Below are positions 1-64,000 of a stretch of DNA of 64,000 bases, piece by piece (position 1 is the first letter of the stretch; every line of letters starts with the position of its first letter). Source of the DNA: Sphingomicrobium flavum (GTDB taxonomy: Bacteria > Pseudomonadota > Alphaproteobacteria > Sphingomonadales > Sphingomonadaceae). The notes under the pieces were generated by a model. That model was not told where the DNA came from, made no database searches, and was given only the letters and a program-made list of their open reading frames with translations. The stretch is from assembly GCF_024721605.1 (NCBI RefSeq), contig NZ_CP102630.1, forward strand, positions 806,001-870,000, written 5' to 3'. The position numbers were made by a program, and so were the translations under genes.

Positions 1-2926
1 CCTTGATATGGCCCGATTGCTCGTCGCCGAGTAGATTGCCCGCACCGCGTAGGTCCAGGTCATGGCTGGCGAGCTGGAAACCCGCACCCAGATTGTCGAG
101 GCTGGCGAGCACCTGCAAGCGTTTGGTCGCGCTTTCCGATACCAGCCGTGCCTCGGGCGTGGTCAGATAGGCATAGGCGCGCGTCTTGGACCGCCCGACG
201 CGGCCGCGCAGCTGGTAGAGCTGGGCCAGGCCGAAGCGGTCGGCGCGGTGGACGATCAGCGTATTGGCGGTGGGGATATCCAGTCCGCTTTCGATGATGG
301 TGGTCGACAGCAAGACATCATATTTGCGGTCGTAGAAAGCGCTCATCCGCTCTTCCACATCCTTGGGCGTCATCTGGCCATGCGCGGTAATGAACTTCAC
401 CTCTGGCACCTGCTCACGCAAAAATTCCTCGATGTCAGGCAAGTCGGCGATGCGCGGGGCGACATAAAAGCTCTGTCCGCCGCGATAATGTTCGCGCAGC
501 AGCGCTTCGCGCACCACGACGGGATCGAAGGGCATCACATAGGTCCGCACCGCCAGCCGGTCGACCGGCGGGGTCTGGATCACCGATAGTTCGCGTAGCC
601 CGCTCATCGCCATCTGTAGCGTGCGGGGGATGGGGGTGGCGGTCAGCGTCAGGACATGGACGTCATTCTTGAGCGCCTTCAGCCGTTCCTTATGGACCAC
701 GCCGAAATGCTGCTCCTCATCGACGATGACGAGGCCCAATTGCTTGAACTTCACGCTCTTGCCCAGCAGCGCATGGGTGCCGATCACCACATCCACGCTG
801 CCATTTTCCAGCCCGTCCTTGACCTGCTTGGCCTCGGTCGCTGGGACAAGGCGCGACAGGCGACCGATATTGATCGGAAAGCCCTGGAAACGTTCGATGA
901 AATTGGCATGGTGTTGGCGCGCCAGCAGGGTGGTGGGCGCGATGATGGCAACCTGCATCCCCTCCATCGCCGCCACGAAGGCAGCGCGCAGGGCCACCTC
1001 GGTCTTGCCGAAGCCCACATCGCCGCAGATCAGCCGGTCCATCGGCTTGCCCGATGCCATATCGTCCAGCACGTCCTGGATGGCGCGGTCCTGATCGTCG
1101 GTTTCCTCATAGGGGAAGCGGTCGACGAACTGGGGGAAGGCGCTGTCGGGCATGGCGACCTCGCCCTTCCGGGTCGCGCGCGCGGCCGCGACCTTGATGA
1201 GCTCGCCCGCAATCTCGCGGATCCGCTCCTTCATGCGGGCCTTGCGCCGCTGCCATGCCTCACCGCCCAGGCGATCGAGCGCGACCGCCTCATCCCCGCC
1301 GCCGTAGCGGGTCAGCACGTCGATATTCTCGACCGGCACGTAGAGCTTGTCATCGCCCTTATAGCTCAGCGCCACGCAATCATGCGGCGCCTGGCCGACC
1401 TGGATGGTGGTGAGGCCGTCATAGCGGCCGATGCCATGTTCGGCATGCACCACCAGGTCGCCCGGAGTCATCGCGGACAGTTCGGCCAGGAAAGCATCCG
1501 CGCTCTTGCGGCGCTTCTGCCGACGGACCAGGCGGTCGCCCAGCATATCCTGTTCGGACAGGACGGCAACATCGGGCGCGGTAAAGCCGTGGTCGAGCGG
1601 CAGGACGATCAGGGCAGGGGCCTTGGCGCCTAGCGCCGCCTGCCAGCTGTCCGCCATCTGCTGCTGCGCGACCCCATGATCGCCGAGCAGCCCCGACAGG
1701 CGTTCGCGTGCGCCCTCGCTATAGCTGGCCAGCACGACCTTGCGGCCGTCCTTGCGCAGCTTGGCAATATGCTCGGCGACAGCCTTGTAGACATTGGCAT
1801 TTTGCGCCCGCTCGGCAGCGAAATCGCGCGAACCCGCGACGTCGAAATCGACACTGGCCTCGCTCTCGGGTGCGGGGAAGGGGGATGCCAGATGGATGGG
1901 CGTGGCGACGCGCAGTTCTTCCCACTGCTCATCACCCAGATAGAGCCGTCCGGGCGGGAGAGGACGGTAGCTGCCGGCCTCGGCGGCTTCGACGCGCTTG
2001 CGATTGTCATAATAATCGCGAATCGATTCATTGCGCTGGGCGAGCGCTGCATCGGCATTCGCATCGCGCAGGATGACGTCATGACGGCTCAAGAAAGCGC
2101 CGATATCCGCCAATTCTTCTTCGAATAGCGGCAGCCAATGTTCCATGCCCGCCTGCCGGCGTCCGTCGCTCACGGCCTGGTAGAGCGGATCCTGCGTCGC
2201 GGCGGCCCCGAACATCTCGCGATAGCTGGCACGAAAGCGCTTGATATTGCCCTCGCCCAGCATGGTTTCGGAAGCGGGCAGGAGGGTGAAGCCCGGCGCG
2301 CGGGCGGTGGAACGCTGGTCGACGGGATCGAAGCTGCGCATCGTCTCGATCTCGTCGCCGAAGAAATCGAGCCGCACGCCCTCGCGCGCGCCGGCCGGAA
2401 ACAGATCGATGATCGAGCCGCGCACGGCATATTCGCCGGCATCATGCACCGTATCGACCCGCGCATAGCCATTGGCGGCAAGGATGGCGATCAGATCGTC
2501 ACGGTCGAGCTCGACGCCTTCCTTGATGGTGCGGGTGAGGCCGGCAATACGTGCTGGCGTCAGCATCCGCTGCGCCGCCGCTGCCACGGTCGTGACCAGC
2601 AGTTGCGGTTTTTTGGGCTTGGCTACCAGCCGTGCAAGCGTGCCCAGCCGCTCCGCCATCACCCGCAGCGCGGGGCTGGAGCGGTCATAGGGCAGGCAGT
2701 CCCAGGCAGGCAGCTGCAACACGTCCACCTCGGGCGCGAACACCGGCACGGTATCGGCAATGGCGCGCATCGCCGCTTCATCGGCAGCGATCACGACCGC
2801 GCGCCCGCCCTCATGCGATGCCGCGCGCGCCAGATCGCTCGCCAGCCAAGGCAGATAGCCCGTCGGCACGCTCGACAGCGTCAGCGGCGCATCGGCGCCA
2901 AGTATTTTGGGCAGCTTTTCGCTCAC
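1..2926 (-). CDS. mfd: Transcription-repair coupling factor Mfd (partial, C-terminus beyond the window)
   Basis: Mfd is a DNA translocase that pushes stalled RNA polymerase off DNA and recruits UvrA for nucleotide excision repair. The reading frame is open from 2926 to base 1, giving about 975 residues of a family usually near 1150, so the C-terminal UvrA-inhibitory part lies outside. Visible in order are a UvrB-like N-terminus, the RNA-polymerase interaction segment (LVVHAEHGIGRYDGL near residue 495), Walker A GDVGFGKT (about 635-642), the DEEQ box (about 736), the TATPIPRTL motif and motif VI QLRGRVGRSK. The start is taken as GTG at 2926, whose GTGA overlaps the stop of sdhE, implying translational coupling. 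No in-frame lesion is seen. Confidence 0.97.
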   Translation of the reverse strand, partial: MSEKLPKILGADAPLTLSSVPTGYLPWLASDLARAASHEGGRAVVIAADEAAMRAIADTVPVFAPEVDVLQLPAWDCLPYDRSSPALRVMAERLGTLARLVAKPKKPQLLVTTVAAAAQRMLTPARIAGLTRTIKEGVELDRDDLIAILAANGYARVDTVHDAGEYAVRGSIIDLFPAGAREGVRLDFFGDEIETMRSFDPVDQRSTARAPGFTLLPASETMLGEGNIKRFRASYREMFGAAATQDPLYQAVSDGRRQAGMEHWLPLFEEELADIGAFLSRHDVILRDANADAALAQRNESIRDYYDNRKRVEAAEAGSYRPLPPGRLYLGDEQWEELRVATPIHLASPFPAPESEASVDFDVAGSRDFAAERAQNANVYKAVAEHIAKLRKDGRKVVLASYSEGARERLSGLLGDHGVAQQQMADSWQAALGAKAPALIVLPLDHGFTAPDVAVLSEQDMLGDRLVRRQKRRKSADAFLAELSAMTPGDLVVHAEHGIGRYDGLTTIQVGQAPHDCVALSYKGDDKLYVPVENIDVLTRYGGGDEAVALDRLGGEAWQRRKARMKERIREIAGELIKVAAARATRKGEVAMPDSAFPQFVDRFPYEETDDQDRAIQDVLDDMASGKPMDRLICGDVGFGKTEVALRAAFVAAMEGMQVAIIAPTTLLARQHHANFIERFQGFPINIGRLSRLVPATEAKQVKDGLENGSVDVVIGTHALLGKSVKFKQLGLVIVDEEQHFGVVHKERLKALKNDVHVLTLTATPIPRTLQMAMSGLRELSVIQTPPVDRLAVRTYVMPFDPVVVREALLREHYRGGQSFYVAPRIADLPDIEEFLREQVPEVKFITAHGQMTPKDVEERMSAFYDRKYDVLLSTTIIESGLDIPTANTLIVHRADRFGLAQLYQLRGRVGRSKTRAYAYLTTPEARLVSESATKRLQVLASLDNLGAGFQLASHDLDLRGAGNLLGDEQSGHIK

Positions 2927-3198
2927 CGACGGATCTCGATAAAGTCCAGCTTCTGCATCGCGTCCATCATGGGACCCCGATAACGCTCGGGCACGTCTTC
3001 GGTGCCGATCGCCCAGGCCATGATGTCGACATCGGTTTCGGTCAGTAGCGCGGCGAACAGCGCCAGTTCATGCTCTCCCCACGAAGCATTATGGGCATCG
3101 AAAAAGCCGCCGATCATCATGTCGGCCTCGCGCGTGCCGCGGTGCCAGGCGCGATATTTCAAGGCGCGTCGAAGCTCGTCCAATGTCTCCATCCCCAT
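2923..3198 (-). CDS. sdhE: SdhE/YgfY-type FAD assembly factor (DUF339)
   Basis: A 91-residue protein of the SdhE family, which helps attach FAD covalently to the succinate dehydrogenase flavoprotein. The family signature RGxxE is present as RGTREAD near residue 20, followed by the conserved GGF and the W-rich helix (VDIMAWAIG). The length matches the family. It lies directly upstream of mfd, overlapping it by four bases, and is divergent from recG 85 bp away. I recall this recG | sdhE-mfd order from other alphaproteobacteria. Two methionines (residues 1 and 3) could start translation and no clear Shine-Dalgarno sequence decides between them. Confidence 0.92.
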   Translation of the reverse strand: MGMETLDELRRALKYRAWHRGTREADMMIGGFFDAHNASWGEHELALFAALLTETDVDIMAWAIGTEDVPERYRGPMMDAMQKLDFIEIRR

Positions 3199-3283
3199 GG
3201 CAAAATGCCCGCGGGCGCATTTGCCAGCGGGTTCATGTGCAGCCCATGTAGGCGTCGGCCCAGCTTTTCGCTAGGGGTAGCCC

Positions 3284-5335
3284 ATGCGGCCGGAGATTCT
3301 CCAACCCCTCTTTGCAGAAACGGAAGCGCTGAAGGGCGTGGGGCCGCAATTGGCCAAGTCTCTGGCGCGGCTGAATATCGCCCGCGCGCTCGATCTGGCC
3401 TTCCACCTGCCGAGCGGCACGATCGAGCGGGTGCGGGCTCCCCATGCCAGCCATGCGCTAGTCGGACGCATCGTCATCCTTGACGTCACTCCCTTCCAGG
3501 TGAGGGAGGGACGCAACCGCGCGCCGATGCGCATCTTCGCTCGTGATGGCGATGACAATACGATCCCGCTGACCTTCTTCAACAATCCGGGCTGGGCGAA
3601 GAAGCAATTGCCGCTGGAGGAAGCGCGCATGGTGGTCGGCAAGCTCGATGCTTATGGCGACGAACTGCAGATCGTCCATCCCGAGGTGCTGAAGGTCGGC
3701 ACACCCGTGCCGCTGCGCGAACCCGTCTATCCATTGACCGAGGGGATTTCGAACAAGCGCATGGGCGAACTGGCGCGCCTGGGGCTGGAGCGCGCGCCCG
3801 AACTGCCTGAATGGATCGAGCCCTCGCTAAAGGCGCAGCATGGCTGGCCGGACTGGCGTCAGGCGTTGGCGCTTGTGCATTCCGATCTGGACGCAGAAAA
3901 CGTCCGTAACCGTCTGGCTTATGACGAGATTTTCGCCAACCAGCTGGCGCTGCTGCTGATCCGCCAGGCCAATCGCCGGCGGCGCACGGTGCCACTGAAC
4001 GGCGATGGGCGGATCGTCGATCGGCTCAATCTTCCCTACCAGCTGACCGGCGCGCAGGCGCGCGTGATCGAGGAAATTCGCGGCGACATGGCGCAAGACC
4101 AGCCCATGCTGCGTCTGCTGCAGGGCGATGTGGGATCGGGCAAGACGTTGGTGGCGCTGCTTGCCATGCTGCACGCGGTGGAGGCAGGCGCGCAGGCGGC
4201 CATGCTGGCACCGACAGAAATCCTCGCCCGCCAGCATCATGAAACGCTGAAGCGCCAATGCGAGGCGATTGGCGTCAATGTCGCCATCCTGACGGGGCGT
4301 GAGAAGGGCAAGGCGCGTGAAAGCGTGCTGATGGGCCTCGCCGACGGGTCGATCCATGTCTTGGTCGGCACCCATGCCATTTTCCAGCAGAAGGTCAGCT
4401 ACCAGAACCTGGGACTGGTGGTGGTCGATGAACAGCATCGTTTCGGCGTCTCGCAGCGCTTGCTGCTGACCGAAAAGGGCAAGCATCCGCCTCATTTGCT
4501 GGCGATGACCGCAACGCCCATCCCGCGCACGCTGACCCTCACCCAATATGGCGAGATGGAGGTCAGCCAGATCGATGAGTTGCCTCCGGGCCGCCAGCCG
4601 ATCGACACGCTGGTCGTGTCCGATGACAAACTGGGCGATGTTGTGGATGGGCTCGGCCGCCATCTGGCCGCGGGCGGTCAGGCCTATTGGGTGTGTCCGT
4701 TGGTCGAGGAAAGCGAGCTCATCGATGCCGCCGCCGCCGAAGAACGTGCGCGCCAATTGAAGGAGCGCTTTGGCGACAAGCGCGTCGGCCTCGTCCATGG
4801 CCGCATGAAGGGCGAGGAGAAGGATGCCGTCATGACGTCATTTGCCGCTGGCGATGTGGGCGTGCTGGTGGCGACGACGGTGATCGAAGTTGGCGTGGAC
4901 GTGCCCAATGCCACCTTGATGATCATCGAGGGCGCGGATCGTTTCGGGCTGGCCCAGCTCCACCAGCTGCGCGGCCGCGTCGGGCGCGGGGAGGGCAAGA
5001 GCCGCTGCCTTCTGCTGCGCGGCCCGCAGCTCAGCGAGACGGCGCGTGCGCGCCTGGCGCTGATGCGCGAGACCAATGACGGCTTCCGCATCGCCGAAGA
5101 GGATCTACGCCTGCGCGGCCCCGGCGAAATCCTCGGCACCCGCCAATCAGGCGAACAGGGTTTTCGTCTCGCCACGCCCGAACAGGTAGTGGCACTGGCG
5201 CCCGCCGCGCAGGGAGACGCCCGCCTGCTGCTCGACCGCGACGGCGGCCTCGACAGTGACCGTGGCCAGGCCGCACGAACCTGTCTCTATCTTTTCGAAC
5301 GCGATGCAGCGGTGGGGCTGATCAAAGGGGGCTGA
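3284..5335 (+). CDS. recG: ATP-dependent DNA helicase RecG
   Basis: RecG remodels stalled replication forks and Holliday junctions. The 683-residue product has the expected architecture: an N-terminal wedge/OB domain (starting near LKGVGPQLAKSLARL), Walker A GDVGSGKT at about residue 282, the DEQH box (VVDEQHRFGV), TATPIPRTL, and the C-terminal helicase half with QLHQLRGRVGRGE and the RecG-specific LRGPGEILGTRQSG. It ends with the usual LYLFERDAAV tail. It is divergent from sdhE-mfd and convergent with coq7, whose stop is 16 bp away. Full length with no missing motif. Confidence 0.97.
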   Translation: MRPEILQPLFAETEALKGVGPQLAKSLARLNIARALDLAFHLPSGTIERVRAPHASHALVGRIVILDVTPFQVREGRNRAPMRIFARDGDDNTIPLTFFNNPGWAKKQLPLEEARMVVGKLDAYGDELQIVHPEVLKVGTPVPLREPVYPLTEGISNKRMGELARLGLERAPELPEWIEPSLKAQHGWPDWRQALALVHSDLDAENVRNRLAYDEIFANQLALLLIRQANRRRRTVPLNGDGRIVDRLNLPYQLTGAQARVIEEIRGDMAQDQPMLRLLQGDVGSGKTLVALLAMLHAVEAGAQAAMLAPTEILARQHHETLKRQCEAIGVNVAILTGREKGKARESVLMGLADGSIHVLVGTHAIFQQKVSYQNLGLVVVDEQHRFGVSQRLLLTEKGKHPPHLLAMTATPIPRTLTLTQYGEMEVSQIDELPPGRQPIDTLVVSDDKLGDVVDGLGRHLAAGGQAYWVCPLVEESELIDAAAAEERARQLKERFGDKRVGLVHGRMKGEEKDAVMTSFAAGDVGVLVATTVIEVGVDVPNATLMIIEGADRFGLAQLHQLRGRVGRGEGKSRCLLLRGPQLSETARARLALMRETNDGFRIAEEDLRLRGPGEILGTRQSGEQGFRLATPEQVVALAPAAQGDARLLLDRDGGLDSDRGQAARTCLYLFERDAAVGLIKGG

Positions 5336-5351
5336 GCGTGTTGGATGGGCA

Positions 5352-5879
5352 TCATCTCATCCCAAATCTTATCACACCTTCCGTGCAAAGCCTCACGATT
5401 GCGATGAGCGCCCTATTTAGCAATTTTCGCTCGTCAAGATTTGCCTCGGCATGATCGTGATGCTCCTGCTCCTCGGCTACGATCGCCCCCACGGCTCTGA
5501 AAGCGGTAGCATCTGTGTCCCGCAAGTATGCCAATTGTCCTTCAAGATGCTCCAACACCACGTGCTCGACAGCAAAGGTCGTCGCGTGAATGGCTTGCCG
5601 CCCCATAAGTCCGGTTACGAAGCCCAAAGCAAAGCCCCCGACGCCGGCAAGATGAAAGCTCACGCAGCGCCGTACGCCTTTGTCTTGCAGCACGGCAGAG
5701 AAGATTTCCCTATGGCGTTCTTCGTGCTCTCGATTTTCCCGGATCGCTGGCAACAAGTCCCGTGCAAACAACCGCGCTCCGATAGCTTGGGCACGATAGA
5801 TATTGACGGCACCATTCTCGCCAGTGTGATCCACTTTGATCATCTTTTCGGCTATGGATTTCGCGGGCCGCAACATCAT
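5352..5879 (-). CDS. coq7: Coq7-family demethoxyubiquinone hydroxylase
   Basis: Coq7 is a membrane-bound di-iron hydroxylase that adds the last ring hydroxyl in ubiquinone biosynthesis. The 175-residue protein carries the paired iron-ligand motifs of the family: VDHTGENGAV (E21), EHEERH (about 51-56), VEHVVLEHLEGQL, and EEQEHHDHAE near residue 135. Two adjacent ATG codons follow the tyrS stop by 6 bp, so translation is probably coupled to tyrS; there is no independent ribosome-binding site. The coding sequence is visibly poorer in G+C than its neighbours (30 of 60 bases in 5401-5460), which hints at a different origin or recent acquisition. The function assignment is by motif; the substrate has not been shown. 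Confidence 0.85.
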   Translation of the reverse strand: MMLRPAKSIAEKMIKVDHTGENGAVNIYRAQAIGARLFARDLLPAIRENREHEERHREIFSAVLQDKGVRRCVSFHLAGVGGFALGFVTGLMGRQAIHATTFAVEHVVLEHLEGQLAYLRDTDATAFRAVGAIVAEEQEHHDHAEANLDERKLLNRALIAIVRLCTEGVIRFGMR

Positions 5880-5885
5880 GTCGCT

Positions 5886-7106
5886 CTATCGAATTAGGAG
5901 CCCATGCTTCTTCCTGCCAAGGCTGACCTTTACCGGCGTCTCGCCAACCGCAATCGCCATCTGCAGGTCGCTGACGGAGGCATCATCCACCTTCACCGCA
6001 CCTTCCTTGATCTTGCGCTTGGCCTCGCCATTGGAGGCGACGAAACCGAGCCGGGTCAGCGCATCCATGATCGAGATGCTGCCGCCGGTTGCAACGGTCG
6101 GCAAATTGGCATCGCTAGCGCCTTCCTCGAAGGTCTTGCGCGCCGTTTCTTCGGCAGCTTTCGCAGCATCTTCACCATGCAGCATCGCGGTCGCCGCATT
6201 GGCCAGCGCAATCTTGGCCTGGTTGATATCCTGGCCTTCCAATTTGGCATATTCCCCAATTACTTCCAACGGAGTGTCGGTAAAAAGTCTAAGGAATTTC
6301 AGCACATCGGCATCGGCCGTGTTGCGCCAGAATTGCCAATAATCATAGGGGCTCAATTGGTCGGCATTGAGCCAGACCGCGCCGGCCGCGGTCTTGCCCA
6401 TCTTCTTGCCATCAGCGGTGGTGATCAGCGGAGTGGTGACACCGAATAATTCTTCGCCCGCGCCCATGCGGCGGGTCAGTTCGATGCCATTGACGATATT
6501 GCCCCATTGATCCGATCCGCCCAGCTGCAGGCGGCAGCCGTAGCGCTGGTGCAGCTCGCGGAAATCATAGGCCTGCAGGATCATATAGTTGAATTCGAGG
6601 AAGGTGAGCGGCTGCTCACGCTCCAGGCGCAACTTCACACTGTCAAAAGTCAGCATGCGGTTGATGGTGAAATGCGGGCCAACCTCGCGCAGCAATTCCA
6701 GGTAGGACAGGCCCGACAGCCATACATCATTATCGACCATGATCGCAGCATTGGGCCCGTCAAAATCCAGGAAGCGCTCGAAGACACGCCGGATCGAGGC
6801 GATATTCTGCTGGATCATGTCATGGGTGATGAGCTGGCGGCTTTCATCTTTGCCGGAAGGATCGCCCACCTTGGTTGTGCCGCCACCCATGACGACGATG
6901 GGCTTGTGCCCGGCCTGCTGGAGGCGCCGCAGCAGCATGATCTGCACCAGGCTGCCGACATGCAGAGACGGTGCGGTGGCATCGAAGCCGACATAGCCGG
7001 TGATCATGTCCTTGGCGGCAAGGGCATCGAGGCCCTCGGCATCGGTCAACTGGTGAATATAGTCGCGGCTCGAAAGGAGCTGCAGCAGGCTGCTCTGATA
7101 GGTCAT
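5886..7106 (-). CDS. tyrS: Tyrosyl-tRNA synthetase
   Basis: Class I aminoacyl-tRNA synthetase charging tRNA-Tyr. The start chosen is ATG at 7106 (MTYQSSLLQLL), giving 406 residues as usual for bacterial TyrRS; the frame stays open about 150 bp further upstream but without family similarity. The HIGH-type motif is HVGS at about residue 50, the binding segment GGSDQWGNI follows, and the KMSKS loop appears as KMGKT at about residue 234. The C-terminal S4 RNA-binding domain (LTRLGFVASNGEAKRKIKEGAVKV region) is intact. coq7 follows 6 bp after the stop codon and may be cotranscribed. Confidence 0.97.
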   Translation of the reverse strand: MTYQSSLLQLLSSRDYIHQLTDAEGLDALAAKDMITGYVGFDATAPSLHVGSLVQIMLLRRLQQAGHKPIVVMGGGTTKVGDPSGKDESRQLITHDMIQQNIASIRRVFERFLDFDGPNAAIMVDNDVWLSGLSYLELLREVGPHFTINRMLTFDSVKLRLEREQPLTFLEFNYMILQAYDFRELHQRYGCRLQLGGSDQWGNIVNGIELTRRMGAGEELFGVTTPLITTADGKKMGKTAAGAVWLNADQLSPYDYWQFWRNTADADVLKFLRLFTDTPLEVIGEYAKLEGQDINQAKIALANAATAMLHGEDAAKAAEETARKTFEEGASDANLPTVATGGSISIMDALTRLGFVASNGEAKRKIKEGAVKVDDASVSDLQMAIAVGETPVKVSLGRKKHGLLIR

Positions 7107-7172
7107 GCATATGCCCCTAGCAGCGTCATTTGCGCCTTGCCACAGGGGAAAGAGGGCGCGACAAGAAAGGCG

Positions 7173-7682
7173 ATGCCAAAGCTCATCCCCCATCCCGATT
7201 TCCCGCCCGCCGCCATCCAGGCGGTCGAGGCCGACATTCGCGATGACGGCAATGTCTGGCATATCGACTATCGCGTGACGGGCGATATTGCGAAACTGGC
7301 ACTACCCGCGCCCCAGACGCCGCAGCGCAAGGACGGATTGTGGGAGGCGACTTGCTTTGAACTATTCGTCGCTTCGCCTGGTAAGCCCTACAGGGAATTC
7401 AACTTTTCGCCGTCGGGGTGCTTCGCGGCCTACACCTTCGAAGCCTATCGCAGCGGCCGCCGCGATGGCGCCGCGACCATCTCGATCAACACCGAACATG
7501 ACGAAGATTATCTCCTGTCGGCCTGCCTTGCCGCCAATCTGACCGATGCACGGCTGCTTGCACCGACCGCAATCATCGTTGAAGAGGGTGGCCGCAAATC
7601 CTATTGGGCGCTCGGCCATCCGGACGGCGACCCTGATTTCCATGATCCGGCAGGCTTCCTGCTCGCCAAAGAGGATATTTGA
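7173..7682 (+). CDS. DOMON-like domain protein
   Basis: A 169-residue soluble protein resembling the DOMON-like beta-sandwich proteins found next to DUF1343 genes in sphingomonads. Features include WHIDYRVTGD near the N-terminus, the segment LWEATCFELFV and REFNFSPSG, which resemble carbohydrate- or haem-binding DOMON folds. No signal peptide or membrane segment is visible, so it is probably cytoplasmic. Its stop codon shares bases with the ATG of the following NamZ-like gene (TGATG), so the two are surely cotranslated. The ligand is unknown; I infer a sugar or muropeptide only from the neighbour. Confidence 0.75.
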   Translation: MPKLIPHPDFPPAAIQAVEADIRDDGNVWHIDYRVTGDIAKLALPAPQTPQRKDGLWEATCFELFVASPGKPYREFNFSPSGCFAAYTFEAYRSGRRDGAATISINTEHDEDYLLSACLAANLTDARLLAPTAIIVEEGGRKSYWALGHPDGDPDFHDPAGFLLAKEDI

Positions 7683-8896
7683 TGAAATTCGGCATCGACC
7701 GGCTGCTGGCTGACCCTGATTTGAGAAAACCGCTCGCCGGCAAGCGCGTGGCACTGTGCGCTCATCCTGCTTCGGTCAACGCCGACCTGATCCATAGCAT
7801 GGATGCGCTGGCGGCGCTCGATGACGTCAACCTGACCACCGCCTTCGGGCCGCAGCATGGCATCAAGGGCGACAAGCAGGACAATATGGTCGAGACGCCC
7901 GACGAGACCGATCCCGTCCACGGCATTCCCGTCTTCAGCCTCTATGGCGAGGTGCGCCGCCCCAACGGCCAGATGATGAGCACGTTCGACGTCGTGCTCA
8001 TTGACCTGCAAGATCTGGGGTGCCGCATCTACACCTTCATCACCACGCTTCTCTACTTGCTCGAGGCCGCAGCCGAGCATGGCAAGGAAGTCTGGGTGCT
8101 CGATCGTCCCAATCCCGCCGGTCGCCCAATTGAAGGGACCATCCTGCAGCCTGGATGGGAAAGTTTCGTCGGCGCGGGCCCTATTCCCATGCGCCACGGC
8201 CTCACGCTGGGCGAACTCGGCCACTGGTTTATCGACCATTTCAAGCTGGAAGTCGGCTACCGCGTGATCGAGATGGAGGGCTATGCGCCCGATGCCGCCC
8301 CCGGCTTTGGCTGGCCGAGCGATCGCATCTGGATCAATCCTTCGCCCAATGCCGCCAATCTCAACATGGCCCGCGCTTATGCGGGCACCGTGATGCTGGA
8401 AGGCGCCACGCTGAGCGAGGGCAGGGGCACCACCCGCCCATTGGAGGTCCTGTTCGGCGCCCCCGATGTGGATGCGCGCGCCGTGCTCAAGGAGATGGAG
8501 CGCATCGCGCCTGATTGGGTCAGGGGCTGCGCGATCCGCGAATGCTGGTTCGAACCCACCTTCCACAAGCATGCAGGCAAGCTGTGCAACGGGCTGATGG
8601 TCCATGCCGAAGGCGGCTTTTACGACCATCATGCCTTCAGGCCCTGGCGACTCCAAGCGCTCGCCTTCAAGGCTGTTCGCTCGCTCTATCCCGATTATGA
8701 AATCTGGCGCGGCAAGGATTTCAAATATGAATATACCGATGACGTGCTGGCGATCGATGTCATCAATGGCGGCACCGCGCTGCGCGAATGGGTCGACGAT
8801 GCCGCTGCAAAGCCCGCCGATCTCGACGCCGTCGCCAATCCCGATGAAGCGGCGTGGGAAGCCAGCCGCGCACCCTTCCTGATCTACGGTGCCTGA
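7682..8896 (+). CDS. DUF1343 / NamZ-type exo-beta-N-acetylmuramidase (GH171)
   Basis: The 404-residue product belongs to DUF1343, whose characterised Bacillus member NamZ releases terminal N-acetylmuramic acid from peptide-free peptidoglycan fragments (family GH171). Recognisable segments are FGPQHGIKGDKQDNM, PVFSLYG, the LIDLQDLGCRIYTF stretch, VLDRPNP, LSEGRGTTRPLE and EPTFHKHAGKLC. No signal peptide is visible, which points to cytoplasmic muropeptide recycling rather than secreted wall digestion. The ATG at 7682 overlaps the previous stop and its own TGA overlaps the next ATG, making the middle member of a tightly packed trio. The family call is firm; the substrate is by analogy. Confidence 0.88.
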   Translation: MKFGIDRLLADPDLRKPLAGKRVALCAHPASVNADLIHSMDALAALDDVNLTTAFGPQHGIKGDKQDNMVETPDETDPVHGIPVFSLYGEVRRPNGQMMSTFDVVLIDLQDLGCRIYTFITTLLYLLEAAAEHGKEVWVLDRPNPAGRPIEGTILQPGWESFVGAGPIPMRHGLTLGELGHWFIDHFKLEVGYRVIEMEGYAPDAAPGFGWPSDRIWINPSPNAANLNMARAYAGTVMLEGATLSEGRGTTRPLEVLFGAPDVDARAVLKEMERIAPDWVRGCAIRECWFEPTFHKHAGKLCNGLMVHAEGGFYDHHAFRPWRLQALAFKAVRSLYPDYEIWRGKDFKYEYTDDVLAIDVINGGTALREWVDDAAAKPADLDAVANPDEAAWEASRAPFLIYGA

Positions 8897-9882
8897 TGCG
8901 CAGCGAAGCCGAAATCGACCGGATCCTTGCTGAGCAGCCTGAGAATTTCGAAGCGCTGATCCACAAGGGGCGGCTGCTCGAAGAGGCGCGCAACATCCGC
9001 TCCGCCGCCGCCTATTATAGGAATGGACTCAGCGTTGCAGTCCGTGCGGGCCCGCTCTCCCCCGAATTTCGCCCGCTGATCGATATGGCGCAGGCTGGGC
9101 TGGTCAAGGCGCAGCAGGCTTTTCTCGACTATCAGGAACGCACGCTGGCCGAGGCAGGCTTCCCCGTCGGCAAGCGCCCGCCGCGCTTCCAGAAGGCGCT
9201 CGATATCCTGCACCAGAAGATTCCCGCCGACATCGGTATCCAGCAGCCCACCGCATTCTATTTTCCCGACCTGCCGCAGCACGGCTTTTTCGAGCGTCAG
9301 GATTTCTCTTGGGTCGCCGACCTTGAGGCGGCGACCGACGATATCCGTGCTGAACTGGCGGCGGAGCTGGCGCGCGACAAGGATGAATTCCAGCCCTATC
9401 TAGTCTCCGATCCGCAGCAGCTTCCGTCCGGCTATCATGGCATGGCCGACAATCCCGATTGGGGCGCGCTCTATCTTTTCCAGAAAGGCCAGCGAACCGA
9501 CGTCGCCGATCGTTTCCCCAAGACGATGGCGGCCATCGAAAAGGCAGACCTGACGCAGATCGGCGTGCGTGCGCCGACCATCATGTTCTCACGCTTGCTG
9601 CCCGGTGCCCGCATTCCCGCGCATCATGGTCTCATCAATTCGCGCCTGATCTGCCATCTGCCGCTGATCGTGCCGCCCGATTGCGGCTTCAGGGTCGGCG
9701 ATGAAGTGCGCGAATGGGAGGAAGGCAAGCTCCTGCTGTTCGATGACAGTGTCAATCACGAAGCCTGGAACAATAGCAATTCCGAGCGCATCATCCTGCT
9801 CTTCGACGTCTGGAAACCCGACATCTCCGCCGATGAACGCGCCGCCATCGCCGCAATGTTCGAGGCTATTGATCGCTTCTAG
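8896..9882 (+). CDS. TPR-containing aspartyl/asparaginyl beta-hydroxylase family protein
   Basis: A 328-residue protein with a helical, TPR-like N-terminus (about residues 1-80) and a C-terminal Asp/Asn hydroxylase double-stranded beta-helix. The 2-oxoglutarate/iron site is suggested by the His in ARIPAHHGLINSR, the later His in DDSVNHEAWN and the Arg in SNSERIILLFDVW. Family members hydroxylate protein side chains or, as LpxO, lipid A acyl chains; the sequence does not say which applies here. The ATG overlaps the NamZ stop (TGATG), so it is the third gene of the trio starting at 7173. What links a hydroxylase to muropeptide recycling is unknown. Confidence 0.85.
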   Translation: MRSEAEIDRILAEQPENFEALIHKGRLLEEARNIRSAAAYYRNGLSVAVRAGPLSPEFRPLIDMAQAGLVKAQQAFLDYQERTLAEAGFPVGKRPPRFQKALDILHQKIPADIGIQQPTAFYFPDLPQHGFFERQDFSWVADLEAATDDIRAELAAELARDKDEFQPYLVSDPQQLPSGYHGMADNPDWGALYLFQKGQRTDVADRFPKTMAAIEKADLTQIGVRAPTIMFSRLLPGARIPAHHGLINSRLICHLPLIVPPDCGFRVGDEVREWEEGKLLLFDDSVNHEAWNNSNSERIILLFDVWKPDISADERAAIAAMFEAIDRF

Positions 9883-9932
9883 CGCGCGGCGGATTGACCA
9901 GCACTTCAGATCGAAATGTCCCCCGCTGTGGC

Positions 9933-11114
9933 TCAATGCTTGCGGCTCAATTCGCGCATCGCATCCTCCAACCCGTCCAGCGTCAGCGGGTACATGCGGT
10001 CGTCCATCAGTTCCTTGAGGACACGGGTGGAAAAACTGTGGTTCCAATAGGCCTCGGGCGTGGGGTTGAGCCAGGCCGCCGATTTGTAGGCATCGGTCAG
10101 CCGCTTCATCCAGACCGCCCCGGCTTCCTCATTATAATGTTCGATCGCGCCGCCCGGATGGGTGATTTCATAGGGGCTCATCGAGGCATCGCCGACGAAC
10201 ACCAATTTATATTCGGGGCCGAACTTGTGGAGGATGTCGAAGGTTGGAGTCTGCCCATCCCAGCGGCGGCGATTTTCCTTCCACACGCCTTCATAGACGC
10301 AGTTGTGAAAGTAATAATGGTCGAAATGCTTGAACTCGCTCTTGGCGGCCGAGAAAAGCTCTTCCACCTGTTTGACATGGGCGTCCATCGACCCGCCAAT
10401 GTCGAGGAAGAGCAATAGCTTGACCGCATTGTGCCGTTCGGGCCGCATGCGCACATCCAGCCAGCCTTGGCGCGCGGTGCCATTGATCGTGCCTTCCAGG
10501 TCCAGCTCATCCGCCGCGCCTTCGCGGGCGAAGCGGCGCAGGCGTTTGAGCGCGACCTTGATGTTGCGCGTGCCCAATTCCCGTTCGCCGTCCAGATCCT
10601 TGAACAGGCGCTTTTCCCAGATCTTGATGGCGCGGCCATGTTGCCCCGGCCCGCCAATGCGCACACCTTCGGGATTATAGCCGCCATGGCCGTAAGGGGA
10701 GGTGCCGCCGGTGCCGATCCACTTGTTGCCGCCCTGGTGTCTTCCCTGCTGTTCCTCGAGCCGCTTTTTCAGCGTCTCCATGATCTCGTCCCAATCACCA
10801 AGCGACTTGATCGCTTCCATCTCTTCGGGGCTGAAATAGCGTTCGGCGACGGCGCGCAGCCAGTCTTCAGGAAGCTGGGTTGTCAATTCCTCGCCGGCCG
10901 GGCGCTCGAGCCCCTTGAAGATGGTGCCGAACACCTGGTCGAAGCGGTCCAATGCTGCCTCGTCATGCACGAAGGTGGCGCGGGCGAGATAGTAGAATTG
11001 GGTGGGATCGGCCTCGATCACGTCGCGATCCAGCGCCTCCAGCAGCGTCAGATGCTCCTTCAGGCTGGCGGGTATGCCCGCGGCGCGCAGCGCATCGACA
11101 AAACTGATGAACAT
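9933..11114 (-). CDS. CoxE-like VWA domain protein
   Basis: A 393-residue cytoplasmic protein of the CoxE/VWA class that works with MoxR AAA+ ATPases in metal-enzyme maturation or chaperone-like tasks. The C-terminal VWA domain has a MIDAS motif in the form LFLDIGGSMD near residue 236 and FVGDASMSP later. The N-terminal half contains a glycine-rich linker (GTGGTSPYGHGGYNPEG) typical of this subfamily. Its likely partner, a MoxR ATPase, is encoded on the same strand at 14569-15414, but 3.4 kb of other genes separate them. No membrane segment or signal peptide is seen. Confidence 0.85.
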   Translation of the reverse strand: MFISFVDALRAAGIPASLKEHLTLLEALDRDVIEADPTQFYYLARATFVHDEAALDRFDQVFGTIFKGLERPAGEELTTQLPEDWLRAVAERYFSPEEMEAIKSLGDWDEIMETLKKRLEEQQGRHQGGNKWIGTGGTSPYGHGGYNPEGVRIGGPGQHGRAIKIWEKRLFKDLDGERELGTRNIKVALKRLRRFAREGAADELDLEGTINGTARQGWLDVRMRPERHNAVKLLLFLDIGGSMDAHVKQVEELFSAAKSEFKHFDHYYFHNCVYEGVWKENRRRWDGQTPTFDILHKFGPEYKLVFVGDASMSPYEITHPGGAIEHYNEEAGAVWMKRLTDAYKSAAWLNPTPEAYWNHSFSTRVLKELMDDRMYPLTLDGLEDAMRELSRKH

Positions 11115-11154
11115 GTGCTGCTCCTAGCGGGGAGACCGGTGACATTCAAATGGC

Positions 11155-11162
11155 ATGGTTAA
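11155..11162 (-). promoter_or_regulatory. CtrA half-site (TTAACCAT)
   Basis: TTAACCAT on the minus strand matches the half-site bound by the alphaproteobacterial cell-cycle regulator CtrA. It lies 63 bp before the start of the chemoreceptor gene and 41 bp before the divergent VWA gene. Match by eye only; binding is inferred. Confidence 0.4.
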
Positions 11163-11224
11163 CGAAAAAGTAGGCATGTTGCGCTTAGGTGGCGGCAATT
11201 GGACCAGTTTGGAGGTTTCGGGGC

Positions 11225-12625
11225 ATGGCCACCGAGGGTATTCAGGAAGTCACCGAAAACGCCATCCGCAAGGTGGCGCGCGATTGCGGCTCGCTCTCGC
11301 TCGAATGCAGCGACGTTGCGGGCTATGTCGAAGATGTGGCCAGCCGCATCGGCGAACATCTGGGCAAGCTTGACGCCCTTGAGGAAGTCACGACCCAGCT
11401 ATTGAGCGACCAGGCGCGCGTTTCCGACAGCACCGATGAAGCGCGGCTCCTGTCGGAGCAGGCCAAGACCAAATTGGAAGAGGGCCGTGAGGCCATTGCC
11501 GATACGATTTCGGGTTTCAAGGGCCTGACTGACCTTGTCGTCCAGCTGGGCGAACGCATGGCCGGCTTTGCTGCCGCGATGAACCAGGTCCAGTCCGTTT
11601 CCTCGACCATCGAGGTGATTGCGCGCAAGACCAACATGCTCGCACTTAACGCGACCATCGAAGCCGCGCGCGCCGGTGAGGCGGGGCGCAGCTTTGCCGT
11701 CGTGGCAGCTGAGGTGAAGAAACTGGCCCACGATACGCGCAGCGCCACCAGCCAGATTGCCACCACCATCGGCGAATTGACCCGCGAAGCCTCGGCCGTG
11801 ACCGCCGAGATCAAGGACGGCGTCGAACGCAGCCGTGCCTCGCAGGTCGGTTTCGACATCATTGGCGGGACGATGAGCGAGGTCAGCGACCTCGTCGGCA
11901 TGGTGGATCGCCAGACCGAGGGCATCGCCCATTCCACCAGCATGATCCAGACCAGCGTCGACCAGGTGAAAGCCGGCCTCACCGAATTTGCCGAGGATGC
12001 GCGCGAAAATGGCGGGCAGCTCCTCAAAGCCGAAAAGCGGCTCAACGATCTGGAAATGCTGACCAACACCATGCTCAACACGCTCGCCAATTCGGGCGCC
12101 GAGCTCGACGATACGCCGATGATCATCAAGGCCAAGCAATATACCGATCACATCCGAGAGGTCGTCGAAGGCGCGATCGACCGCGGCGAAATCACGCTGG
12201 AGCAGGTTTTCGACCGCAATTATCGCGAAATTCCTGGTACCAACCCGGTGCAATATGACACCGATTTCTGCGAGGTGGCCGACAAATATGTCCAGCCGAT
12301 CCTCGATGAATCGCTGCGCAACGACAATCGCGTGACCGGCACCGTCATTAACAATGACGAAAATTACATGCCGACCCACCAGTCCAACCGTTCGCAACCG
12401 CAAAGCAATGATCCCGTCTGGAATGATGGCCATTGCCGCAACCGGCGCAAGCTGGAAGTCGACGAACAGACCCGCTTTGCCCATCGCAGTGACCAGCCCA
12501 CCTTCATGACCTACCTGTTGAAGCGTGGCGACGAAGCTGAAGTGGTGAAAAACATTTTCATCCCGCTGCACATCAAGGGCAAGCGCTGGGGCAACTTCGA
12601 AATGGCCTATCGCGACCAGGACTGA
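11225..12625 (+). CDS. Soluble methyl-accepting chemotaxis protein
   Basis: A 466-residue chemoreceptor without any hydrophobic segment, hence cytoplasmic. The conserved signalling hairpin tip, [20 protein letters not shown] followed by [16 protein letters not shown], is at about residues 135-175 and would contact CheA/CheW. C-terminal to the coiled coil, from about residue 310, lies a sensory-looking module ([41 protein letters not shown]) that I recognise as the C-terminal domain of a subset of chemoreceptors; its ligand is not known to me. The start at ATG 11225 is chosen because similarity begins here. A CtrA-type half-site lies upstream. No other chemotaxis gene is in the window. Confidence 0.9.
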
Positions 12626-12667
12626 GGCCCCACCACGTTGCGCAAAATGACCCTTCCCGCGCAGGAT

Positions 12668-12682
12668 TTAATTGACGTTTAA
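12668..12682. promoter_or_regulatory. Full CtrA-type box TTAA-N7-TTAA
   Basis: TTAA, seven bases, TTAA: the full CtrA consensus spacing. It lies 66 bp upstream of the DUF2975/HTH pair and 42 bp after the chemoreceptor stop. The spacer holds TTGACG, which could instead be a -35 element, although no convincing -10 follows at 17 bp. Confidence 0.4.
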
Positions 12683-12748
12683 AGCCGTCTAGTCAAAGGT
12701 CGGCCACCGGACAAAGGCAAGTTCGACGGTTCGACGAAGGGGAGGGAA

Positions 12749-13189
12749 ATGGCTGAAAAGAGCCGCTGGTTGGCCTCGGCAACCTTGATGGTGCTGATTG
12801 CCGTGATCCTGCTGTTTACCGCCCAGGTGCTGGGTGCCGATTATGTCGGCCGCAAGGATCCCTATTTCTTCGCCTCGCTGCTGCCCATGCCGCTCTATGT
12901 CTTCGCCATCGGTGCTGTCTGGCGCGCTCTGCTTGCTGTATCGCAAGGCGGGCGCACGGGTATTCTCGGCAAGCTGCTGAGGCGCGTGGGCATCGCCCTG
13001 TTCGTCGGCGGATTGCTCGAAGTCTTTGGCGTTGCCTTGCTCAGCCAGCTCATGGGCGCGGGCGGGCCGCTCTTCAGCTACGATGTCACCGCGATCACCA
13101 TCGGCGTCATCGGCGCTGGCCTTACCATCATCGCGCGCCTGCTCGACGAAGCCGACGAGCTCCGCAAGGAATTGGACGAATTTGTTTGA
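12749..13189 (+). CDS. DUF2975-like membrane protein
   Basis: A 146-residue inner-membrane protein with four predicted transmembrane segments (around residues 8-28, 43-63, 78-102 and 113-130) ending in a charged helix (LLDEADELRKELDEFV). The start follows a strong ribosome-binding site (GGAGGG, 4-5 bp before ATG). It overlaps the small HTH regulator gene by one base, the classic pairing of DUF2975 membrane proteins with a YozG-like repressor. By analogy the membrane protein may modulate the regulator, but no signal or target is known. Family assignment rests on topology plus context. Confidence 0.7.
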   Translation: MAEKSRWLASATLMVLIAVILLFTAQVLGADYVGRKDPYFFASLLPMPLYVFAIGAVWRALLAVSQGGRTGILGKLLRRVGIALFVGGLLEVFGVALLSQLMGAGGPLFSYDVTAITIGVIGAGLTIIARLLDEADELRKELDEFV

Positions 13190-13410
13190 TGCCGATCATC
13201 GTGACCCTTGACCAGATGCTCGCGCGCCGCGGCATGACCGGCAAACAGCTTGCCGAACAGGTCGGTATTTCCGAAACACAAATGAGCCTGTTCCGCTCGG
13301 GCAAGGTGAAGGGCATTCGCTTCGCCACGCTGGAGAGGATTTGCGTAGAACTGGGCTGCAAGCCCGGCGACCTCCTCGATTTCCTGTCGGAAAGCGAACA
13401 GGCGGCCTAG
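13189..13410 (+). CDS. Small Cro/CI (YozG-like) HTH regulator
   Basis: A 73-residue protein that is essentially one helix-turn-helix domain: LDQMLARRGMTGKQLAEQVG then ISETQMSLFRSGKVKGIRFATLERIC, ending with the CKPGDLLDFL tail typical of YozG/XRE minimal repressors. Its ATG overlaps the stop of the DUF2975-like gene (TGATG), so the pair is cotranslated. It is convergent with metC, the two stop codons overlapping. Likely a DNA-binding partner of the membrane protein; the operator is unknown. Confidence 0.88.
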   Translation: MPIIVTLDQMLARRGMTGKQLAEQVGISETQMSLFRSGKVKGIRFATLERICVELGCKPGDLLDFLSESEQAA

Positions 13411-14567
13411 GCGCGCTCCATCGCCTGGACGATGTCGGCCTTGAGGTCGTTTGCATCCTCCAACCCGATATTGAAGCGAACCAGTCGCTCGCCTTCACCA
13501 CGGGACGGGCGTTCGAGCCGGTCATAAGCCATGACCAGGCTGACGACGCCGCCCCAGCTATATCCGATCTTGAACAGCTCCAAAGCATTGACAAAACGCG
13601 CCACCCGCTCGCGCTCCCAATCCTTGAAGATGATGGAGAAGACCCCCGCACCGCCGGAAAAGTCGCGCTGGAAAACCGTGTGGCCCGGACAAGCGGGGAG
13701 GGCGGGATGAAGCACAGTCTCGACCTCGTCCATGTCCGCAAACCATCGCGCCATCTCGAGTGCGACCTTGCCGATATGGTCGAGCCTAAGGCGCATGGTC
13801 GGCAATCCGCGCAGCACCAGTGCCGCCTCGTCCGACGATACGCAAATGCCGAGCAGCCGCGCCGTATCGCGCACTTTGCGCGCCAGTGCCTCGTCGCGGC
13901 TGTTGATGGCTCCCATCAGCACATCGCTGTGCCCACCGGGATATTTGGTCAGCGCATGGACGGACAAATCCGCGCCATGCGCCAATGGATTGAAAAGCAG
14001 CCCGGAAGCATAAGTATTGTCCACCGCCACCAGCGTGCCATTGGCATGGGTCGCGGCGACGATGGCGGGCACATCCTGCACCTCCATGCTGATCGATCCT
14101 GGACTTTCACACCAGATCAGCCTCGTATTGGGCCGCAGCAGCGCTGCAATGCCGCCGCCGATCATCGGGTCGTAATGCTCGACCTCAATCTCCATCCGCT
14201 TCAACCAATTGCCGATCAGCGTGTTGGGCAGATAGACCGACGCGGGGATGAGCACATGGTCGCCCGCCTTGCAGGTGGCAAGATAGGTTAGCGCGATCGC
14301 CGCCAGCCCGCTGGGGGTCAGCGCACAGCCGGCGGCCTCCTCAATCTCGGCAAAGCGCAATTCCAGTTCGCGCGTGGTCGGCGTGCCGTTCACGCCATAG
14401 CGATAATGTTCTTCGCTCTCGCGCCCGGTCTCGAGCGCGTCGGCGAGGCTGTCGAACAGGACGGTCGAGGCGCGCTCAATCGGCGTGACCAGCGAATGGA
14501 AGTTGCGCGAACTGCGCTCCAGCGGATGGATCAAGCGCGTTGCAATATCGCGTCGATCCTTGCCCAT
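13407..14567 (-). CDS. metC: Cystathionine beta-lyase / Cys-Met metabolism PLP enzyme
   Basis: A 386-residue fold-type I PLP enzyme of the Cys/Met metabolism family; MetC cleaves cystathionine to homocysteine, pyruvate and ammonia on the way to methionine. The PLP lysine lies in VHALTKYPGGHSD (about residue 206), with the YRYGVNGTPTTRELE entry segment and CESPGSISMEVQD, where the Ser/Gly-rich loop is typical of MetC rather than gamma-synthases. It starts within 2 bp of the MoxR gene's stop, so the two are probably one transcript. Exact substrate preference within the family cannot be fixed from motifs alone. Confidence 0.88.
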   Translation of the reverse strand: MGKDRRDIATRLIHPLERSSRNFHSLVTPIERASTVLFDSLADALETGRESEEHYRYGVNGTPTTRELELRFAEIEEAAGCALTPSGLAAIALTYLATCKAGDHVLIPASVYLPNTLIGNWLKRMEIEVEHYDPMIGGGIAALLRPNTRLIWCESPGSISMEVQDVPAIVAATHANGTLVAVDNTYASGLLFNPLAHGADLSVHALTKYPGGHSDVLMGAINSRDEALARKVRDTARLLGICVSSDEAALVLRGLPTMRLRLDHIGKVALEMARWFADMDEVETVLHPALPACPGHTVFQRDFSGGAGVFSIIFKDWERERVARFVNALELFKIGYSWGGVVSLVMAYDRLERPSRGEGERLVRFNIGLEDANDLKADIVQAMERA

Positions 14568-14568
14568 C

Positions 14569-15414
14569 TCAGCGTCCTTCGCGCCGCGACATGAAGGCCA
14601 GCTTTTCGAACAGCATCACGTCCTGCTCATTCTTCAGCAGCGCGCCATGCAGCGGCGGAATGGCCTTGCGAGGATCGGCATCGGCCAGCACGTCCAACGG
14701 CATATCCTCATGCAGGATCAATTTCAGCCAATCGAGCAATTCGCTGGTCGATGGCTTCTTCTTGATGCCCGGCACGTCGCGCACCGCGTAAAAAATATCC
14801 ATCGCCTTGCGCACCAGCATCTTCTGGATGCCGGGGAAGTGGACGTCGATGATCGATTCCATCGTCTCGCGGTCGGGAAAGCTGATATAATGGAAGAAGC
14901 AGCGGCGCAGAAACGCGTCGGGCAGATCCTTCTCATTGTTGGAGGTGATGACCACCACCGGCCGGTCCACCGCCTTGATCGTCTCGCCCGTCTCGTAAAC
15001 GTGGAATTCCATCCGATCCAACTCCTGCAGCAGGTCGTTGGGGAACTCGATATCGGCCTTGTCGATCTCGTCGATCAGCAGCACGGGCAGCTTTTCGGAG
15101 GTGAAGGCCTCCCACAATTTGCCCTTGCGGATATAGTTGGAAATGTCGTGGACCCGCTCTTCGCCCAGCTGGCCATCGCGCAGGCGAGCCACCGCATCAT
15201 ATTCGTAGAGGCCCTGGACCGCGCGGGTCGTCGATTTGACATGCCATTCGATCAGCGGCGCATCGATCGCCTTGGCGATTTCATGGGCCAGTACGGTCTT
15301 GCCGGTCCCGGGTTCGCCCTTGACGAGGAGCGGGCGGCGCAGCGCAACGGCAGCATTGACCGCGACCTTGAGGTCGTCGGTCGCGACATATTGGGAAGTA
15401 CCGGTGAATTTCAT
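14569..15414 (-). CDS. MoxR-family AAA+ ATPase
   Basis: A 281-residue AAA+ ATPase of the MoxR type, which acts with VWA proteins in maturation of enzymes or complexes. Walker A is GEPGTGKT at about residue 33, Walker B LLIDEIDKAD near 112, sensor-1 VITSNNEKDLPDAFLRR, and a C-terminal lid region. The VWA protein at 9933-11114 on the same strand is the natural partner, but metC, a DUF2975/HTH pair and a chemoreceptor intervene, an unusual separation for a pair normally adjacent. metC follows immediately. Confidence 0.92.
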   Translation of the reverse strand: MKFTGTSQYVATDDLKVAVNAAVALRRPLLVKGEPGTGKTVLAHEIAKAIDAPLIEWHVKSTTRAVQGLYEYDAVARLRDGQLGEERVHDISNYIRKGKLWEAFTSEKLPVLLIDEIDKADIEFPNDLLQELDRMEFHVYETGETIKAVDRPVVVITSNNEKDLPDAFLRRCFFHYISFPDRETMESIIDVHFPGIQKMLVRKAMDIFYAVRDVPGIKKKPSTSELLDWLKLILHEDMPLDVLADADPRKAIPPLHGALLKNEQDVMLFEKLAFMSRREGR

Positions 15415-15445
15415 GGGTCCGCCCTATGGAAAGGGTGGGTCTATC

Positions 15446-15473
15446 GCAAGCCTGTCCTGAGCCTGGCGAAGGG
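15446..15473. repeat. Degenerate member of a GTCCTGAGC-type palindromic repeat
   Basis: A 28-bp stretch sharing the core GTCCTGAGC...CGAAGGG with the longer repeats at 20.8-22.5 kb, lying in the short gap between the MoxR gene and the next gene. Only a half-unit is visible and it is more diverged, so the relationship is tentative. Confidence 0.35.
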
Positions 15474-15474
15474 A

Positions 15475-16158
15475 TCAGACGATGCCGTCTGCCTTGTCAC
15501 GGGCGTGGGCGCGCGCTTCCAGAAGGTCGTACAGGCCGCGCTGTTGCAGCAGCAGCTGTTCAGAACCGAAGGCCAGAGCGCGAGATGCACCCGGTGAGGT
15601 GACTTCGTTGCGAATGATATCGGCGCTGGCTTCTTCCCCCGGCAGCACGCAGGCGGGCGATTCGAGGCCATGGCGCAGGGCCGCGCGATCGAGGATGGCG
15701 CGCACCACCGGCCAATCAGCGGCAAGCGCGGTCGCCGCGCCAAGCGAACAGCCTTCGCGCTCGCTACGGGCCAGCGTTTCCACTGCCTTGCGCTGCGCCA
15801 GAAGCACGGCTTCGGTTTCATGCGCGCCGGGAGTGGAGGGCAGGGGGCCGACCGCGCTGGCAAGGCGGACGAGGAACAGCCGCTCGCGCTCGAACGCATC
15901 GGCGGCGCCCATCATCCAGTCGCGCACCGGGCCGGCCGGCGTGGTGGACAGGGCCAGTTCGATCATGCCGGGATGGCGGCCATAAATCTGGCACAGCAGG
16001 TGGACCGCATCGGCAAGATTGCGCGCGGCGCTATGCCCCTCGGCCTTTTGCAGCGCCTGTACCCAGGAATGCGTGCCGCACCCCTCGCGCGCAACCCGCG
16101 CGAGCTGGGCTTCGGCAACGCTGGCAGCTTCGTGCTGTACCGCCGCATTTCCCGTCAT
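15475..16158 (-). CDS. Hypothetical helical protein (sphingomonad-type)
   Basis: A 227-residue, alanine-rich, mostly helical soluble protein with no motif I can tie to a function; it resembles conserved sphingomonad proteins without assigned role. The start at ATG 16158 is preferred over one 57 bp upstream because a clear GAGGAG ribosome-binding site stands about 8 bp before it. Recognisable spots are HSWVQALQKAEGHSAARNLAD, LLCQIYGRHPGMIELAL and the C-terminal LLLQQRGLYDLLEARA. It is upstream of the MoxR-metC genes on the same strand but separated by 60 bp containing a repeat remnant. Confidence 0.7.
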   Translation of the reverse strand: MTGNAAVQHEAASVAEAQLARVAREGCGTHSWVQALQKAEGHSAARNLADAVHLLCQIYGRHPGMIELALSTTPAGPVRDWMMGAADAFERERLFLVRLASAVGPLPSTPGAHETEAVLLAQRKAVETLARSEREGCSLGAATALAADWPVVRAILDRAALRHGLESPACVLPGEEASADIIRNEVTSPGASRALAFGSEQLLLQQRGLYDLLEARAHARDKADGIV

Positions 16159-16356
16159 CAGATCTGCTCCTCTTTCACGCGCCAGAACCATCGTCCTGAC
16201 TGTCTTAGGGAGCATGTCTTACCGCCCTGTCGTAAAGACGCGGTTACTGCGCGCTTCACCATTTGGTGAGGGAAGTTAAATTCTGGCCCAAAACAGGACA
16301 ATCCGCGCCTGCCGGGGGTGACAGACGCGGATTGGATGAGTGGACAGCGGTGAAAA

Positions 16357-16635
16357 TCAGGCGGCTTTGGCAAGCACCTTTTCTTCACGCGGCTGCGCAT
16401 CTTCGAGCACACGAACATCGGTGCCGGCGTCAGCTTGCGGTTTGGGGAAGATCATGCGGCTTGCCAGCACGGCAAGGCCGAGGCCGACATAAAGCATGAC
16501 CATTTCCAGCGGGAACCAGAAAAGCGGGGCGATGAAGGCCAGCCGCAGCCAGAGCGGATTGAACCCGAAATCCTCGCCAAGGGCTTCGCAGACCCCAAGG
16601 ATCGTGTCGTTGCGGGTGAACAAATTCTCTTTCAT
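16357..16635 (-). CDS. PspC-domain membrane protein
   Basis: A 92-residue protein with a PspC domain: the N-terminus LFTRNDTILGVCEALGEDFGFNPLWLR is the family hallmark, followed by a hydrophobic hairpin (FIAPLFWFPLEMVMLYVGLGLAVLA). The charged tail to residue 92 is unrelated to anything I recognise. PspC proteins are membrane stress sensors of the phage-shock response; no pspA or pspF is in the window. ATG at 16635 is chosen because a GAGGGA ribosome-binding site is 8 bp upstream; an upstream GTG is possible. Confidence 0.82.
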   Translation of the reverse strand: MKENLFTRNDTILGVCEALGEDFGFNPLWLRLAFIAPLFWFPLEMVMLYVGLGLAVLASRMIFPKPQADAGTDVRVLEDAQPREEKVLAKAA

Positions 16636-16771
16636 CTTCACTTTCCCTCTTTCGCATCAGTCGTGACGCTTGACCGATGCAAAATACCTTGCACGGCCCA
16701 TGCCAACCGGCGAAAATCGCTTCTTTCCGTGGAAAACTAAGTAGCGGACCGAAACTTAACGCCCCATTATT

Positions 16772-16787
16772 GGTGGGGTTCCCCACC
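16772..16787. repeat. Short perfect inverted repeat
   Basis: A 7-bp perfect inverted repeat (GGTGGGG/CCCCACC) with a 2-bp centre, followed on the plus strand by a run of five T after 13 bases. It sits in the 269-bp gap between the PspC gene and rpoD. It could be an operator or a terminator, but no plus-strand gene precedes it. Confidence 0.3.
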
Positions 16788-16840
16788 TCAGTTGGGATTT
16801 TTCACTAGGTCGCATCGGGGTATTCCCACCATCAAACATC

Positions 16841-16883
16841 GACAAAAGAACGCCGCCGTTCGACCCATGGGCAAACGGCGGCG
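16841..16883 (-). terminator. Rho-independent terminator of rpoD
   Basis: A perfect 10-bp stem (16851-16860 with 16874-16883, arms CGCCGCCGTT/AACGGCGGCG) with a 13-nt loop, followed on the minus strand by TTCTTTTG. It begins 21 bp after the rpoD stop codon. Confidence 0.8.
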
Positions 16884-16904
16884 CTGTATCGGTGAATGTT
16901 TGCC

Positions 16905-18923
<2,019 letters not shown>

Positions 18924-18934
18924 TGATCTGCCGC

Positions 18935-20746
18935 TTAGTCGCCGATTGCGAGGGATGCCAGTCTTTCATTCATTTCCGCGCGAGCCGCATGATATTTTTG
19001 CTGCTCGGCGAAGGCATCTTCATCACCTTCGGCCAACCTTTTTGTTGCCTCGTCCAGTGCCTGCTCGATCTCCGCGGTTGCGGCGATCGCTTCCAGGGCC
19101 AGTGCCAGGTCTCTCGCGGCGATCCCCGGATCGCTGTCCGCGCGCGTGAAACTGAACCCCATTGACGATTTGGGCGGCGCGCCCAGACCATCGGCTGCCA
19201 ATATGGTGGCAATGCCCTGCCGATCAAGCTTTTCTCCCGAAAAAGCTGCATCGACCAATTTATCGCGCATCCGGGCGAGCGGCGGGTCGCTGATCGGCAG
19301 TGCCGCCAGCGTCTCGACATCCTCTCCGATTGCCTCGGGAAACAGCGCATATCCGCGCAATAATGCCGCCACCTGCGGCCCGCCTATCCCGGTGCGCGCA
19401 ATGTCCTTGGCCGCCGCGCTGGCGGGCGGATTGGGAGGCACCCAGCGCCCACCTTTTTGCTGCCAGCGGGGGGAGGATCGCGTCTCGCCGCGGCCCAGCA
19501 ACTTGTCGAACCGCGCCATCCATTCTTCGCGGTAAAGTTGCGACAGGCTGGGATCCTCGATCGATTTCGCATGGGCGAACAATCGCTGCTTGAGGCCGGC
19601 GCGCGCTTCGGGCGTGGTCAACGGCGATGCATCGCGCTCATGCCGCCACAGCCGCTCCACCAGCGGCTCGGCATTTTTCAATAAGGCTTCGAATGCCTCC
19701 TTGCCGCCCTGGTTGACGATATCGTCGGGATCCGTCCCGGCCGGCAACTCGACAAAGCTCAGGCTGCGCTGCGGGCCGAGCAAGGGCAGGGCGCGTTCGG
19801 CCGCGCGGATCGCCGCCTTCTGCCCCGCCGCATCGCCGTCAAAGCACAGGATCGGCGCTTCGCTCAGCCGCCACAGCAGATGCAACTGCCCCTCGGTCAG
19901 CGCGGTGCCCAATGGCGCCACCGCTTCGCCAATCCCCGCCTGGTCCAGCGCGATTACATCCATATAGCCTTCGACCACGATGATGCGGTCGCTCTGTCGC
20001 GAGGCGGGCGCGGCAAGGTCAAGATTGTAAAGCTGACGTCCCTTGTCGAAGAGCGGGGTTTCCGGGCTGTTGAGATATTTAGGCTCGCCATCGCCGATGA
20101 TCCGCCCGCCAAAGGCAATGGTGCGCCCGCGCGGATCGCGGATCGGGATCATCAGCCGCCCGCGGAAGCGGTCATAGGGATCGCGATCCTCGGGATTGAT
20201 CAGCATCCCGCTCTCGATCAGCTTTTCCGTACCGAAGCGATCCAGCGCGGCCTTCAGCTTGCCCTTGCTGTCGGGCGCAAAACCGATGCCGAATTTCTGC
20301 ACAGTCGCCGCGCTCAGACCGCGCCGCTTGAGATAAAGGCGCGCCTCGCTGCCCTCGATGCCGCCCAATTGTTCGCGATACCATAGAGCCGCTGCCTCGG
20401 TCACATCGACCAGGCTGGCGCGGCGTTCGGCGCGTTCCTGCGCCTGCGGATCGGGGGCAGGGACTTCCATCCCGGCCTTGCCCGCCAATTCCTTGACCGC
20501 ATCCATGAAGCCAAGCCCGCGCGCATCGGTCAGGTAGCGAATGGCATCGCCATGCGCCCCGCAGCCAAAGCAGTGATAAAACTGCTTCTCGTCATTGATG
20601 TAGAAGCTCGGCGTCTTCTCATTATGGAAGGGGCAACAGGCCTTATATTCCTTGCCCGCCCTGATCAGCTTTACATCGGCCCCGATGACCTGGCTGACAC
20701 GCGTACGCGCACGCAATTCATCGAGGAAGGCAGGGGAAAGAGACAT
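18935..20746 (-). CDS. dnaG: DNA primase DnaG
   Basis: DnaG makes RNA primers for replication. The 603-residue product has the CHC2 zinc finger (C38, H41, C59, C62), the RNA-polymerase core with TOPRIM motifs EGYMD (about 258) and DGDAAGQ (about 303), and a C-terminal DnaB-interacting helical region. rpoD follows after 11 bp. The start ATG at 20746 has its GGAGG Shine-Dalgarno 7 bp upstream, and this site falls inside a palindromic repeat whose other arm can pair with it (see 20751-20786). Confidence 0.98.
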
Positions 20747-20750
20747 CAGT

Positions 20751-20786
20751 CCCCCTCCCGCTCGCGGGAGGGGCTAGGGGTGGGCA
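20751..20786. repeat. Palindromic intergenic repeat covering the dnaG ribosome-binding site
   Basis: Arms 20752-20761 and 20764-20773 form a perfect 10-bp inverted repeat (CCCCTCCCGC/GCGGGAGGGG), followed by GGGCTAGGGGTGGGC-type sequence. I recall this as a common dispersed repeat of sphingomonads. On the minus strand the GGAGG of its proximal arm lies 7 bp before the dnaG ATG, so the repeat supplies the ribosome-binding site and can fold it away. Confidence 0.65.
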
Positions 20787-20810
20787 GGGCGTATTCCATC
20801 ATGGCCAACC

Positions 20811-21128
20811 CTAATCGTTCGTCCCGAGCGAAGTCGAGGGGCGCTCGCTCGGTGGCTTCGAAAAATACGAAGTCAGGTCCCAATCGCCATTGATAAGTGC
20901 GTGCTTCTTTGCGCGCGACCAATTCTTGATCCGTCGCTCGGCTTCCAGTGCTTCGATCCGGGTTGGAAATTCTTGGCTCCAAACCAATTCGATTGGGAGT
21001 CTTCGCCTCGTCCAATCGGAACCTTTACCAGCATGATGCTGACCAATGCGATATTCGAGCCTGTCTGTATGACCCGTATAAAAGGAGCCGTCGCTGCAAC
21101 GCAGAATGTAGCAAGTGAATTCCAGCAT
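20811..21128 (-). CDS. GIY-YIG nuclease family protein
   Basis: A 105-residue single-domain GIY-YIG endonuclease of the UvrC N-terminal/YhbQ type. The signature appears as CYILRCSDGSFYTGHT (GIY and YIG positions), followed by RIGQHHAGKGSDWTRRR and the catalytic Glu in ALEAERRIKNWSRAKK. The last ten residues are encoded by a dispersed repeat, and the ATG at 21128 lies 3 bp from another copy of that repeat, leaving no separate ribosome-binding site. Functions of these small nucleases are mostly unknown: repair, homing or mobility of repeats are possible. It interrupts the yqeY-dnaG-rpoD order. Confidence 0.85.
   Translation of the reverse strand: MLEFTCYILRCSDGSFYTGHTDRLEYRIGQHHAGKGSDWTRRRLPIELVWSQEFPTRIEALEAERRIKNWSRAKKHALINGDWDLTSYFSKPPSERPSTSLGTND
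20813..20843. repeat. Palindromic repeat family, copy 1 (3' flank of GIY-YIG gene)
   Basis: A 31-bp sequence (begins AATCGTTCGTCCCGAGC, ends GTCGAGGGGCG) identical to 21131-21161 and, over 28 bp, to the inverted arm at 22413-22440 inside carA. On the minus strand it encodes the last residues (RPSTSLGTND) of the GIY-YIG protein; the stop codon lies at its edge. Confidence 0.85.
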
Positions 21129-21130
21129 CA

Positions 21131-21209
21131 AATCGTTCGTCCCGAGCGAAGTCGAGGGGCGGTGGCGCAAACGCCCTTCGACTGCGCTGCGCTCCGCTCA
21201 GGACGAACG
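21131..21209. repeat. Palindromic repeat pair, copy 2 (REPIN-like)
   Basis: A 31-bp repeat (21131-21161) identical to copy 1, a 10-bp spacer, then an inverted partner (21172-21209) of the same family with a 10-bp internal expansion. The pair would fold into a hairpin of about 76 nt. It lies between the stop of yqeY and the start of the GIY-YIG gene. Confidence 0.85.
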
Positions 21210-21225
21210 GATAGGGGGTGGATGG

Positions 21226-21678
21226 TCACCCCGCCAGGACGCGCTTCGCAATCGCGCTCGCCTTTGCAGGCTCGATCGTCGCGCCGTGGCGGGCGCGCAC
21301 TTCGCCCATGACGCGGCCCATATCCTTCATGCCTTCCGCGCCCGTATCGGCGATGATGGCACGCAGCGCAGCTTCGGCTTCCTCGTCGCTCATCTGCGCG
21401 GGCAGGAAGGTTTCGATAACGGCGATTTCCGCTTCTTCGGTCAGCGCGCGATCTTCCGCGCCTCCCTTGCGGTACATTTCTGCCGATTCGCGGCGCTGCT
21501 TGACCATCTTCTGCAGGACCGCAGTGATATGGGCATCATCGTCGGCAATCTCCTGCCCACGCATTTCAATGTCCTTATTCTGCAGTTCCGAATTGATCAG
21601 GCGAATGGCGGCGAGCTTTTCCATCGCCTTGGTCTTCATCGCCTCGATCTGCGCAGCCTTCAACGTGTCGCGAATCAT
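21226..21678 (-). CDS. GatB/YqeY domain protein
   Basis: A 150-residue YqeY-family protein resembling the tRNA-binding tail domain of the GatB amidotransferase subunit. Typical segments are MIRDTLKAAQIEAMKTKA at the start, LRLI-like AAIRLINSELQNKDIE, LQKMVKQRRESAEMY, and the C-terminal MGRVMGEVRARHGATIEPAKASAIAKRVL. ATG at 21678 is preferred because GAGGA stands 6 bp upstream. It is divergent from carA and precedes the GIY-YIG, dnaG and rpoD genes on the same strand. The biochemical role of YqeY is not established. Confidence 0.92.
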   Translation of the reverse strand: MIRDTLKAAQIEAMKTKAMEKLAAIRLINSELQNKDIEMRGQEIADDDAHITAVLQKMVKQRRESAEMYRKGGAEDRALTEEAEIAVIETFLPAQMSDEEAEAALRAIIADTGAEGMKDMGRVMGEVRARHGATIEPAKASAIAKRVLAG

Positions 21679-21818
21679 CGCTGTCCTCATGTCTTTTTCG
21701 GAAAGAATCTTCCTAGCTGGAAAATAGTTGGAATCACAGCGTTGACGTCGCCCTGAATGCCCCGTAGGCGCTGTGGCTTAGCGACATCGTTAGACCACCT
21801 TTACGGAGACCTCGCCCC

Positions 21819-23084
21819 ATGGCCGAGCCGACACCCGCGCGCGCACCCCAACCCCAAGGCGCTACGGGAGTCATCGTCTTCGCCGATGGACGCACCATCT
21901 GGGGCAGGGGTTTTGGTGCCACGGGCGAGACGGTGGGAGAGCTTTGCTTCCACACCGCCATGACCGGTTATCAGGAAATCATGACCGATCCGTCCTTTGC
22001 GCGGCAGGTGATCGCCTTCACCTTCCCGCATATCGGCAATGTCGGCGCCAATGAGGAAGATGTGGAAGCGGACGCCGCCCATGCGCTGGGCGCCATTGTG
22101 CGCGAAGCGGTGACCAGCCCTTCCAACTTCCGCTCCGACTGCGATTTTCCCTGCTGGATGCGCGATCATGGCCGCATCGGCATCAGCGGCGTCGATACGC
22201 GCGCCCTGACCCGTCTTGTCCGCAAGGACGGCCCGCCCACCATCGCCATCGCCCACAGCGCCAACGGCAAGTTCGATCTCGACAAGCTGCAGAAGATGGC
22301 CGCCGATTGGCCCGGCCTTGAAGGCATGGATCTGGCGAAAGAGGTGTCCACCAAACAACTTTTCAACTGGAGCGGGGGCAAGTGGGAGCTAGGCGAAGGC
22401 TATTCTTTCGAACGCCCCTCGACTTCGCTCGGGACGAACGGCGGTGGGGATGATGCAGAAGATTCCGTTCGTCCTGAGCGTAGCCCACAGGGCGAAGTCG
22501 AAGGGCGCGTGCAAGACAGTAACCGCCCCCATGTCGTCGCGGTAGACTATGGCGCCAAGCGCAACATCTTCCGCAACCTGGTCGAAGCCGGAGCACGCGT
22601 CACCGTCGTCCCGGCAGAGGCCAGCTTCGAGGACATCATGAAGCATGAGCCCGACGGCTTCTTCCTCTCCAACGGCCCCGGCGACCCCGCCGCGACGGGC
22701 CAATATGCCATTCCAGTGATCAAGCAGCTGCTGGAAACCGGCAAACCGCTCTTCGGCATCTGCCTCGGCCACCAGCTCCTTGCGCTCGCCGTGGGCGGCC
22801 AGACCGAAAAGATGTTCCAGGGCCACCGCGGTGCCAACCACCCGGTCCAGCGCTGCGAAGATGGCACCGTGGAAATCACCAGCATGAATCACGGTTTTGC
22901 GGTCAAACGCGAAGGCCTGCCGAACAACGTCAAGGAAACCCACGTCAGCCTGTTCGACGACACCAATTGCGGCATCGAACTGACCGACCGCCCCGCCTTC
23001 AGCGTCCAATACCACCCCGAAGCCAGCCCGGGCCCGATGGATAGCTTCTATCTGTTCGAGAAATTCGTGGGGATGATGCGGTGA
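21819..23084 (+). CDS. carA: Carbamoyl-phosphate synthase small subunit with in-frame repeat insertion
   Basis: CarA is the glutamine amidotransferase subunit that feeds ammonia to CarB for arginine and pyrimidine synthesis. The N-terminal domain begins near GVIVFADGRTIWGRGFG and contains GELCFHTAMTGYQEI; the class I GATase domain has the nucleophile in GICLGHQLL (Cys near 315) and YHPEASPGP (His/Glu near 403). Between the domains, residues about 199-230 are encoded by an inverted repeat pair (RPSTSLGTN ... RPERSPQGEVEGR), an insertion absent from CarA proteins as I know them, and the frame continues after it. GGAGA precedes the ATG. The stop overlaps the GTG of a small lipoprotein gene. Confidence 0.95.
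   Translation: MAEPTPARAPQPQGATGVIVFADGRTIWGRGFGATGETVGELCFHTAMTGYQEIMTDPSFARQVIAFTFPHIGNVGANEEDVEADAAHALGAIVREAVTSPSNFRSDCDFPCWMRDHGRIGISGVDTRALTRLVRKDGPPTIAIAHSANGKFDLDKLQKMAADWPGLEGMDLAKEVSTKQLFNWSGGKWELGEGYSFERPSTSLGTNGGGDDAEDSVRPERSPQGEVEGRVQDSNRPHVVAVDYGAKRNIFRNLVEAGARVTVVPAEASFEDIMKHEPDGFFLSNGPGDPAATGQYAIPVIKQLLETGKPLFGICLGHQLLALAVGGQTEKMFQGHRGANHPVQRCEDGTVEITSMNHGFAVKREGLPNNVKETHVSLFDDTNCGIELTDRPAFSVQYHPEASPGPMDSFYLFEKFVGMMR
22413..22507. repeat. Palindromic repeat pair, copy 3, inserted in frame in carA
   Basis: Left arm 22413-22440 is the exact reverse complement of the 28-bp core of copies 1 and 2; right arm 22466-22507 is the same family in opposite orientation with a 14-bp expansion; the spacer is 25 bp. 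The unit is translated as a linker between the two CarA domains without a stop or frameshift. Confidence 0.88.
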
Positions 23085-23542
23085 AGATTGGCGCTGTCGC
23101 CTTCATTGCTTTGTTTGTAGTGGCCTGCAGCGATGAACCGGTTGCTCAGGCCCGGGAACTCGCTGTCCTGACTATCCAGCTCTCTGAAGCGCCAGACAGC
23201 GACATCCCGGACGACAATTTTGCGGATGGCTCACCAGAAGACATACTTCTGGCCTCCATTGCTCGATGTGGCGGCCAAGAATACCGGATCGAGAACAATG
23301 CCGTTTTCACGGATGGCCCTCTCGCCGCTCAAGCCATCGCTCCAATTACTTCACTTTCAGAGGTCGAAAGGAGCTGTTGGGAATTCGAAGGTGGCAAAGA
23401 CAACAGCCATTTTGAAATCCTTATCGAGGATTGCCAAACACCTGTGAACGAACTTCGGCTCGCCTACTTCCCTGCAGAGCCATATTGTTATGAGGATGCA
23501 CTCAGTGACGTCCAACAATCGACTAACGAGAGATCGAAATAA
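23081..23542 (+). CDS. Small hypothetical lipoprotein between carA and carB
   Basis: A 153-residue protein with a lipoprotein signal: MKIGAVAFIALFVVAC, lipid-modified Cys at residue 16, followed by SDEP. The mature part is acidic with four further cysteines (in ARCGG, RSCWEF, DCQTP, EPYCYED) that may form disulfides. No family is recognised. The GTG start overlaps the carA stop by four bases, and carB follows 0 bp after its stop, so it rides in the car operon. The sequence is clearly AT-richer than its neighbours (27 of 60 G+C in 23401-23460), suggesting acquisition. The residue after Cys is Ser, consistent with an outer-membrane destination under Escherichia rules. Confidence 0.8.
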   Translation: MKIGAVAFIALFVVACSDEPVAQARELAVLTIQLSEAPDSDIPDDNFADGSPEDILLASIARCGGQEYRIENNAVFTDGPLAAQAIAPITSLSEVERSCWEFEGGKDNSHFEILIEDCQTPVNELRLAYFPAEPYCYEDALSDVQQSTNERSK

Positions 23543-26500
23543 ATGCCCGCACGCACAGACATTTCCTCCATCCTTGTCATCGGCGCTGGTCCCATTGTTA
23601 TCGGGCAGGCGGCGGAGTTCGATTATTCCGGTTCGCAGGCCATCAAGGCGCTGAAGGAGGAGGGCTATCGGGTCATCGTGGTGAACTCCAACCCCGCGAC
23701 CATCATGACCGATCCGGGCATGGCCGATGCCACCTATGTCGAGCCCATCACCGCGCGCGTTGTCGAAAAGATCATCGAGAAGGAAAAGCCCGATGCCGTG
23801 CTGCCCACCATGGGCGGCCAGACGGCGCTCAATTGCGCGCTGACGCTGAACAAGCTGGGCATTCTTGAAAAGCACAATGTCCAGCTGATCGGCGCCCAGG
23901 CCGAAGCCATCGACAAGGCCGAGGATCGCGAAAAATTCCGCAAGGCGATGGACAAGATCGGGCTCGAAAGCGCGCGCAGCGGCATCGCCCACAGCCTTGA
24001 AGATGCGTTGAAGGTGCTGGAGACCACCGGGCTTCCCTCAATCATCCGCCCCAGCTTCACGCTTGGCGGCACCGGCGGCGGCGTTGCCTATAACCGCGAG
24101 GAATTCGAAGCCATCGTCAAGGGCGGCCTCGATGCCTCGCCCACCAACGAAGTGCTGATCGAAGAAAGCCTGCTGGGCTGGAAGGAATATGAGATGGAAG
24201 TCGTGCGCGACCGCGCCGACAATGCCATCATCATCTGCTCGATCGAAAATGTCGATCCGATGGGTGTCCATACCGGCGACAGCATCACCGTCGCCCCCGC
24301 GCTGACGCTGACCGACAAGGAATATCAGCGCATGCGCACCGCCTCGATCGCGGTGCTGCGCGAAATTGGCGTGGAAACGGGCGGCTCCAATGTCCAGTTC
24401 GCGGTTAATCCCAAGGACGGTCGCATGATCGTCATCGAGATGAACCCGCGCGTGTCTCGCTCCTCTGCGCTCGCGTCCAAGGCCACCGGCTTTCCCATCG
24501 CGCGCGTCGCCGCCAAGCTGGCGGTCGGCTATACGCTCGATGAAATCTCCAACGACATTACCGGCGGCGCCACGCCCGCCAGTTTTGAGCCCACCATCGA
24601 TTATGTCGTCACCAAGATCCCGCGCTTCGCCTTCGAAAAGTTCGCCGGATCGCCGGCGCTGCTGTCCACCGCGATGAAATCGGTCGGCGAAGTCATGGCC
24701 ATCGGCCGCAACTTTGCCGAAAGCTTCCAGAAGGCGCTGCGCGGCACCGAGACCGGCCTGATCGGGCTCGACCGCGTCGAGGAATTGTTCGGCGCGCCGG
24801 AGAGCGAGATCGAAAATGCGCTCGGCCGCGCCAACCCGTTCCGCATCCTCGTCGCCGCCGAAGCCATGCGCCAGGGCTTCTCGGTCGAACGAGTGCACAA
24901 GATTTCGGGGTTCGATCCCTGGTTCCTCGAGCGCATCGGCGAATTGCTCGATGCCGAAATGCAGGTGCGCAGCGATGGCCTGCCCAATGATGCTGCCGGG
25001 ATGCGCCGCCTGAAAGCCAAGGGCTTTTCCGACGCGCGCCTTGCCCAGCTCTCCGCGCGCTCGGCCCATTTCGGGCTGGAATCCAAGGCCCAGGGTTCGG
25101 GCGTCGTCCATGACGCCATGAAAGCGATGACCGGCGGCGTCACCGAAGTTGAAGTGCGCGCCCTGCGCCGCAAGCTGGGCGTGCGCCCTGTCTTCAAGCG
25201 GATCGACAGCTGCGCCGCCGAATTCGATGCCGTCACGCCCTACATGTATTCCACCTATGAAGCCCCGCTCTTCGCAGAGCCCGAAGATGAGGCGCAGGTG
25301 TCCGACCGCCAGAAGGTCATGATCCTTGGCGGCGGCCCCAACCGCATCGGCCAGGGCATCGAATTCGACTATTGCTGCGTCCATGCCGCCTTCGCGCTCG
25401 GCCGCAAGCGGGAAGGGGATGAGGGCGAACATGAAGGGGAGGGACATGAAGTCATCATGGTCAACTGCAACCCGGAAACCGTCTCGACCGACCCCGACAC
25501 TTCCGACCGCCTCTATTTCGAGCCGCTGACCACCGAAGACGTGCTCGAAATCGTCGAGACCGAACGGCAGGCGGGCACGCTCAAGGGCGTGATCGTCCAA
25601 TTGGGCGGCCAAACCCCGCTGAAACTTGCTGCGGATCTGGAAGACGCCGGCGTCCCCATCCTCGGCACCGATCCCGACAGCATCGACCTTGCCGAAGACC
25701 GCGAACGCTTTGCCGCCTTGGTCAACAAATTGAAATTGAAGCAACCCGAAAACGGCATCGCCCGCAGCCGCGATGAAGCCATCGCGGTCGCCGAAAAGAT
25801 TGGCTATCCCGTCCTCCTGCGCCCCAGCTACGTCCTCGGCGGCCGCGCGATGGAAGTGGTCGATGGCCCTGAACAGCTCGACCATTATATCAACACTGCC
25901 GTACAAGTATCTGGTTCTTCACCCGTTTTGATCGACCGCTATCTGCGCGACGCTATCGAAGTCGATGTCGATGCCATCTGCGACGGGGAAGCCGTCGCGG
26001 TGACCGGCATCCTCCAGCATATCGAGGAAGCCGGCGTCCATTCGGGCGACAGCGCCTGTTCCATTCCGCCCTTCAGCCTGCCGCCCAAGACCATCGCGGA
26101 GATCGAGCGGGCGACCGAGGCGCTGGGCAAGGCGCTCAATGTGCGCGGGCTGATGAATGTCCAATATGCCATCAAGGAAGGCCGCCTCTACCTGATCGAG
26201 GTCAATCCGCGTGCCTCGCGCACCGTGCCCTTCGTCGCCAAGGCCATCGGGCGCCCGATCGCCAAGATCGCCGCCAAGGTCATGGCCGGCGCGAAATTGT
26301 CGCAGTTCGACGCCATCGACCGCGACATCGATCACATCGCGATCAAGGAGCCCGTTTTCCCCTTCGCCCGCTTCCCCGGCACCGATCCCGTACTCGGCCC
26401 GGAAATGAAGTCGACCGGCGAAGTCATGGGCATTGCCGGCAATTTCGATGCCGCCTTCGCAAAGGCGCAGCTGGGTGAGGGGACGCGGCTGCCGACCAGC

Positions 26501-26899
26501 GGCACCGTCTTCATCTCGGTCAAGGAAGCCGACAAGAAGCATATCCTGCCGACCGCGCAGATGATGGACATGGCGGGCTTTCACATCATCGCCACCGATG
26601 GCACCGCAGCCTTCCTGTCGGACAATGGTGTGCGCGTCGAACGGGTGAACAAGGTTGCGCAGGGCCGCCCCCATATCGTCGACAAGTTGAAGGACGGAGA
26701 CGTCAATCTGGTCTTCAACACGACCGAGGGTTGGCAGTCCCTGAAGGACAGTCAGGCCATCCGCGAGGCAGCGCTCAAGAACCATGTGCCCTACTTCACC
26801 ACGGTGGGCGCCTGCCAGGTGGTTGCGCGCATCATCGGCAAGGCCGATCCGGAAACTCTTGAAGTTCGCTCGCTACAGTCCTATTATTCGGCAAGATAA
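23543..26899 (+). CDS. carB: Carbamoyl-phosphate synthase large subunit
   Basis: The ATP-grasp subunit making carbamoyl phosphate, 1118 residues, with both homologous halves: N-half [19 protein letters not shown] and [10 protein letters not shown]-half [17 protein letters not shown] and the second ATP-grasp ([31 protein letters not shown]), then the C-terminal MGS-like regulatory domain ([13 protein letters not shown] onward). An acidic insertion (about residues 625-637, [11 protein letters not shown]) breaks the otherwise conserved AFAL...[11 protein letters not shown] stretch of the second half. It directly abuts the upstream lipoprotein gene. Length is slightly above the usual 1070-1110. 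Confidence 0.97.
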
Positions 26900-26975
26900 A
26901 TTTTCATGACAACCGGGCTTTTGGGCGCCTTAGATGGGGCGCACGGGTCCGGTTTTGACGAAGGACAGGTGGGCA

Positions 26976-27452
26976 ATGGCAAGTGAAAAGGTGCCGATGC
27001 TGGCGGAAGGCCATGCGAAGCTCTCGGCTGAAGTGCAACATCTCAAGCGGGTCGAACGGCCAGCGGTGATCGATGCGATCGAAGAGGCACGCGCCCATGG
27101 CGACCTGTCGGAAAATGCCGAATATCACGCCGCCAAGGAGCGGCAGGGCCAGATCGAAGCAACGATCAGCCATATCGAGGACCAGCTGGCCCGCGCCATG
27201 GTCATCGATCCCACGACCCTGTCGGGTGACAAGGTGGTGTTCGGCGCGACCGTCCATCTGATCGACGAGGATGACCAGAAAAAGGTCTACCAGTTGGTGG
27301 GGGAGAGCGAGGCAGACGCCAAGAATGGTCGCATCAGCTTCAATTCGCCGCTCGGCCGCGCGCTGATCGGGCGCAGCGTGGGTGATGAAGTCGAATTTAC
27401 CACGCCCGCAGGCGACCGTTATTACGAGATCGACAAGGTCGAATTCAAATAA
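26976..27452 (+). CDS. greA: Transcription elongation factor GreA
   Basis: GreA rescues backtracked RNA polymerase by stimulating transcript cleavage. The 158-residue protein has the N-terminal coiled coil with the acidic tip [16 protein letters not shown] (Asp and Glu that act at the polymerase active site) and the C-terminal FKBP-like domain ending [26 protein letters not shown] at 26976 gives the normal family length and has AGGTGG 7 bp upstream. It lies 76 bp after carB and its TAA overlaps the ATG of the rhomboid gene. Confidence 0.96.
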
Positions 27453-28081
27453 TGCTCCCCGTCACCCGCACCGCATGGTTTCGCATCGGTGCGGGGACGG
27501 TTCTTTTGTCCGCGCTGGCGATCGTCACCGGCATGGTGGTGGACGCCGCCATCTTCGCGGGGTTCATTCCCGCGCGTCTGTCGGGGCTCGACGTCCAATT
27601 CATTGCCGTGCCGACGCTGCTGACGACGCTGACTTCCACGCTCGTCCATGGCGATTTCACGCACCTCTCTTTCAATATGCTCTTCCTGGCGCTGACCGGG
27701 CGGATCATCGAACAGGTGCTTGGCCGCTGGGGCGTGGCGACGCTCTACATCTTCAGTGCCTATGTCGCCGCGATCGCGCAATGGCTGGTCGGTCAGAATG
27801 ATGTCGCACCGATGATCGGCGCATCGGGCGCGGTCAGTGGCATGATCGGCGCATTGGTGATCGCTTATTCCACCCCACGCTCGGTGCTGGTCTCGAGGGC
27901 CGCGAACCGCTGGCTCAACATTGTCTGGATCATCGCCACCTGGACGGTGCTGCAATGGGCGATGGGGTTTGCCATGGGGCTGGATGGCACCAACGTGGCG
28001 GTCGCCGCGCATATCGGCGGCTTTGTCGCAGGCATGGCGGCGTTCTGGCCGCTCGTGAAATGGAAATACCGCCGGGCCTAG
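27452..28081 (+). CDS. Rhomboid family intramembrane serine protease
   Basis: A 209-residue polytopic membrane protein with about six transmembrane segments. The rhomboid signature is present: H-rich STLVHGDFTHLSFNMLFL, the active-site serine in GASGAVSGMIGAL (near residue 127), and the catalytic histidine in VAAHIGGFVAGM (near 185). Rhomboids cleave other membrane proteins within the bilayer. The start overlaps the greA stop (TAATG), so the two are cotranslated. The substrate is unknown. Confidence 0.92.
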   Translation: MLPVTRTAWFRIGAGTVLLSALAIVTGMVVDAAIFAGFIPARLSGLDVQFIAVPTLLTTLTSTLVHGDFTHLSFNMLFLALTGRIIEQVLGRWGVATLYIFSAYVAAIAQWLVGQNDVAPMIGASGAVSGMIGALVIAYSTPRSVLVSRAANRWLNIVWIIATWTVLQWAMGFAMGLDGTNVAVAAHIGGFVAGMAAFWPLVKWKYRRA

Positions 28082-28124
28082 GGGCCGCGGCGGTATCCAA
28101 TGTCTCTGGTCTGCAAGCGCGAGA

Positions 28125-28355
28125 CTAGTCGGCCTGGTCGACCTCGGCCTCCGGCTCGAGCAGGCGGTGCAGGTGCACCACCACATATTTCATCTCCGCA
28201 TCGTCGACCGTGCGCTGCGCGGCGCCCCGCCAGGCGTCTTCCGCGCTGGCATAATTGTCATAGATGCCGACCATGTCGATGGAATCGAGATCGGTGAACT
28301 CGAGGCCGCGCGGATCCTTGACCCGCCCGCCAAATACCAGATGAAGCTTGCTCAT
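28125..28355 (-). CDS. DUF4170 protein
   Basis: A 76-residue protein of the alphaproteobacterial DUF4170 family, recognised by MSKLHLVFGG at the N-terminus, the DIVGIY-like DMVGIYDNYASAEDAW and the KYVVVHLHRLLEPE end. The function is unknown. The start at ATG 28355 gives the expected short length; the frame remains open upstream without similarity. It is convergent with the rhomboid gene and lies downstream of the YqjD/YqjE-like operon, 52 bp away. Confidence 0.85.
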   Translation of the reverse strand: MSKLHLVFGGRVKDPRGLEFTDLDSIDMVGIYDNYASAEDAWRGAAQRTVDDAEMKYVVVHLHRLLEPEAEVDQAD

Positions 28356-28407
28356 GGGCGGCCCGCTAGCAGCATTTTGCCGTTTTGCGAAGCCGCCTTT
28401 TGCCGGG

Positions 28408-28872
28408 TCATTTCTTGGCAGCGTCCTTGGCCGCTTCGGCCGAGCGACGCGCAGCCGCGCCGATGCCCTTGACCACGTCGCGCACGACATTTTCGGCCGC
28501 GCTGGTGGTGATGCCTTTTTCCTCGAGCGTCGACTTGCCGGCATTGCGCGCAGCATCGAACGCGGTGTGCGCGCGGTCGTTGAGCTTGCCGCCCACGTCC
28601 TTGAAGGCTTTCTTCTCACGCTCCGAACGGGGCAGCAGCGCACCGATCAGCAGGCCGAGCGCCAGTCCGCCGCCCAGTGCCAGCAGGGGCGATTCTGAAA
28701 TGCCTTCACCGGTCTTGCGGCGGGCAGTGACAACACCTTCACGGCTCTTGTCATAGGCAGCGATCGCCTTTTCGCGGCTGCTGTCATAGGCAGCGACCGT
28801 CTTGTCGCGCACGCCGCGCGCGGCTTCTTCGAGGCGCTCTTGGGCGTCCTTGGCTTTATCCTTCACACTCAT
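28408..28872 (-). CDS. Hypothetical membrane-anchored helical protein (stress operon, fourth gene)
   Basis: A 154-residue protein with an amphipathic N-terminal helix region (KAKDAQERLEEAARGVRDK), a glycine-zipper-like hydrophobic segment ESPLLALGGGLALGLLIGALL around residues 59-79, and a lysine/alanine-rich helical tail (AAARRSAEAAKDAAKK). The layout resembles ElaB/YqjD/DUF883 proteins, which sit in the inner membrane in stationary phase. Its ATG overlaps the preceding stop by four bases (ATGA), so it belongs to the operon starting at 30206. Exact family uncertain. Confidence 0.7.
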   Translation of the reverse strand: MSVKDKAKDAQERLEEAARGVRDKTVAAYDSSREKAIAAYDKSREGVVTARRKTGEGISESPLLALGGGLALGLLIGALLPRSEREKKAFKDVGGKLNDRAHTAFDAARNAGKSTLEEKGITTSAAENVVRDVVKGIGAAARRSAEAAKDAAKK

Positions 28873-29330
28873 TTCGCTTTCTCCACTTCCGGTTTGTTCT
28901 TTTTGGTTCTGGGACTGGGGGCCACGCTTTTGGCCAGTCGCGCCACCGCGACCGGGCTGTTGGGGGCTTCGGCGGCAAGACTGTCATCGGCCTTGCGGGC
29001 CTCATCCTCGTCGAAGCGGTTGGACAGCCGTTCATAGGTGTCTACCGCGAGCTTGCTGACCGGCTTGCGCGCCAAGAACAACGCTGCCGCGGCCACCGCC
29101 CCGGCGACGATGTAGGGCTTGTCCTTGGCGAAGCGCACGGCGCCGTCCGCCACATCCTCGCCTGCGGTCTTTGCGGCCTGTGCCGACGCTTTCCACGCCT
29201 GTTTGGCAAGCAGGTCGGGCGCAAGGCGGCGCTTGGCCTCGCCGATCGCCAACTTGGCGCTATGCATGAGCTTGGCGCGGGCCGCTTCGGCAGCATTTTC
29301 AGCCGCAATCACTTTGGGATCGATCGGCAT
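28869..29330 (-). CDS. Hypothetical membrane-anchored helical protein (DUF3618-like; stress operon, third gene)
   Basis: A 153-residue protein: helical N-terminus rich in alanine and lysine, one hydrophobic segment PYIVAGAVAAAALFLA near residue 75, and a disordered basic tail ending KKNKPEVEKAK. The arrangement recalls DUF3618 and YqjK-type proteins encoded beside YqjE homologues. Its ATG directly abuts the stop of the YqjE-like gene and its stop overlaps the next ATG. Assignment rests mainly on context and topology. Confidence 0.68.
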   Translation of the reverse strand: MPIDPKVIAAENAAEAARAKLMHSAKLAIGEAKRRLAPDLLAKQAWKASAQAAKTAGEDVADGAVRFAKDKPYIVAGAVAAAALFLARKPVSKLAVDTYERLSNRFDEDEARKADDSLAAEAPNSPVAVARLAKSVAPSPRTKKNKPEVEKAK

Positions 29331-29675
29331 CTACAGCTTCTCCAGCTTGGACTTGGCGGTAAGCGCCAGGCCACCCGCGATCACGGCAGCGATGGCTGTT
29401 GCAATCAGCCCGCCCGCAAGCGGACCCACCAACGTAGCCAGCGCAAGCGCGACGGTGACGAACAGCGTCACGACGGCAGCGATGCCAAACACGCCCGCGA
29501 CCGCCAGCATGACCAGTGGCCCACGATATAGCCCGGCATGGCTGACCGCCTTGGCCTTGGCGAGATTGAGTTCCGCCGCAGCATATTCACGGCCATCGTT
29601 GACCACCCTTCCCAGAAGATCGCCAATCCCGCTATCGGGATCGAAGTTCTGGGGATCCGCCTGTTCGTCCAACAT
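29331..29675 (-). CDS. YqjE/Hol-X-like membrane protein (DUF1469)
   Basis: A 114-residue inner-membrane protein with a short helical N-terminus (GDLLGRVVNDGREYAAAELNLAKAKA) followed by two transmembrane segments (about 52-76 and 80-103), the pattern of PF07332 proteins labelled 'phage holin family'. In Escherichia the homologue YqjE sits next to YqjD in an envelope operon. There is no phage gene nearby, so a holin role is unlikely. It is the second gene of the operon, 12 bp after the first. Confidence 0.82.
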   Translation of the reverse strand: MLDEQADPQNFDPDSGIGDLLGRVVNDGREYAAAELNLAKAKAVSHAGLYRGPLVMLAVAGVFGIAAVVTLFVTVALALATLVGPLAGGLIATAIAAVIAGGLALTAKSKLEKL

Positions 29676-29687
29676 CAGCCCCTTCGC

Positions 29688-31637
<1,950 letters not shown>

Positions 31638-31671
31638 AATTTACTTGCGTGTGTGGGGCGTTTCTGATTCT

Positions 31672-31992
31672 ATGTCCGTCATGAGCGTGGGGCGCAAAAC
31701 CAAGGGGCTGCTTCGCCGGGCAATCGTGCCGGCGCTGGCCATCATCGTCATCGGCAATTTTGCCGGCTATGCGGTGGCGGGCGACAATGGCTTGCTGGCC
31801 TGGGGTGGCTATCACCGCGACCATGAAGAGCGCCGCGCCGAACTCGACGAATTGAAGGCCGAGCGTGATCGCCTCCAGCATCGCTCCGCCCTGCTCAATC
31901 CGCGCAACGCCGATCCCGACATGGCCGAAGAGCTAGTCCGCAAGGATCTGGGCCTGGTGCGCGAAGACGAAATTATCGTCCCGCTCGATTAA
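31672..31992 (+). CDS. ftsB: FtsB/DivIC septum formation initiator
   Basis: A 106-residue single-pass division protein: a basic cytoplasmic start (GRKTKGLLRRA), one transmembrane helix (about residues 16-36), a periplasmic coiled coil (HRDHEERRAELDELKAERDRLQHR) and the VRKDLGLVREDEIIV end typical of FtsB. It would bridge FtsL and FtsQ at the septum. ATG at 31672 is chosen; a second ATG 9 bp downstream is equally possible. It follows eno, the order I expect in many proteobacteria, and precedes pdhA. Confidence 0.88.
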   Translation: MSVMSVGRKTKGLLRRAIVPALAIIVIGNFAGYAVAGDNGLLAWGGYHRDHEERRAELDELKAERDRLQHRSALLNPRNADPDMAEELVRKDLGLVREDEIIVPLD

Positions 31993-32076
31993 TCGGAACC
32001 TGCATACGTATCCGGTGATTGCCATTTCCGTAGGGTCACCCCTATAGAGCCATCGACTAACAGGAGATCATCGAAC

Positions 32077-33135
32077 GTGGCGCGACCCGCGAAGAAGAAG
32101 ACGCCTGCCAAGAAGGCGCAGCCCCCGCTCGGAAATAAGGAGCGGCCGCAAGAACCCAAGCGCTATAAGGCGACCAAGGACGAACTGCTTGATTTCTACA
32201 AGCAAATGCTTCTCATCCGCCGCTTCGAAGAGCGCGCGGGCCAGCTTTACGGGCTCGGCCTGATCGGTGGTTTCTGCCATCTCTATATCGGCCAGGAAGC
32301 CGTTGCGGTCGGGCTGCAATCCGCCATGACGGTGGGCAAGGACAGCGTCATCACCGGTTATCGCGATCATGGCCACATGCTCGCTTACGGTATCGATCCC
32401 AAGGTCATCATGGCCGAACTGACCGGCCGCGAAGCCGGCATTTCGCGCGGCAAGGGCGGCTCCATGCACATGTTCAGCGTCGAACATGGCTTTTACGGCG
32501 GTCACGGCATTGTCGGTGCGCAGGTCAGCCTCGGCACCGGGCTTGCCTTCAAGCACCAATATTCGGGCGATGGCGGCGTCAATCTTGCCTATTTCGGCGA
32601 CGGCGCGGCCAATCAGGGCCAGGTCTATGAAAGCTTCAACATGGCGGAGCTGTGGAACCTGCCCATCATCTACGCGATCGAAAATAACGGCTATGCCATG
32701 GGCACCAGCGTCGAGCGTTCGGCCTCCGAACCCGATTTCTACCGCCGCGGCGAAAGCTTCCAGATCCCGGGTATCCAGGTCGATGGCATGGATGTGCTCG
32801 AGGTTCGCGGCGCCGCCGAAGTGGCGCTTGAATGGACGCGCAGCGGCAAGGGCCCGATCATCCTTGAGCTCAAGACCTATCGCTATCGCGGCCACTCCAT
32901 GTCCGATCCGGCCAAATATCGCACCCGCGAGGAAGTTGACAGCTACAAGAAGGAACGCGATCCCATCGACCGCATCAAGGCCGACCTTGAAAAGGCTGGT
33001 GTCTCGGAAGACGAGCTCAAGGGGATCGACAAGGAAATCAAGGACATCATGATCGAAGCGGCCAAGTTCGCTGAAGATACGCCCGAGCCCGATCCGGCCG
33101 AACTCTACACTGACGTCCTGGTGGAGAAATATTGA
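32077..33135 (+). CDS. pdhA: Pyruvate dehydrogenase E1 component, alpha subunit
   Basis: Half of the thiamine-diphosphate-dependent E1 that decarboxylates pyruvate. The 352-residue protein starts with GTG, 11 bp after an AGGAG site, and has a basic, lysine-rich extension ([10 protein letters not shown]). The TPP/Mg motif is [12 protein letters not shown] ... [10 protein letters not shown] (about residues 180-210), and the phosphorylation-loop region is [11 protein letters not shown]. pdhB overlaps its stop by one base. E2 and E3 genes are not in the window. Confidence 0.96.
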
Positions 33136-34526
33136 TGGCGACCGAACTCAAGATGCCGGCGCTCTCGCCCACCATGGAAGAAGGCACGCTGGCCAAATGG
33201 CTGGTCAAGGAAGGCGACGCGATCAGCGCGGGCGATATCCTGGCCGAAATCGAAACCGACAAGGCGACGATGGAATTCGAAGCCGTCGATGAAGGCGTGC
33301 TCTTGAAGATTCTCGTCCCCGAAGGCAGCGACAATGTCGCCGTCGGCACCGCCATCGGCGTGATGGGCGAAGAGGGCGAGACCGCAGGCGATGTCGCCGC
33401 TGCACCCGCCGAAGCCGCGCCGGTCGAAGACGTGCCGGGCGAAGGCAAGGATGTCGGCCGCGAGGAAAGCGACGCGGCCATCACCAAGATCGATCCTGCC
33501 CCCAAGGCGACCCATGTCGATGCCGACCTTCCCGATGGCACGACCATGAAATCGCAGACCGTACGCGAAGCGCTGCGCGATGCGATGGCCGAGGAAATGC
33601 GCGCCGACGACCGCGTCTTCGTGATGGGTGAGGAAGTCGCCGAATATAACGGCGCCTACAAGGTCACGCAGGGCCTGCTCGACGAATTTGGCGCGCGCCG
33701 CGTGATCGATACGCCGATCACCGAATATGGCTTTGCCGGCGTGGGTTCGGGCGCGGCCATGGGCGGCCTGCGTCCGGTCATCGAATTCATGACCTTCAAC
33801 TTCGCCATGCAGGCGATCGACCACATCATCAATTCGGCCGCCAAGACCAACTATATGTCGGGTGGGCAGATGCGCTGTCCGATCGTCTTCCGCGGCCCCA
33901 ATGGCGCGGCGAGCCGCGTCGCCGCGCAGCACAGCCAGAATTACGGCCCCTGGTATGCCAGCGTGCCGGGCCTGGTTGTCATCTCGCCTTACACGGCAGC
34001 TGACGCCAAGGGCCTGATGAAGGCCGCCATCCGCAGCGAAGACCCCGTCGTCTTCCTCGAGAACGAGCTGCTCTACGGCCAGAGCTTCGATGTGCCCGAC
34101 ATGGACGATTATGTCCTGCCCATCGGCAAGGCCCGCATCGCCCGCGAAGGCAGCGACGTCACCATCGTCTCTTATTCGATCGGCGTCGGCGTCGCCTTGG
34201 AAGCTGCTGAAACGCTGGCAGGTGAGGGGATCGATGCCGAAGTCATCGACCTTCGCACGCTGCGCCCGCTCGATACCGGCACGGTGCTCAACAGCCTTGC
34301 CAAGACGAACCGCATGATTGTGGTGGAAGAAGGATGGCCGACCTGCTCGATCGCTTCGGAAATCGCTGCGGTGGCGATGGAGCAGGGCTTCGACGATCTC
34401 GATGCCCCGGTGCTGCGCGTCACCAATGAGGATGTGCCGCTGCCTTATGCCGCCAATCTTGAGAAGCTCGCGCTGATCAAGCCTGCCGACGTCGTCGCGG
34501 CGGCCAAGAAGGTGAGCTATCGCTGA
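33135..34526 (+). CDS. pdhB: Pyruvate dehydrogenase E1 component, beta subunit with lipoyl domain
   Basis: The 463-residue E1-beta subunit carries an extra N-terminal lipoyl domain (residues 1-80; the lipoylated Lys lies in [13 protein letters not shown]), an alphaproteobacterial trait, then a flexible Ala/Glu/Pro linker to about residue 135, then the transketolase-like domains ([37 protein letters not shown], and the C-terminal half with [11 protein letters not shown]). ATG overlaps the pdhA stop (TGATG). It forms a heterotetramer with PdhA. Confidence 0.96.
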
Positions 34527-34533
34527 AGGTGAG

Positions 34534-35169
34534 TTGACGCCCGACCGGGCGCTGGCGCTGACCCATTTCCCGGCGCCGATCCGCCCAGCGGTCGAGGCGA
34601 TCTGGCGCGTCGACGCGACCTTGGCCGAGGTCGTGGCCGGCACCACCGAGCCCGCCGTCGGCGCGATCCGCCTGGCCTGGTGGCGTGAGGCGCTGGAGCG
34701 GCTCGACCATTCTGATCCGCCCGCCGAGCCGCGCCTGGCCGATATTGCGCAGCACTGCCTGCCGCGCGGAGTCACTGGCGCGATGATTGCGGAAATCGAG
34801 GATGGCTATGCCGCTTTGCTGGAAGAAGTGCCCGACAGCCTGCGCATCGGTAAGGCCGGCGCTGCCCATTTCGCCGCCATCGCGCGGCTGATCGGCGAGG
34901 ACGATCCCAAGCTGGCCGGTGCTGGTGCGCTCGCCATGCTGGCCCGTGTGCGCGGCCTGTCTTCTGAAGAGTTGAAGCCTGCCGCGCTGCAACGCATGGC
35001 CAGCCTCAAGGGCCATCGCTTCGCTCGACCGCTGCGCCCGCTCACCAACCTCGCGCGTTTAGCGGCCCGCGATTTCCTGCGTCGCGAGGTCGAGCCTGAA
35101 GCCACGCCGGGCCGCGCCTTTGCAATGTTGTCGCACCGGTTGAGCGGGGTCGTGACAGGGGCGAATTGA
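34534..35169 (+). CDS. Squalene/phytoene synthase-like protein, probably non-catalytic
   Basis: A 211-residue helical protein of the squalene/phytoene synthase superfamily, recognised by AIRLAWWREALERLDH near residue 48 and the helix KAGAAHFAAIARLIGED. The two aspartate-rich DxxxD metal motifs of true synthases are not evident, which favours a role like the NDUFAF6-type assembly proteins over prenyl synthesis. The start must be TTG at 34534, because an in-frame stop lies just upstream and no ATG or GTG is available. It follows pdhB by 7 bp. Confidence 0.7.
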   Translation: MTPDRALALTHFPAPIRPAVEAIWRVDATLAEVVAGTTEPAVGAIRLAWWREALERLDHSDPPAEPRLADIAQHCLPRGVTGAMIAEIEDGYAALLEEVPDSLRIGKAGAAHFAAIARLIGEDDPKLAGAGALAMLARVRGLSSEELKPAALQRMASLKGHRFARPLRPLTNLARLAARDFLRREVEPEATPGRAFAMLSHRLSGVVTGAN

Positions 35170-35213
35170 CGCGCTAGGCTGCCTGTGCCGGATCGATGAA
35201 ACTTGGAGGCCCC

Positions 35214-35669
35214 ATGGCCCGCATCGTCGCCGGCATTGCCGCAGTCCTGCTATTGATCACCGGCGCTGCCCTGCTTCTGGGCAGCAACGCCGAAGCCACC
35301 GGCAACCGCCTTGAAGATACACCCGCACCGCCGCCGACAGAGGAGGCTTCGCGCGTCCTTCCCGTCATCCCCGAAATCGGCGAACCGCCCAAGGCCGACC
35401 CCTTGAGCAAGGAAGAAAAACGCTTCAACCGCATGGACAAGGATCGCAACGATCAGATCAGCCTGCCCGAAATGGTTCAGCCTCGTCGCAGTCGCTTCGC
35501 CAGCCTCGACCTCGATGGCGATGGCGTGCTGCGCTTCGAGGAATGGGCGATCACCACCATCGACAAGTTCGAAGGCGCCGACGCCGACGGCGACGGCATC
35601 CTGACCCGCGCCGAATATGCCACCACCGCACCCAAACCGCGTGCGCCAAAGCCCAAATGTAGCTGTTAG
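35214..35669 (+). CDS. EF-hand calcium-binding protein with N-terminal anchor
   Basis: A 151-residue protein with an N-terminal hydrophobic segment ([19 protein letters not shown]) that anchors or exports it, a Pro-rich linker, and three EF-hand-like loops: [24 protein letters not shown] and [12 protein letters not shown]. The last two have the full canonical DxDxDG pattern. It ends in a Cys-containing basic tail (KPKCSC). A GGAGG site 7 bp before ATG 35214 decides the start over an ATG 18 bp earlier. The stop overlaps that of the convergent trmFO. Role unknown; periplasmic Ca2+ binding is likely. Confidence 0.85.
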
Positions 35670-37015
35670 GCGGTTTCCAGCGCCTTGGCTTCAATGCCCG
35701 TCCGCGCGGCCCAATCGGCAAAGGCGGCGCGCGCACGTTCTGTATATTTCAGGCGGCGATTGGCCTTTTTCATCTTGCCTTCGATGGGAGGGAAGAGGCC
35801 GAAATTGACGTTCATCGGCTGATAGGTTTCGGCCTCCGCGCCGCCCGTAATGTGCGACAATAGCGCACCAAAGGCGGTTTCCACTGGCGGTGCCTCGAAG
35901 GTCTCGCCCTTGGCTTCGGCTGCTGCAAAGCGCGCGGCCATCAGCCCGACGGCGGCAGATTCCAGATAACCCTCGCACCCGGTAATCTGCCCGGCAAAGC
36001 GGATATTGGGCTTAGACTTCAGTCGCAATTGCTCGTCCAGCAGCTCCGGCGATTTGATGAAGCTGTTGCGGTGGATCCCGCCAAGCCGGGCAAATTCGGC
36101 CTTTTCCAGCCCCGGGATCATGCGGAAAATGTCGGTCTGGGCGCCATATTTCAGCTTGGTCTGGAATCCGACCATGTTCCACAGCGTGCCGAGCGCATTA
36201 TCCTGCCGCAGCTGCACCACCGCATAGGGCCAGCGCCCCGTGCGCGGATCGTCGAGCCCCACAGGCTTCATCGGCCCGTGCCGCAGTGTTTCCACCCCGC
36301 GCTCCGCCATTACCTCAATCGGCATGCAGCCTTCAAAGTAAGGCGTGTCCTTTTCCCATTCCTTGAACTCGGTCTTCTCGCCCTCATTCAGCGCCTGGAT
36401 GAAGGCTTCGTATTGCGCCTTGTCCATCGGGCAGTTGATGTAATCTTTGCCTTCACCTTTGTCCCATCGCGACTGGAACCAGGCCACGTCGAAGTCGATA
36501 CTCTCCTTGTGCACGATCGGCGCGATCGCATCGAAAAAGGCGAGGGCATCCTTGCCCGTCTCGCTGGCAATGCTTTCCGCCAACGCCGACCCCGTCAGCG
36601 GCCCCGTCGCCACAATGGTCATGCCGTCATCGGGCAGCGCATCGATCCGCTCGCGAACCACGCTGATATTGGGATGGCCCTGCACTTTGGCCGTCACAGC
36701 CGCGGCAAAGCCATCACGGTCTACTGCCAGCGCTGATCCCGCAGGCACGCGATGCTCATCCGCACAAGCCATGATGAGCGACCCCAGTCGCCGCATTTCC
36801 TGATGCAGCAGGCCCACCGCATTCAAATCGGCATCGTCCGAGCGAAAGCTGTTCGAACAGACCATCTCGGCCAGCTGGTCGCTGTCATGCGCGGGCGTCG
36901 TATCGCCGCCGCCGCGCATTTCGGACAAGCGAACCCTCAGTCCCGCTTCGGCCAGCTGCCAGGCAGCTTCCGACCCGGCGAGCCCGCCCCCGATAATGTG
37001 CACATCATGCGTCAT
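35666..37015 (-). CDS. trmFO: TrmFO, folate-dependent tRNA (uracil-54-C5) methyltransferase
   Basis: TrmFO makes ribothymidine at tRNA position 54 using methylenetetrahydrofolate and FADH2. The 449-residue protein begins with the FAD-binding [16 protein letters not shown], has the conserved cysteine in [11 protein letters not shown] (near residue 53), the second catalytic cysteine in [15 protein letters not shown] (near 220), and the family segment [11 protein letters not shown] ... [21 protein letters not shown]. Full length. It is preceded by the terminator of the host-attachment gene and convergent with the EF-hand gene. Confidence 0.96.
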
Positions 37016-37043
37016 GCCGCGCGCTCTAGCCGCTCAATGCGCA

Positions 37044-37072
37044 TAAAAAAAGGCGGCGCAATCGCACCGCCT
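37044..37072 (-). terminator. Rho-independent terminator after the host-attachment-family gene
   Basis: A GC-rich stem-loop (37051-37072, arms AGGCGG/CCGCCT with further pairing) followed on the minus strand by seven T. It starts 20 bp after the stop of the gene at 37092 and lies just upstream of trmFO. Confidence 0.82.
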
Positions 37073-37091
37073 CTTTTCGTTGGGCCAAGTG

Positions 37092-37565
37092 TTAGGCGAG
37101 CACTTCGGGCGGCGCTTCGACCTCGGTTTCGCCGTCGATCAGCTTTTCGATCTCGTTCAAGGGCTGGTTAGTCATTTCCTTGTCGATCTGCAGGATCGTG
37201 CGCTTCTCGGTTTCCTTGTGCAACTTCTTGCGCAGTTCGCCCAGCGTCTTGGGCGGGGCGATGATGACCAGTCCGTCGAAATCGTTCTTGAGCGCGCGGC
37301 TGTTGATGCGATCGGCCGCCTCATGCGCCCAGCGATCTTCTTCCAGCTGGTGAAAATCGGTTTCCTCATAGCTGGAACGCGCCGAGGAGCCTGAGGAGAA
37401 CACCGAACCCGGCGCATCAGTCGAAAGTTCGCGGTCAGGGGCGTCGTCGCGGCGCTCCTTCTTCTCGACCTGCAAATTCATGTGTTTGTCGTCGCCCTCA
37501 TTCCTGAGGAACAGCATTTTGCGGCCGTCGGTGACGAGGACGAGGGTGTCGGTGGCAATGCCCAT
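37092..37565 (-). CDS. Host attachment protein family (PF10116-like)
   Basis: A 157-residue soluble protein of the family named after a plant-attachment gene; the biochemical role is not established. It begins TLVLVTDGRKMLFLRNEGD, has a charged middle (EKKERRDDAPDRE, SYEETDFHQLEEDRWAHEAADRIN) and a conserved C-terminal ADxIN/IIAPPKTLGELRKKL segment similar to eRF1-like folds. Its AGGAGA ribosome-binding site lies in the 3' arm of a hairpin right after gyrA, and a strong terminator follows. Probably widespread housekeeping or stress function; nothing here suggests host interaction. Confidence 0.82.
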   Translation of the reverse strand: MGIATDTLVLVTDGRKMLFLRNEGDDKHMNLQVEKKERRDDAPDRELSTDAPGSVFSSGSSARSSYEETDFHQLEEDRWAHEAADRINSRALKNDFDGLVIIAPPKTLGELRKKLHKETEKRTILQIDKEMTNQPLNEIEKLIDGETEVEAPPEVLA

Positions 37566-37567
37566 GG

Positions 37568-37617
37568 GGGTCTCCTTTGTTCATCAAACTCTTGTTCGAT
37601 CAACGGGCAGGAGACCC
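37568..37617 (-). promoter_or_regulatory. Hairpin that can sequester the ribosome-binding site of the gene at 37092
   Basis: Perfect 8-bp inverted repeat (GGGTCTCC at 37610-37617 as read on the minus strand, GGAGACCC at 37568-37575) with a 34-nt loop, placed between the gyrA stop and the next ATG. The 3' arm contains the GGAG Shine-Dalgarno, about 5 bp from the ATG. Confidence 0.5.
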
Positions 37618-37628
37618 GCCACGTTCCG

Positions 37629-40415
<2,787 letters not shown>

Positions 40416-40733
40416 GAAATTTCCTATGCTGCTAGTCGGTTCAACTGGGCGCGAGGACCGCGCCGAATCTGTGTCGTCAGACTAGCCGCAGCGACAGCAA
40501 AGAACCACCCCAAAGGGCCTTCAGCGACAGAAAGTTCAGTCGATGCTTACGTTAACGTCAAGCAGCGTGTGCTCGGATCGACGTTTCTGGCGGCAAAACC
40601 GATGCTGACAGACCGGTTCAATCGCTATTCAGCAGCTTTTCGCTAGCAGGGCTGGCGAAGAGGCGCACGGAACGGTAAAGGCGTGCGCGACATTCCTATG
40701 AATAGCAATCAACTCCCCAAGGAGGAAACTCGC
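40416..40733. other. Divergent intergenic region between gyrA and the TPR gene
   Basis: 318 bp without a credible gene. It holds a possible gyrA promoter (40533-40561), a perfect palindrome ACGTTAACGT at 40549-40558 that overlaps it, and, just before the TPR gene, an AAGGAGG site. I see no RNA gene or repeat copy here. Confidence 0.6.
40533..40561 (-). promoter_or_regulatory. Possible gyrA promoter
   Basis: On the minus strand TTGACG (40556-40561), 17-bp spacer, TGAACT (40533-40538), the -10 being a weak match. The palindrome ACGTTAACGT overlaps the -35 end and could be an operator. Confidence 0.3.
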
Positions 40734-41969
40734 ATGAAATTTACGATGACCGCCATGGCGCTCGCGCTTGCCAGCATGGGCATGACGGCCACCCCCGCAT
40801 TGGCGCAGGACGCCGCCGCCCAGGCCGCTCCCGCTTATCCGCCCGTCGAATTGTCGAAGAAGGGCCGCAAGGCGCTTGTCGACGTGCAGGCTGCGGTCAA
40901 CGCCGATGCCGAAAATGCCGCCGCGCTGATCGCGGGCGCCGAAGGCAGCATGGAAAGTGCCGGCGATCGCTATACGCTCGGCCAGCTCAAGCTCACTCAC
41001 GCGCTCAAGCGCGACGATGTTGCCGCCATGGCCGCAGCCGCCGATGAAATGCGCGCAGCGAACGTTGGCGATCCCGCCATCGTGCAGGACCTCTTCGTCA
41101 AGATCGGCAGCATGTACTATAATGCCGAGAATTATCAGGCTGCGCTGGGCGAGTGGGAAAAGGCGCGAGCCATGAACCCCGGTCATGCCGAAACCATGCG
41201 CCTCATGGCAGAAGCCTACGGCCAGATGGGCAATATCCCCCAGGCGATGGCGCTTTATCGCTCGGCGATTGCCGCGCAGGAAGCCGGTGGCACGCTGGCT
41301 GATGAAAATTGGTACAAGCGCGCGTGGAGCATCGCTTATGATGCCGACCATCCCGAAGTGTTCACCATGAGCCGCAGCTGGGTCGAGAAGTTCCCGACCG
41401 ACGCAAACTGGAAGCAGGCGCTGGCCATCTATCACAATGTCGGCACGCATTCGGATGCGGTCTTCCTCGACCTCTTCCGCTTGCGCCGCGCTGCCAACGC
41501 GCTTGAGCGGTCGGCGGATTATTCTGATTATGCACAGCTGCTGCTTGGCGCGAACAGCCCCGGCGAGGCACTGGCAGTGCTCGAGCAGGGCAAGGCTGCT
41601 GGCCTGATCACCGGCGAGAGCATGCTGCAGAAGGAATTGTTCGATCGCGCCAATGCGGGTGAGCGCAGCTCGGGCCGCGAAACGCTGGATGCCGACGCTG
41701 CCGACGCGCCGAGCCGCAACAGCGCCCGCGCCGCCTACAATATCGGCAACGCCTATTACGGCTACGGCCAGTATGACAAGGCTGCCGAGATGTATCGCGT
41801 CGCGCTGACCAAGTCGGACGTCAATCGTGACGTCACCCAGCTGCGGTACGGCATGGCGCTCGCCATGGCGGGCCAGAAGGATGCAGCCCAGGCCGAACTG
41901 GCCAAGGTGGGCGGCGAATTTACCGAGCTGGCCAATTACTGGTCGCTGTTTGCCAAGACCCGCAAATAA
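40734..41969 (+). CDS. Secreted TPR-repeat protein
   Basis: A 411-residue exported protein: signal peptide MKFTMTAMALALASMGMTATPALAQ with AxA-type cleavage after ALA, then tetratricopeptide-like helical repeats. Clear TPR units are DLFVKIGSMYYNAENYQAAL..W, AETMRLMAEAYGQMGNIPQAMALY, and near the C-terminus AAYNIGNAYYGYGQYDKAAEMYRVAL. The start is set at ATG 40734 by the AAGGAGG site 8 bp upstream. A strong terminator follows. It probably scaffolds periplasmic protein interactions; partner unknown. Confidence 0.82.
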   Translation: MKFTMTAMALALASMGMTATPALAQDAAAQAAPAYPPVELSKKGRKALVDVQAAVNADAENAAALIAGAEGSMESAGDRYTLGQLKLTHALKRDDVAAMAAAADEMRAANVGDPAIVQDLFVKIGSMYYNAENYQAALGEWEKARAMNPGHAETMRLMAEAYGQMGNIPQAMALYRSAIAAQEAGGTLADENWYKRAWSIAYDADHPEVFTMSRSWVEKFPTDANWKQALAIYHNVGTHSDAVFLDLFRLRRAANALERSADYSDYAQLLLGANSPGEALAVLEQGKAAGLITGESMLQKELFDRANAGERSSGRETLDADAADAPSRNSARAAYNIGNAYYGYGQYDKAAEMYRVALTKSDVNRDVTQLRYGMALAMAGQKDAAQAELAKVGGEFTELANYWSLFAKTRK

Positions 41970-41996
41970 GCGACCATTCTGTCGCTGAATATCGTT

Positions 41997-42040
41997 GGGG
42001 CGCCGATCCGAAGGGAACGGCGCCCCTTCACTTTGTTTTT
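41997..42040 (+). terminator. Rho-independent terminator of the TPR gene
   Basis: Perfect 9-bp stem (GGGGCGCCG at 41997-42005, CGGCGCCCC at 42018-42026), 12-nt loop, then TTCACTTTGTTTTT. It starts 28 bp after the stop codon. Confidence 0.85.
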
Positions 42041-42078
42041 CCCGCTTTTCTGCGGCCCAGAGGCTGTCCCGAAATGGG

Positions 42079-42086
42079 ATGGTTAA
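42079..42086 (-). promoter_or_regulatory. CtrA half-site (TTAACCAT) before the histidine-kinase-like gene
   Basis: TTAACCAT on the minus strand, 38 bp before the ATG at 42124, in the same orientation relative to the gene as the site before the chemoreceptor at 11225. Match by eye only. Confidence 0.4.
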
Positions 42087-42123
42087 CAGTGTCCATCTGC
42101 AATTTCCGCGCGCGAGGGGCCAC

Positions 42124-43428
42124 ATGCTGGCCAGATTGACTGCGGAGAATTTTTTGCGTTTCGACGATCGCATCGCGACCTTGCTCACCCTGCCTGGCGG
42201 GAATGAGCATGAAGTGACCCTGCGCTGGCGCCAGCTGGTGGATGTCGCTGCGCGTGCGGGCGAGGCGGATGAAAAGAGCGCACCCTATATTGCCGCCCTT
42301 GCCGTGATCCGCGCCGATGCGCCCTCCGTGCCGCTGGCCATCCGTGCCGCCGCAGCGCGCTCGATCGCCGGTCGGCCCATCCCGCACAGCCTGGTGGAGC
42401 TCTTCGCGGCCGATCGCCTGGCCGTGAATGCGCCGCTGCTGGCGGCCGCCCCGGGCCAAATCGGCCTGCTGCGCCGCCTGCATGTCGCCGCCGATGCCGA
42501 CAGTCGCCGTTTCCTCGAGACGCTCCATCCGCAACTTGTCTCGCCCGATCCGGCCGGTCCCAGCCTGCATGATGTCGTCGCAAGGGTCGAAGCCTATAAG
42601 GAGGTCATCGCCGATGCGCAGGATGGACCGCCGCGTCCCAAGCGCGAGCGGGAAGCGCCCGCGCTGCCGCCGCGCCCCGCACCGCGACCTCGACCCGATA
42701 GTCCCGCCGCCGCGCCTGCACCGACTATGACTGCTTCCAACGTCATTACACGCCCTGCTCCTGTCGTCAGCGATGCCAAATCGGTGCGCGAGCTCGTGCA
42801 TGAATTGCGCACGCCTTTGAACGCCATCATCGGCTTTGCCGAGATCATCGACGGCGAATATCTGGGCCCCGCCAATAAGCCCTACCGCACACGCGCCGCA
42901 GAGATCGTCGCCCAGGCACGGATCCTTCTGGGAGCGATCGAGGATCTGGATTTTGCCGCGCGCCTGCGCAGCGGTTCGGTCGCCGACAATGCCGAGCCTG
43001 TCGCCGTCTCCGCATTGCTGAAAGAACTGGTCACCGAGCTTCGCCCGCAGGCCGACCGTGTTGGCGCCGCCGTCGAACTGGCGCAGGAGCAAGACGTCGA
43101 CGCAAAGATCGATCGGATCCTCGCTGCGCGCTTGCTGCGCCGACTGCTGTCCGCGCTGCTGGCCACGTCGCAGCCGGGCGAGGCGATTGCGCTTAAGGCG
43201 TCGACACGCAATACGGCGATGCGCTTCATCATGCGGCGTCCGCGCGCCTTGTGGGGATTGAGCAAGGACGCGCTGTTCGATCCGGCGTTCAAGCTGGAAG
43301 GCGAAGGCCAGGCCTTGCTCGGGCTCGGCTTCTCGCTGCGCCTGGTGCGCGGCCTTGCACGCGTCGCCGGCGGCGATCTCCTGATCGATGCCGAAGCGAT
43401 CCTGCTCGACCTGCCAATCCTGGATTGA
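42124..43428 (+). CDS. Histidine-kinase-like protein with degenerate ATPase domain
   Basis: A 434-residue soluble protein: N-terminal helical domain (1-160), Pro/Arg-rich linker (about 165-215), a HisKA dimerisation domain with the phospho-accepting box VRELVHELRTPLNAIIGFAEI (His near residue 224), and a C-terminal domain in which only the G2-type GLGFSLRLVRGLA is recognisable. The N-box asparagine and the DxGxG box that bind ATP-Mg are missing, so autokinase activity is doubtful; it may act as a phosphotransferase or regulator. Start ATG 42124 follows GAGGGG; another ATG lies 45 bp upstream. Confidence 0.78.
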   Translation: MLARLTAENFLRFDDRIATLLTLPGGNEHEVTLRWRQLVDVAARAGEADEKSAPYIAALAVIRADAPSVPLAIRAAAARSIAGRPIPHSLVELFAADRLAVNAPLLAAAPGQIGLLRRLHVAADADSRRFLETLHPQLVSPDPAGPSLHDVVARVEAYKEVIADAQDGPPRPKREREAPALPPRPAPRPRPDSPAAAPAPTMTASNVITRPAPVVSDAKSVRELVHELRTPLNAIIGFAEIIDGEYLGPANKPYRTRAAEIVAQARILLGAIEDLDFAARLRSGSVADNAEPVAVSALLKELVTELRPQADRVGAAVELAQEQDVDAKIDRILAARLLRRLLSALLATSQPGEAIALKASTRNTAMRFIMRRPRALWGLSKDALFDPAFKLEGEGQALLGLGFSLRLVRGLARVAGGDLLIDAEAILLDLPILD

Positions 43429-43462
43429 AGCGGCGCCCGACTGCCGCTAGGGCAGGCGCCGG

Positions 43463-43539
43463 GGGCCCGTAGCTCAATTGGTTAGAGCTGACCGCTCATA
43501 ACGGTTAGGTTGCAGGTTCAAGTCCTGCCGGGCCTACCA
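43463..43539 (+). tRNA. tRNA with CAT anticodon (probably tRNA-Ile2, lysidine type)
   Basis: 77 nt with encoded CCA. Acceptor GGGCCCG/CGGGCCT, D-arm GCTC...GAGC, anticodon loop CTCATAA, T-arm GCAGG-TTCAAGT-CCTGC. The CAT anticodon fits elongator Met or Ile2; the C4-G69 and C5-G68 acceptor pairs favour Ile2, whose C34 is converted to lysidine by TilS. Confidence 0.9.
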
Positions 43540-43613
43540 TTTTCACCATCGTGCCGAACTGGCAATTCTGGCCCGATGATGGCATGATGGCCCCATCAGG
43601 GGGAGCTATCGTC

Positions 43614-45623
43614 ATGTTGACCTTCATCCGCGCCATTTGGTTCGCCTTCCTTCTCGTGGCGAGCCCGCAGGCGGCGGCACAGATGACGCCGCCCGATGAC
43701 CCGCTTGAGGCGGTCCACCCCCAATGGCGCGATTTCCAGCCGCAATATCGGCCCGGCCGCTGCCCCTTCGGCGATGCGTTCGACCATGACATCGTCAGCT
43801 GCGGCAGCGTGCTGGTTCCCGAGGATCGGCGCGATCCCGCCAGCAGCCTGATCCGGATTGAGGTCATGCGCGTGAAGCCGACCGAGGACGCGCCAGCGGG
43901 CAATGCGATCGTGCGCCTCGAAGGCGGCCCGGGTGGCCCGGGGCTCAGCGCGCTGCGCGCGACCTATTATAGCGGCGAGCAGGGCGAATGGATGCGCGCG
44001 CTTGGCGAACTCATTTTCTTCGACCAGCGCGGGGTAGGGGCGTCGGAACGGCAATTTTGCCGTGGTCTGCCCCAATTCTACCAGTTCGGGGCAATTGCAT
44101 CGCGCGACGGCGCCCGCCGTGTCGTGGAGCGCACCAACGAATGCCTGGAAGAAGCCCGGCGGGAAGGCATCGCCATCGCCGCCTATGACAATTGGCAGAA
44201 CGCGCTCGACGTTCGCGACCTGCGCAAGGCGCTCGGTTTCAAGCAATGGAACCTCTACGGCATCTCCTATGGCACCAAGCTTGGCCAGGCGGTCATGATG
44301 GTCGATGCGCCAAGCATTCGCGCCGCGGTGCTGGATTCGGTGGTGCCCACGGGGCAGGCCGACACAAGGGTCGGGATCACTGGCGAAAATCTGGAGCAGG
44401 CGCTGGGCGTGGTGGCCGATGCATGCAAGGCCGATGTCTCTTGCAATGCTGCCTATCCCGATCTTGCCGAGCGTTTCTGGGCGGTGATCGAGGCTTATGG
44501 CGACAAGCCCTTGAAGCTTGATGGCGTGGCCCGCCAATCCTTCCCGACAGGCGACGTCCTCGTCGACGATGTGACGGTCGCGCAACTCTTGTTCCAGCTG
44601 CTCTATTCGCGACCGCTCTATGGCGACTTGCCCTTGCTCCTCGAAGCGCTGGAGGAGCGCAATGTGGCGGCACTGCGCGCTTATGCCGATGTCGGCGCAC
44701 GCGTCTTCGGCCGCGAATATGGGACGGGGATGGCGCAGATCATCGCCTGTTCGTCCGAAGCGCCGTACACGGCAGAGCGCGCAGCGGAGCTTGTGCGCCG
44801 GTCGCCACGTGTCGAGCCGCGCATCACGATGCGGCTGCCGGAGGATTGCGACGCCACGGGAATGCTGGGCTTCGACCCCAGCTATCGCATGCTGGAAAGC
44901 GACATTCCGACCCTGGTCGTCGCAGGCGCTGCCGATCCGATCACTCCGGTCCAGTCGTCCGAATCGATCCTGCCCGGCCTTGCCAACGCCACCTATGTGG
45001 AGTTCCCCTATGCGGGACATGGCGGTCTCTTCTCGGCCGACGAATGCGGCGAGGATATTCTGTCCAGCTTCATCGCCGATCCGAACGCCGCGGCCGACAC
45101 CAGCTGCGCCAAGGAGATGGAGCCACCGAAATTCGTCACATCATGGCGCCGTACAGATGCCGCCTACGCCTTCGCCAAGCCCATCATCGATGGCGCCCGG
45201 CCGCCGCATCTCCTCGTGCTGGTGCTGGGGCTGCTGGTCGGACTGGTGGCCTATCCGCTCGCCGCCATCGGTCGCTGGTGGGATCGTCGCCGACGCATGG
45301 AACGTCCTGCGGTCCGTGCGGTCCGGCTAGCGTCCTGGGGCGGTTTTGCCCTGTCGACAACCGCCGTCGCGCTGGCCGGCAAGCTTGCCTTCGACTGGGT
45401 CAGCAATCATCCGCTCGGGCTGCCGATGGGGCTGCCGAGCGGTGTGATGTGGTCTGGGATCCTGGCCCTGCTCGGCGTCGTTGCTGCGGGCTATGCGCTA
45501 TTCAAGGCGATGAAGACCCGGTCCAAGCTGCCGGTCGGCACGCTGATCGGCGCATCGCTTTCGCTGCTATTGGCGGTGGGCACCCTTGCACTACTCATCT
45601 CGATAGGGGCAGGGCCGGTCTAG
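43614..45623 (+). CDS. Secreted S33-like alpha/beta hydrolase with C-terminal membrane domain
   Basis: A 669-residue protein: signal peptide (FIRAIWFAFLLVASPQAAAQ), alpha/beta-hydrolase fold with oxyanion GGPGGPG, nucleophile in YGISYGTKLG (Ser near residue 223), Asp in GAADPITPVQSS and His in YAGHGGLF, the S33/tripeptidyl-aminopeptidase arrangement with a TAP-like C-terminal lobe. After about residue 530 come four hydrophobic helices (LLVLVLGLLVGLVAYPLAAI and others), an unusual membrane tail that would tether the enzyme. Start ATG 43614 follows GGGGGAG. It lies between two tRNA genes. Substrate unknown, likely peptides. Confidence 0.82.
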   Translation: MLTFIRAIWFAFLLVASPQAAAQMTPPDDPLEAVHPQWRDFQPQYRPGRCPFGDAFDHDIVSCGSVLVPEDRRDPASSLIRIEVMRVKPTEDAPAGNAIVRLEGGPGGPGLSALRATYYSGEQGEWMRALGELIFFDQRGVGASERQFCRGLPQFYQFGAIASRDGARRVVERTNECLEEARREGIAIAAYDNWQNALDVRDLRKALGFKQWNLYGISYGTKLGQAVMMVDAPSIRAAVLDSVVPTGQADTRVGITGENLEQALGVVADACKADVSCNAAYPDLAERFWAVIEAYGDKPLKLDGVARQSFPTGDVLVDDVTVAQLLFQLLYSRPLYGDLPLLLEALEERNVAALRAYADVGARVFGREYGTGMAQIIACSSEAPYTAERAAELVRRSPRVEPRITMRLPEDCDATGMLGFDPSYRMLESDIPTLVVAGAADPITPVQSSESILPGLANATYVEFPYAGHGGLFSADECGEDILSSFIADPNAAADTSCAKEMEPPKFVTSWRRTDAAYAFAKPIIDGARPPHLLVLVLGLLVGLVAYPLAAIGRWWDRRRRMERPAVRAVRLASWGGFALSTTAVALAGKLAFDWVSNHPLGLPMGLPSGVMWSGILALLGVVAAGYALFKAMKTRSKLPVGTLIGASLSLLLAVGTLALLISIGAGPV

Positions 45624-45625
45624 GC

Positions 45626-45702
<77 letters not shown>

Positions 45703-45752
45703 GACCAGGACGCGCCCACTAACAGAGCGGGCTGCCTTGTCAAACCCATTCT

Positions 45753-47468
45753 CTATAGCCGAGAACCCTTCAGTGGAACGTCCGCTTTTGCCCAGACGAT
45801 ATTGAACTGGTCTTTCACGCTTGACGCTTCGCCTTTCTTCCCTTGCGCATCCAACGCTTCGATGAGGCCCGCCATCGACCATCCGTTGCGCGGATAATCG
45901 GCCAGATCCTTGCGGTAGACGGCTTCAGCTTCCTGCATGCGCCCGGCCTTGATCAGCGCGTGGCCAAGCGACTGGCGGGTGGGGTAATACCAAAATGGCG
46001 GCTCCATATAGGGCAGCCCATCCTGCAGCGTAACGGCTGCGGAATAGGACTGGACCGCATCTTCGAACCGGCCCTCGGCCATGGCAACCTCGCCCGCGAG
46101 CAGGCCATGGGCGATGTTCAGCAAGGTGCTGGCTGGATAGTCAGCTGCGTCGAGGAAACGTATCTGGACGGTATCTTTCATGCTTTCGAGCGCCGCCAGC
46201 TCGGTCTTCGCAAGAACCGTTTCGCCTTGGTTGGCCAGGGCAACACCGCGCGCATAGTGCCAGATCCCCTTCGAATAATCGCGCGGCGTCGGGGGCGCTG
46301 CCATTGCCAGCAGTTCGTCCCACTTGGCGAACTGCACCATTGTTAGCGTCGGAATGGTCTTGAAGAACTCTACTGTCGGGAATTGCTCGATTTGTGCCAT
46401 CTGGACATTATCTGCCAGACGATTTGCCGCATTAAGCGCCATTTTGCTCTGGCCTGACATGCTGCTCGCCGCCCATAAGAAGTGGATGTTGTGGGGATAA
46501 TAGGCTGCCGGATAGAAGCCCTGCGCATTGCAGGCAGCGATATAGGCTTCATCAACCGCAGCCGCCCGAACATTCTGGACTGCGGCGTCATCATAGCGTC
46601 CAACCCGCCAATAAATGTGCGCGGGCATGTGGACGAGGTGACCAGATCCCGGAACAAGCGTGGACAGCCGGTCGGCCGCAGCCTCGGCCCGCCCCGGATT
46701 GTCGGACGCCTCCACGGCATGGATGTAGAGGTGGATGGCCAACGGATGGTTGGGGCTGCGCGCGAGGATGCGTTCCAGTGCGGCGATCACTTTCTTGGTA
46801 TCGTCCTTCGGTGTATTCCCGTCGGACCAATAGTCCCACGGCATCAAATTCATGAGAGATTCCGCATACATCGTCGCGGCATCGTCGTCGCCAGGGTGGG
46901 CCGCGACATAGCGTCCCATCGCGTCCGCATAAGCCTGGTCTAGTGGTTCGCGAGATGTATCTGCATCACCGTTGTAGCGCGCCGCCATGGCAGCGATCAG
47001 CGCTTGTTCTTCCGGTGTCGCATTATCCCTCAACGCGATCGCTCTGTTGATCGCAGCAAAGGCGCTGGTGCGTTCGGCCGGGCTCATCACGGCCTTGCCC
47101 TTGGCCGTCACATTGATGTTCGGCCCGGTGGCCATGGCTTCGCCCCAAAAACACATGGCGCAGGTCGGATCGAGCCGTTGGGCTGCGCGGAAGGACCGGA
47201 TGGACTCGGCGTGGTTGAAACCGAAAGCCAGCACCATGCCCTGATCGAAATAGCGCTGCGCGCCGGGGTGCTTCGTGCTGATCGGGCGATGATAATCTCC
47301 TATGCCCTCGAACAAGGGCGCACCCGCCATATCGACCAGCATAGCATCCGTGACATTTTCGCTGACCGCCTCGGCAGTCCTGACTGCCGGCCTAATTTCC
47401 CTGGTGGCGCACGACGACAATACAGCCGCCATCGCCGTGCAAAGCAGCGCGCTCTTCATCATATTCAT
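45753..47468 (-). CDS. TPR-containing lipoprotein
   Basis: A 571-residue lipoprotein: MNMMKSALLCTAMAAVLSSC with the lipid Cys at residue 20, then a long all-helical body with TPR-like units (AQRYFDQGMVLAFGFNHAESIRSF, AMCFWGEAMATGPNIN, PTRQSLGHALIKAGRMQEAEAVY). Proteins of this type are found in many Gram-negatives without a defined function. GAGGGG precedes ATG 47468 by 7 bp. The gene is somewhat AT-richer than its surroundings (29 of 60 G+C in 46381-46440). It follows the M28 peptidase gene on the same strand by 62 bp. Confidence 0.82.
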   Translation of the reverse strand: MNMMKSALLCTAMAAVLSSCATREIRPAVRTAEAVSENVTDAMLVDMAGAPLFEGIGDYHRPISTKHPGAQRYFDQGMVLAFGFNHAESIRSFRAAQRLDPTCAMCFWGEAMATGPNINVTAKGKAVMSPAERTSAFAAINRAIALRDNATPEEQALIAAMAARYNGDADTSREPLDQAYADAMGRYVAAHPGDDDAATMYAESLMNLMPWDYWSDGNTPKDDTKKVIAALERILARSPNHPLAIHLYIHAVEASDNPGRAEAAADRLSTLVPGSGHLVHMPAHIYWRVGRYDDAAVQNVRAAAVDEAYIAACNAQGFYPAAYYPHNIHFLWAASSMSGQSKMALNAANRLADNVQMAQIEQFPTVEFFKTIPTLTMVQFAKWDELLAMAAPPTPRDYSKGIWHYARGVALANQGETVLAKTELAALESMKDTVQIRFLDAADYPASTLLNIAHGLLAGEVAMAEGRFEDAVQSYSAAVTLQDGLPYMEPPFWYYPTRQSLGHALIKAGRMQEAEAVYRKDLADYPRNGWSMAGLIEALDAQGKKGEASSVKDQFNIVWAKADVPLKGSRL

Positions 47469-47530
47469 GTGCAATCCCCTCTCAACACCGCACCACATAA
47501 CATGATGCAGGTTAAAAGTGGAGAGGAGGT

Positions 47531-48901
47531 CTATTTCTCGATGCCGCCTGACATCACTGCCAGCATCGTCACCCAAGCCGCGACGTTCTGCTGCAGCTGC
47601 TGCTTGTCGATCTTGTCGAGCGTGTCGTTGGGCGTGTGGTGGAGGTCGAAATAGCGGCTGCCATCCTGGCGCAGGCTGATGCCGGGCGCGCCCTCGCGCA
47701 TCAACGGCCCGATGTCGGCGCCGCCAGCCTGTTCATAACTGCCCGATACGATGGATAGCGGATAGAGCGCTAGGCGCAGTGCATCGGCCTCCGCCTTGCG
47801 TTCCGCGCCCAGATTGGTGGTGACTTGCCAGACGCGGTCGGCACCAAAATCGCTCTCGGCCACAGCATGGTAGTCATTGCCGTCATGACGCTCGGCAAAG
47901 GCCGCGCCGCCATGGATTCCGACTTCTTCGGCGCCAAACCAGACGATTTCGATGGTCCGATAGGGGCGGCCCGCATCCATGATCCGCTTGGCCGCCGCCG
48001 CCACGATGCCGCAGCCCGCGCCATCATCGAATACACCCGGGCTGTTGTCCCAACTGTCGAGATGGCAGGAGACCAGCAGTTTTTTGGCGTCCGAATTGCG
48101 CCCCGGCACTTCGGCAATCACATTGCCGCTTGTCTGCTCGCCGATCTGGCGGGGGGTCATGAGAAGGTGGAGCGTGACTGGGCGCCCGCGCTTGAGCATG
48201 CGCTGCAACTGCTCGGCATCGGGTACGGACAGAGCGCCCGCCGGGATGGGTGTCGCATCGCCAAAGCTGATGCTGCCGGTATGCGGCATGCGATCACTGT
48301 CGGTGCCGATGGATTTCACGATGATCGCAGCGGCGCCCCGTTCGCTGGCGACGCGCGGTCCCTGAAAGCGCGGCGTCCCGTAAGCGCTATAACCCGACCC
48401 ATCCTGATTGGCGGGCATGGCATGGCTGATGAAGACGATCTTGCCGGCAATGTCCGCGGTCGGTGCGGCAAGGAAAGCGGCATAATCGTCATAGCCGACG
48501 ACTTCGGCGGTCAAGCCGTCAGGCCCGGTAGAACCCGACTGACCGAATGCGGTCACGATCAGCTCCTGGGGAAAGGGGGCGATCACATGGGCTTTTTCTT
48601 CGCCGCGCACCCAGGTCGGCATCTGGAATTCCTCAACGCGCACATTGGCGAAGCCCAGCGCCTCGAGCCGTTTGACCGACCAGGCGCGCGCCCGCGCTTC
48701 GGCCTCAGTCCCGCCGAGCCGCGGCCCAACTTCGGTCGTCAGCCCTTCGGTGATGTCATAGGCCAACGTGTCGTCGAGCGCTGCGGTGCGAAGCTCTGCT
48801 ATCTGCTCGGCCGGCACCTCAGAAGGTTGGGCAGCGGCGATAAGGGCAGGGGTGAGGGCGAGGAGCGCGGTGCGCGAGAGGAGCTTGGTCATGGGGCGCA
48901 T
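47531..48901 (-). CDS. Secreted M28 family metallopeptidase
   Basis: A 456-residue zinc aminopeptidase or carboxypeptidase-Q-like enzyme: signal peptide (TALLALTPALIAAAQP), PA domain insert in the middle, and the M28 co-catalytic zinc ligands: SCHLDSWDNS (His, Asp), FDDGAGCG (Asp), WFGAEEVGIHGG (Glu-Glu), ESDFG (Asp) and DLHHTPNDTLDKI (His). It should cleave peptides in the periplasm. Methionines at residues 1 and 4 compete as start and neither has a clear ribosome-binding site. It follows the radical SAM gene by 35 bp. Confidence 0.9.
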   Translation of the reverse strand: MRPMTKLLSRTALLALTPALIAAAQPSEVPAEQIAELRTAALDDTLAYDITEGLTTEVGPRLGGTEAEARARAWSVKRLEALGFANVRVEEFQMPTWVRGEEKAHVIAPFPQELIVTAFGQSGSTGPDGLTAEVVGYDDYAAFLAAPTADIAGKIVFISHAMPANQDGSGYSAYGTPRFQGPRVASERGAAAIIVKSIGTDSDRMPHTGSISFGDATPIPAGALSVPDAEQLQRMLKRGRPVTLHLLMTPRQIGEQTSGNVIAEVPGRNSDAKKLLVSCHLDSWDNSPGVFDDGAGCGIVAAAAKRIMDAGRPYRTIEIVWFGAEEVGIHGGAAFAERHDGNDYHAVAESDFGADRVWQVTTNLGAERKAEADALRLALYPLSIVSGSYEQAGGADIGPLMREGAPGISLRQDGSRYFDLHHTPNDTLDKIDKQQLQQNVAAWVTMLAVMSGGIEK

Positions 48902-48936
48902 TGCTAACCCGCCAATGCCCGCCTGTCACCGCCTAT

Positions 48937-50007
48937 CTAGAGCAGGCGGAGCTGCGGCCCCTGCGGTGGTTCGAACAGGCTGCAATTGAGATTGAACTTG
49001 GCCCGACCCAGCCCATGATCGCGGCAGGCCTTCTCGAACCGTTTCCTGAACAGGTCGGCCCACACGCCCTGGCCGCGCAGGCGGCTGAAGAAGCGCGGAT
49101 CATTGTCCTTGCCCCCACGCAGGTCGCGGATCGTCGCCATCACCTTGCGCGCGCGATCGGGATAATGTTCGTCCAGCCAGGCCTTGAACAACGGCGCCAC
49201 CTCATGCGGCAGCCGCACCGGCAGGAAGAAGGCGCTCCTGGCGCCCGCCTCCGCGCCCGCCGCAACGATGGCTTCCATCTCCATATCGGTAATGTGGGGC
49301 ACTACCGGGCTGACCGACAGATAGGTCGGCACGCCTTCCTCGCTCAATGCCTTGATCGCCGCCAGTCGCTTGCGCGGGGCAGGGGCGCGAGGCTCCAGCG
49401 TGCGATGCACTTTGGGATCGAGCGATGTCACCGACAATGCCACCGCCGCCAGCCCCATCCTCGCCGCCGGCCCGATAATGTCGAGATCGCGCACCACCCG
49501 GTCGGACTTGGTGGTGATGGTGAAGGGATGCTTCAGCTCGAACAGGGTCTGCAGAACACTTCGCGTGATCTTGTAACGCGTTTCAATGGGCTGGTAGGGA
49601 TCCGTGTTGGTGCCGAGCGCAATCGGTTTCACCTCATAGCCCTTGCGCCCCAATTCGGCATGGAGCAGCCCCGCCGCATCGGGTTTGGCGAACAGCCGGC
49701 TTTCGAAATCGACCCCGGGCGACAGGTCATGAAAGGCATGGCTAGGCCGCGCGAAGCAATAGATGCAGCCATGTTCGCACCCGCGATAGGGATTGATCGA
49801 GCGATCAAAGCCGATGTCGGGCGAACTGTTACGCGTGACGATGGTCCTGGGCCGCTCGATCGTCACAGTCGTGCGGCGCGGCGCGACCCCGTCATGCAAC
49901 TCGACTTCATCGAGCCAGTCGCCATCCACGATCCGCTCCTGCAACCCGAAGCGCAGCGGGGTGTCATTGCGCGTGGCGCCGCGCCCATGGTTCGACTCGA
50001 CCGGCAT
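48937..50007 (-). CDS. PA0069-family radical SAM protein
   Basis: A 356-residue radical SAM enzyme related to spore photoproduct lyase-like proteins. The [4Fe-4S] motif is CEHGCIYCFARPSHAFHDL (CxxxCxxC, near residue 77), preceded by NPYRG. The remainder matches the family: ALGTNTDPYQPIE, TRYKITRSVLQTL, ITTKSDRVVRD, SVTSLDPKVHRTLEPRA. Substrate unknown; photoproduct repair has been suggested for related groups but is not shown. It is upstream of the M28 gene on the same strand and 40 bp from the lytic transglycosylase gene. Confidence 0.92.
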   Translation of the reverse strand: MPVESNHGRGATRNDTPLRFGLQERIVDGDWLDEVELHDGVAPRRTTVTIERPRTIVTRNSSPDIGFDRSINPYRGCEHGCIYCFARPSHAFHDLSPGVDFESRLFAKPDAAGLLHAELGRKGYEVKPIALGTNTDPYQPIETRYKITRSVLQTLFELKHPFTITTKSDRVVRDLDIIGPAARMGLAAVALSVTSLDPKVHRTLEPRAPAPRKRLAAIKALSEEGVPTYLSVSPVVPHITDMEMEAIVAAGAEAGARSAFFLPVRLPHEVAPLFKAWLDEHYPDRARKVMATIRDLRGGKDNDPRFFSRLRGQGVWADLFRKRFEKACRDHGLGRAKFNLNCSLFEPPQGPQLRLL

Positions 50008-50047
50008 GACGCCAGCCTAGGCGATCAGCAAGAACAAAACAAGAACA

Positions 50048-51727
50048 TTAAAGATCGGGATAGTCGGGCCAGCGATGCTGGGCGAGGTCGCGCAGAGCCT
50101 GCGGCTCGCTTCCCGCGAGCGCATGATAGACGAAATAATTGCGCAGAACGGCGGGCACATAGCCGCGCGTTTCCCAATAAGGCAGGCTTTCCATCCACAA
50201 GATCGGATCACCAAGATCGCGAATGCCATTCCACTGCTGCACCGGCACCGGCCCGGCATTATAGGCCGCGATCACGCGCGGCAGTTGGTCCTGCAGATAG
50301 CGATCGCGCCGCATCAATTCGATAAAGGCCTGGCCATGGTCGATATTGGTTTCGGCGCGCTTCAACTGGTCGGCGGTCACCGTCTGGCCGCGTGCTCGCG
50401 CGGTATCGCGCGCCGTGCCCGGGCGCACCTGCATCAGCCCGACCGCATCGGCGGGGCTCACCACCGTCTCGCGAAAATCGCTTTCCTGGATGATATGGGC
50501 AAAGGCCATGTAGGGATCGATCCGCCAGCCATTGTCGGGGCGCCAGCCGGGTGCCGGATAGCGATCCGACACATCGACGCGCGCACCGCGCGGCCCGTTG
50601 GTCGCCAGCCAGTATTGCGCGCTGCCAAGGCTTAGCCGCTTCGCCACCTCGATCAGGGCGCGGTGATCCTCGGCATTGCCGATCCGCGCCTGGTGCCGGA
50701 TCAGCTGCTCGGCCAGATGCCGCCGACCGGTCGCGGCAATGACGATGGCGCGTCGCACATTGGGAAGCGATTCCACACGCTGCAGCATTGCGGCATCGGG
50801 CGATGCCACGCGTTCGGGCGGGCGCCGGTCCATGCCCAGCGTGGCGCGCGCCACCTGGCCGTAGAAGGTCTCGACATCCTCGGCCGCCGCACGCATCCGC
50901 GCAGCCACCTGGTGCGGTCGCCCACAAGCCTGTTCGGCCCGCGCCGACCAGTAATGGCCACCTGCTGCGATTTCCCGATTGGTGGTCGCCAGCGCCGCCC
51001 AGCGAAACGCCGCAGAGGCCTCATTGCAATCGCCGGCGCGCCAGCTCGCCAGTCCTTCAAGGTAGGAGGCCCGCGCCGCCCATTCGCCGGCACCGTTGAG
51101 GCGTCCATCCTGGCCCAGGCGCCGCGCATCGTCATCGCGCCCGACGACATAATAGATGAAGGCCACGCGCTGCGCGATTTCGGCCAGCCCCTCTCGCGAC
51201 AGGCGGTCGCGCCCGGCCTGATAGATCGCTTCGGCCTGTTCGGGCGTATCGGCCTCGATCGAGGGGCGCAGATCGGCGCGCAGCGCGGCAGCCACCGGAT
51301 CATCGGTCTCGCGCGCTCGCAAGCGTCTTGGCCCAACGCCAAGCGTAATCATCCGCTGCTCGCTCACCACCGCCTGCGGATCCGCACCGCGCCGCTGAGC
51401 GAGCCGCGCCAATTGCCCTGCCTGGGGCAGATCACGGCCGCGCGCGATCAGCGCGACCAGTTCCTCTGCGCCAACCTCCGGCGATCCTGCGGCAAGGTAG
51501 AGTTCGGCGCGCAGCACGGCCTCCACCGGATCGCGCACATCCATCCGGTCCACCAGCGCGCGCGCCTGCGCCCAATTCTGCGCTTCGATCGCGAGCAAGA
51601 CGTCAAGCGGGGCAGGGGGCGGACCCTGCTGCACCACGGGCGCTGGCTGTTGTCGCGGCGTCGCCAGCGGCGCGAGGGGGTCGGCGTCCTGCAGGATCGC
51701 CGCCATGGCCAATAGGGAAAGCATCAT
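50048..51727 (-). CDS. Soluble lytic murein transglycosylase (SLT family)
   Basis: A 559-residue periplasmic enzyme that cleaves peptidoglycan glycan strands to 1,6-anhydro ends. A short hydrophobic N-terminus (MMLSLLAMAAILQ) may be the signal, followed by a Pro/Gln-rich linker, a superhelical alpha-solenoid (about 45-400), and the C-terminal catalytic domain with AHIIQESDFRETVVSPADAV and GLMQVRPGTARD (catalytic Glu near 428) and AYNAGPVPVQQW. The ATG overlaps the stop of the uracil-glycosylase-like gene (ATGA). Substrate is the cell wall; a role in turnover during growth is inferred. Confidence 0.9.
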   Translation of the reverse strand: MMLSLLAMAAILQDADPLAPLATPRQQPAPVVQQGPPPAPLDVLLAIEAQNWAQARALVDRMDVRDPVEAVLRAELYLAAGSPEVGAEELVALIARGRDLPQAGQLARLAQRRGADPQAVVSEQRMITLGVGPRRLRARETDDPVAAALRADLRPSIEADTPEQAEAIYQAGRDRLSREGLAEIAQRVAFIYYVVGRDDDARRLGQDGRLNGAGEWAARASYLEGLASWRAGDCNEASAAFRWAALATTNREIAAGGHYWSARAEQACGRPHQVAARMRAAAEDVETFYGQVARATLGMDRRPPERVASPDAAMLQRVESLPNVRRAIVIAATGRRHLAEQLIRHQARIGNAEDHRALIEVAKRLSLGSAQYWLATNGPRGARVDVSDRYPAPGWRPDNGWRIDPYMAFAHIIQESDFRETVVSPADAVGLMQVRPGTARDTARARGQTVTADQLKRAETNIDHGQAFIELMRRDRYLQDQLPRVIAAYNAGPVPVQQWNGIRDLGDPILWMESLPYWETRGYVPAVLRNYFVYHALAGSEPQALRDLAQHRWPDYPDL

Positions 51728-52428
51728 TTCTCCGCCGTCAGCAGCAACAGGTCCGCCCAGGCCATCGCCTTGTCCTGCGGGCGTTTCAGCAGCCAGCGCG
51801 GATGAAAGGTCACGACCGTTCGAACGCCCTCGATATGATGCACGCGCCCGCGCGCCTTGGGCAGCGGTTCGCCGGTCAGCGCCCGCGCATTATGTTCGCC
51901 GAACAGCAGCAGCAGCTTGGGTTTGAAGTGCTTGAGCTGCAGCCGCGCCAGCAATGCCAGTTCTTCAAGCTGCTCGGGCGCAATCTTCTCACCCGGACGG
52001 TGCGCGGGTTCCAGCAATGCCCGGCTGCACGCGTCGCGCTCCAGCCCGACAGCTTTCAGCATGCGATCGAGCAGCGCGCCTGCCTCCCCGCCAAAAGGCC
52101 GTTCTTCCGAGGCATCGGCGCGGTCGGCCCTGTCACCAATTATCATCAGCGGTGCCTCAATCGGCCCCTGCGCTGCTACATGGCGCGCATTCATCGCCAG
52201 CGAGCGCATCTCCAGGAAAGCGGCAACATCTTCGGGATCGCCGGGCAGGCGTGCGGCTTTGACCTTGGGCGCGGGCGGCGGCGGCGCCTTGCGGGACAGC
52301 GCCTGCACTTCGTCCCAGGCGGGCGCATCGCCGCGCGTGGCGACGGTAACACCCGACAATTCGTACATTTCCAGCAACGCGCGCGCTGCACCCCGGTCGA
52401 TTCCCGCCATAAGCAGACGTTCGTTCAT
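51724..52428 (-). CDS. Uracil-DNA glycosylase family protein with degenerate active site
   Basis: A 234-residue protein of the family 4-type uracil-DNA glycosylase fold, recognised by PLMIIGDRADRADASEERPF, GGEAGALLDRMLKAVGLERD and VVTFHPRWLLKRPQDKAMAW. Important catalytic features are missing: the GEAPG uracil-binding motif reads GDRAD, and the four cysteines that hold the [4Fe-4S] cluster are not present (only one Cys, in RDACSR). The N-terminal 60 residues are a helical Pro-rich extension. It is probably not a functional glycosylase and may have another nucleic-acid role. It precedes the lytic transglycosylase gene on the same strand. Confidence 0.8.
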   Translation of the reverse strand: MNERLLMAGIDRGAARALLEMYELSGVTVATRGDAPAWDEVQALSRKAPPPPAPKVKAARLPGDPEDVAAFLEMRSLAMNARHVAAQGPIEAPLMIIGDRADRADASEERPFGGEAGALLDRMLKAVGLERDACSRALLEPAHRPGEKIAPEQLEELALLARLQLKHFKPKLLLLFGEHNARALTGEPLPKARGRVHHIEGVRTVVTFHPRWLLKRPQDKAMAWADLLLLTAEK

Positions 52429-52429
52429 G

Positions 52430-52445
52430 TTGACGGCGTGGTCAA
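52430..52445. promoter_or_regulatory. Dyad-symmetric candidate operator TTGAC-N6-GTCAA
   Basis: A perfect 5-bp inverted repeat with 6-bp centre in the 75-bp divergent region between the UDG-like gene and ETF-QO. One half can double as a -35 element. Regulator unknown. Confidence 0.35.
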
Positions 52446-52503
52446 TTCATTGGCAGGGCTGTATCGAGCCAAGCGGCAGAAAAATACGACCAAGGGATTT
52501 TGG

Positions 52504-54153
52504 ATGAGCGACCGGGAATCGATGGAATATGATGTCGTGATCGTCGGCGCAGGCCCCGCAGGCCTGTCCGCAGCGATCCGGCTGAAGCAATTGGCCGAAC
52601 AGGAAGGCCGCGACTTGTCGGTCTGTATCCTGGAAAAAGGCAGCGAGGTTGGCGCGCATATCCTGTCCGGCGCGGTGATCGATCCCAAGGCGCTCGATGA
52701 ACTTATCCCCGATTGGAAGGACAGGGATTGCCCGCTCAAGGTCGAGGTCAGCGAAAATCATCACTGGGTGCTGACTGCGTCTGGGCAATATTCGATTCCG
52801 CATCTCTTCACGCCGGGCTTCATGCACAACAAGGGCGCCTTTACCGGCAGCCTTGGCAATCTGTGCCGCTGGCTGGCTGAACAGGCTGAGGGGCTCGGCG
52901 TGGAAATCTTCCCCGGCTTCGCCGCGGCTGAAGTGCTCTACAATGAAGATGGCAGCGTCAAAGGCGTTGCGACCGGCGATATGGGTGTGGCGCGCGACGG
53001 AAGCCATCGCCCGGACTATCAGCCCGGCATGGAACTGCACGGCAAATATACGCTGCTGGGCGAGGGCGCGCGCGGCCATCTGACAAAGCAATTGACCGAG
53101 CAATTCGACCTGCGCGGCAAGTCCGGCCCTCAAGTCTATGGCATCGGCATCAAGGAATTGTGGGACATCCCGGCGGAAAAGCATGTGCCGGGCCGCGTCA
53201 TCCACACGCAGGGCTGGCCGTTGGACGATGCCTGGGGCGGGGGCTTCCTCTATCACCATGCCAACGGCCAGGTCGCCTTGGGCTTTGTCGTCGCGCTGGA
53301 TTACAAGAACCCCTATCTGTCGCCCTTCGAGGAAATGCAGCGCTGGAAGACCCATCCCGCCATCAAGGCGGAGATCGAAGGCGGAAAGCGCATTTCCTAT
53401 GGCGCGCGCGCCATCAATGAAGGCGGGTGGCAATCCATCCCGCAGCTGGCTTTCCCCGGCGGCGCGCTGATCGGCTGTTCGGCGGGCTTCGTCAACGTGC
53501 CCCGCATCAAGGGCACCCACACCGCAATGAAATCGGGCATGCTGGCTGCCGAAGCCGCCTTCGACGCGCTCGGCAAGCAGCGCAGCCATGACGTGCTGGA
53601 AAGCTATGAACCCGCCGTGCGCGATGGCTGGATCGGCAAGGAATTGAAAAAGGTGCGCAACGTCCAGCCTGCGGTCGCCAAATTCGGCTCGGCGCTCGGC
53701 ACCGTCATTGCGGGCGCGGAAATGTGGCTCAACCATCTTGGCCTCACCACGCCTTGGACATTGAAGCATCATGCCGATCACAAGCAGATGCACCGCAAGG
53801 ATCATGCGATCCCGATCAACTATCCCAAGCCCGATGGCGTGCTGACCTTCGATCGCCTGAGCTCGGTCTATCTGTCCAACACCAATCATGAGGAAGACCA
53901 GCCCGTTCACCTCACGCTCAAGGATGCGGATGTACCGATCGAGGTGAATTACGACATCTATGCCAGCCCCGAGACGCGTTACTGTCCCGCCGGCGTCTAT
54001 GAGATTGTCGGTGAAGAGGAAGGCAACCCCAAGCTGCAGATCAACGCCCAGAATTGCGTCCACTGCAAGACATGCGACATCAAGGACATGACCCAGAATA
54101 TCAACTGGGTCGTGCCCGAAGGCGGGGGTGGTCCCAATTATCCGAACATGTAG
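52504..54153 (+). CDS. Electron transfer flavoprotein-ubiquinone oxidoreductase
   Basis: ETF-QO passes electrons from reduced ETF (fatty acid and amino acid oxidation) to ubiquinone at the membrane. The 549-residue protein begins with the FAD Rossmann motif VVIVGAGPAGLSAAIRL (near residue 11), has GAHILSGAVIDPKALDELIP, the membrane-associating central region, GCSAGFVNVPRIKGTH, and the C-terminal [4Fe-4S] ligands in RYCPAGVYE and NCVHCKTCDIKD. AAGGGA precedes ATG 52504. The downstream TPR gene overlaps its end by 26 bp. Confidence 0.96.
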   Translation: MSDRESMEYDVVIVGAGPAGLSAAIRLKQLAEQEGRDLSVCILEKGSEVGAHILSGAVIDPKALDELIPDWKDRDCPLKVEVSENHHWVLTASGQYSIPHLFTPGFMHNKGAFTGSLGNLCRWLAEQAEGLGVEIFPGFAAAEVLYNEDGSVKGVATGDMGVARDGSHRPDYQPGMELHGKYTLLGEGARGHLTKQLTEQFDLRGKSGPQVYGIGIKELWDIPAEKHVPGRVIHTQGWPLDDAWGGGFLYHHANGQVALGFVVALDYKNPYLSPFEEMQRWKTHPAIKAEIEGGKRISYGARAINEGGWQSIPQLAFPGGALIGCSAGFVNVPRIKGTHTAMKSGMLAAEAAFDALGKQRSHDVLESYEPAVRDGWIGKELKKVRNVQPAVAKFGSALGTVIAGAEMWLNHLGLTTPWTLKHHADHKQMHRKDHAIPINYPKPDGVLTFDRLSSVYLSNTNHEEDQPVHLTLKDADVPIEVNYDIYASPETRYCPAGVYEIVGEEEGNPKLQINAQNCVHCKTCDIKDMTQNINWVVPEGGGGPNYPNM

Positions 54154-55753
54154 CCTGATCGCGCTGGCGGCCAGCCTGGTCGCCGCGCCCGCTTCGGCGC
54201 AGGACAGTCTTACGAGCTATGTCAACGCGCGCGCCGCTGCGGCGATGGGCGATTATGACCGCTCGGCCCAATTGTTCAGCCGTGCCGCCGCGCAGGATAG
54301 CGCGATCGCCGGCCAGGCAATGAGCGCTGCACTGCGCGCCGGACGCTTCGATCTGGCCCGCAAGATCGCTGCCGCCTCCAACAGCGCCGCGCTCAACATG
54401 GACGGGCGCCTCTTCCTGCTCGCCGATACGCTGCGGGCTGGGCGATATGACGATGCGCTCCGCCAGATGTCTGATGACAGCGCCACCGCAAATATCGACT
54501 TTGTGGTGCCCTTCGTGCGGGCCTGGATCGATATGAAATCCTCCTCTGCCGATCGCCGCGCCGACGCCATTCGCCGCGTCACCGGGATCGGCAGTGATGC
54601 GCCCATGTCCTCTTATGTCGGCGTGCAGGCGGCCTATCTGCATATCACGAACAAGGATATCGCGGCGGCGCGCCCGCTGATCGATGCCGCCTTGGAAGGT
54701 GCGGGTGGGCGTCAGGCCGGAATGCGCCTGGGTTTCGCCGATGCGCTGGCCAAGGCTGGCGACCGCAAGGCGGCGCTTGAATTGCTCGCCGGTGACGATG
54801 CGATCCTCGTCGATGCGCGCAAGGTGCTGAAGAAAAAGCGCAGCCTTGGTCTGGCGGTCGACGATCCGGCTACCGCACTCAGCGACCTGCTTCTTGCCCT
54901 GGCGGTGGACGTCAATCGCGGCAGCAATCGCGATCTGCCCATCGCCTTGTCGCAGATTTCCCGCGCTGCCTATCCCGCCAGTGGGGAGGCCGCAATCATC
55001 GCAGGCCTGCTGCTCGCGGCCGACGAACAGCCTGACGAGGCGCTCGCGCTGTTCGGCTCGGTCAGCGACAAGCATCCGCTCGGGCCACAGGCGCGCGATG
55101 GGGAAATCCAGGCACTGATCGCGGCGGAGCGCTTCGATCAGGCGCTCACCGTCGCCAAGGCCAATGGTTCGGGGCCCGGCTCATCCGCGCGCATCGGCGA
55201 TGTCTATGCCGCGATGGACCGTCATGACGAAGCCGCCAACGCCTATGGCCGCGAACGCGCCGGAAGGCTCGATGACTGGACCTTGCTCTTCCTCGAAGGC
55301 ACGCAGCGTCACATGGCGGGCAATTGGGCCGATGCGGAAGTGCTGCTTCGTCATGCTCTGGCGGCCCAGCCCGACCAGCCCATCCTGCTCAACTATCTCG
55401 GCTATTCCATGCTCGAGGAAGGCGGCGACACGGCAGAAGCCTCCTCGCTGATCGAAGCGGCACACAAGCTGCAGCCCGACAATGCCTCGATCACCGACAG
55501 CCTTGGCTGGGCACAGTTCAAGCTGGGCCAATATGACCTGGCGGTCGAAACGCTGCGCAAGGCTGCGCAGGGCGCGGTCGACAATGACATCATCCACGAA
55601 CATCTCGGCGATGCGCTGTGGAAGGTGCAAAATCCCATCGAGGCCCGGTTCGCCTGGCAGACCGCGCTGACTCTGACCGAAGAGCAGGATGTGCGCGAGC
55701 GTCTTGAAGCCAAGATCGCGTGGGGCCTGACCCCCGCCACCACCGCGCCCTGA
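54128..55753 (+). CDS. Exported TPR-repeat protein
   Basis: A 541-residue protein with a signal peptide (CSLIALAASLVAAPASA, cleavage after ASA) and TPR-type repeats throughout: PILLNYLGYSMLEEGGDTAEAS, ASITDSLGWAQFKLGQYDLA and DIIHEHLGDALWKVQNPIEA are the best. These C-terminal repeats resemble those in BepA/TPR lipoprotein-assembly factors but no protease domain is present. The start is GTG 54128 inside the end of the ETF-QO gene, so it is translationally coupled. ispE follows 3 bp after its stop. Partner unknown. Confidence 0.82.
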   Translation: MVPIIRTCSLIALAASLVAAPASAQDSLTSYVNARAAAAMGDYDRSAQLFSRAAAQDSAIAGQAMSAALRAGRFDLARKIAAASNSAALNMDGRLFLLADTLRAGRYDDALRQMSDDSATANIDFVVPFVRAWIDMKSSSADRRADAIRRVTGIGSDAPMSSYVGVQAAYLHITNKDIAAARPLIDAALEGAGGRQAGMRLGFADALAKAGDRKAALELLAGDDAILVDARKVLKKKRSLGLAVDDPATALSDLLLALAVDVNRGSNRDLPIALSQISRAAYPASGEAAIIAGLLLAADEQPDEALALFGSVSDKHPLGPQARDGEIQALIAAERFDQALTVAKANGSGPGSSARIGDVYAAMDRHDEAANAYGRERAGRLDDWTLLFLEGTQRHMAGNWADAEVLLRHALAAQPDQPILLNYLGYSMLEEGGDTAEASSLIEAAHKLQPDNASITDSLGWAQFKLGQYDLAVETLRKAAQGAVDNDIIHEHLGDALWKVQNPIEARFAWQTALTLTEEQDVRERLEAKIAWGLTPATTAP

Positions 55754-55756
55754 TCC

Positions 55757-56557
55757 ATGCGCTATAGCGAACCGGCACCGGCCAAGATCAACCTGGCGCT
55801 GCACGTGCGCCGCCGCCGCGAAGATGGCCGCCATGATCTGGAAACATTGTTCGCCTTCTGCACCGATGGCGACCTGCTGCATGCCGAACCCGCCGATGAC
55901 CTGACGCTTCACGTGCAAGGTCCGTTCTCTTCCGGGCTGGACGGTGACAACCTCGTCATGGCCGCTGCCGAGGCGCTGCAACGCGCGTCGGGCTATGGCA
56001 GTGCGGCGAAACTGACGCTGGAAAAGAAGTTGCCGGTTGCCTCCGGGCTTGGCGGTGGTTCCGCTGATGCGGCTGCCGCGCTGCGCTTGCTCACCCGGCT
56101 GTGGAACGTCGATCCCCATTTTGCCCAGCAGGTTGCCCCCGGCCTTGGCGCCGACGTGCCCGCCTGCCTGCTCAGCCTCACGGCAAGGGGCGAAGGGGTA
56201 GGGGATCAGTTGACCCCGATCGTACTGCCCGACATCAGCGGCGCGCCCGTCCTGCTCGTCAATCCGCTCAAACCCCTTTCGACCGCCGCCGTCTTCGGTG
56301 CCTGGGACGGGCAGGATCGCGGTCCGCTCGATCATTGGCGCGAAGGGCGCAACGACCTGGAAGCCCCCGCACGCAATATTGTGCCTGAAATTGGCGAGCT
56401 CCTCGCATGGCTGGCGTCGCGGGATGGCGCCGATCTCGCCCGCATGTCGGGAAGCGGTGCGTCCTGCTTCGCCCTGTTCGAGAGCGAGGCGGCCCGCGAT
56501 GCCGCAGCCACGGCCTGCCCCGACAAATGGTGGCATCTGGCCAGCCACCTGCGCTAA
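55757..56557 (+). CDS. ispE: 4-diphosphocytidyl-2-C-methyl-D-erythritol kinase
   Basis: IspE phosphorylates CDP-ME in the MEP isoprenoid pathway. The 266-residue GHMP kinase has APAKINLALHVRRRREDGRHD at the start, the phosphate-binding glycine-rich loop LPVASGLGGGSADAAAALR (near residue 95), and the third GHMP motif MSGSGASCFALFE. It lies between a TPR gene and the hydrate-repair gene on the same strand with gaps of 3 and 10 bp, so it is probably in one operon. Its regulator is not evident. Confidence 0.95.
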   Translation: MRYSEPAPAKINLALHVRRRREDGRHDLETLFAFCTDGDLLHAEPADDLTLHVQGPFSSGLDGDNLVMAAAEALQRASGYGSAAKLTLEKKLPVASGLGGGSADAAAALRLLTRLWNVDPHFAQQVAPGLGADVPACLLSLTARGEGVGDQLTPIVLPDISGAPVLLVNPLKPLSTAAVFGAWDGQDRGPLDHWREGRNDLEAPARNIVPEIGELLAWLASRDGADLARMSGSGASCFALFESEAARDAAATACPDKWWHLASHLR

Positions 56558-56567
56558 GGCGCGCGCC

Positions 56568-57908
56568 ATGACCCGTCCGATCCTCACCACTGAGGCCATG
56601 GTCGCGGCCGAGCAGGCTGCCATCACCGCCGGCACGCCCGAAATCGATCTGATGGAAAAAGCCGGTGCCGCGCTGGCCCGCGCCGTCCACCTGATGAGCC
56701 CGTGGCGTGATGTGCTGCTGCTCGCCGGCCCTGGCAATAATGGCGGCGATGCCTATGTCGCCGCGCGCCACCTCGCCGAACGCGGCATCGGGGTGCGCAT
56801 CGCCATCACCGGCCCGGCGCAAAGCGAGGCCGCTCGCTGGGCCGCCGGTCAATGGCATGGCGAGACCGAACTTCTTGGCGACGATACGGTACCCGCCCAT
56901 GTCCTCGTCGATGCCCTGTTCGGCACAGGCCTCAAGCGCCCGCTCGACGAGGCGCTGGCCGCCAACCTTCAGCGCCTTGCAGACGCCTCCCAGCTCGTTT
57001 TCGCCTGCGACCTGCCGAGCGGCGTGGAAAGCGACAGCGGTCAGCTGTTGAGCGAAATCCCCAAATATGACGCCACCGTCACCTTCGGCGCCTTGAAGCC
57101 CGCCCATCGTCTTTCACCTGCGATGCACCGGATGGGCGACGTCATCCTCGCCGATATCGGCCTTGGTGAGGTGGACAGCGACTGGCACGAAATCGCGGCG
57201 CCGCAGCTGCCGCCGCTCGACCCAACCGGCCACAAATATTCGCGCGGGCTCGTCCATTGCCTGTCGGGCCAGATGCCGGGCGCCATCGCCTTGTCCGCCC
57301 ATGCCGCCATGCGCGCGGGCGCTGGCTATGTCCGAATTTCGACAAGCCGCATGATTGACGGCCTGCCCAGCGCGATCGTCCAGACCGAGGCCGCCGACGC
57401 CATCGACGATCCGCGCATCGGTTGCCTGCTGATCGGCCCCGGCATGGGCGATATCCCGCCATTGCTGACCGTCGCACTCACGAAGCATCACCCGCTCGTC
57501 ATCGATGCCGACGCCATCCGCCATGTCGGCGAGCCCGAACGGCTCGTCGGCCATGACGCCATCCTCACCCCGCATGAGGGCGAACTCGAAGCCCTCTTCG
57601 GCAAGATCGAAGGCTCCAAAGCCGATCGCGCCCTAATCGCCGCCCAGCGCACCCAATGCGTCATCGTCTACAAGGGGCCCGACACGCTGGTCGCATCGCC
57701 CGACGGCCGCCTCGGTTTCGCCCCGCCAGCACCGGCATGGCTCGCCACTGCAGGCTCTGGCGATGTCCTCTCGGGCATCATCGCCGCCATGCGCGCGAGG
57801 GGCCTGGAACCGTTCGAAGCGGCGTGCGCGGGCGTCTGGCTCCACGGCCGCGCCGCCGAGCGCGCCGGGCCCGCCATGATCGCCGACGATCTGGTCGCCG
57901 CTTTATGA
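56568..57908 (+). CDS. Bifunctional NAD(P)H-hydrate epimerase / ADP-dependent dehydratase
   Basis: This enzyme repairs hydrated NADH and NADPH. In the 446-residue fusion, the N-terminal epimerase domain (about 1-205) has VLLLAGPGNNGGDAYVAARHL and DALFGTGLKRPL, and the C-terminal dehydratase domain (about 215-440) has LIGPGMG, VIDADAIRHV, ILTPHEGELEALFG and the ATP/ADP-binding TAGSGDVLSGIIAAM. ATG 56568 is used; the frame is open upstream within ispE without similarity. Its stop overlaps the ATG of the methyltransferase gene (ATGA). Confidence 0.95.
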   Translation: MTRPILTTEAMVAAEQAAITAGTPEIDLMEKAGAALARAVHLMSPWRDVLLLAGPGNNGGDAYVAARHLAERGIGVRIAITGPAQSEAARWAAGQWHGETELLGDDTVPAHVLVDALFGTGLKRPLDEALAANLQRLADASQLVFACDLPSGVESDSGQLLSEIPKYDATVTFGALKPAHRLSPAMHRMGDVILADIGLGEVDSDWHEIAAPQLPPLDPTGHKYSRGLVHCLSGQMPGAIALSAHAAMRAGAGYVRISTSRMIDGLPSAIVQTEAADAIDDPRIGCLLIGPGMGDIPPLLTVALTKHHPLVIDADAIRHVGEPERLVGHDAILTPHEGELEALFGKIEGSKADRALIAAQRTQCVIVYKGPDTLVASPDGRLGFAPPAPAWLATAGSGDVLSGIIAAMRARGLEPFEAACAGVWLHGRAAERAGPAMIADDLVAAL

Positions 57909-59101
57909 GCGAAGAGATCATCCGCATCGCGGCGCGCGGCGACGGCGTCACCGCTTCGGGCAAGTTCGTCGCACTGACCGCCCCCGGCGACACCGTGGAC
58001 GGCAAGACCATCGTCGAGCGCGGCCCGCATTATCAGATACCACCCTGCCACCATTTCCCCACTTGCGGCGGCTGCCAGCTCCAGCATCTGGACGCAGAGA
58101 CCTATGCCGGCTTCGTCACTGGCCGGATCGAGGATGCACTGGCGCATCACGGGCTGAGCGCCGATATCGCTGCCCCCCATCTCTCCCTGCCGCGCAGCCG
58201 CCGCCGGGCCAGCCTCAAGGCTATGAAGGCAGGCGGCAAGGTCATCATCGGCTTCAACGAGGGCAAATCGCACCGCATTGTCGACACGGCCGAATGCCAT
58301 ATCCTACGCCCTGAATTGTTTGACATGCTCCAGCCGCTACGCCATCTGCTCGCCACCATGCTGCCGCAAAAACGCAGCGCGGGCGTGCAGATGACGCTGG
58401 TCGATCAAGGCGTGGACCTGCTCATTTCGGGCGTCAAAGCGGACGGGCTGGAGGCTGCCGAAGCGCTGAGCGCCTTTGCCGAAGCCCATCCCATTGCCCG
58501 CCTCGCGCTGGACGAAGGCTATGGTCCCGAGCCGCGCTACGAACCGCGGCCCGTCACGATCAGCTTGTCGGGCACGCCGGTGGGCTTCCCCATCGGCAGC
58601 TTCCTGCAAGCCACGGACGACGGGGAGGGGGCGCTTATCGCTGCCGCCAAACAGGCGATCCAGGACCATGACGGCCCAACGCTCGACCTGTTCGCCGGCC
58701 TCGGTACCTTCGCCTTGGCCGTGGCTAGCGAAACCCGCCCGGTCATCGCCGCCGAAGCGGCCCGTGATGCGATCCTGTCGCTGAAGATGACCGCCAACCG
58801 CGCGCAGCTCCCGATCGAGGCCGAACATCGCGATCTTTATCGCCGTCCTTATGAAGTGAAAGAATTGGCCGCAATCAAGGCCGTGATCCTTGATCCGCCG
58901 CGTTCAGGCGCCGAAGCGCAGGTCGCCGAACTGGCGCAAAGCGACGTGCCGGTGATCGCTTATGTCAGCTGCAATCCCGCCACCTTCGCGCGCGATGCCG
59001 AAATGCTGGTGAAAGGCGGCTACCGCCTCGATTGGGTGAAGCCGGTCGGCCAGTTCTTATGGTCCACCCATGTCGAGCTGGCCGCCCGTTTCAGCCGCTA
59101 G
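57905..59101 (+). CDS. Class I SAM-dependent 23S rRNA/tRNA (uracil-5-) methyltransferase (RlmD/TrmA-like)
   Basis: A 398-residue RNA m5U methyltransferase. The N-terminal iron-sulfur cluster cysteines are in PPCHHFPTCGGCQLQHLD (C-x5-C-x2-C) with a fourth in ECHI. The SAM-binding domain has LDLFAGLGTFALAVA, and the motif IV VILDPPRSGAEAQVAEL and catalytic nucleophile YVSCNPATFARDAEML follow. The fold and Cys pattern fit RlmD/RumA-type enzymes, but whether the target is U1939, U747 or tRNA U54 cannot be told from motifs; tRNA U54 is presumably covered by TrmFO at 35666. It is cotranslated with the hydrate-repair gene. Confidence 0.9.
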   Translation: MSEEIIRIAARGDGVTASGKFVALTAPGDTVDGKTIVERGPHYQIPPCHHFPTCGGCQLQHLDAETYAGFVTGRIEDALAHHGLSADIAAPHLSLPRSRRRASLKAMKAGGKVIIGFNEGKSHRIVDTAECHILRPELFDMLQPLRHLLATMLPQKRSAGVQMTLVDQGVDLLISGVKADGLEAAEALSAFAEAHPIARLALDEGYGPEPRYEPRPVTISLSGTPVGFPIGSFLQATDDGEGALIAAAKQAIQDHDGPTLDLFAGLGTFALAVASETRPVIAAEAARDAILSLKMTANRAQLPIEAEHRDLYRRPYEVKELAAIKAVILDPPRSGAEAQVAELAQSDVPVIAYVSCNPATFARDAEMLVKGGYRLDWVKPVGQFLWSTHVELAARFSR

Positions 59102-59532
59102 TGGAAGAAGCGGATCGCCGCGTGCAGCACCAGCCCGATCAGGCACAGGGTCGAAAGCACGAAGAACAAGCCGCGAACCCGTCCTACATTGACGGTCGAC
59201 TGATAGATGCTGTGGATGATCCGCAGTCCCACATAGCCCCAGGCCAGCCACAGGTTGAGCTGCAGATCATCGCCCATGGCGACCAGCGCGAAGACGATCG
59301 CGTAGAATAGCGTCGGCTGCTCGACCAGATGCTCGTAATTCTGCCGCGGCCATGCGGCGGCGGCATCGATATGAGGCTCCAGATCGCGCACACGTGTGCC
59401 CTTGGCGGGAATATCCTTGAGGCCACTGCGCCGCGCGGCACCAACACTTTTGCCTACGCCCCAGAACAGCATGACCATTGTCCACGCCACCAGCACGATG
59501 ACGGGCCCAAGCAAGGCGGAATATTCGACCAT
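59098..59532 (-). CDS. MAPEG family membrane protein, copy A
   Basis: A 144-residue, four-helix membrane protein of the MAPEG superfamily (glutathione- or lipid-handling enzymes). The characteristic segment is NYEHLVEQPTLFYAIVFALVAMGD, followed by LWLAWGYVGLRIIHSIYQ and the final helix LFFVLSTLCLIGLVLHAAI. The start at ATG 59532 gives the compact four-helix length. The gene is convergent with the methyltransferase (stops overlap) and lies 11 bp after a second MAPEG gene of clear similarity, implying a tandem duplication. Substrate unknown. Confidence 0.85.
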   Translation of the reverse strand: MVEYSALLGPVIVLVAWTMVMLFWGVGKSVGAARRSGLKDIPAKGTRVRDLEPHIDAAAAWPRQNYEHLVEQPTLFYAIVFALVAMGDDLQLNLWLAWGYVGLRIIHSIYQSTVNVGRVRGLFFVLSTLCLIGLVLHAAIRFFH

Positions 59533-59543
59533 CTTAGCGGCTC

Positions 59544-59990
59544 CTATTGGAAACTGGGGAAGAAGACGGCGATGACCAGCTTCGCAATCAACGCCAGCAG
59601 GCACAGCGATGAGAGAAGGAACAGCGGGAAACGCACGATCACGCGATTGACCAGGGTCTGCTCCAGGCTGTGCAGGATCCGCAGCACGGCATAGCCCCAT
59701 GCCAACGCTGTCGCGATGGTCGATGCATCGCCCAGGAAGAGCAGCGCCAGCGCCGTTGCGTAGAATAGCGTCGGCTGCTCCATCAGATGATTATAGTTGT
59801 GCGCCTTCCACTGCACTTCGGGTGGCAGCACGCCGTCCAGATCCTTGCCGGTCGTGCCTTTGCGCCCCCTGATGTCGATACCCATTTTCTTCATCGCGGG
59901 CAGCCGCGTGGCATATAGCCAGACGAACATCATTCCCGACCAGGCGAGCAGCACTGCAACCGGCTGCAACAGGCTGAGCGTATATGGCAT
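59544..59990 (-). CDS. MAPEG family membrane protein, copy B
   Basis: A 148-residue paralogue of the next gene: the conserved NYNHLMEQPTLFYATALALLFLGD and LAWGYAVLRILHSLEQTLVNR match it closely, while the N-terminal loop (GIDIRGRKGTTGKDLDG) differs. Four hydrophobic helices are visible. The start at ATG 59990 lies at the base of the upstream terminator hairpin; an in-frame ATG 15 bp earlier would sit inside it. Likely arose by tandem duplication with copy A. Confidence 0.85.
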   Translation of the reverse strand: MPYTLSLLQPVAVLLAWSGMMFVWLYATRLPAMKKMGIDIRGRKGTTGKDLDGVLPPEVQWKAHNYNHLMEQPTLFYATALALLFLGDASTIATALAWGYAVLRILHSLEQTLVNRVIVRFPLFLLSSLCLLALIAKLVIAVFFPSFQ

Positions 59991-59991
59991 G

Positions 59992-60027
59992 AAAAAGCCC
60001 CCCACAGTGTTTGATGTGAGGGGCTTT
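59992..60027 (-). terminator. Rho-independent terminator of the DHS-like gene
   Basis: Stem arms AAAGCCCC (59994-60001) and GGGGCTTT (60020-60027), extended by partial CACA/TGTG pairing, followed on the minus strand by five T. It begins 29 bp after the stop of the DHS-like gene. Confidence 0.82.
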
Positions 60028-60055
60028 CATGCCTCAATTCGTTTCGGATGTGAAC

Positions 60056-61132
60056 CTAGTCAAACATCTTGGCGAAACGGCGCTTCTCGCGATTCTTCCA
60101 GGCACCGCGATGATAGGCATCACTGGCCATCAGCGGCAGCACGCTGGTCGCTTCGGCATAGACCATCTGCTCGAGCGCGGTGTCGACCTTGCCCCAGCTG
60201 CAGGCTTCCTGCAGCGTCGAGGAAGAACAGGCCCCGTCGCGCACGTCGGCAACGGTGATCTGCACTGCATATTTGTGCATTTCCACATCTTCATGGCCAA
60301 GGATTTCGGCGCACACGACGGTGTCCTGCGCAAAATTCTTGGGCACGCCGCCTCCAATCATCAGCAGGCCGGTGGTGCCGGCCTTGATCTTGATGTCGGT
60401 TAGTTCGCGGAAATCGGCAATGGCATCGAGCACCATCCAATGGCCGCCGCGATGCATGGCATCGACCTGGTGCTTGACCAGGCCAAAGCCTGCCGAGCTA
60501 TCGACGAAAGCCGGGCAGAAGATTGGCACGTCATGCTCATAGGCCAGCTTGACGAGGCTGTTGTCCTTCTTGCCATGCTCGACGAGATATTTGCCCATTT
60601 CCTTGATGAAAGCGCGGCTAGAATAGGCCTTGGGCTCCAGGCTGTCAGCGATCTTGGCGATCGTGTGATCGGTGTCCTGCAGCGCTTCTTCATCGATATA
60701 GGTATCGTAGATACGGTCGATGTAGAGCGAGCGCAGCACCTTGTCGTCGGGGATTTCCAGCGCCTGGTAATGCTTGTGGCCAAGCCCTTCGAAGAAATCC
60801 ATGTCGACGATGCTCGCACCCGTGGCGACAATCGCGTCGACCATGTTGGAGCGGACCAGTTCGGCATAGAGATCCATGCAGCCGCCGGCCGAGGTCGACC
60901 CCGCGATCACCAGGATGATCGAACAATCCTTGTCTTCCAGCATCTGGTTATAGATGCGGGTTGCGCGTGCCATGTCGCGGCTGGTGAAGCTCATCTTGCC
61001 CATGGCATCGACGATCGGGCGCGCATCGAAGCTGGTAATGTCGATATGTTCGACCTGGCTCTGCAGCAGTTCCGCCTTCTTCTGGCGGTCGATCTGGTCT
61101 TCGTCGGGGTGGGTGGCGAGATCGTCGCTCAT
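60056..61132 (-). CDS. Deoxyhypusine-synthase-like protein (candidate homospermidine synthase)
   Basis: A 358-residue homologue of eukaryotic/archaeal deoxyhypusine synthase, an NAD-dependent enzyme that transfers an aminobutyl group. Family marks are ILVIAGSTSAGG and DLYAELVRSNMVDAIVATGAS, the FCPAFVDSSAGFGL segment, GGGVPKNFAQDT and ACSWGKVD containing the active-site lysine. Bacteria generally lack eIF5A, so the acceptor is probably a small amine; plant homospermidine synthase evolved from this family. The gene lies 70 bp downstream of an ornithine decarboxylase on the same strand, pointing to putrescine as substrate. Start ATG 61132 follows GGAG by 6 bp. A terminator follows. Confidence 0.85.
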   Translation of the reverse strand: MSDDLATHPDEDQIDRQKKAELLQSQVEHIDITSFDARPIVDAMGKMSFTSRDMARATRIYNQMLEDKDCSIILVIAGSTSAGGCMDLYAELVRSNMVDAIVATGASIVDMDFFEGLGHKHYQALEIPDDKVLRSLYIDRIYDTYIDEEALQDTDHTIAKIADSLEPKAYSSRAFIKEMGKYLVEHGKKDNSLVKLAYEHDVPIFCPAFVDSSAGFGLVKHQVDAMHRGGHWMVLDAIADFRELTDIKIKAGTTGLLMIGGGVPKNFAQDTVVCAEILGHEDVEMHKYAVQITVADVRDGACSSSTLQEACSWGKVDTALEQMVYAEATSVLPLMASDAYHRGAWKNREKRRFAKMFD

Positions 61133-61160
61133 CATCATCTCCAATAAGTGTCGCTGGCCC

Positions 61161-61176
61161 CGCTACGCGCGTAGCG
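61161..61176. repeat. Perfect 16-bp palindrome between ODC and DHS-like genes
   Basis: CGCTACGCGCGTAGCG, a perfect 16-bp palindrome in the 70-bp intercistronic gap. No T-run follows, so it is not a classical terminator; it could be an mRNA-processing hairpin or an operator. Confidence 0.5.
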
Positions 61177-61202
61177 AAGGCAAATCAATTCAGGCGGAAA
61201 CG

Positions 61203-62393
61203 CTACTGCAACCGGATGACGTTCGAGCCGACATCCTGTTCCGCAGAGAAGCCATAAAGGCTCGCCATCGGCTCATCGGAAACGACCACGCGGTCTTCCA
61301 CGCCAAAGCCGTTGAACCCGGTACGCATCGCGCAGCCATAGGCGCCCAGCATGCCGACCTCGATATAGTCGCCGGCCTTCACATCGCCCGGCAGGACGAA
61401 GGGCCCCACCATATGGTCAAGGTCATCGCAGGTCGGCCCGTAAAAGGCGAAGTCCTCGGCCGGCGCATCGCTTTCATCTTCGCGCAGCAGGCGGACGGGA
61501 TAGCGCCACCCGACATGCGCGGCATCGAACAGCGCCCCATAGGCGCCGTCATTGATGTAAAGATCGCTGCCGCGGCGCTTTTCCACGCGCACGATGACGC
61601 TGGAATATTCGGCGCACAATGCACGACCCGGCTCGCACCACAGTTCGGCCGAATAGCTGATCGGAAGATCCTCGAACTTGTCGTGGATGACTTGGAAATA
61701 TTGCTCGAGGGAAGGGGGCTCCATCCCGGGATAGGCCGAGGGGAAGCCGCCACCGACATCGATGATGTCCACGGTTACAGCGGTGCGGACAATGGCATCG
61801 CGCACGCGCTCCATCGCTTCGGCATAGGCGGCCGGGCTCATCGCCTGGCTGCCGACATGGAAGCACAACCCCATCGCATCCGCCATCTGCCGGGTCTCGA
61901 ACATCAACTGCTCCAGCTCGTCATCCGACGCACCGAACTTGGTCGAAAGCGACAGCTTGCTATGATCCGACGACACGCGCAGGCGCACCAGCAGGTTGAG
62001 ATCACTCGCGCCCTTGGTGGCGCGGCGGATCTTCTCCAGCTCATCGAGGCTATCGAGGCTGAAGGTCTTCACGCCGTGGCAGAAATAGGCCTCGGCAATG
62101 ACTTCCTCGGCCTTGACCGGGTGCATGAAGCACAAGGTGGCTTCCGGCAGAGTTTCCGCCACCAGGCGCACTTCACCGATCGAGGCGACGTCATAATGCG
62201 TGATGCCGCCATCCCACAGCACCTTCAAAAGGTCGGGCGAAGGATTGGCCTTCACGGCATAAAGCGACTTGCCCGGAAACTTCTCAACGAAGAAACGGGC
62301 AGCGCGATGCGCAGCATGCGGGCGGAGTAGCGTAACGGGCTGGACGGGCCTCTTGGCCGTCGCTAGCCCCAGCGCAGAATGATGCTCGTGCAA
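61203..62393 (-). CDS. Ornithine decarboxylase (fold-type III, eukaryotic-like)
   Basis: Decarboxylates ornithine to putrescine. The PLP lysine is in LYAVKANPSPDL, followed by HYDVASIGEV, the HVGSQ motif, the phosphate-binding DVGGGFPSAYPG, EPGRALCAEYS and the interface cysteine in YGPTCDDLD, whose CD pair is typical of ODC rather than diaminopimelate decarboxylase. The start is set at TTG 62393 because AGGAGG stands 9 bp upstream; ATG 62423 in the same frame lacks a ribosome-binding site. The 396-residue length suits the family. The DHS-like gene follows, suggesting ornithine to putrescine to homospermidine. Lysine as an alternative substrate cannot be excluded. Confidence 0.9.
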   Translation of the reverse strand: MHEHHSALGLATAKRPVQPVTLLRPHAAHRAARFFVEKFPGKSLYAVKANPSPDLLKVLWDGGITHYDVASIGEVRLVAETLPEATLCFMHPVKAEEVIAEAYFCHGVKTFSLDSLDELEKIRRATKGASDLNLLVRLRVSSDHSKLSLSTKFGASDDELEQLMFETRQMADAMGLCFHVGSQAMSPAAYAEAMERVRDAIVRTAVTVDIIDVGGGFPSAYPGMEPPSLEQYFQVIHDKFEDLPISYSAELWCEPGRALCAEYSSVIVRVEKRRGSDLYINDGAYGALFDAAHVGWRYPVRLLREDESDAPAEDFAFYGPTCDDLDHMVGPFVLPGDVKAGDYIEVGMLGAYGCAMRTGFNGFGVEDRVVVSDEPMASLYGFSAEQDVGSNVIRLQ

Positions 62394-62467
62394 CTCAAGG
62401 GACCTCCTGGGAATCGTCGTCATTCAAAGCTGCCTTGCGGAAGGAAGTCCCCTGGGGCAGCGAGGGC

Positions 62468-62496
62468 GATATAGGAATCGAATATGGCGAAGTAAA
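62468..62496 (-). promoter_or_regulatory. Candidate promoter of the ODC gene
   Basis: On the minus strand TTTACT (62491-62496), 17-bp spacer, TATATC (62468-62473). It would give a leader of about 65-70 nt before the TTG start. Reasonable sigma-70 match, unproven. Confidence 0.45.
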
Positions 62497-62574
62497 GATG
62501 ATTCCGCTCAAATGTTTCATTCGCGGAACGATGCCAAAATGCCCCGCAATTCTCGGGTTTAAGGTGGGAATGCC

Positions 62575-63519
62575 ATGCTGACGATAGAAGATGTCATCAC
62601 CGCTGCGCGCCGCATTAAAGGCGCGGTTCGCCGCACCCCGCTCAGCTGGACGCAAATTCACGGCAAAAATGTCGGCATCAAATGGGAAAATCAGCAGAAA
62701 GGCGGGGCCTTTAAGCTGCGCGGTGCGTCCAATCGACTGCTCGCTTTATCGCCCGAAGAGCGCGAAAAAGGCGTCGTCGCTTTCTCAAGCGGCAATCATG
62801 CCCGCGGCGTCGCCATTGCGGCCCGCCGCCTGGGCATGCACTCCGCCATCGTCATGCCTGCCGATGCGCCCAAGGCCAAGATTGACGGCACTCGCAGCGA
62901 AGGCGCGGAAATCATCCTCTATGACCGTATGAGCGAAAGCCGCGAGGAGATCGCTGCCCGCATGGCCGAAGAACGTGGCGCCACGCTCGTTCCCAGCTTC
63001 GATGATCCCTATATCGTTGCAGGGCAGGGCACGTCGGGTCTCGAAATCCTCGAACAATGCGTTGAAACCGGGATGGGCGTGCCCAGCCAGATCCTCGTTT
63101 GCTGCGGTGGCGGCGGCCTGTCGGGCGGTATCGCCTTGGCCTGTCCGGACAGCCGGATCATATGCATCGAGCCTATCGGGTGGGACGATATGGCCAAATC
63201 GCTCACTGCGGGCAGTCCGCAATCGATCGGCCCCAACCCGCCACCAACAATGTGCGATGCGATCCAGACCTTCAAACCCGCCGAGATCACCGTCTCGACG
63301 CTGCTTTCGGCAGGCGCCGGCGCCGCGCAGGTCAGCGAGGAAGAGGTGAAACAGGCCATCCGCTACGCCTGGGCCGAACATCAGCAAATCGTCGAGCCCG
63401 GCGGCGCGGTCGCGCTGGCGGCAGCGCTCTCAGGCGCAGTCGAGCTCAATGATGGAGATGTATTGCTGGTATCGGGCGGCAATGTAGACCCGGCGCTGCA
63501 CGCCGAGATTGTCGCCTAG
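62575..63519 (+). CDS. Threonine/serine dehydratase-like PLP enzyme
   Basis: A 314-residue fold-type II PLP enzyme. The PLP lysine lies in QQKGGAFKLRGASNRL (near residue 47), followed by FSSGNHARGVAIAARRLG, the phosphate-binding glycine loop CCGGGGLSGGIAL and the C-terminal SGGNVD. These fit catabolic threonine/serine dehydratase or serine racemase; no ACT regulatory domain is present, which argues against biosynthetic IlvA. AAGGTGG precedes the ATG. It is divergent from the ODC gene and convergent with the next small gene, stops overlapping. Confidence 0.88.
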   Translation: MLTIEDVITAARRIKGAVRRTPLSWTQIHGKNVGIKWENQQKGGAFKLRGASNRLLALSPEEREKGVVAFSSGNHARGVAIAARRLGMHSAIVMPADAPKAKIDGTRSEGAEIILYDRMSESREEIAARMAEERGATLVPSFDDPYIVAGQGTSGLEILEQCVETGMGVPSQILVCCGGGGLSGGIALACPDSRIICIEPIGWDDMAKSLTAGSPQSIGPNPPPTMCDAIQTFKPAEITVSTLLSAGAGAAQVSEEEVKQAIRYAWAEHQQIVEPGGAVALAAALSGAVELNDGDVLLVSGGNVDPALHAEIVA

Positions 63520-63770
63520 GCAGCGTTGCGCGCGCGATAGGGGCCCGGATCGAGCCGCGCCGGGCTGGATTTCTCCACCGCCACGATCAGCTCTTCCAGT
63601 TCGGCGGCCAAAATCTGCAATTCGGCGGCCAGCGCCTTGGGATCGGCATCGCCAAGCCCCGCCGATGCTTCCATCAGCGTTTCCAGCATCATCGCGATGC
63701 AGGGCAGGATCGTCTCTTCAATCCGCTCGAAAGCGTCATCCAGACGTTCTTCAGGTGACAGGCTCGCCAT
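63516..63770 (-). CDS. Hypothetical 84-residue helical protein
   Basis: A small acidic, almost entirely helical protein (SPEERLDDAFERIEETILP and LAAELQILAAELEELIVAVEK suggest a helical hairpin or coiled coil). No membrane segment, signal peptide or family is recognised. The stop overlaps that of the convergent dehydratase gene, and a 53-bp gap separates its start from the next gene on the other strand. Compact packing and good codon pattern favour a real gene. Confidence 0.6.
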   Translation of the reverse strand: MASLSPEERLDDAFERIEETILPCIAMMLETLMEASAGLGDADPKALAAELQILAAELEELIVAVEKSSPARLDPGPYRARNAA

Positions 63771-63823
63771 GGCCGCGCTTTTGGGGCAAAAGCGGTAAAA
63801 ATTTCGCTAAGAGACGTTCCGAA

Positions 63824-64000
63824 ATGCCAGCAATCGCCAGTTTTGCCCTCTCGCTAGCTATGATCGCCGCCTTCCTGCTGGGCATCGTCGGCGTCCGCCA
63901 GGCGCGCAAAAAAGAAGACCGCGTCGCACGGCAACGCGGTCTCCTGATGATTGCAATGGCGATCATCCTCATCGCCAACGTCCTGATCTCGACGCTCTAG
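63824..64000 (+). CDS. Small two-helix membrane protein
   Basis: A 58-residue protein with two transmembrane helices (about residues 5-24 and 39-57) joined by a strongly basic loop (RQARKKEDRVARQRG). The stop codon TAG is the last three bases of the window, so the gene is complete. No family is recognised; such hairpin proteins are common in this group. It is divergent from the 84-residue gene. Confidence 0.65.
   Translation: MPAIASFALSLAMIAAFLLGIVGVRQARKKEDRVARQRGLLMIAMAIILIANVLISTL

Follow-up and report, generated by a model that had tools for sequence, protein, structure and literature searches.

The carA gene of Sphingomicrobium flavum carries an in-frame pair of inverted palindromes in the linker between the two domains of its product, and we read this 96-bp insert, with a probability of roughly 70%, as a non-autonomous, MITE-like derivative of a palindrome-GIY-YIG-palindrome element, of which the cognate nuclease would have promoted the copying and which would have been kept in a disordered linker. 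The features concerned, all located in the window (the whole stretch of DNA that was analysed, 64,000 nucleotides of contig NZ_CP102630.1), are listed in Table 1. The carA frame is open throughout, with 421 codons, no stops and no frameshifts, and the product was identified as CarA by Pfam and NCBIfam (CPSase_sm_chain at residues 20-140, GATase at 241-417, TIGR01368 with 410 bits). The sequence-only reading had placed an inverted repeat pair in frame inside carA, with its end at 22507; the pair was recovered, and its end lies 1 nt further. The insert translation runs RPSTSLGTN...VRPERSPQGEVEG, and the insert region encodes ...RPSTSLGTNGGGDDAEDSVRPERSPQGEVEG... as part of the protein. The two arms are complementary at 27 of 29 positions, with arm 2 additionally exhibiting a 14-nt extra loop. 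An assembly artefact is unlikely, as the sequence is a single complete contig, the frame is intact and like inserts occur in the same codon region of independent assemblies.

Table 1. Features of the carA insert and of the neighbouring GIY-YIG element, in window positions.
Feature	Position	Strand	Evidence or remark
dnaG primase	18935..20746	-	
Solitary GIY-YIG nuclease gene, 119 aa	20811..21170	-	PF01541, E 1.6e-18
GIY-YIG element, left end repeat, CGTTCGTCCCGAGCGAAGTCGAGGGGCG	20816..20843	+	
GIY-YIG element, inner right repeat	21134..21161	+	
GIY-YIG element, outer right repeat, extended-loop type	21172..21211	-	
yqeY, separating the GIY-YIG element from carA	21226..21690	-	PF09424
carA (carbamoyl-phosphate synthase small chain), 421 aa, carrying the insert	21819..23084	+	ORF list, Pfam/NCBIfam
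Inverted palindrome pair, in frame in carA	22413..22508	.	net +96 nt/+32 aa vs 11-aa linker of close relatives
Insert arm 1, CGCCCCTCGACTTCGCTCGGGACGAACGG	22413..22441	-	28/28 = reverse complement of left GIY-YIG end repeat
Spacer separating the insert arms	22442..22462	.	
Insert arm 2, TTCCGTTCGTCCTGAGCGTAGCCCACAGGGCGAAGTCGAAGGGCGC	22463..22508	+	matches right outer GIY-YIG end repeat including extended loop (4-nt gap)
carB	23543..26899	+	

The locus reads dnaG - GIY-YIG - yqeY - carA - carB, with the GIY-YIG element occupying the dnaG-yqeY gap, and the arms of the CarA insert match the two unlike end repeats of this element, located 1.3 kb upstream. The 23-nt core is present in three copies in the window at ≤3 mismatches (chance expectation 0), and the two copies outside carA flank the GIY-YIG gene, so that the repeat family had been assigned correctly when it was equated with the GIY-YIG flanks. 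Copies of the core are few in the genome as a whole, 9 at ≤3 mismatches, and the TTCGTCCTGAGC variant is exact at four sites, only two of which, CarA arm 2 and the right outer GIY-YIG repeat, have the extended loop. The GIY-YIG ORF itself begins and ends within repeats, both of its termini being repeat-encoded (RPSTSLGTND). The ends of a MITE are common to a longer element encoding a mobility enzyme, and both arms here match the end repeats of such a longer element; that GIY-YIG acts in mobility is inferred. The insert would consist of the two end palindromes and lack the nuclease gene, its likely source being the element copy in the dnaG-yqeY gap, and the nuclease, by analogy with RAYT and REP, probably recognises its own palindrome family and may help inverted pairs to be copied into neighbouring DNA via break repair or template switching. 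That the nuclease recognises and cuts the palindromes, how the copying proceeds, which way the transfer went and whether the insert is neutral are all matters of inference, no cleavage, binding or movement having been shown. In the CarA pair the tails point outward and in the GIY-YIG element ends the heads, so a simple internal deletion without rearrangement would not account for the insert. Two points were counted against the derivative origin, namely that no target-site duplication was established at the insert and that the palindromes could be landing sites for nuclease genes and not their ends.

An addition of about 32 residues between the two domains, tolerated in a loop, had also been proposed from the sequence, and both parts of this proposal are supported. 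The linker comprises 43 amino acids in the window CarA versus 11 in close relatives; the alignment with structurally resolved CarA chains from E. coli breaks at residue 194 (E. coli 180) and restarts at residue 228 (E. coli 183), and the AlphaFold2 model (pTM 0.82) shows two well-folded domains with mostly high pLDDT, separated by residues 197-232 with values under 50. From the alignment break and the pLDDT, the insert is predicted to form a disordered interdomain linker. Being in frame, free of stops and located in a flexible, disordered linker, the insert would be retained in CarA, as the enzyme would still be able to fold.

The CarA linkers were read at 136 loci, comprising most of 80 from the genome collection and a remainder from the GTDB genus of the window, a sample which includes Sphingomicrobium lutaoense, with a few loci unparsable and one genome counted twice. 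Long in-frame, stop-free palindromic inserts of 25-76 residues were observed in 27 of the 136 CarA and belong to five families, A (12), B (2), C (11), D (1) and E (1), one family C insert (L108) having been read by eye; a 16-residue remnant resembling a single C unit was assigned, likewise by eye, in three further CarA. Most CarA exhibit a short linker, typically of 9-16 residues and at most 22, which rules out a long linker ancestral to all sphingomonads. The earlier reading would have fallen had all sphingomonad CarA shared the linker with unrelated DNA; instead most are insert-free and the rest carry several palindrome families. In a CarA tree with the linker removed, the insert/no-insert label takes about 21 changes (gains or losses), of which, for the no-insert label, well-supported branches force 12 or more. 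The window CarA is the only insert carrier in its clade of 13, and its sisters (G026 and G039) show an empty site with the 11-residue linker, so that the window insert is lineage-specific, and the CarA linker is a recurrent landing site for palindromes. Arm 1 of the A and B inserts is nearly always translated as a (P/A)STSLGT-like peptide, a constancy suggesting, by inference, either that a benign frame is selected for or that insertion occurs in a fixed phase. The repeated use of the same site could also mean that the insert was recruited for a function, either as an mRNA hairpin pausing ribosomes between the CarA domains or as a regulatory linker, and the insert as RNA indeed forms a very stable hairpin at the domain boundary (-58 kcal/mol, z = -4.5, with 0 of 200 shuffles equally low); however, the inserts are patchy, often gained or lost, missing from most relatives, disordered, and drawn from unrelated families with unrelated lengths, which renders a recruited function very improbable.

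The presence of an insert in CarA is correlated with a nuclease gene upstream, which was found at 21 of 28 insert-bearing versus 14 of 104 insert-free loci ([[21,7],[14,90]], p = 9e-10), about 1.2-1.6 kb from carA with one at 1.9 kb; this count takes in the three short C remnants and omits loci without upstream sequence. A GIY-YIG neighbour was observed for 10 of 13 A/B inserts, and among C inserts the neighbour was DUF559 in six and GIY-YIG in three. Insert type and neighbour type agree with p 0.03 and disagree in 5 of 21 cases. For the correlation between insert and nuclease neighbour, phylogenetically independent pairs gave 7.3 agreements and 1.4 disagreements, in the same direction, with a median p of 0.07 from too few pairs, so that this correlation, once phylogeny is considered, is only suggestive. 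The no-insert genomes with an upstream nuclease have DUF559 in ten cases and GIY-YIG in four, and the two were never found together in the upstream slot among the loci read. DUF559 genes were also seen just downstream of carA in G004 (L100), G025 (L101) and G016, G004 having DUF559 on either side of carA and G025 having DUF559 on that side only, with GIY-YIG upstream. The surroundings of carA have the look of a hot zone for nuclease genes flanked by palindromes.

The flanking of nuclease genes by palindromes extends well beyond this locus. Within the genus, inverted palindromes surround 69 of 77 solitary (non-UvrC) GIY-YIG genes and none of the 77 at 700-1000 nt, as well as 25 of 28 DUF559 genes (0 of 22 far). 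Control ORFs lay between inverted palindromes in only 1 of 137 and 0 of 436 cases, ruling out a general trait of small genes or of intergenic DNA. The inverted-repeat score threshold of 32 was chosen after the first distribution was known, with medians far apart (53 versus 20), and the window GIY-YIG element scores slightly below it because of its extended-loop end. Across Alphaproteobacteria, 16 of 29 GIY-YIG and 17 of 28 DUF559 genes are flanked, with 0 for far stretches, and in a phylum-wide sample only 5 of 26 GIY-YIG genes are; a GIY-YIG gene with a flanking CGTCATTCCCGCGAAAGCGGGAATCCAG palindrome was observed outside Alphaproteobacteria, in another class of the phylum (L379 in G300). In the dnaG-yqeY slot of other species, family C palindromes flank DUF559, a different small gene. 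Each of the five CarA insert families accordingly resembles repeats that flank nuclease genes, those of GIY-YIG for A, B and D and those of DUF559 for C and E. On a GIY-YIG tree the seven palindrome families take 9 changes, where the minimum is 6 and shuffled labels take 37.6, none of 200 shuffles being as low; family A forms a single clade with full support. The tree was built on the catalytic domain alone, since the C-terminal ends of the GIY-YIG proteins extend into repeat sequence, a possible source of bias. Vertical inheritance of orthologous copies contributes to this co-variation, and its signal was not separated. In one genome (G009), two nuclease elements at two loci share 547 nt with 94% identity, the shared DNA beginning at a CGTC palindrome, and together with the tracking of families this would look like mobile units with specific ends. 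The evidence points to two small nuclease classes as so-far-unknown movers of these repeats, the nuclease action being inferred. In a more general form, to which we give somewhat better than even odds, alphaproteobacterial REP-like palindromes would be the ends of two unrelated minimal element classes, each with a solitary GIY-YIG or DUF559 nuclease recognising its own inverted palindromes, and deletion derivatives would spread as inverted pairs, preferentially nearby, repeatedly rewriting proteins such as CarA.

The claim that the family is mobile enough to enter genes gains support from the CarA inserts and from ileS of the same genome, which carries a second such insert, ASTSLGTNGEGGSANSSFVPSEVEGR, with frames as in carA. 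Relatives align without the ileS insert; in the alignment with G021, for example, a break occurs at residues 473/501, about 6 nt separating the two parts. At this locus (G000:C1:1618387-1618608 and 1620251-1620324) the in-frame pair lies ~1.6 kb from another solitary GIY-YIG gene, which is situated just upstream of ileS and has its own flanks from a different palindrome family. Single repeat copies inside genes were also noted in G008 (L195 and L215), in a PDH E2-type gene, where the copy separates the lipoyl from the E3-binding domain, and in a DNA polymerase III alpha-like (dnaE-like) gene; genome-wide intragenic counts rest on pattern searches. Such copies in ileS, the dnaE-like gene and the PDH E2 linker region would also be expected if the palindromes spread without nucleases, through slippage, gene conversion or an unrelated transposase acting in trans, with palindromes offering the nuclease genes a safe place to land and the CarA linker being the most tolerant point of an essential gene. 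Palindromes do occur far from nuclease genes, G008 having 89 palindrome hits versus three solitary GIY-YIG genes and two confirmed intragenic copies outside carA that are not near any GIY-YIG gene, and several insert-bearing genomes have no nuclease neighbour. Against this spread without nucleases stand the tracking of nuclease clades by palindrome families, the nearly universal and inverted flanking of the nuclease genes, the DNA common to two element copies that begins at a palindrome, and the match of the CarA arms to the neighbour's two unlike ends; we consider it unlikely and retain the nuclease-linked derivative as the preferred reading.

The closest working analogy for this derivative is the REPIN/RAYT system, reportedly described by Bertels and Rainey in 2011, in which an inverted pair is said to form the mobile unit, an enzyme gene to lie between the same repeats, and repeat and enzyme to co-vary. 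Inverted pairs, such co-variation and an enzyme gene between like repeats are also found here, and a REPIN, as two inverted REPs with a short spacer, is matched by the two insert arms, an architecture that would suit a classical REPIN moved by a RAYT (Y1/HUH) transposase. However, the enzyme there is an HUH tyrosine transposase, whereas here it is a GIY-YIG or DUF559 (Vsr-like) nuclease, and Y1_Tnp (RAYT-type transposase) gave no match in this genome (G000), where the expected RAYT gene flanked by repeats is accordingly lacking, and was present in only 3 of 71 genomes of the genus. RAYT was rejected as the mobiliser on this absence; only an extinct or distant RAYT could rescue that account, which is hardly tenable.

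CGTC-tagged REPs, as given in Di Nocera et al. 2013 (PMC3733652), have a terminal CGTC (or TGTC/CCTC), an 8-9 bp stem starting with AT, a 4-5 nt loop and a CCA-like tail, form head-to-head dimers in alphaproteobacteria including sphingomonads, and have catalogued intragenic copies for which flexible linkers were suggested. In these dimers, hosts and intragenic copies they resemble the repeats described here, and one CarA insert (L036) and many GIY-YIG flanks (for example CGTCATTCCCGCGAAAGCGGGAACCCAG) fit the CGTC-AT-stem-loop-CCA form, whereas the window family A has CGTTCGTC and not the canonical tag and tail; its repeat, given for the left end in Table 1, has a stem start without AT and no CCA tail, the consensus figure of that paper not having been compared. 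The repeats here also differ in flanking enzyme genes (GIY-YIG), where that paper found no dedicated transposase for CGTC REPs. It further assigns RPE-4 and RPE-6 to the CGTC REPs (PMC3733652), and the comparison with Rickettsia RPE made in the sequence-only reading holds as an analogy, both being short palindromes in frame in housekeeping genes, translated and tolerated, and carA and ileS both retaining such a palindrome within their reading frame. The Rickettsia RPE have other repeat sequences (no alignment was made), whereas here many families occur at one carA site with an apparent nuclease partner. A GIY-YIG superfamily survey makes no mention of palindromes (PMC1564403), and no literature linking GIY-YIG or DUF559 with REPs was found, which is weak evidence, as many subscription papers and bioRxiv lay outside the coverage.

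The repeated hits at the CarA site, the nuclease-neighbour correlation and the repeats as apparent ends of nuclease elements go beyond what had been read from the sequence. Two enzyme families can be named for alphaproteobacterial palindromes, present in about nine of ten cases in the genus, with GIY-YIG co-varying, and their naming makes the CGTC REP transposase question directly testable. CarA represents a natural experiment in which one linker was invaded repeatedly by unrelated palindromes, and offers a clean system for studying the gain of protein sequence by essential enzymes from selfish DNA.
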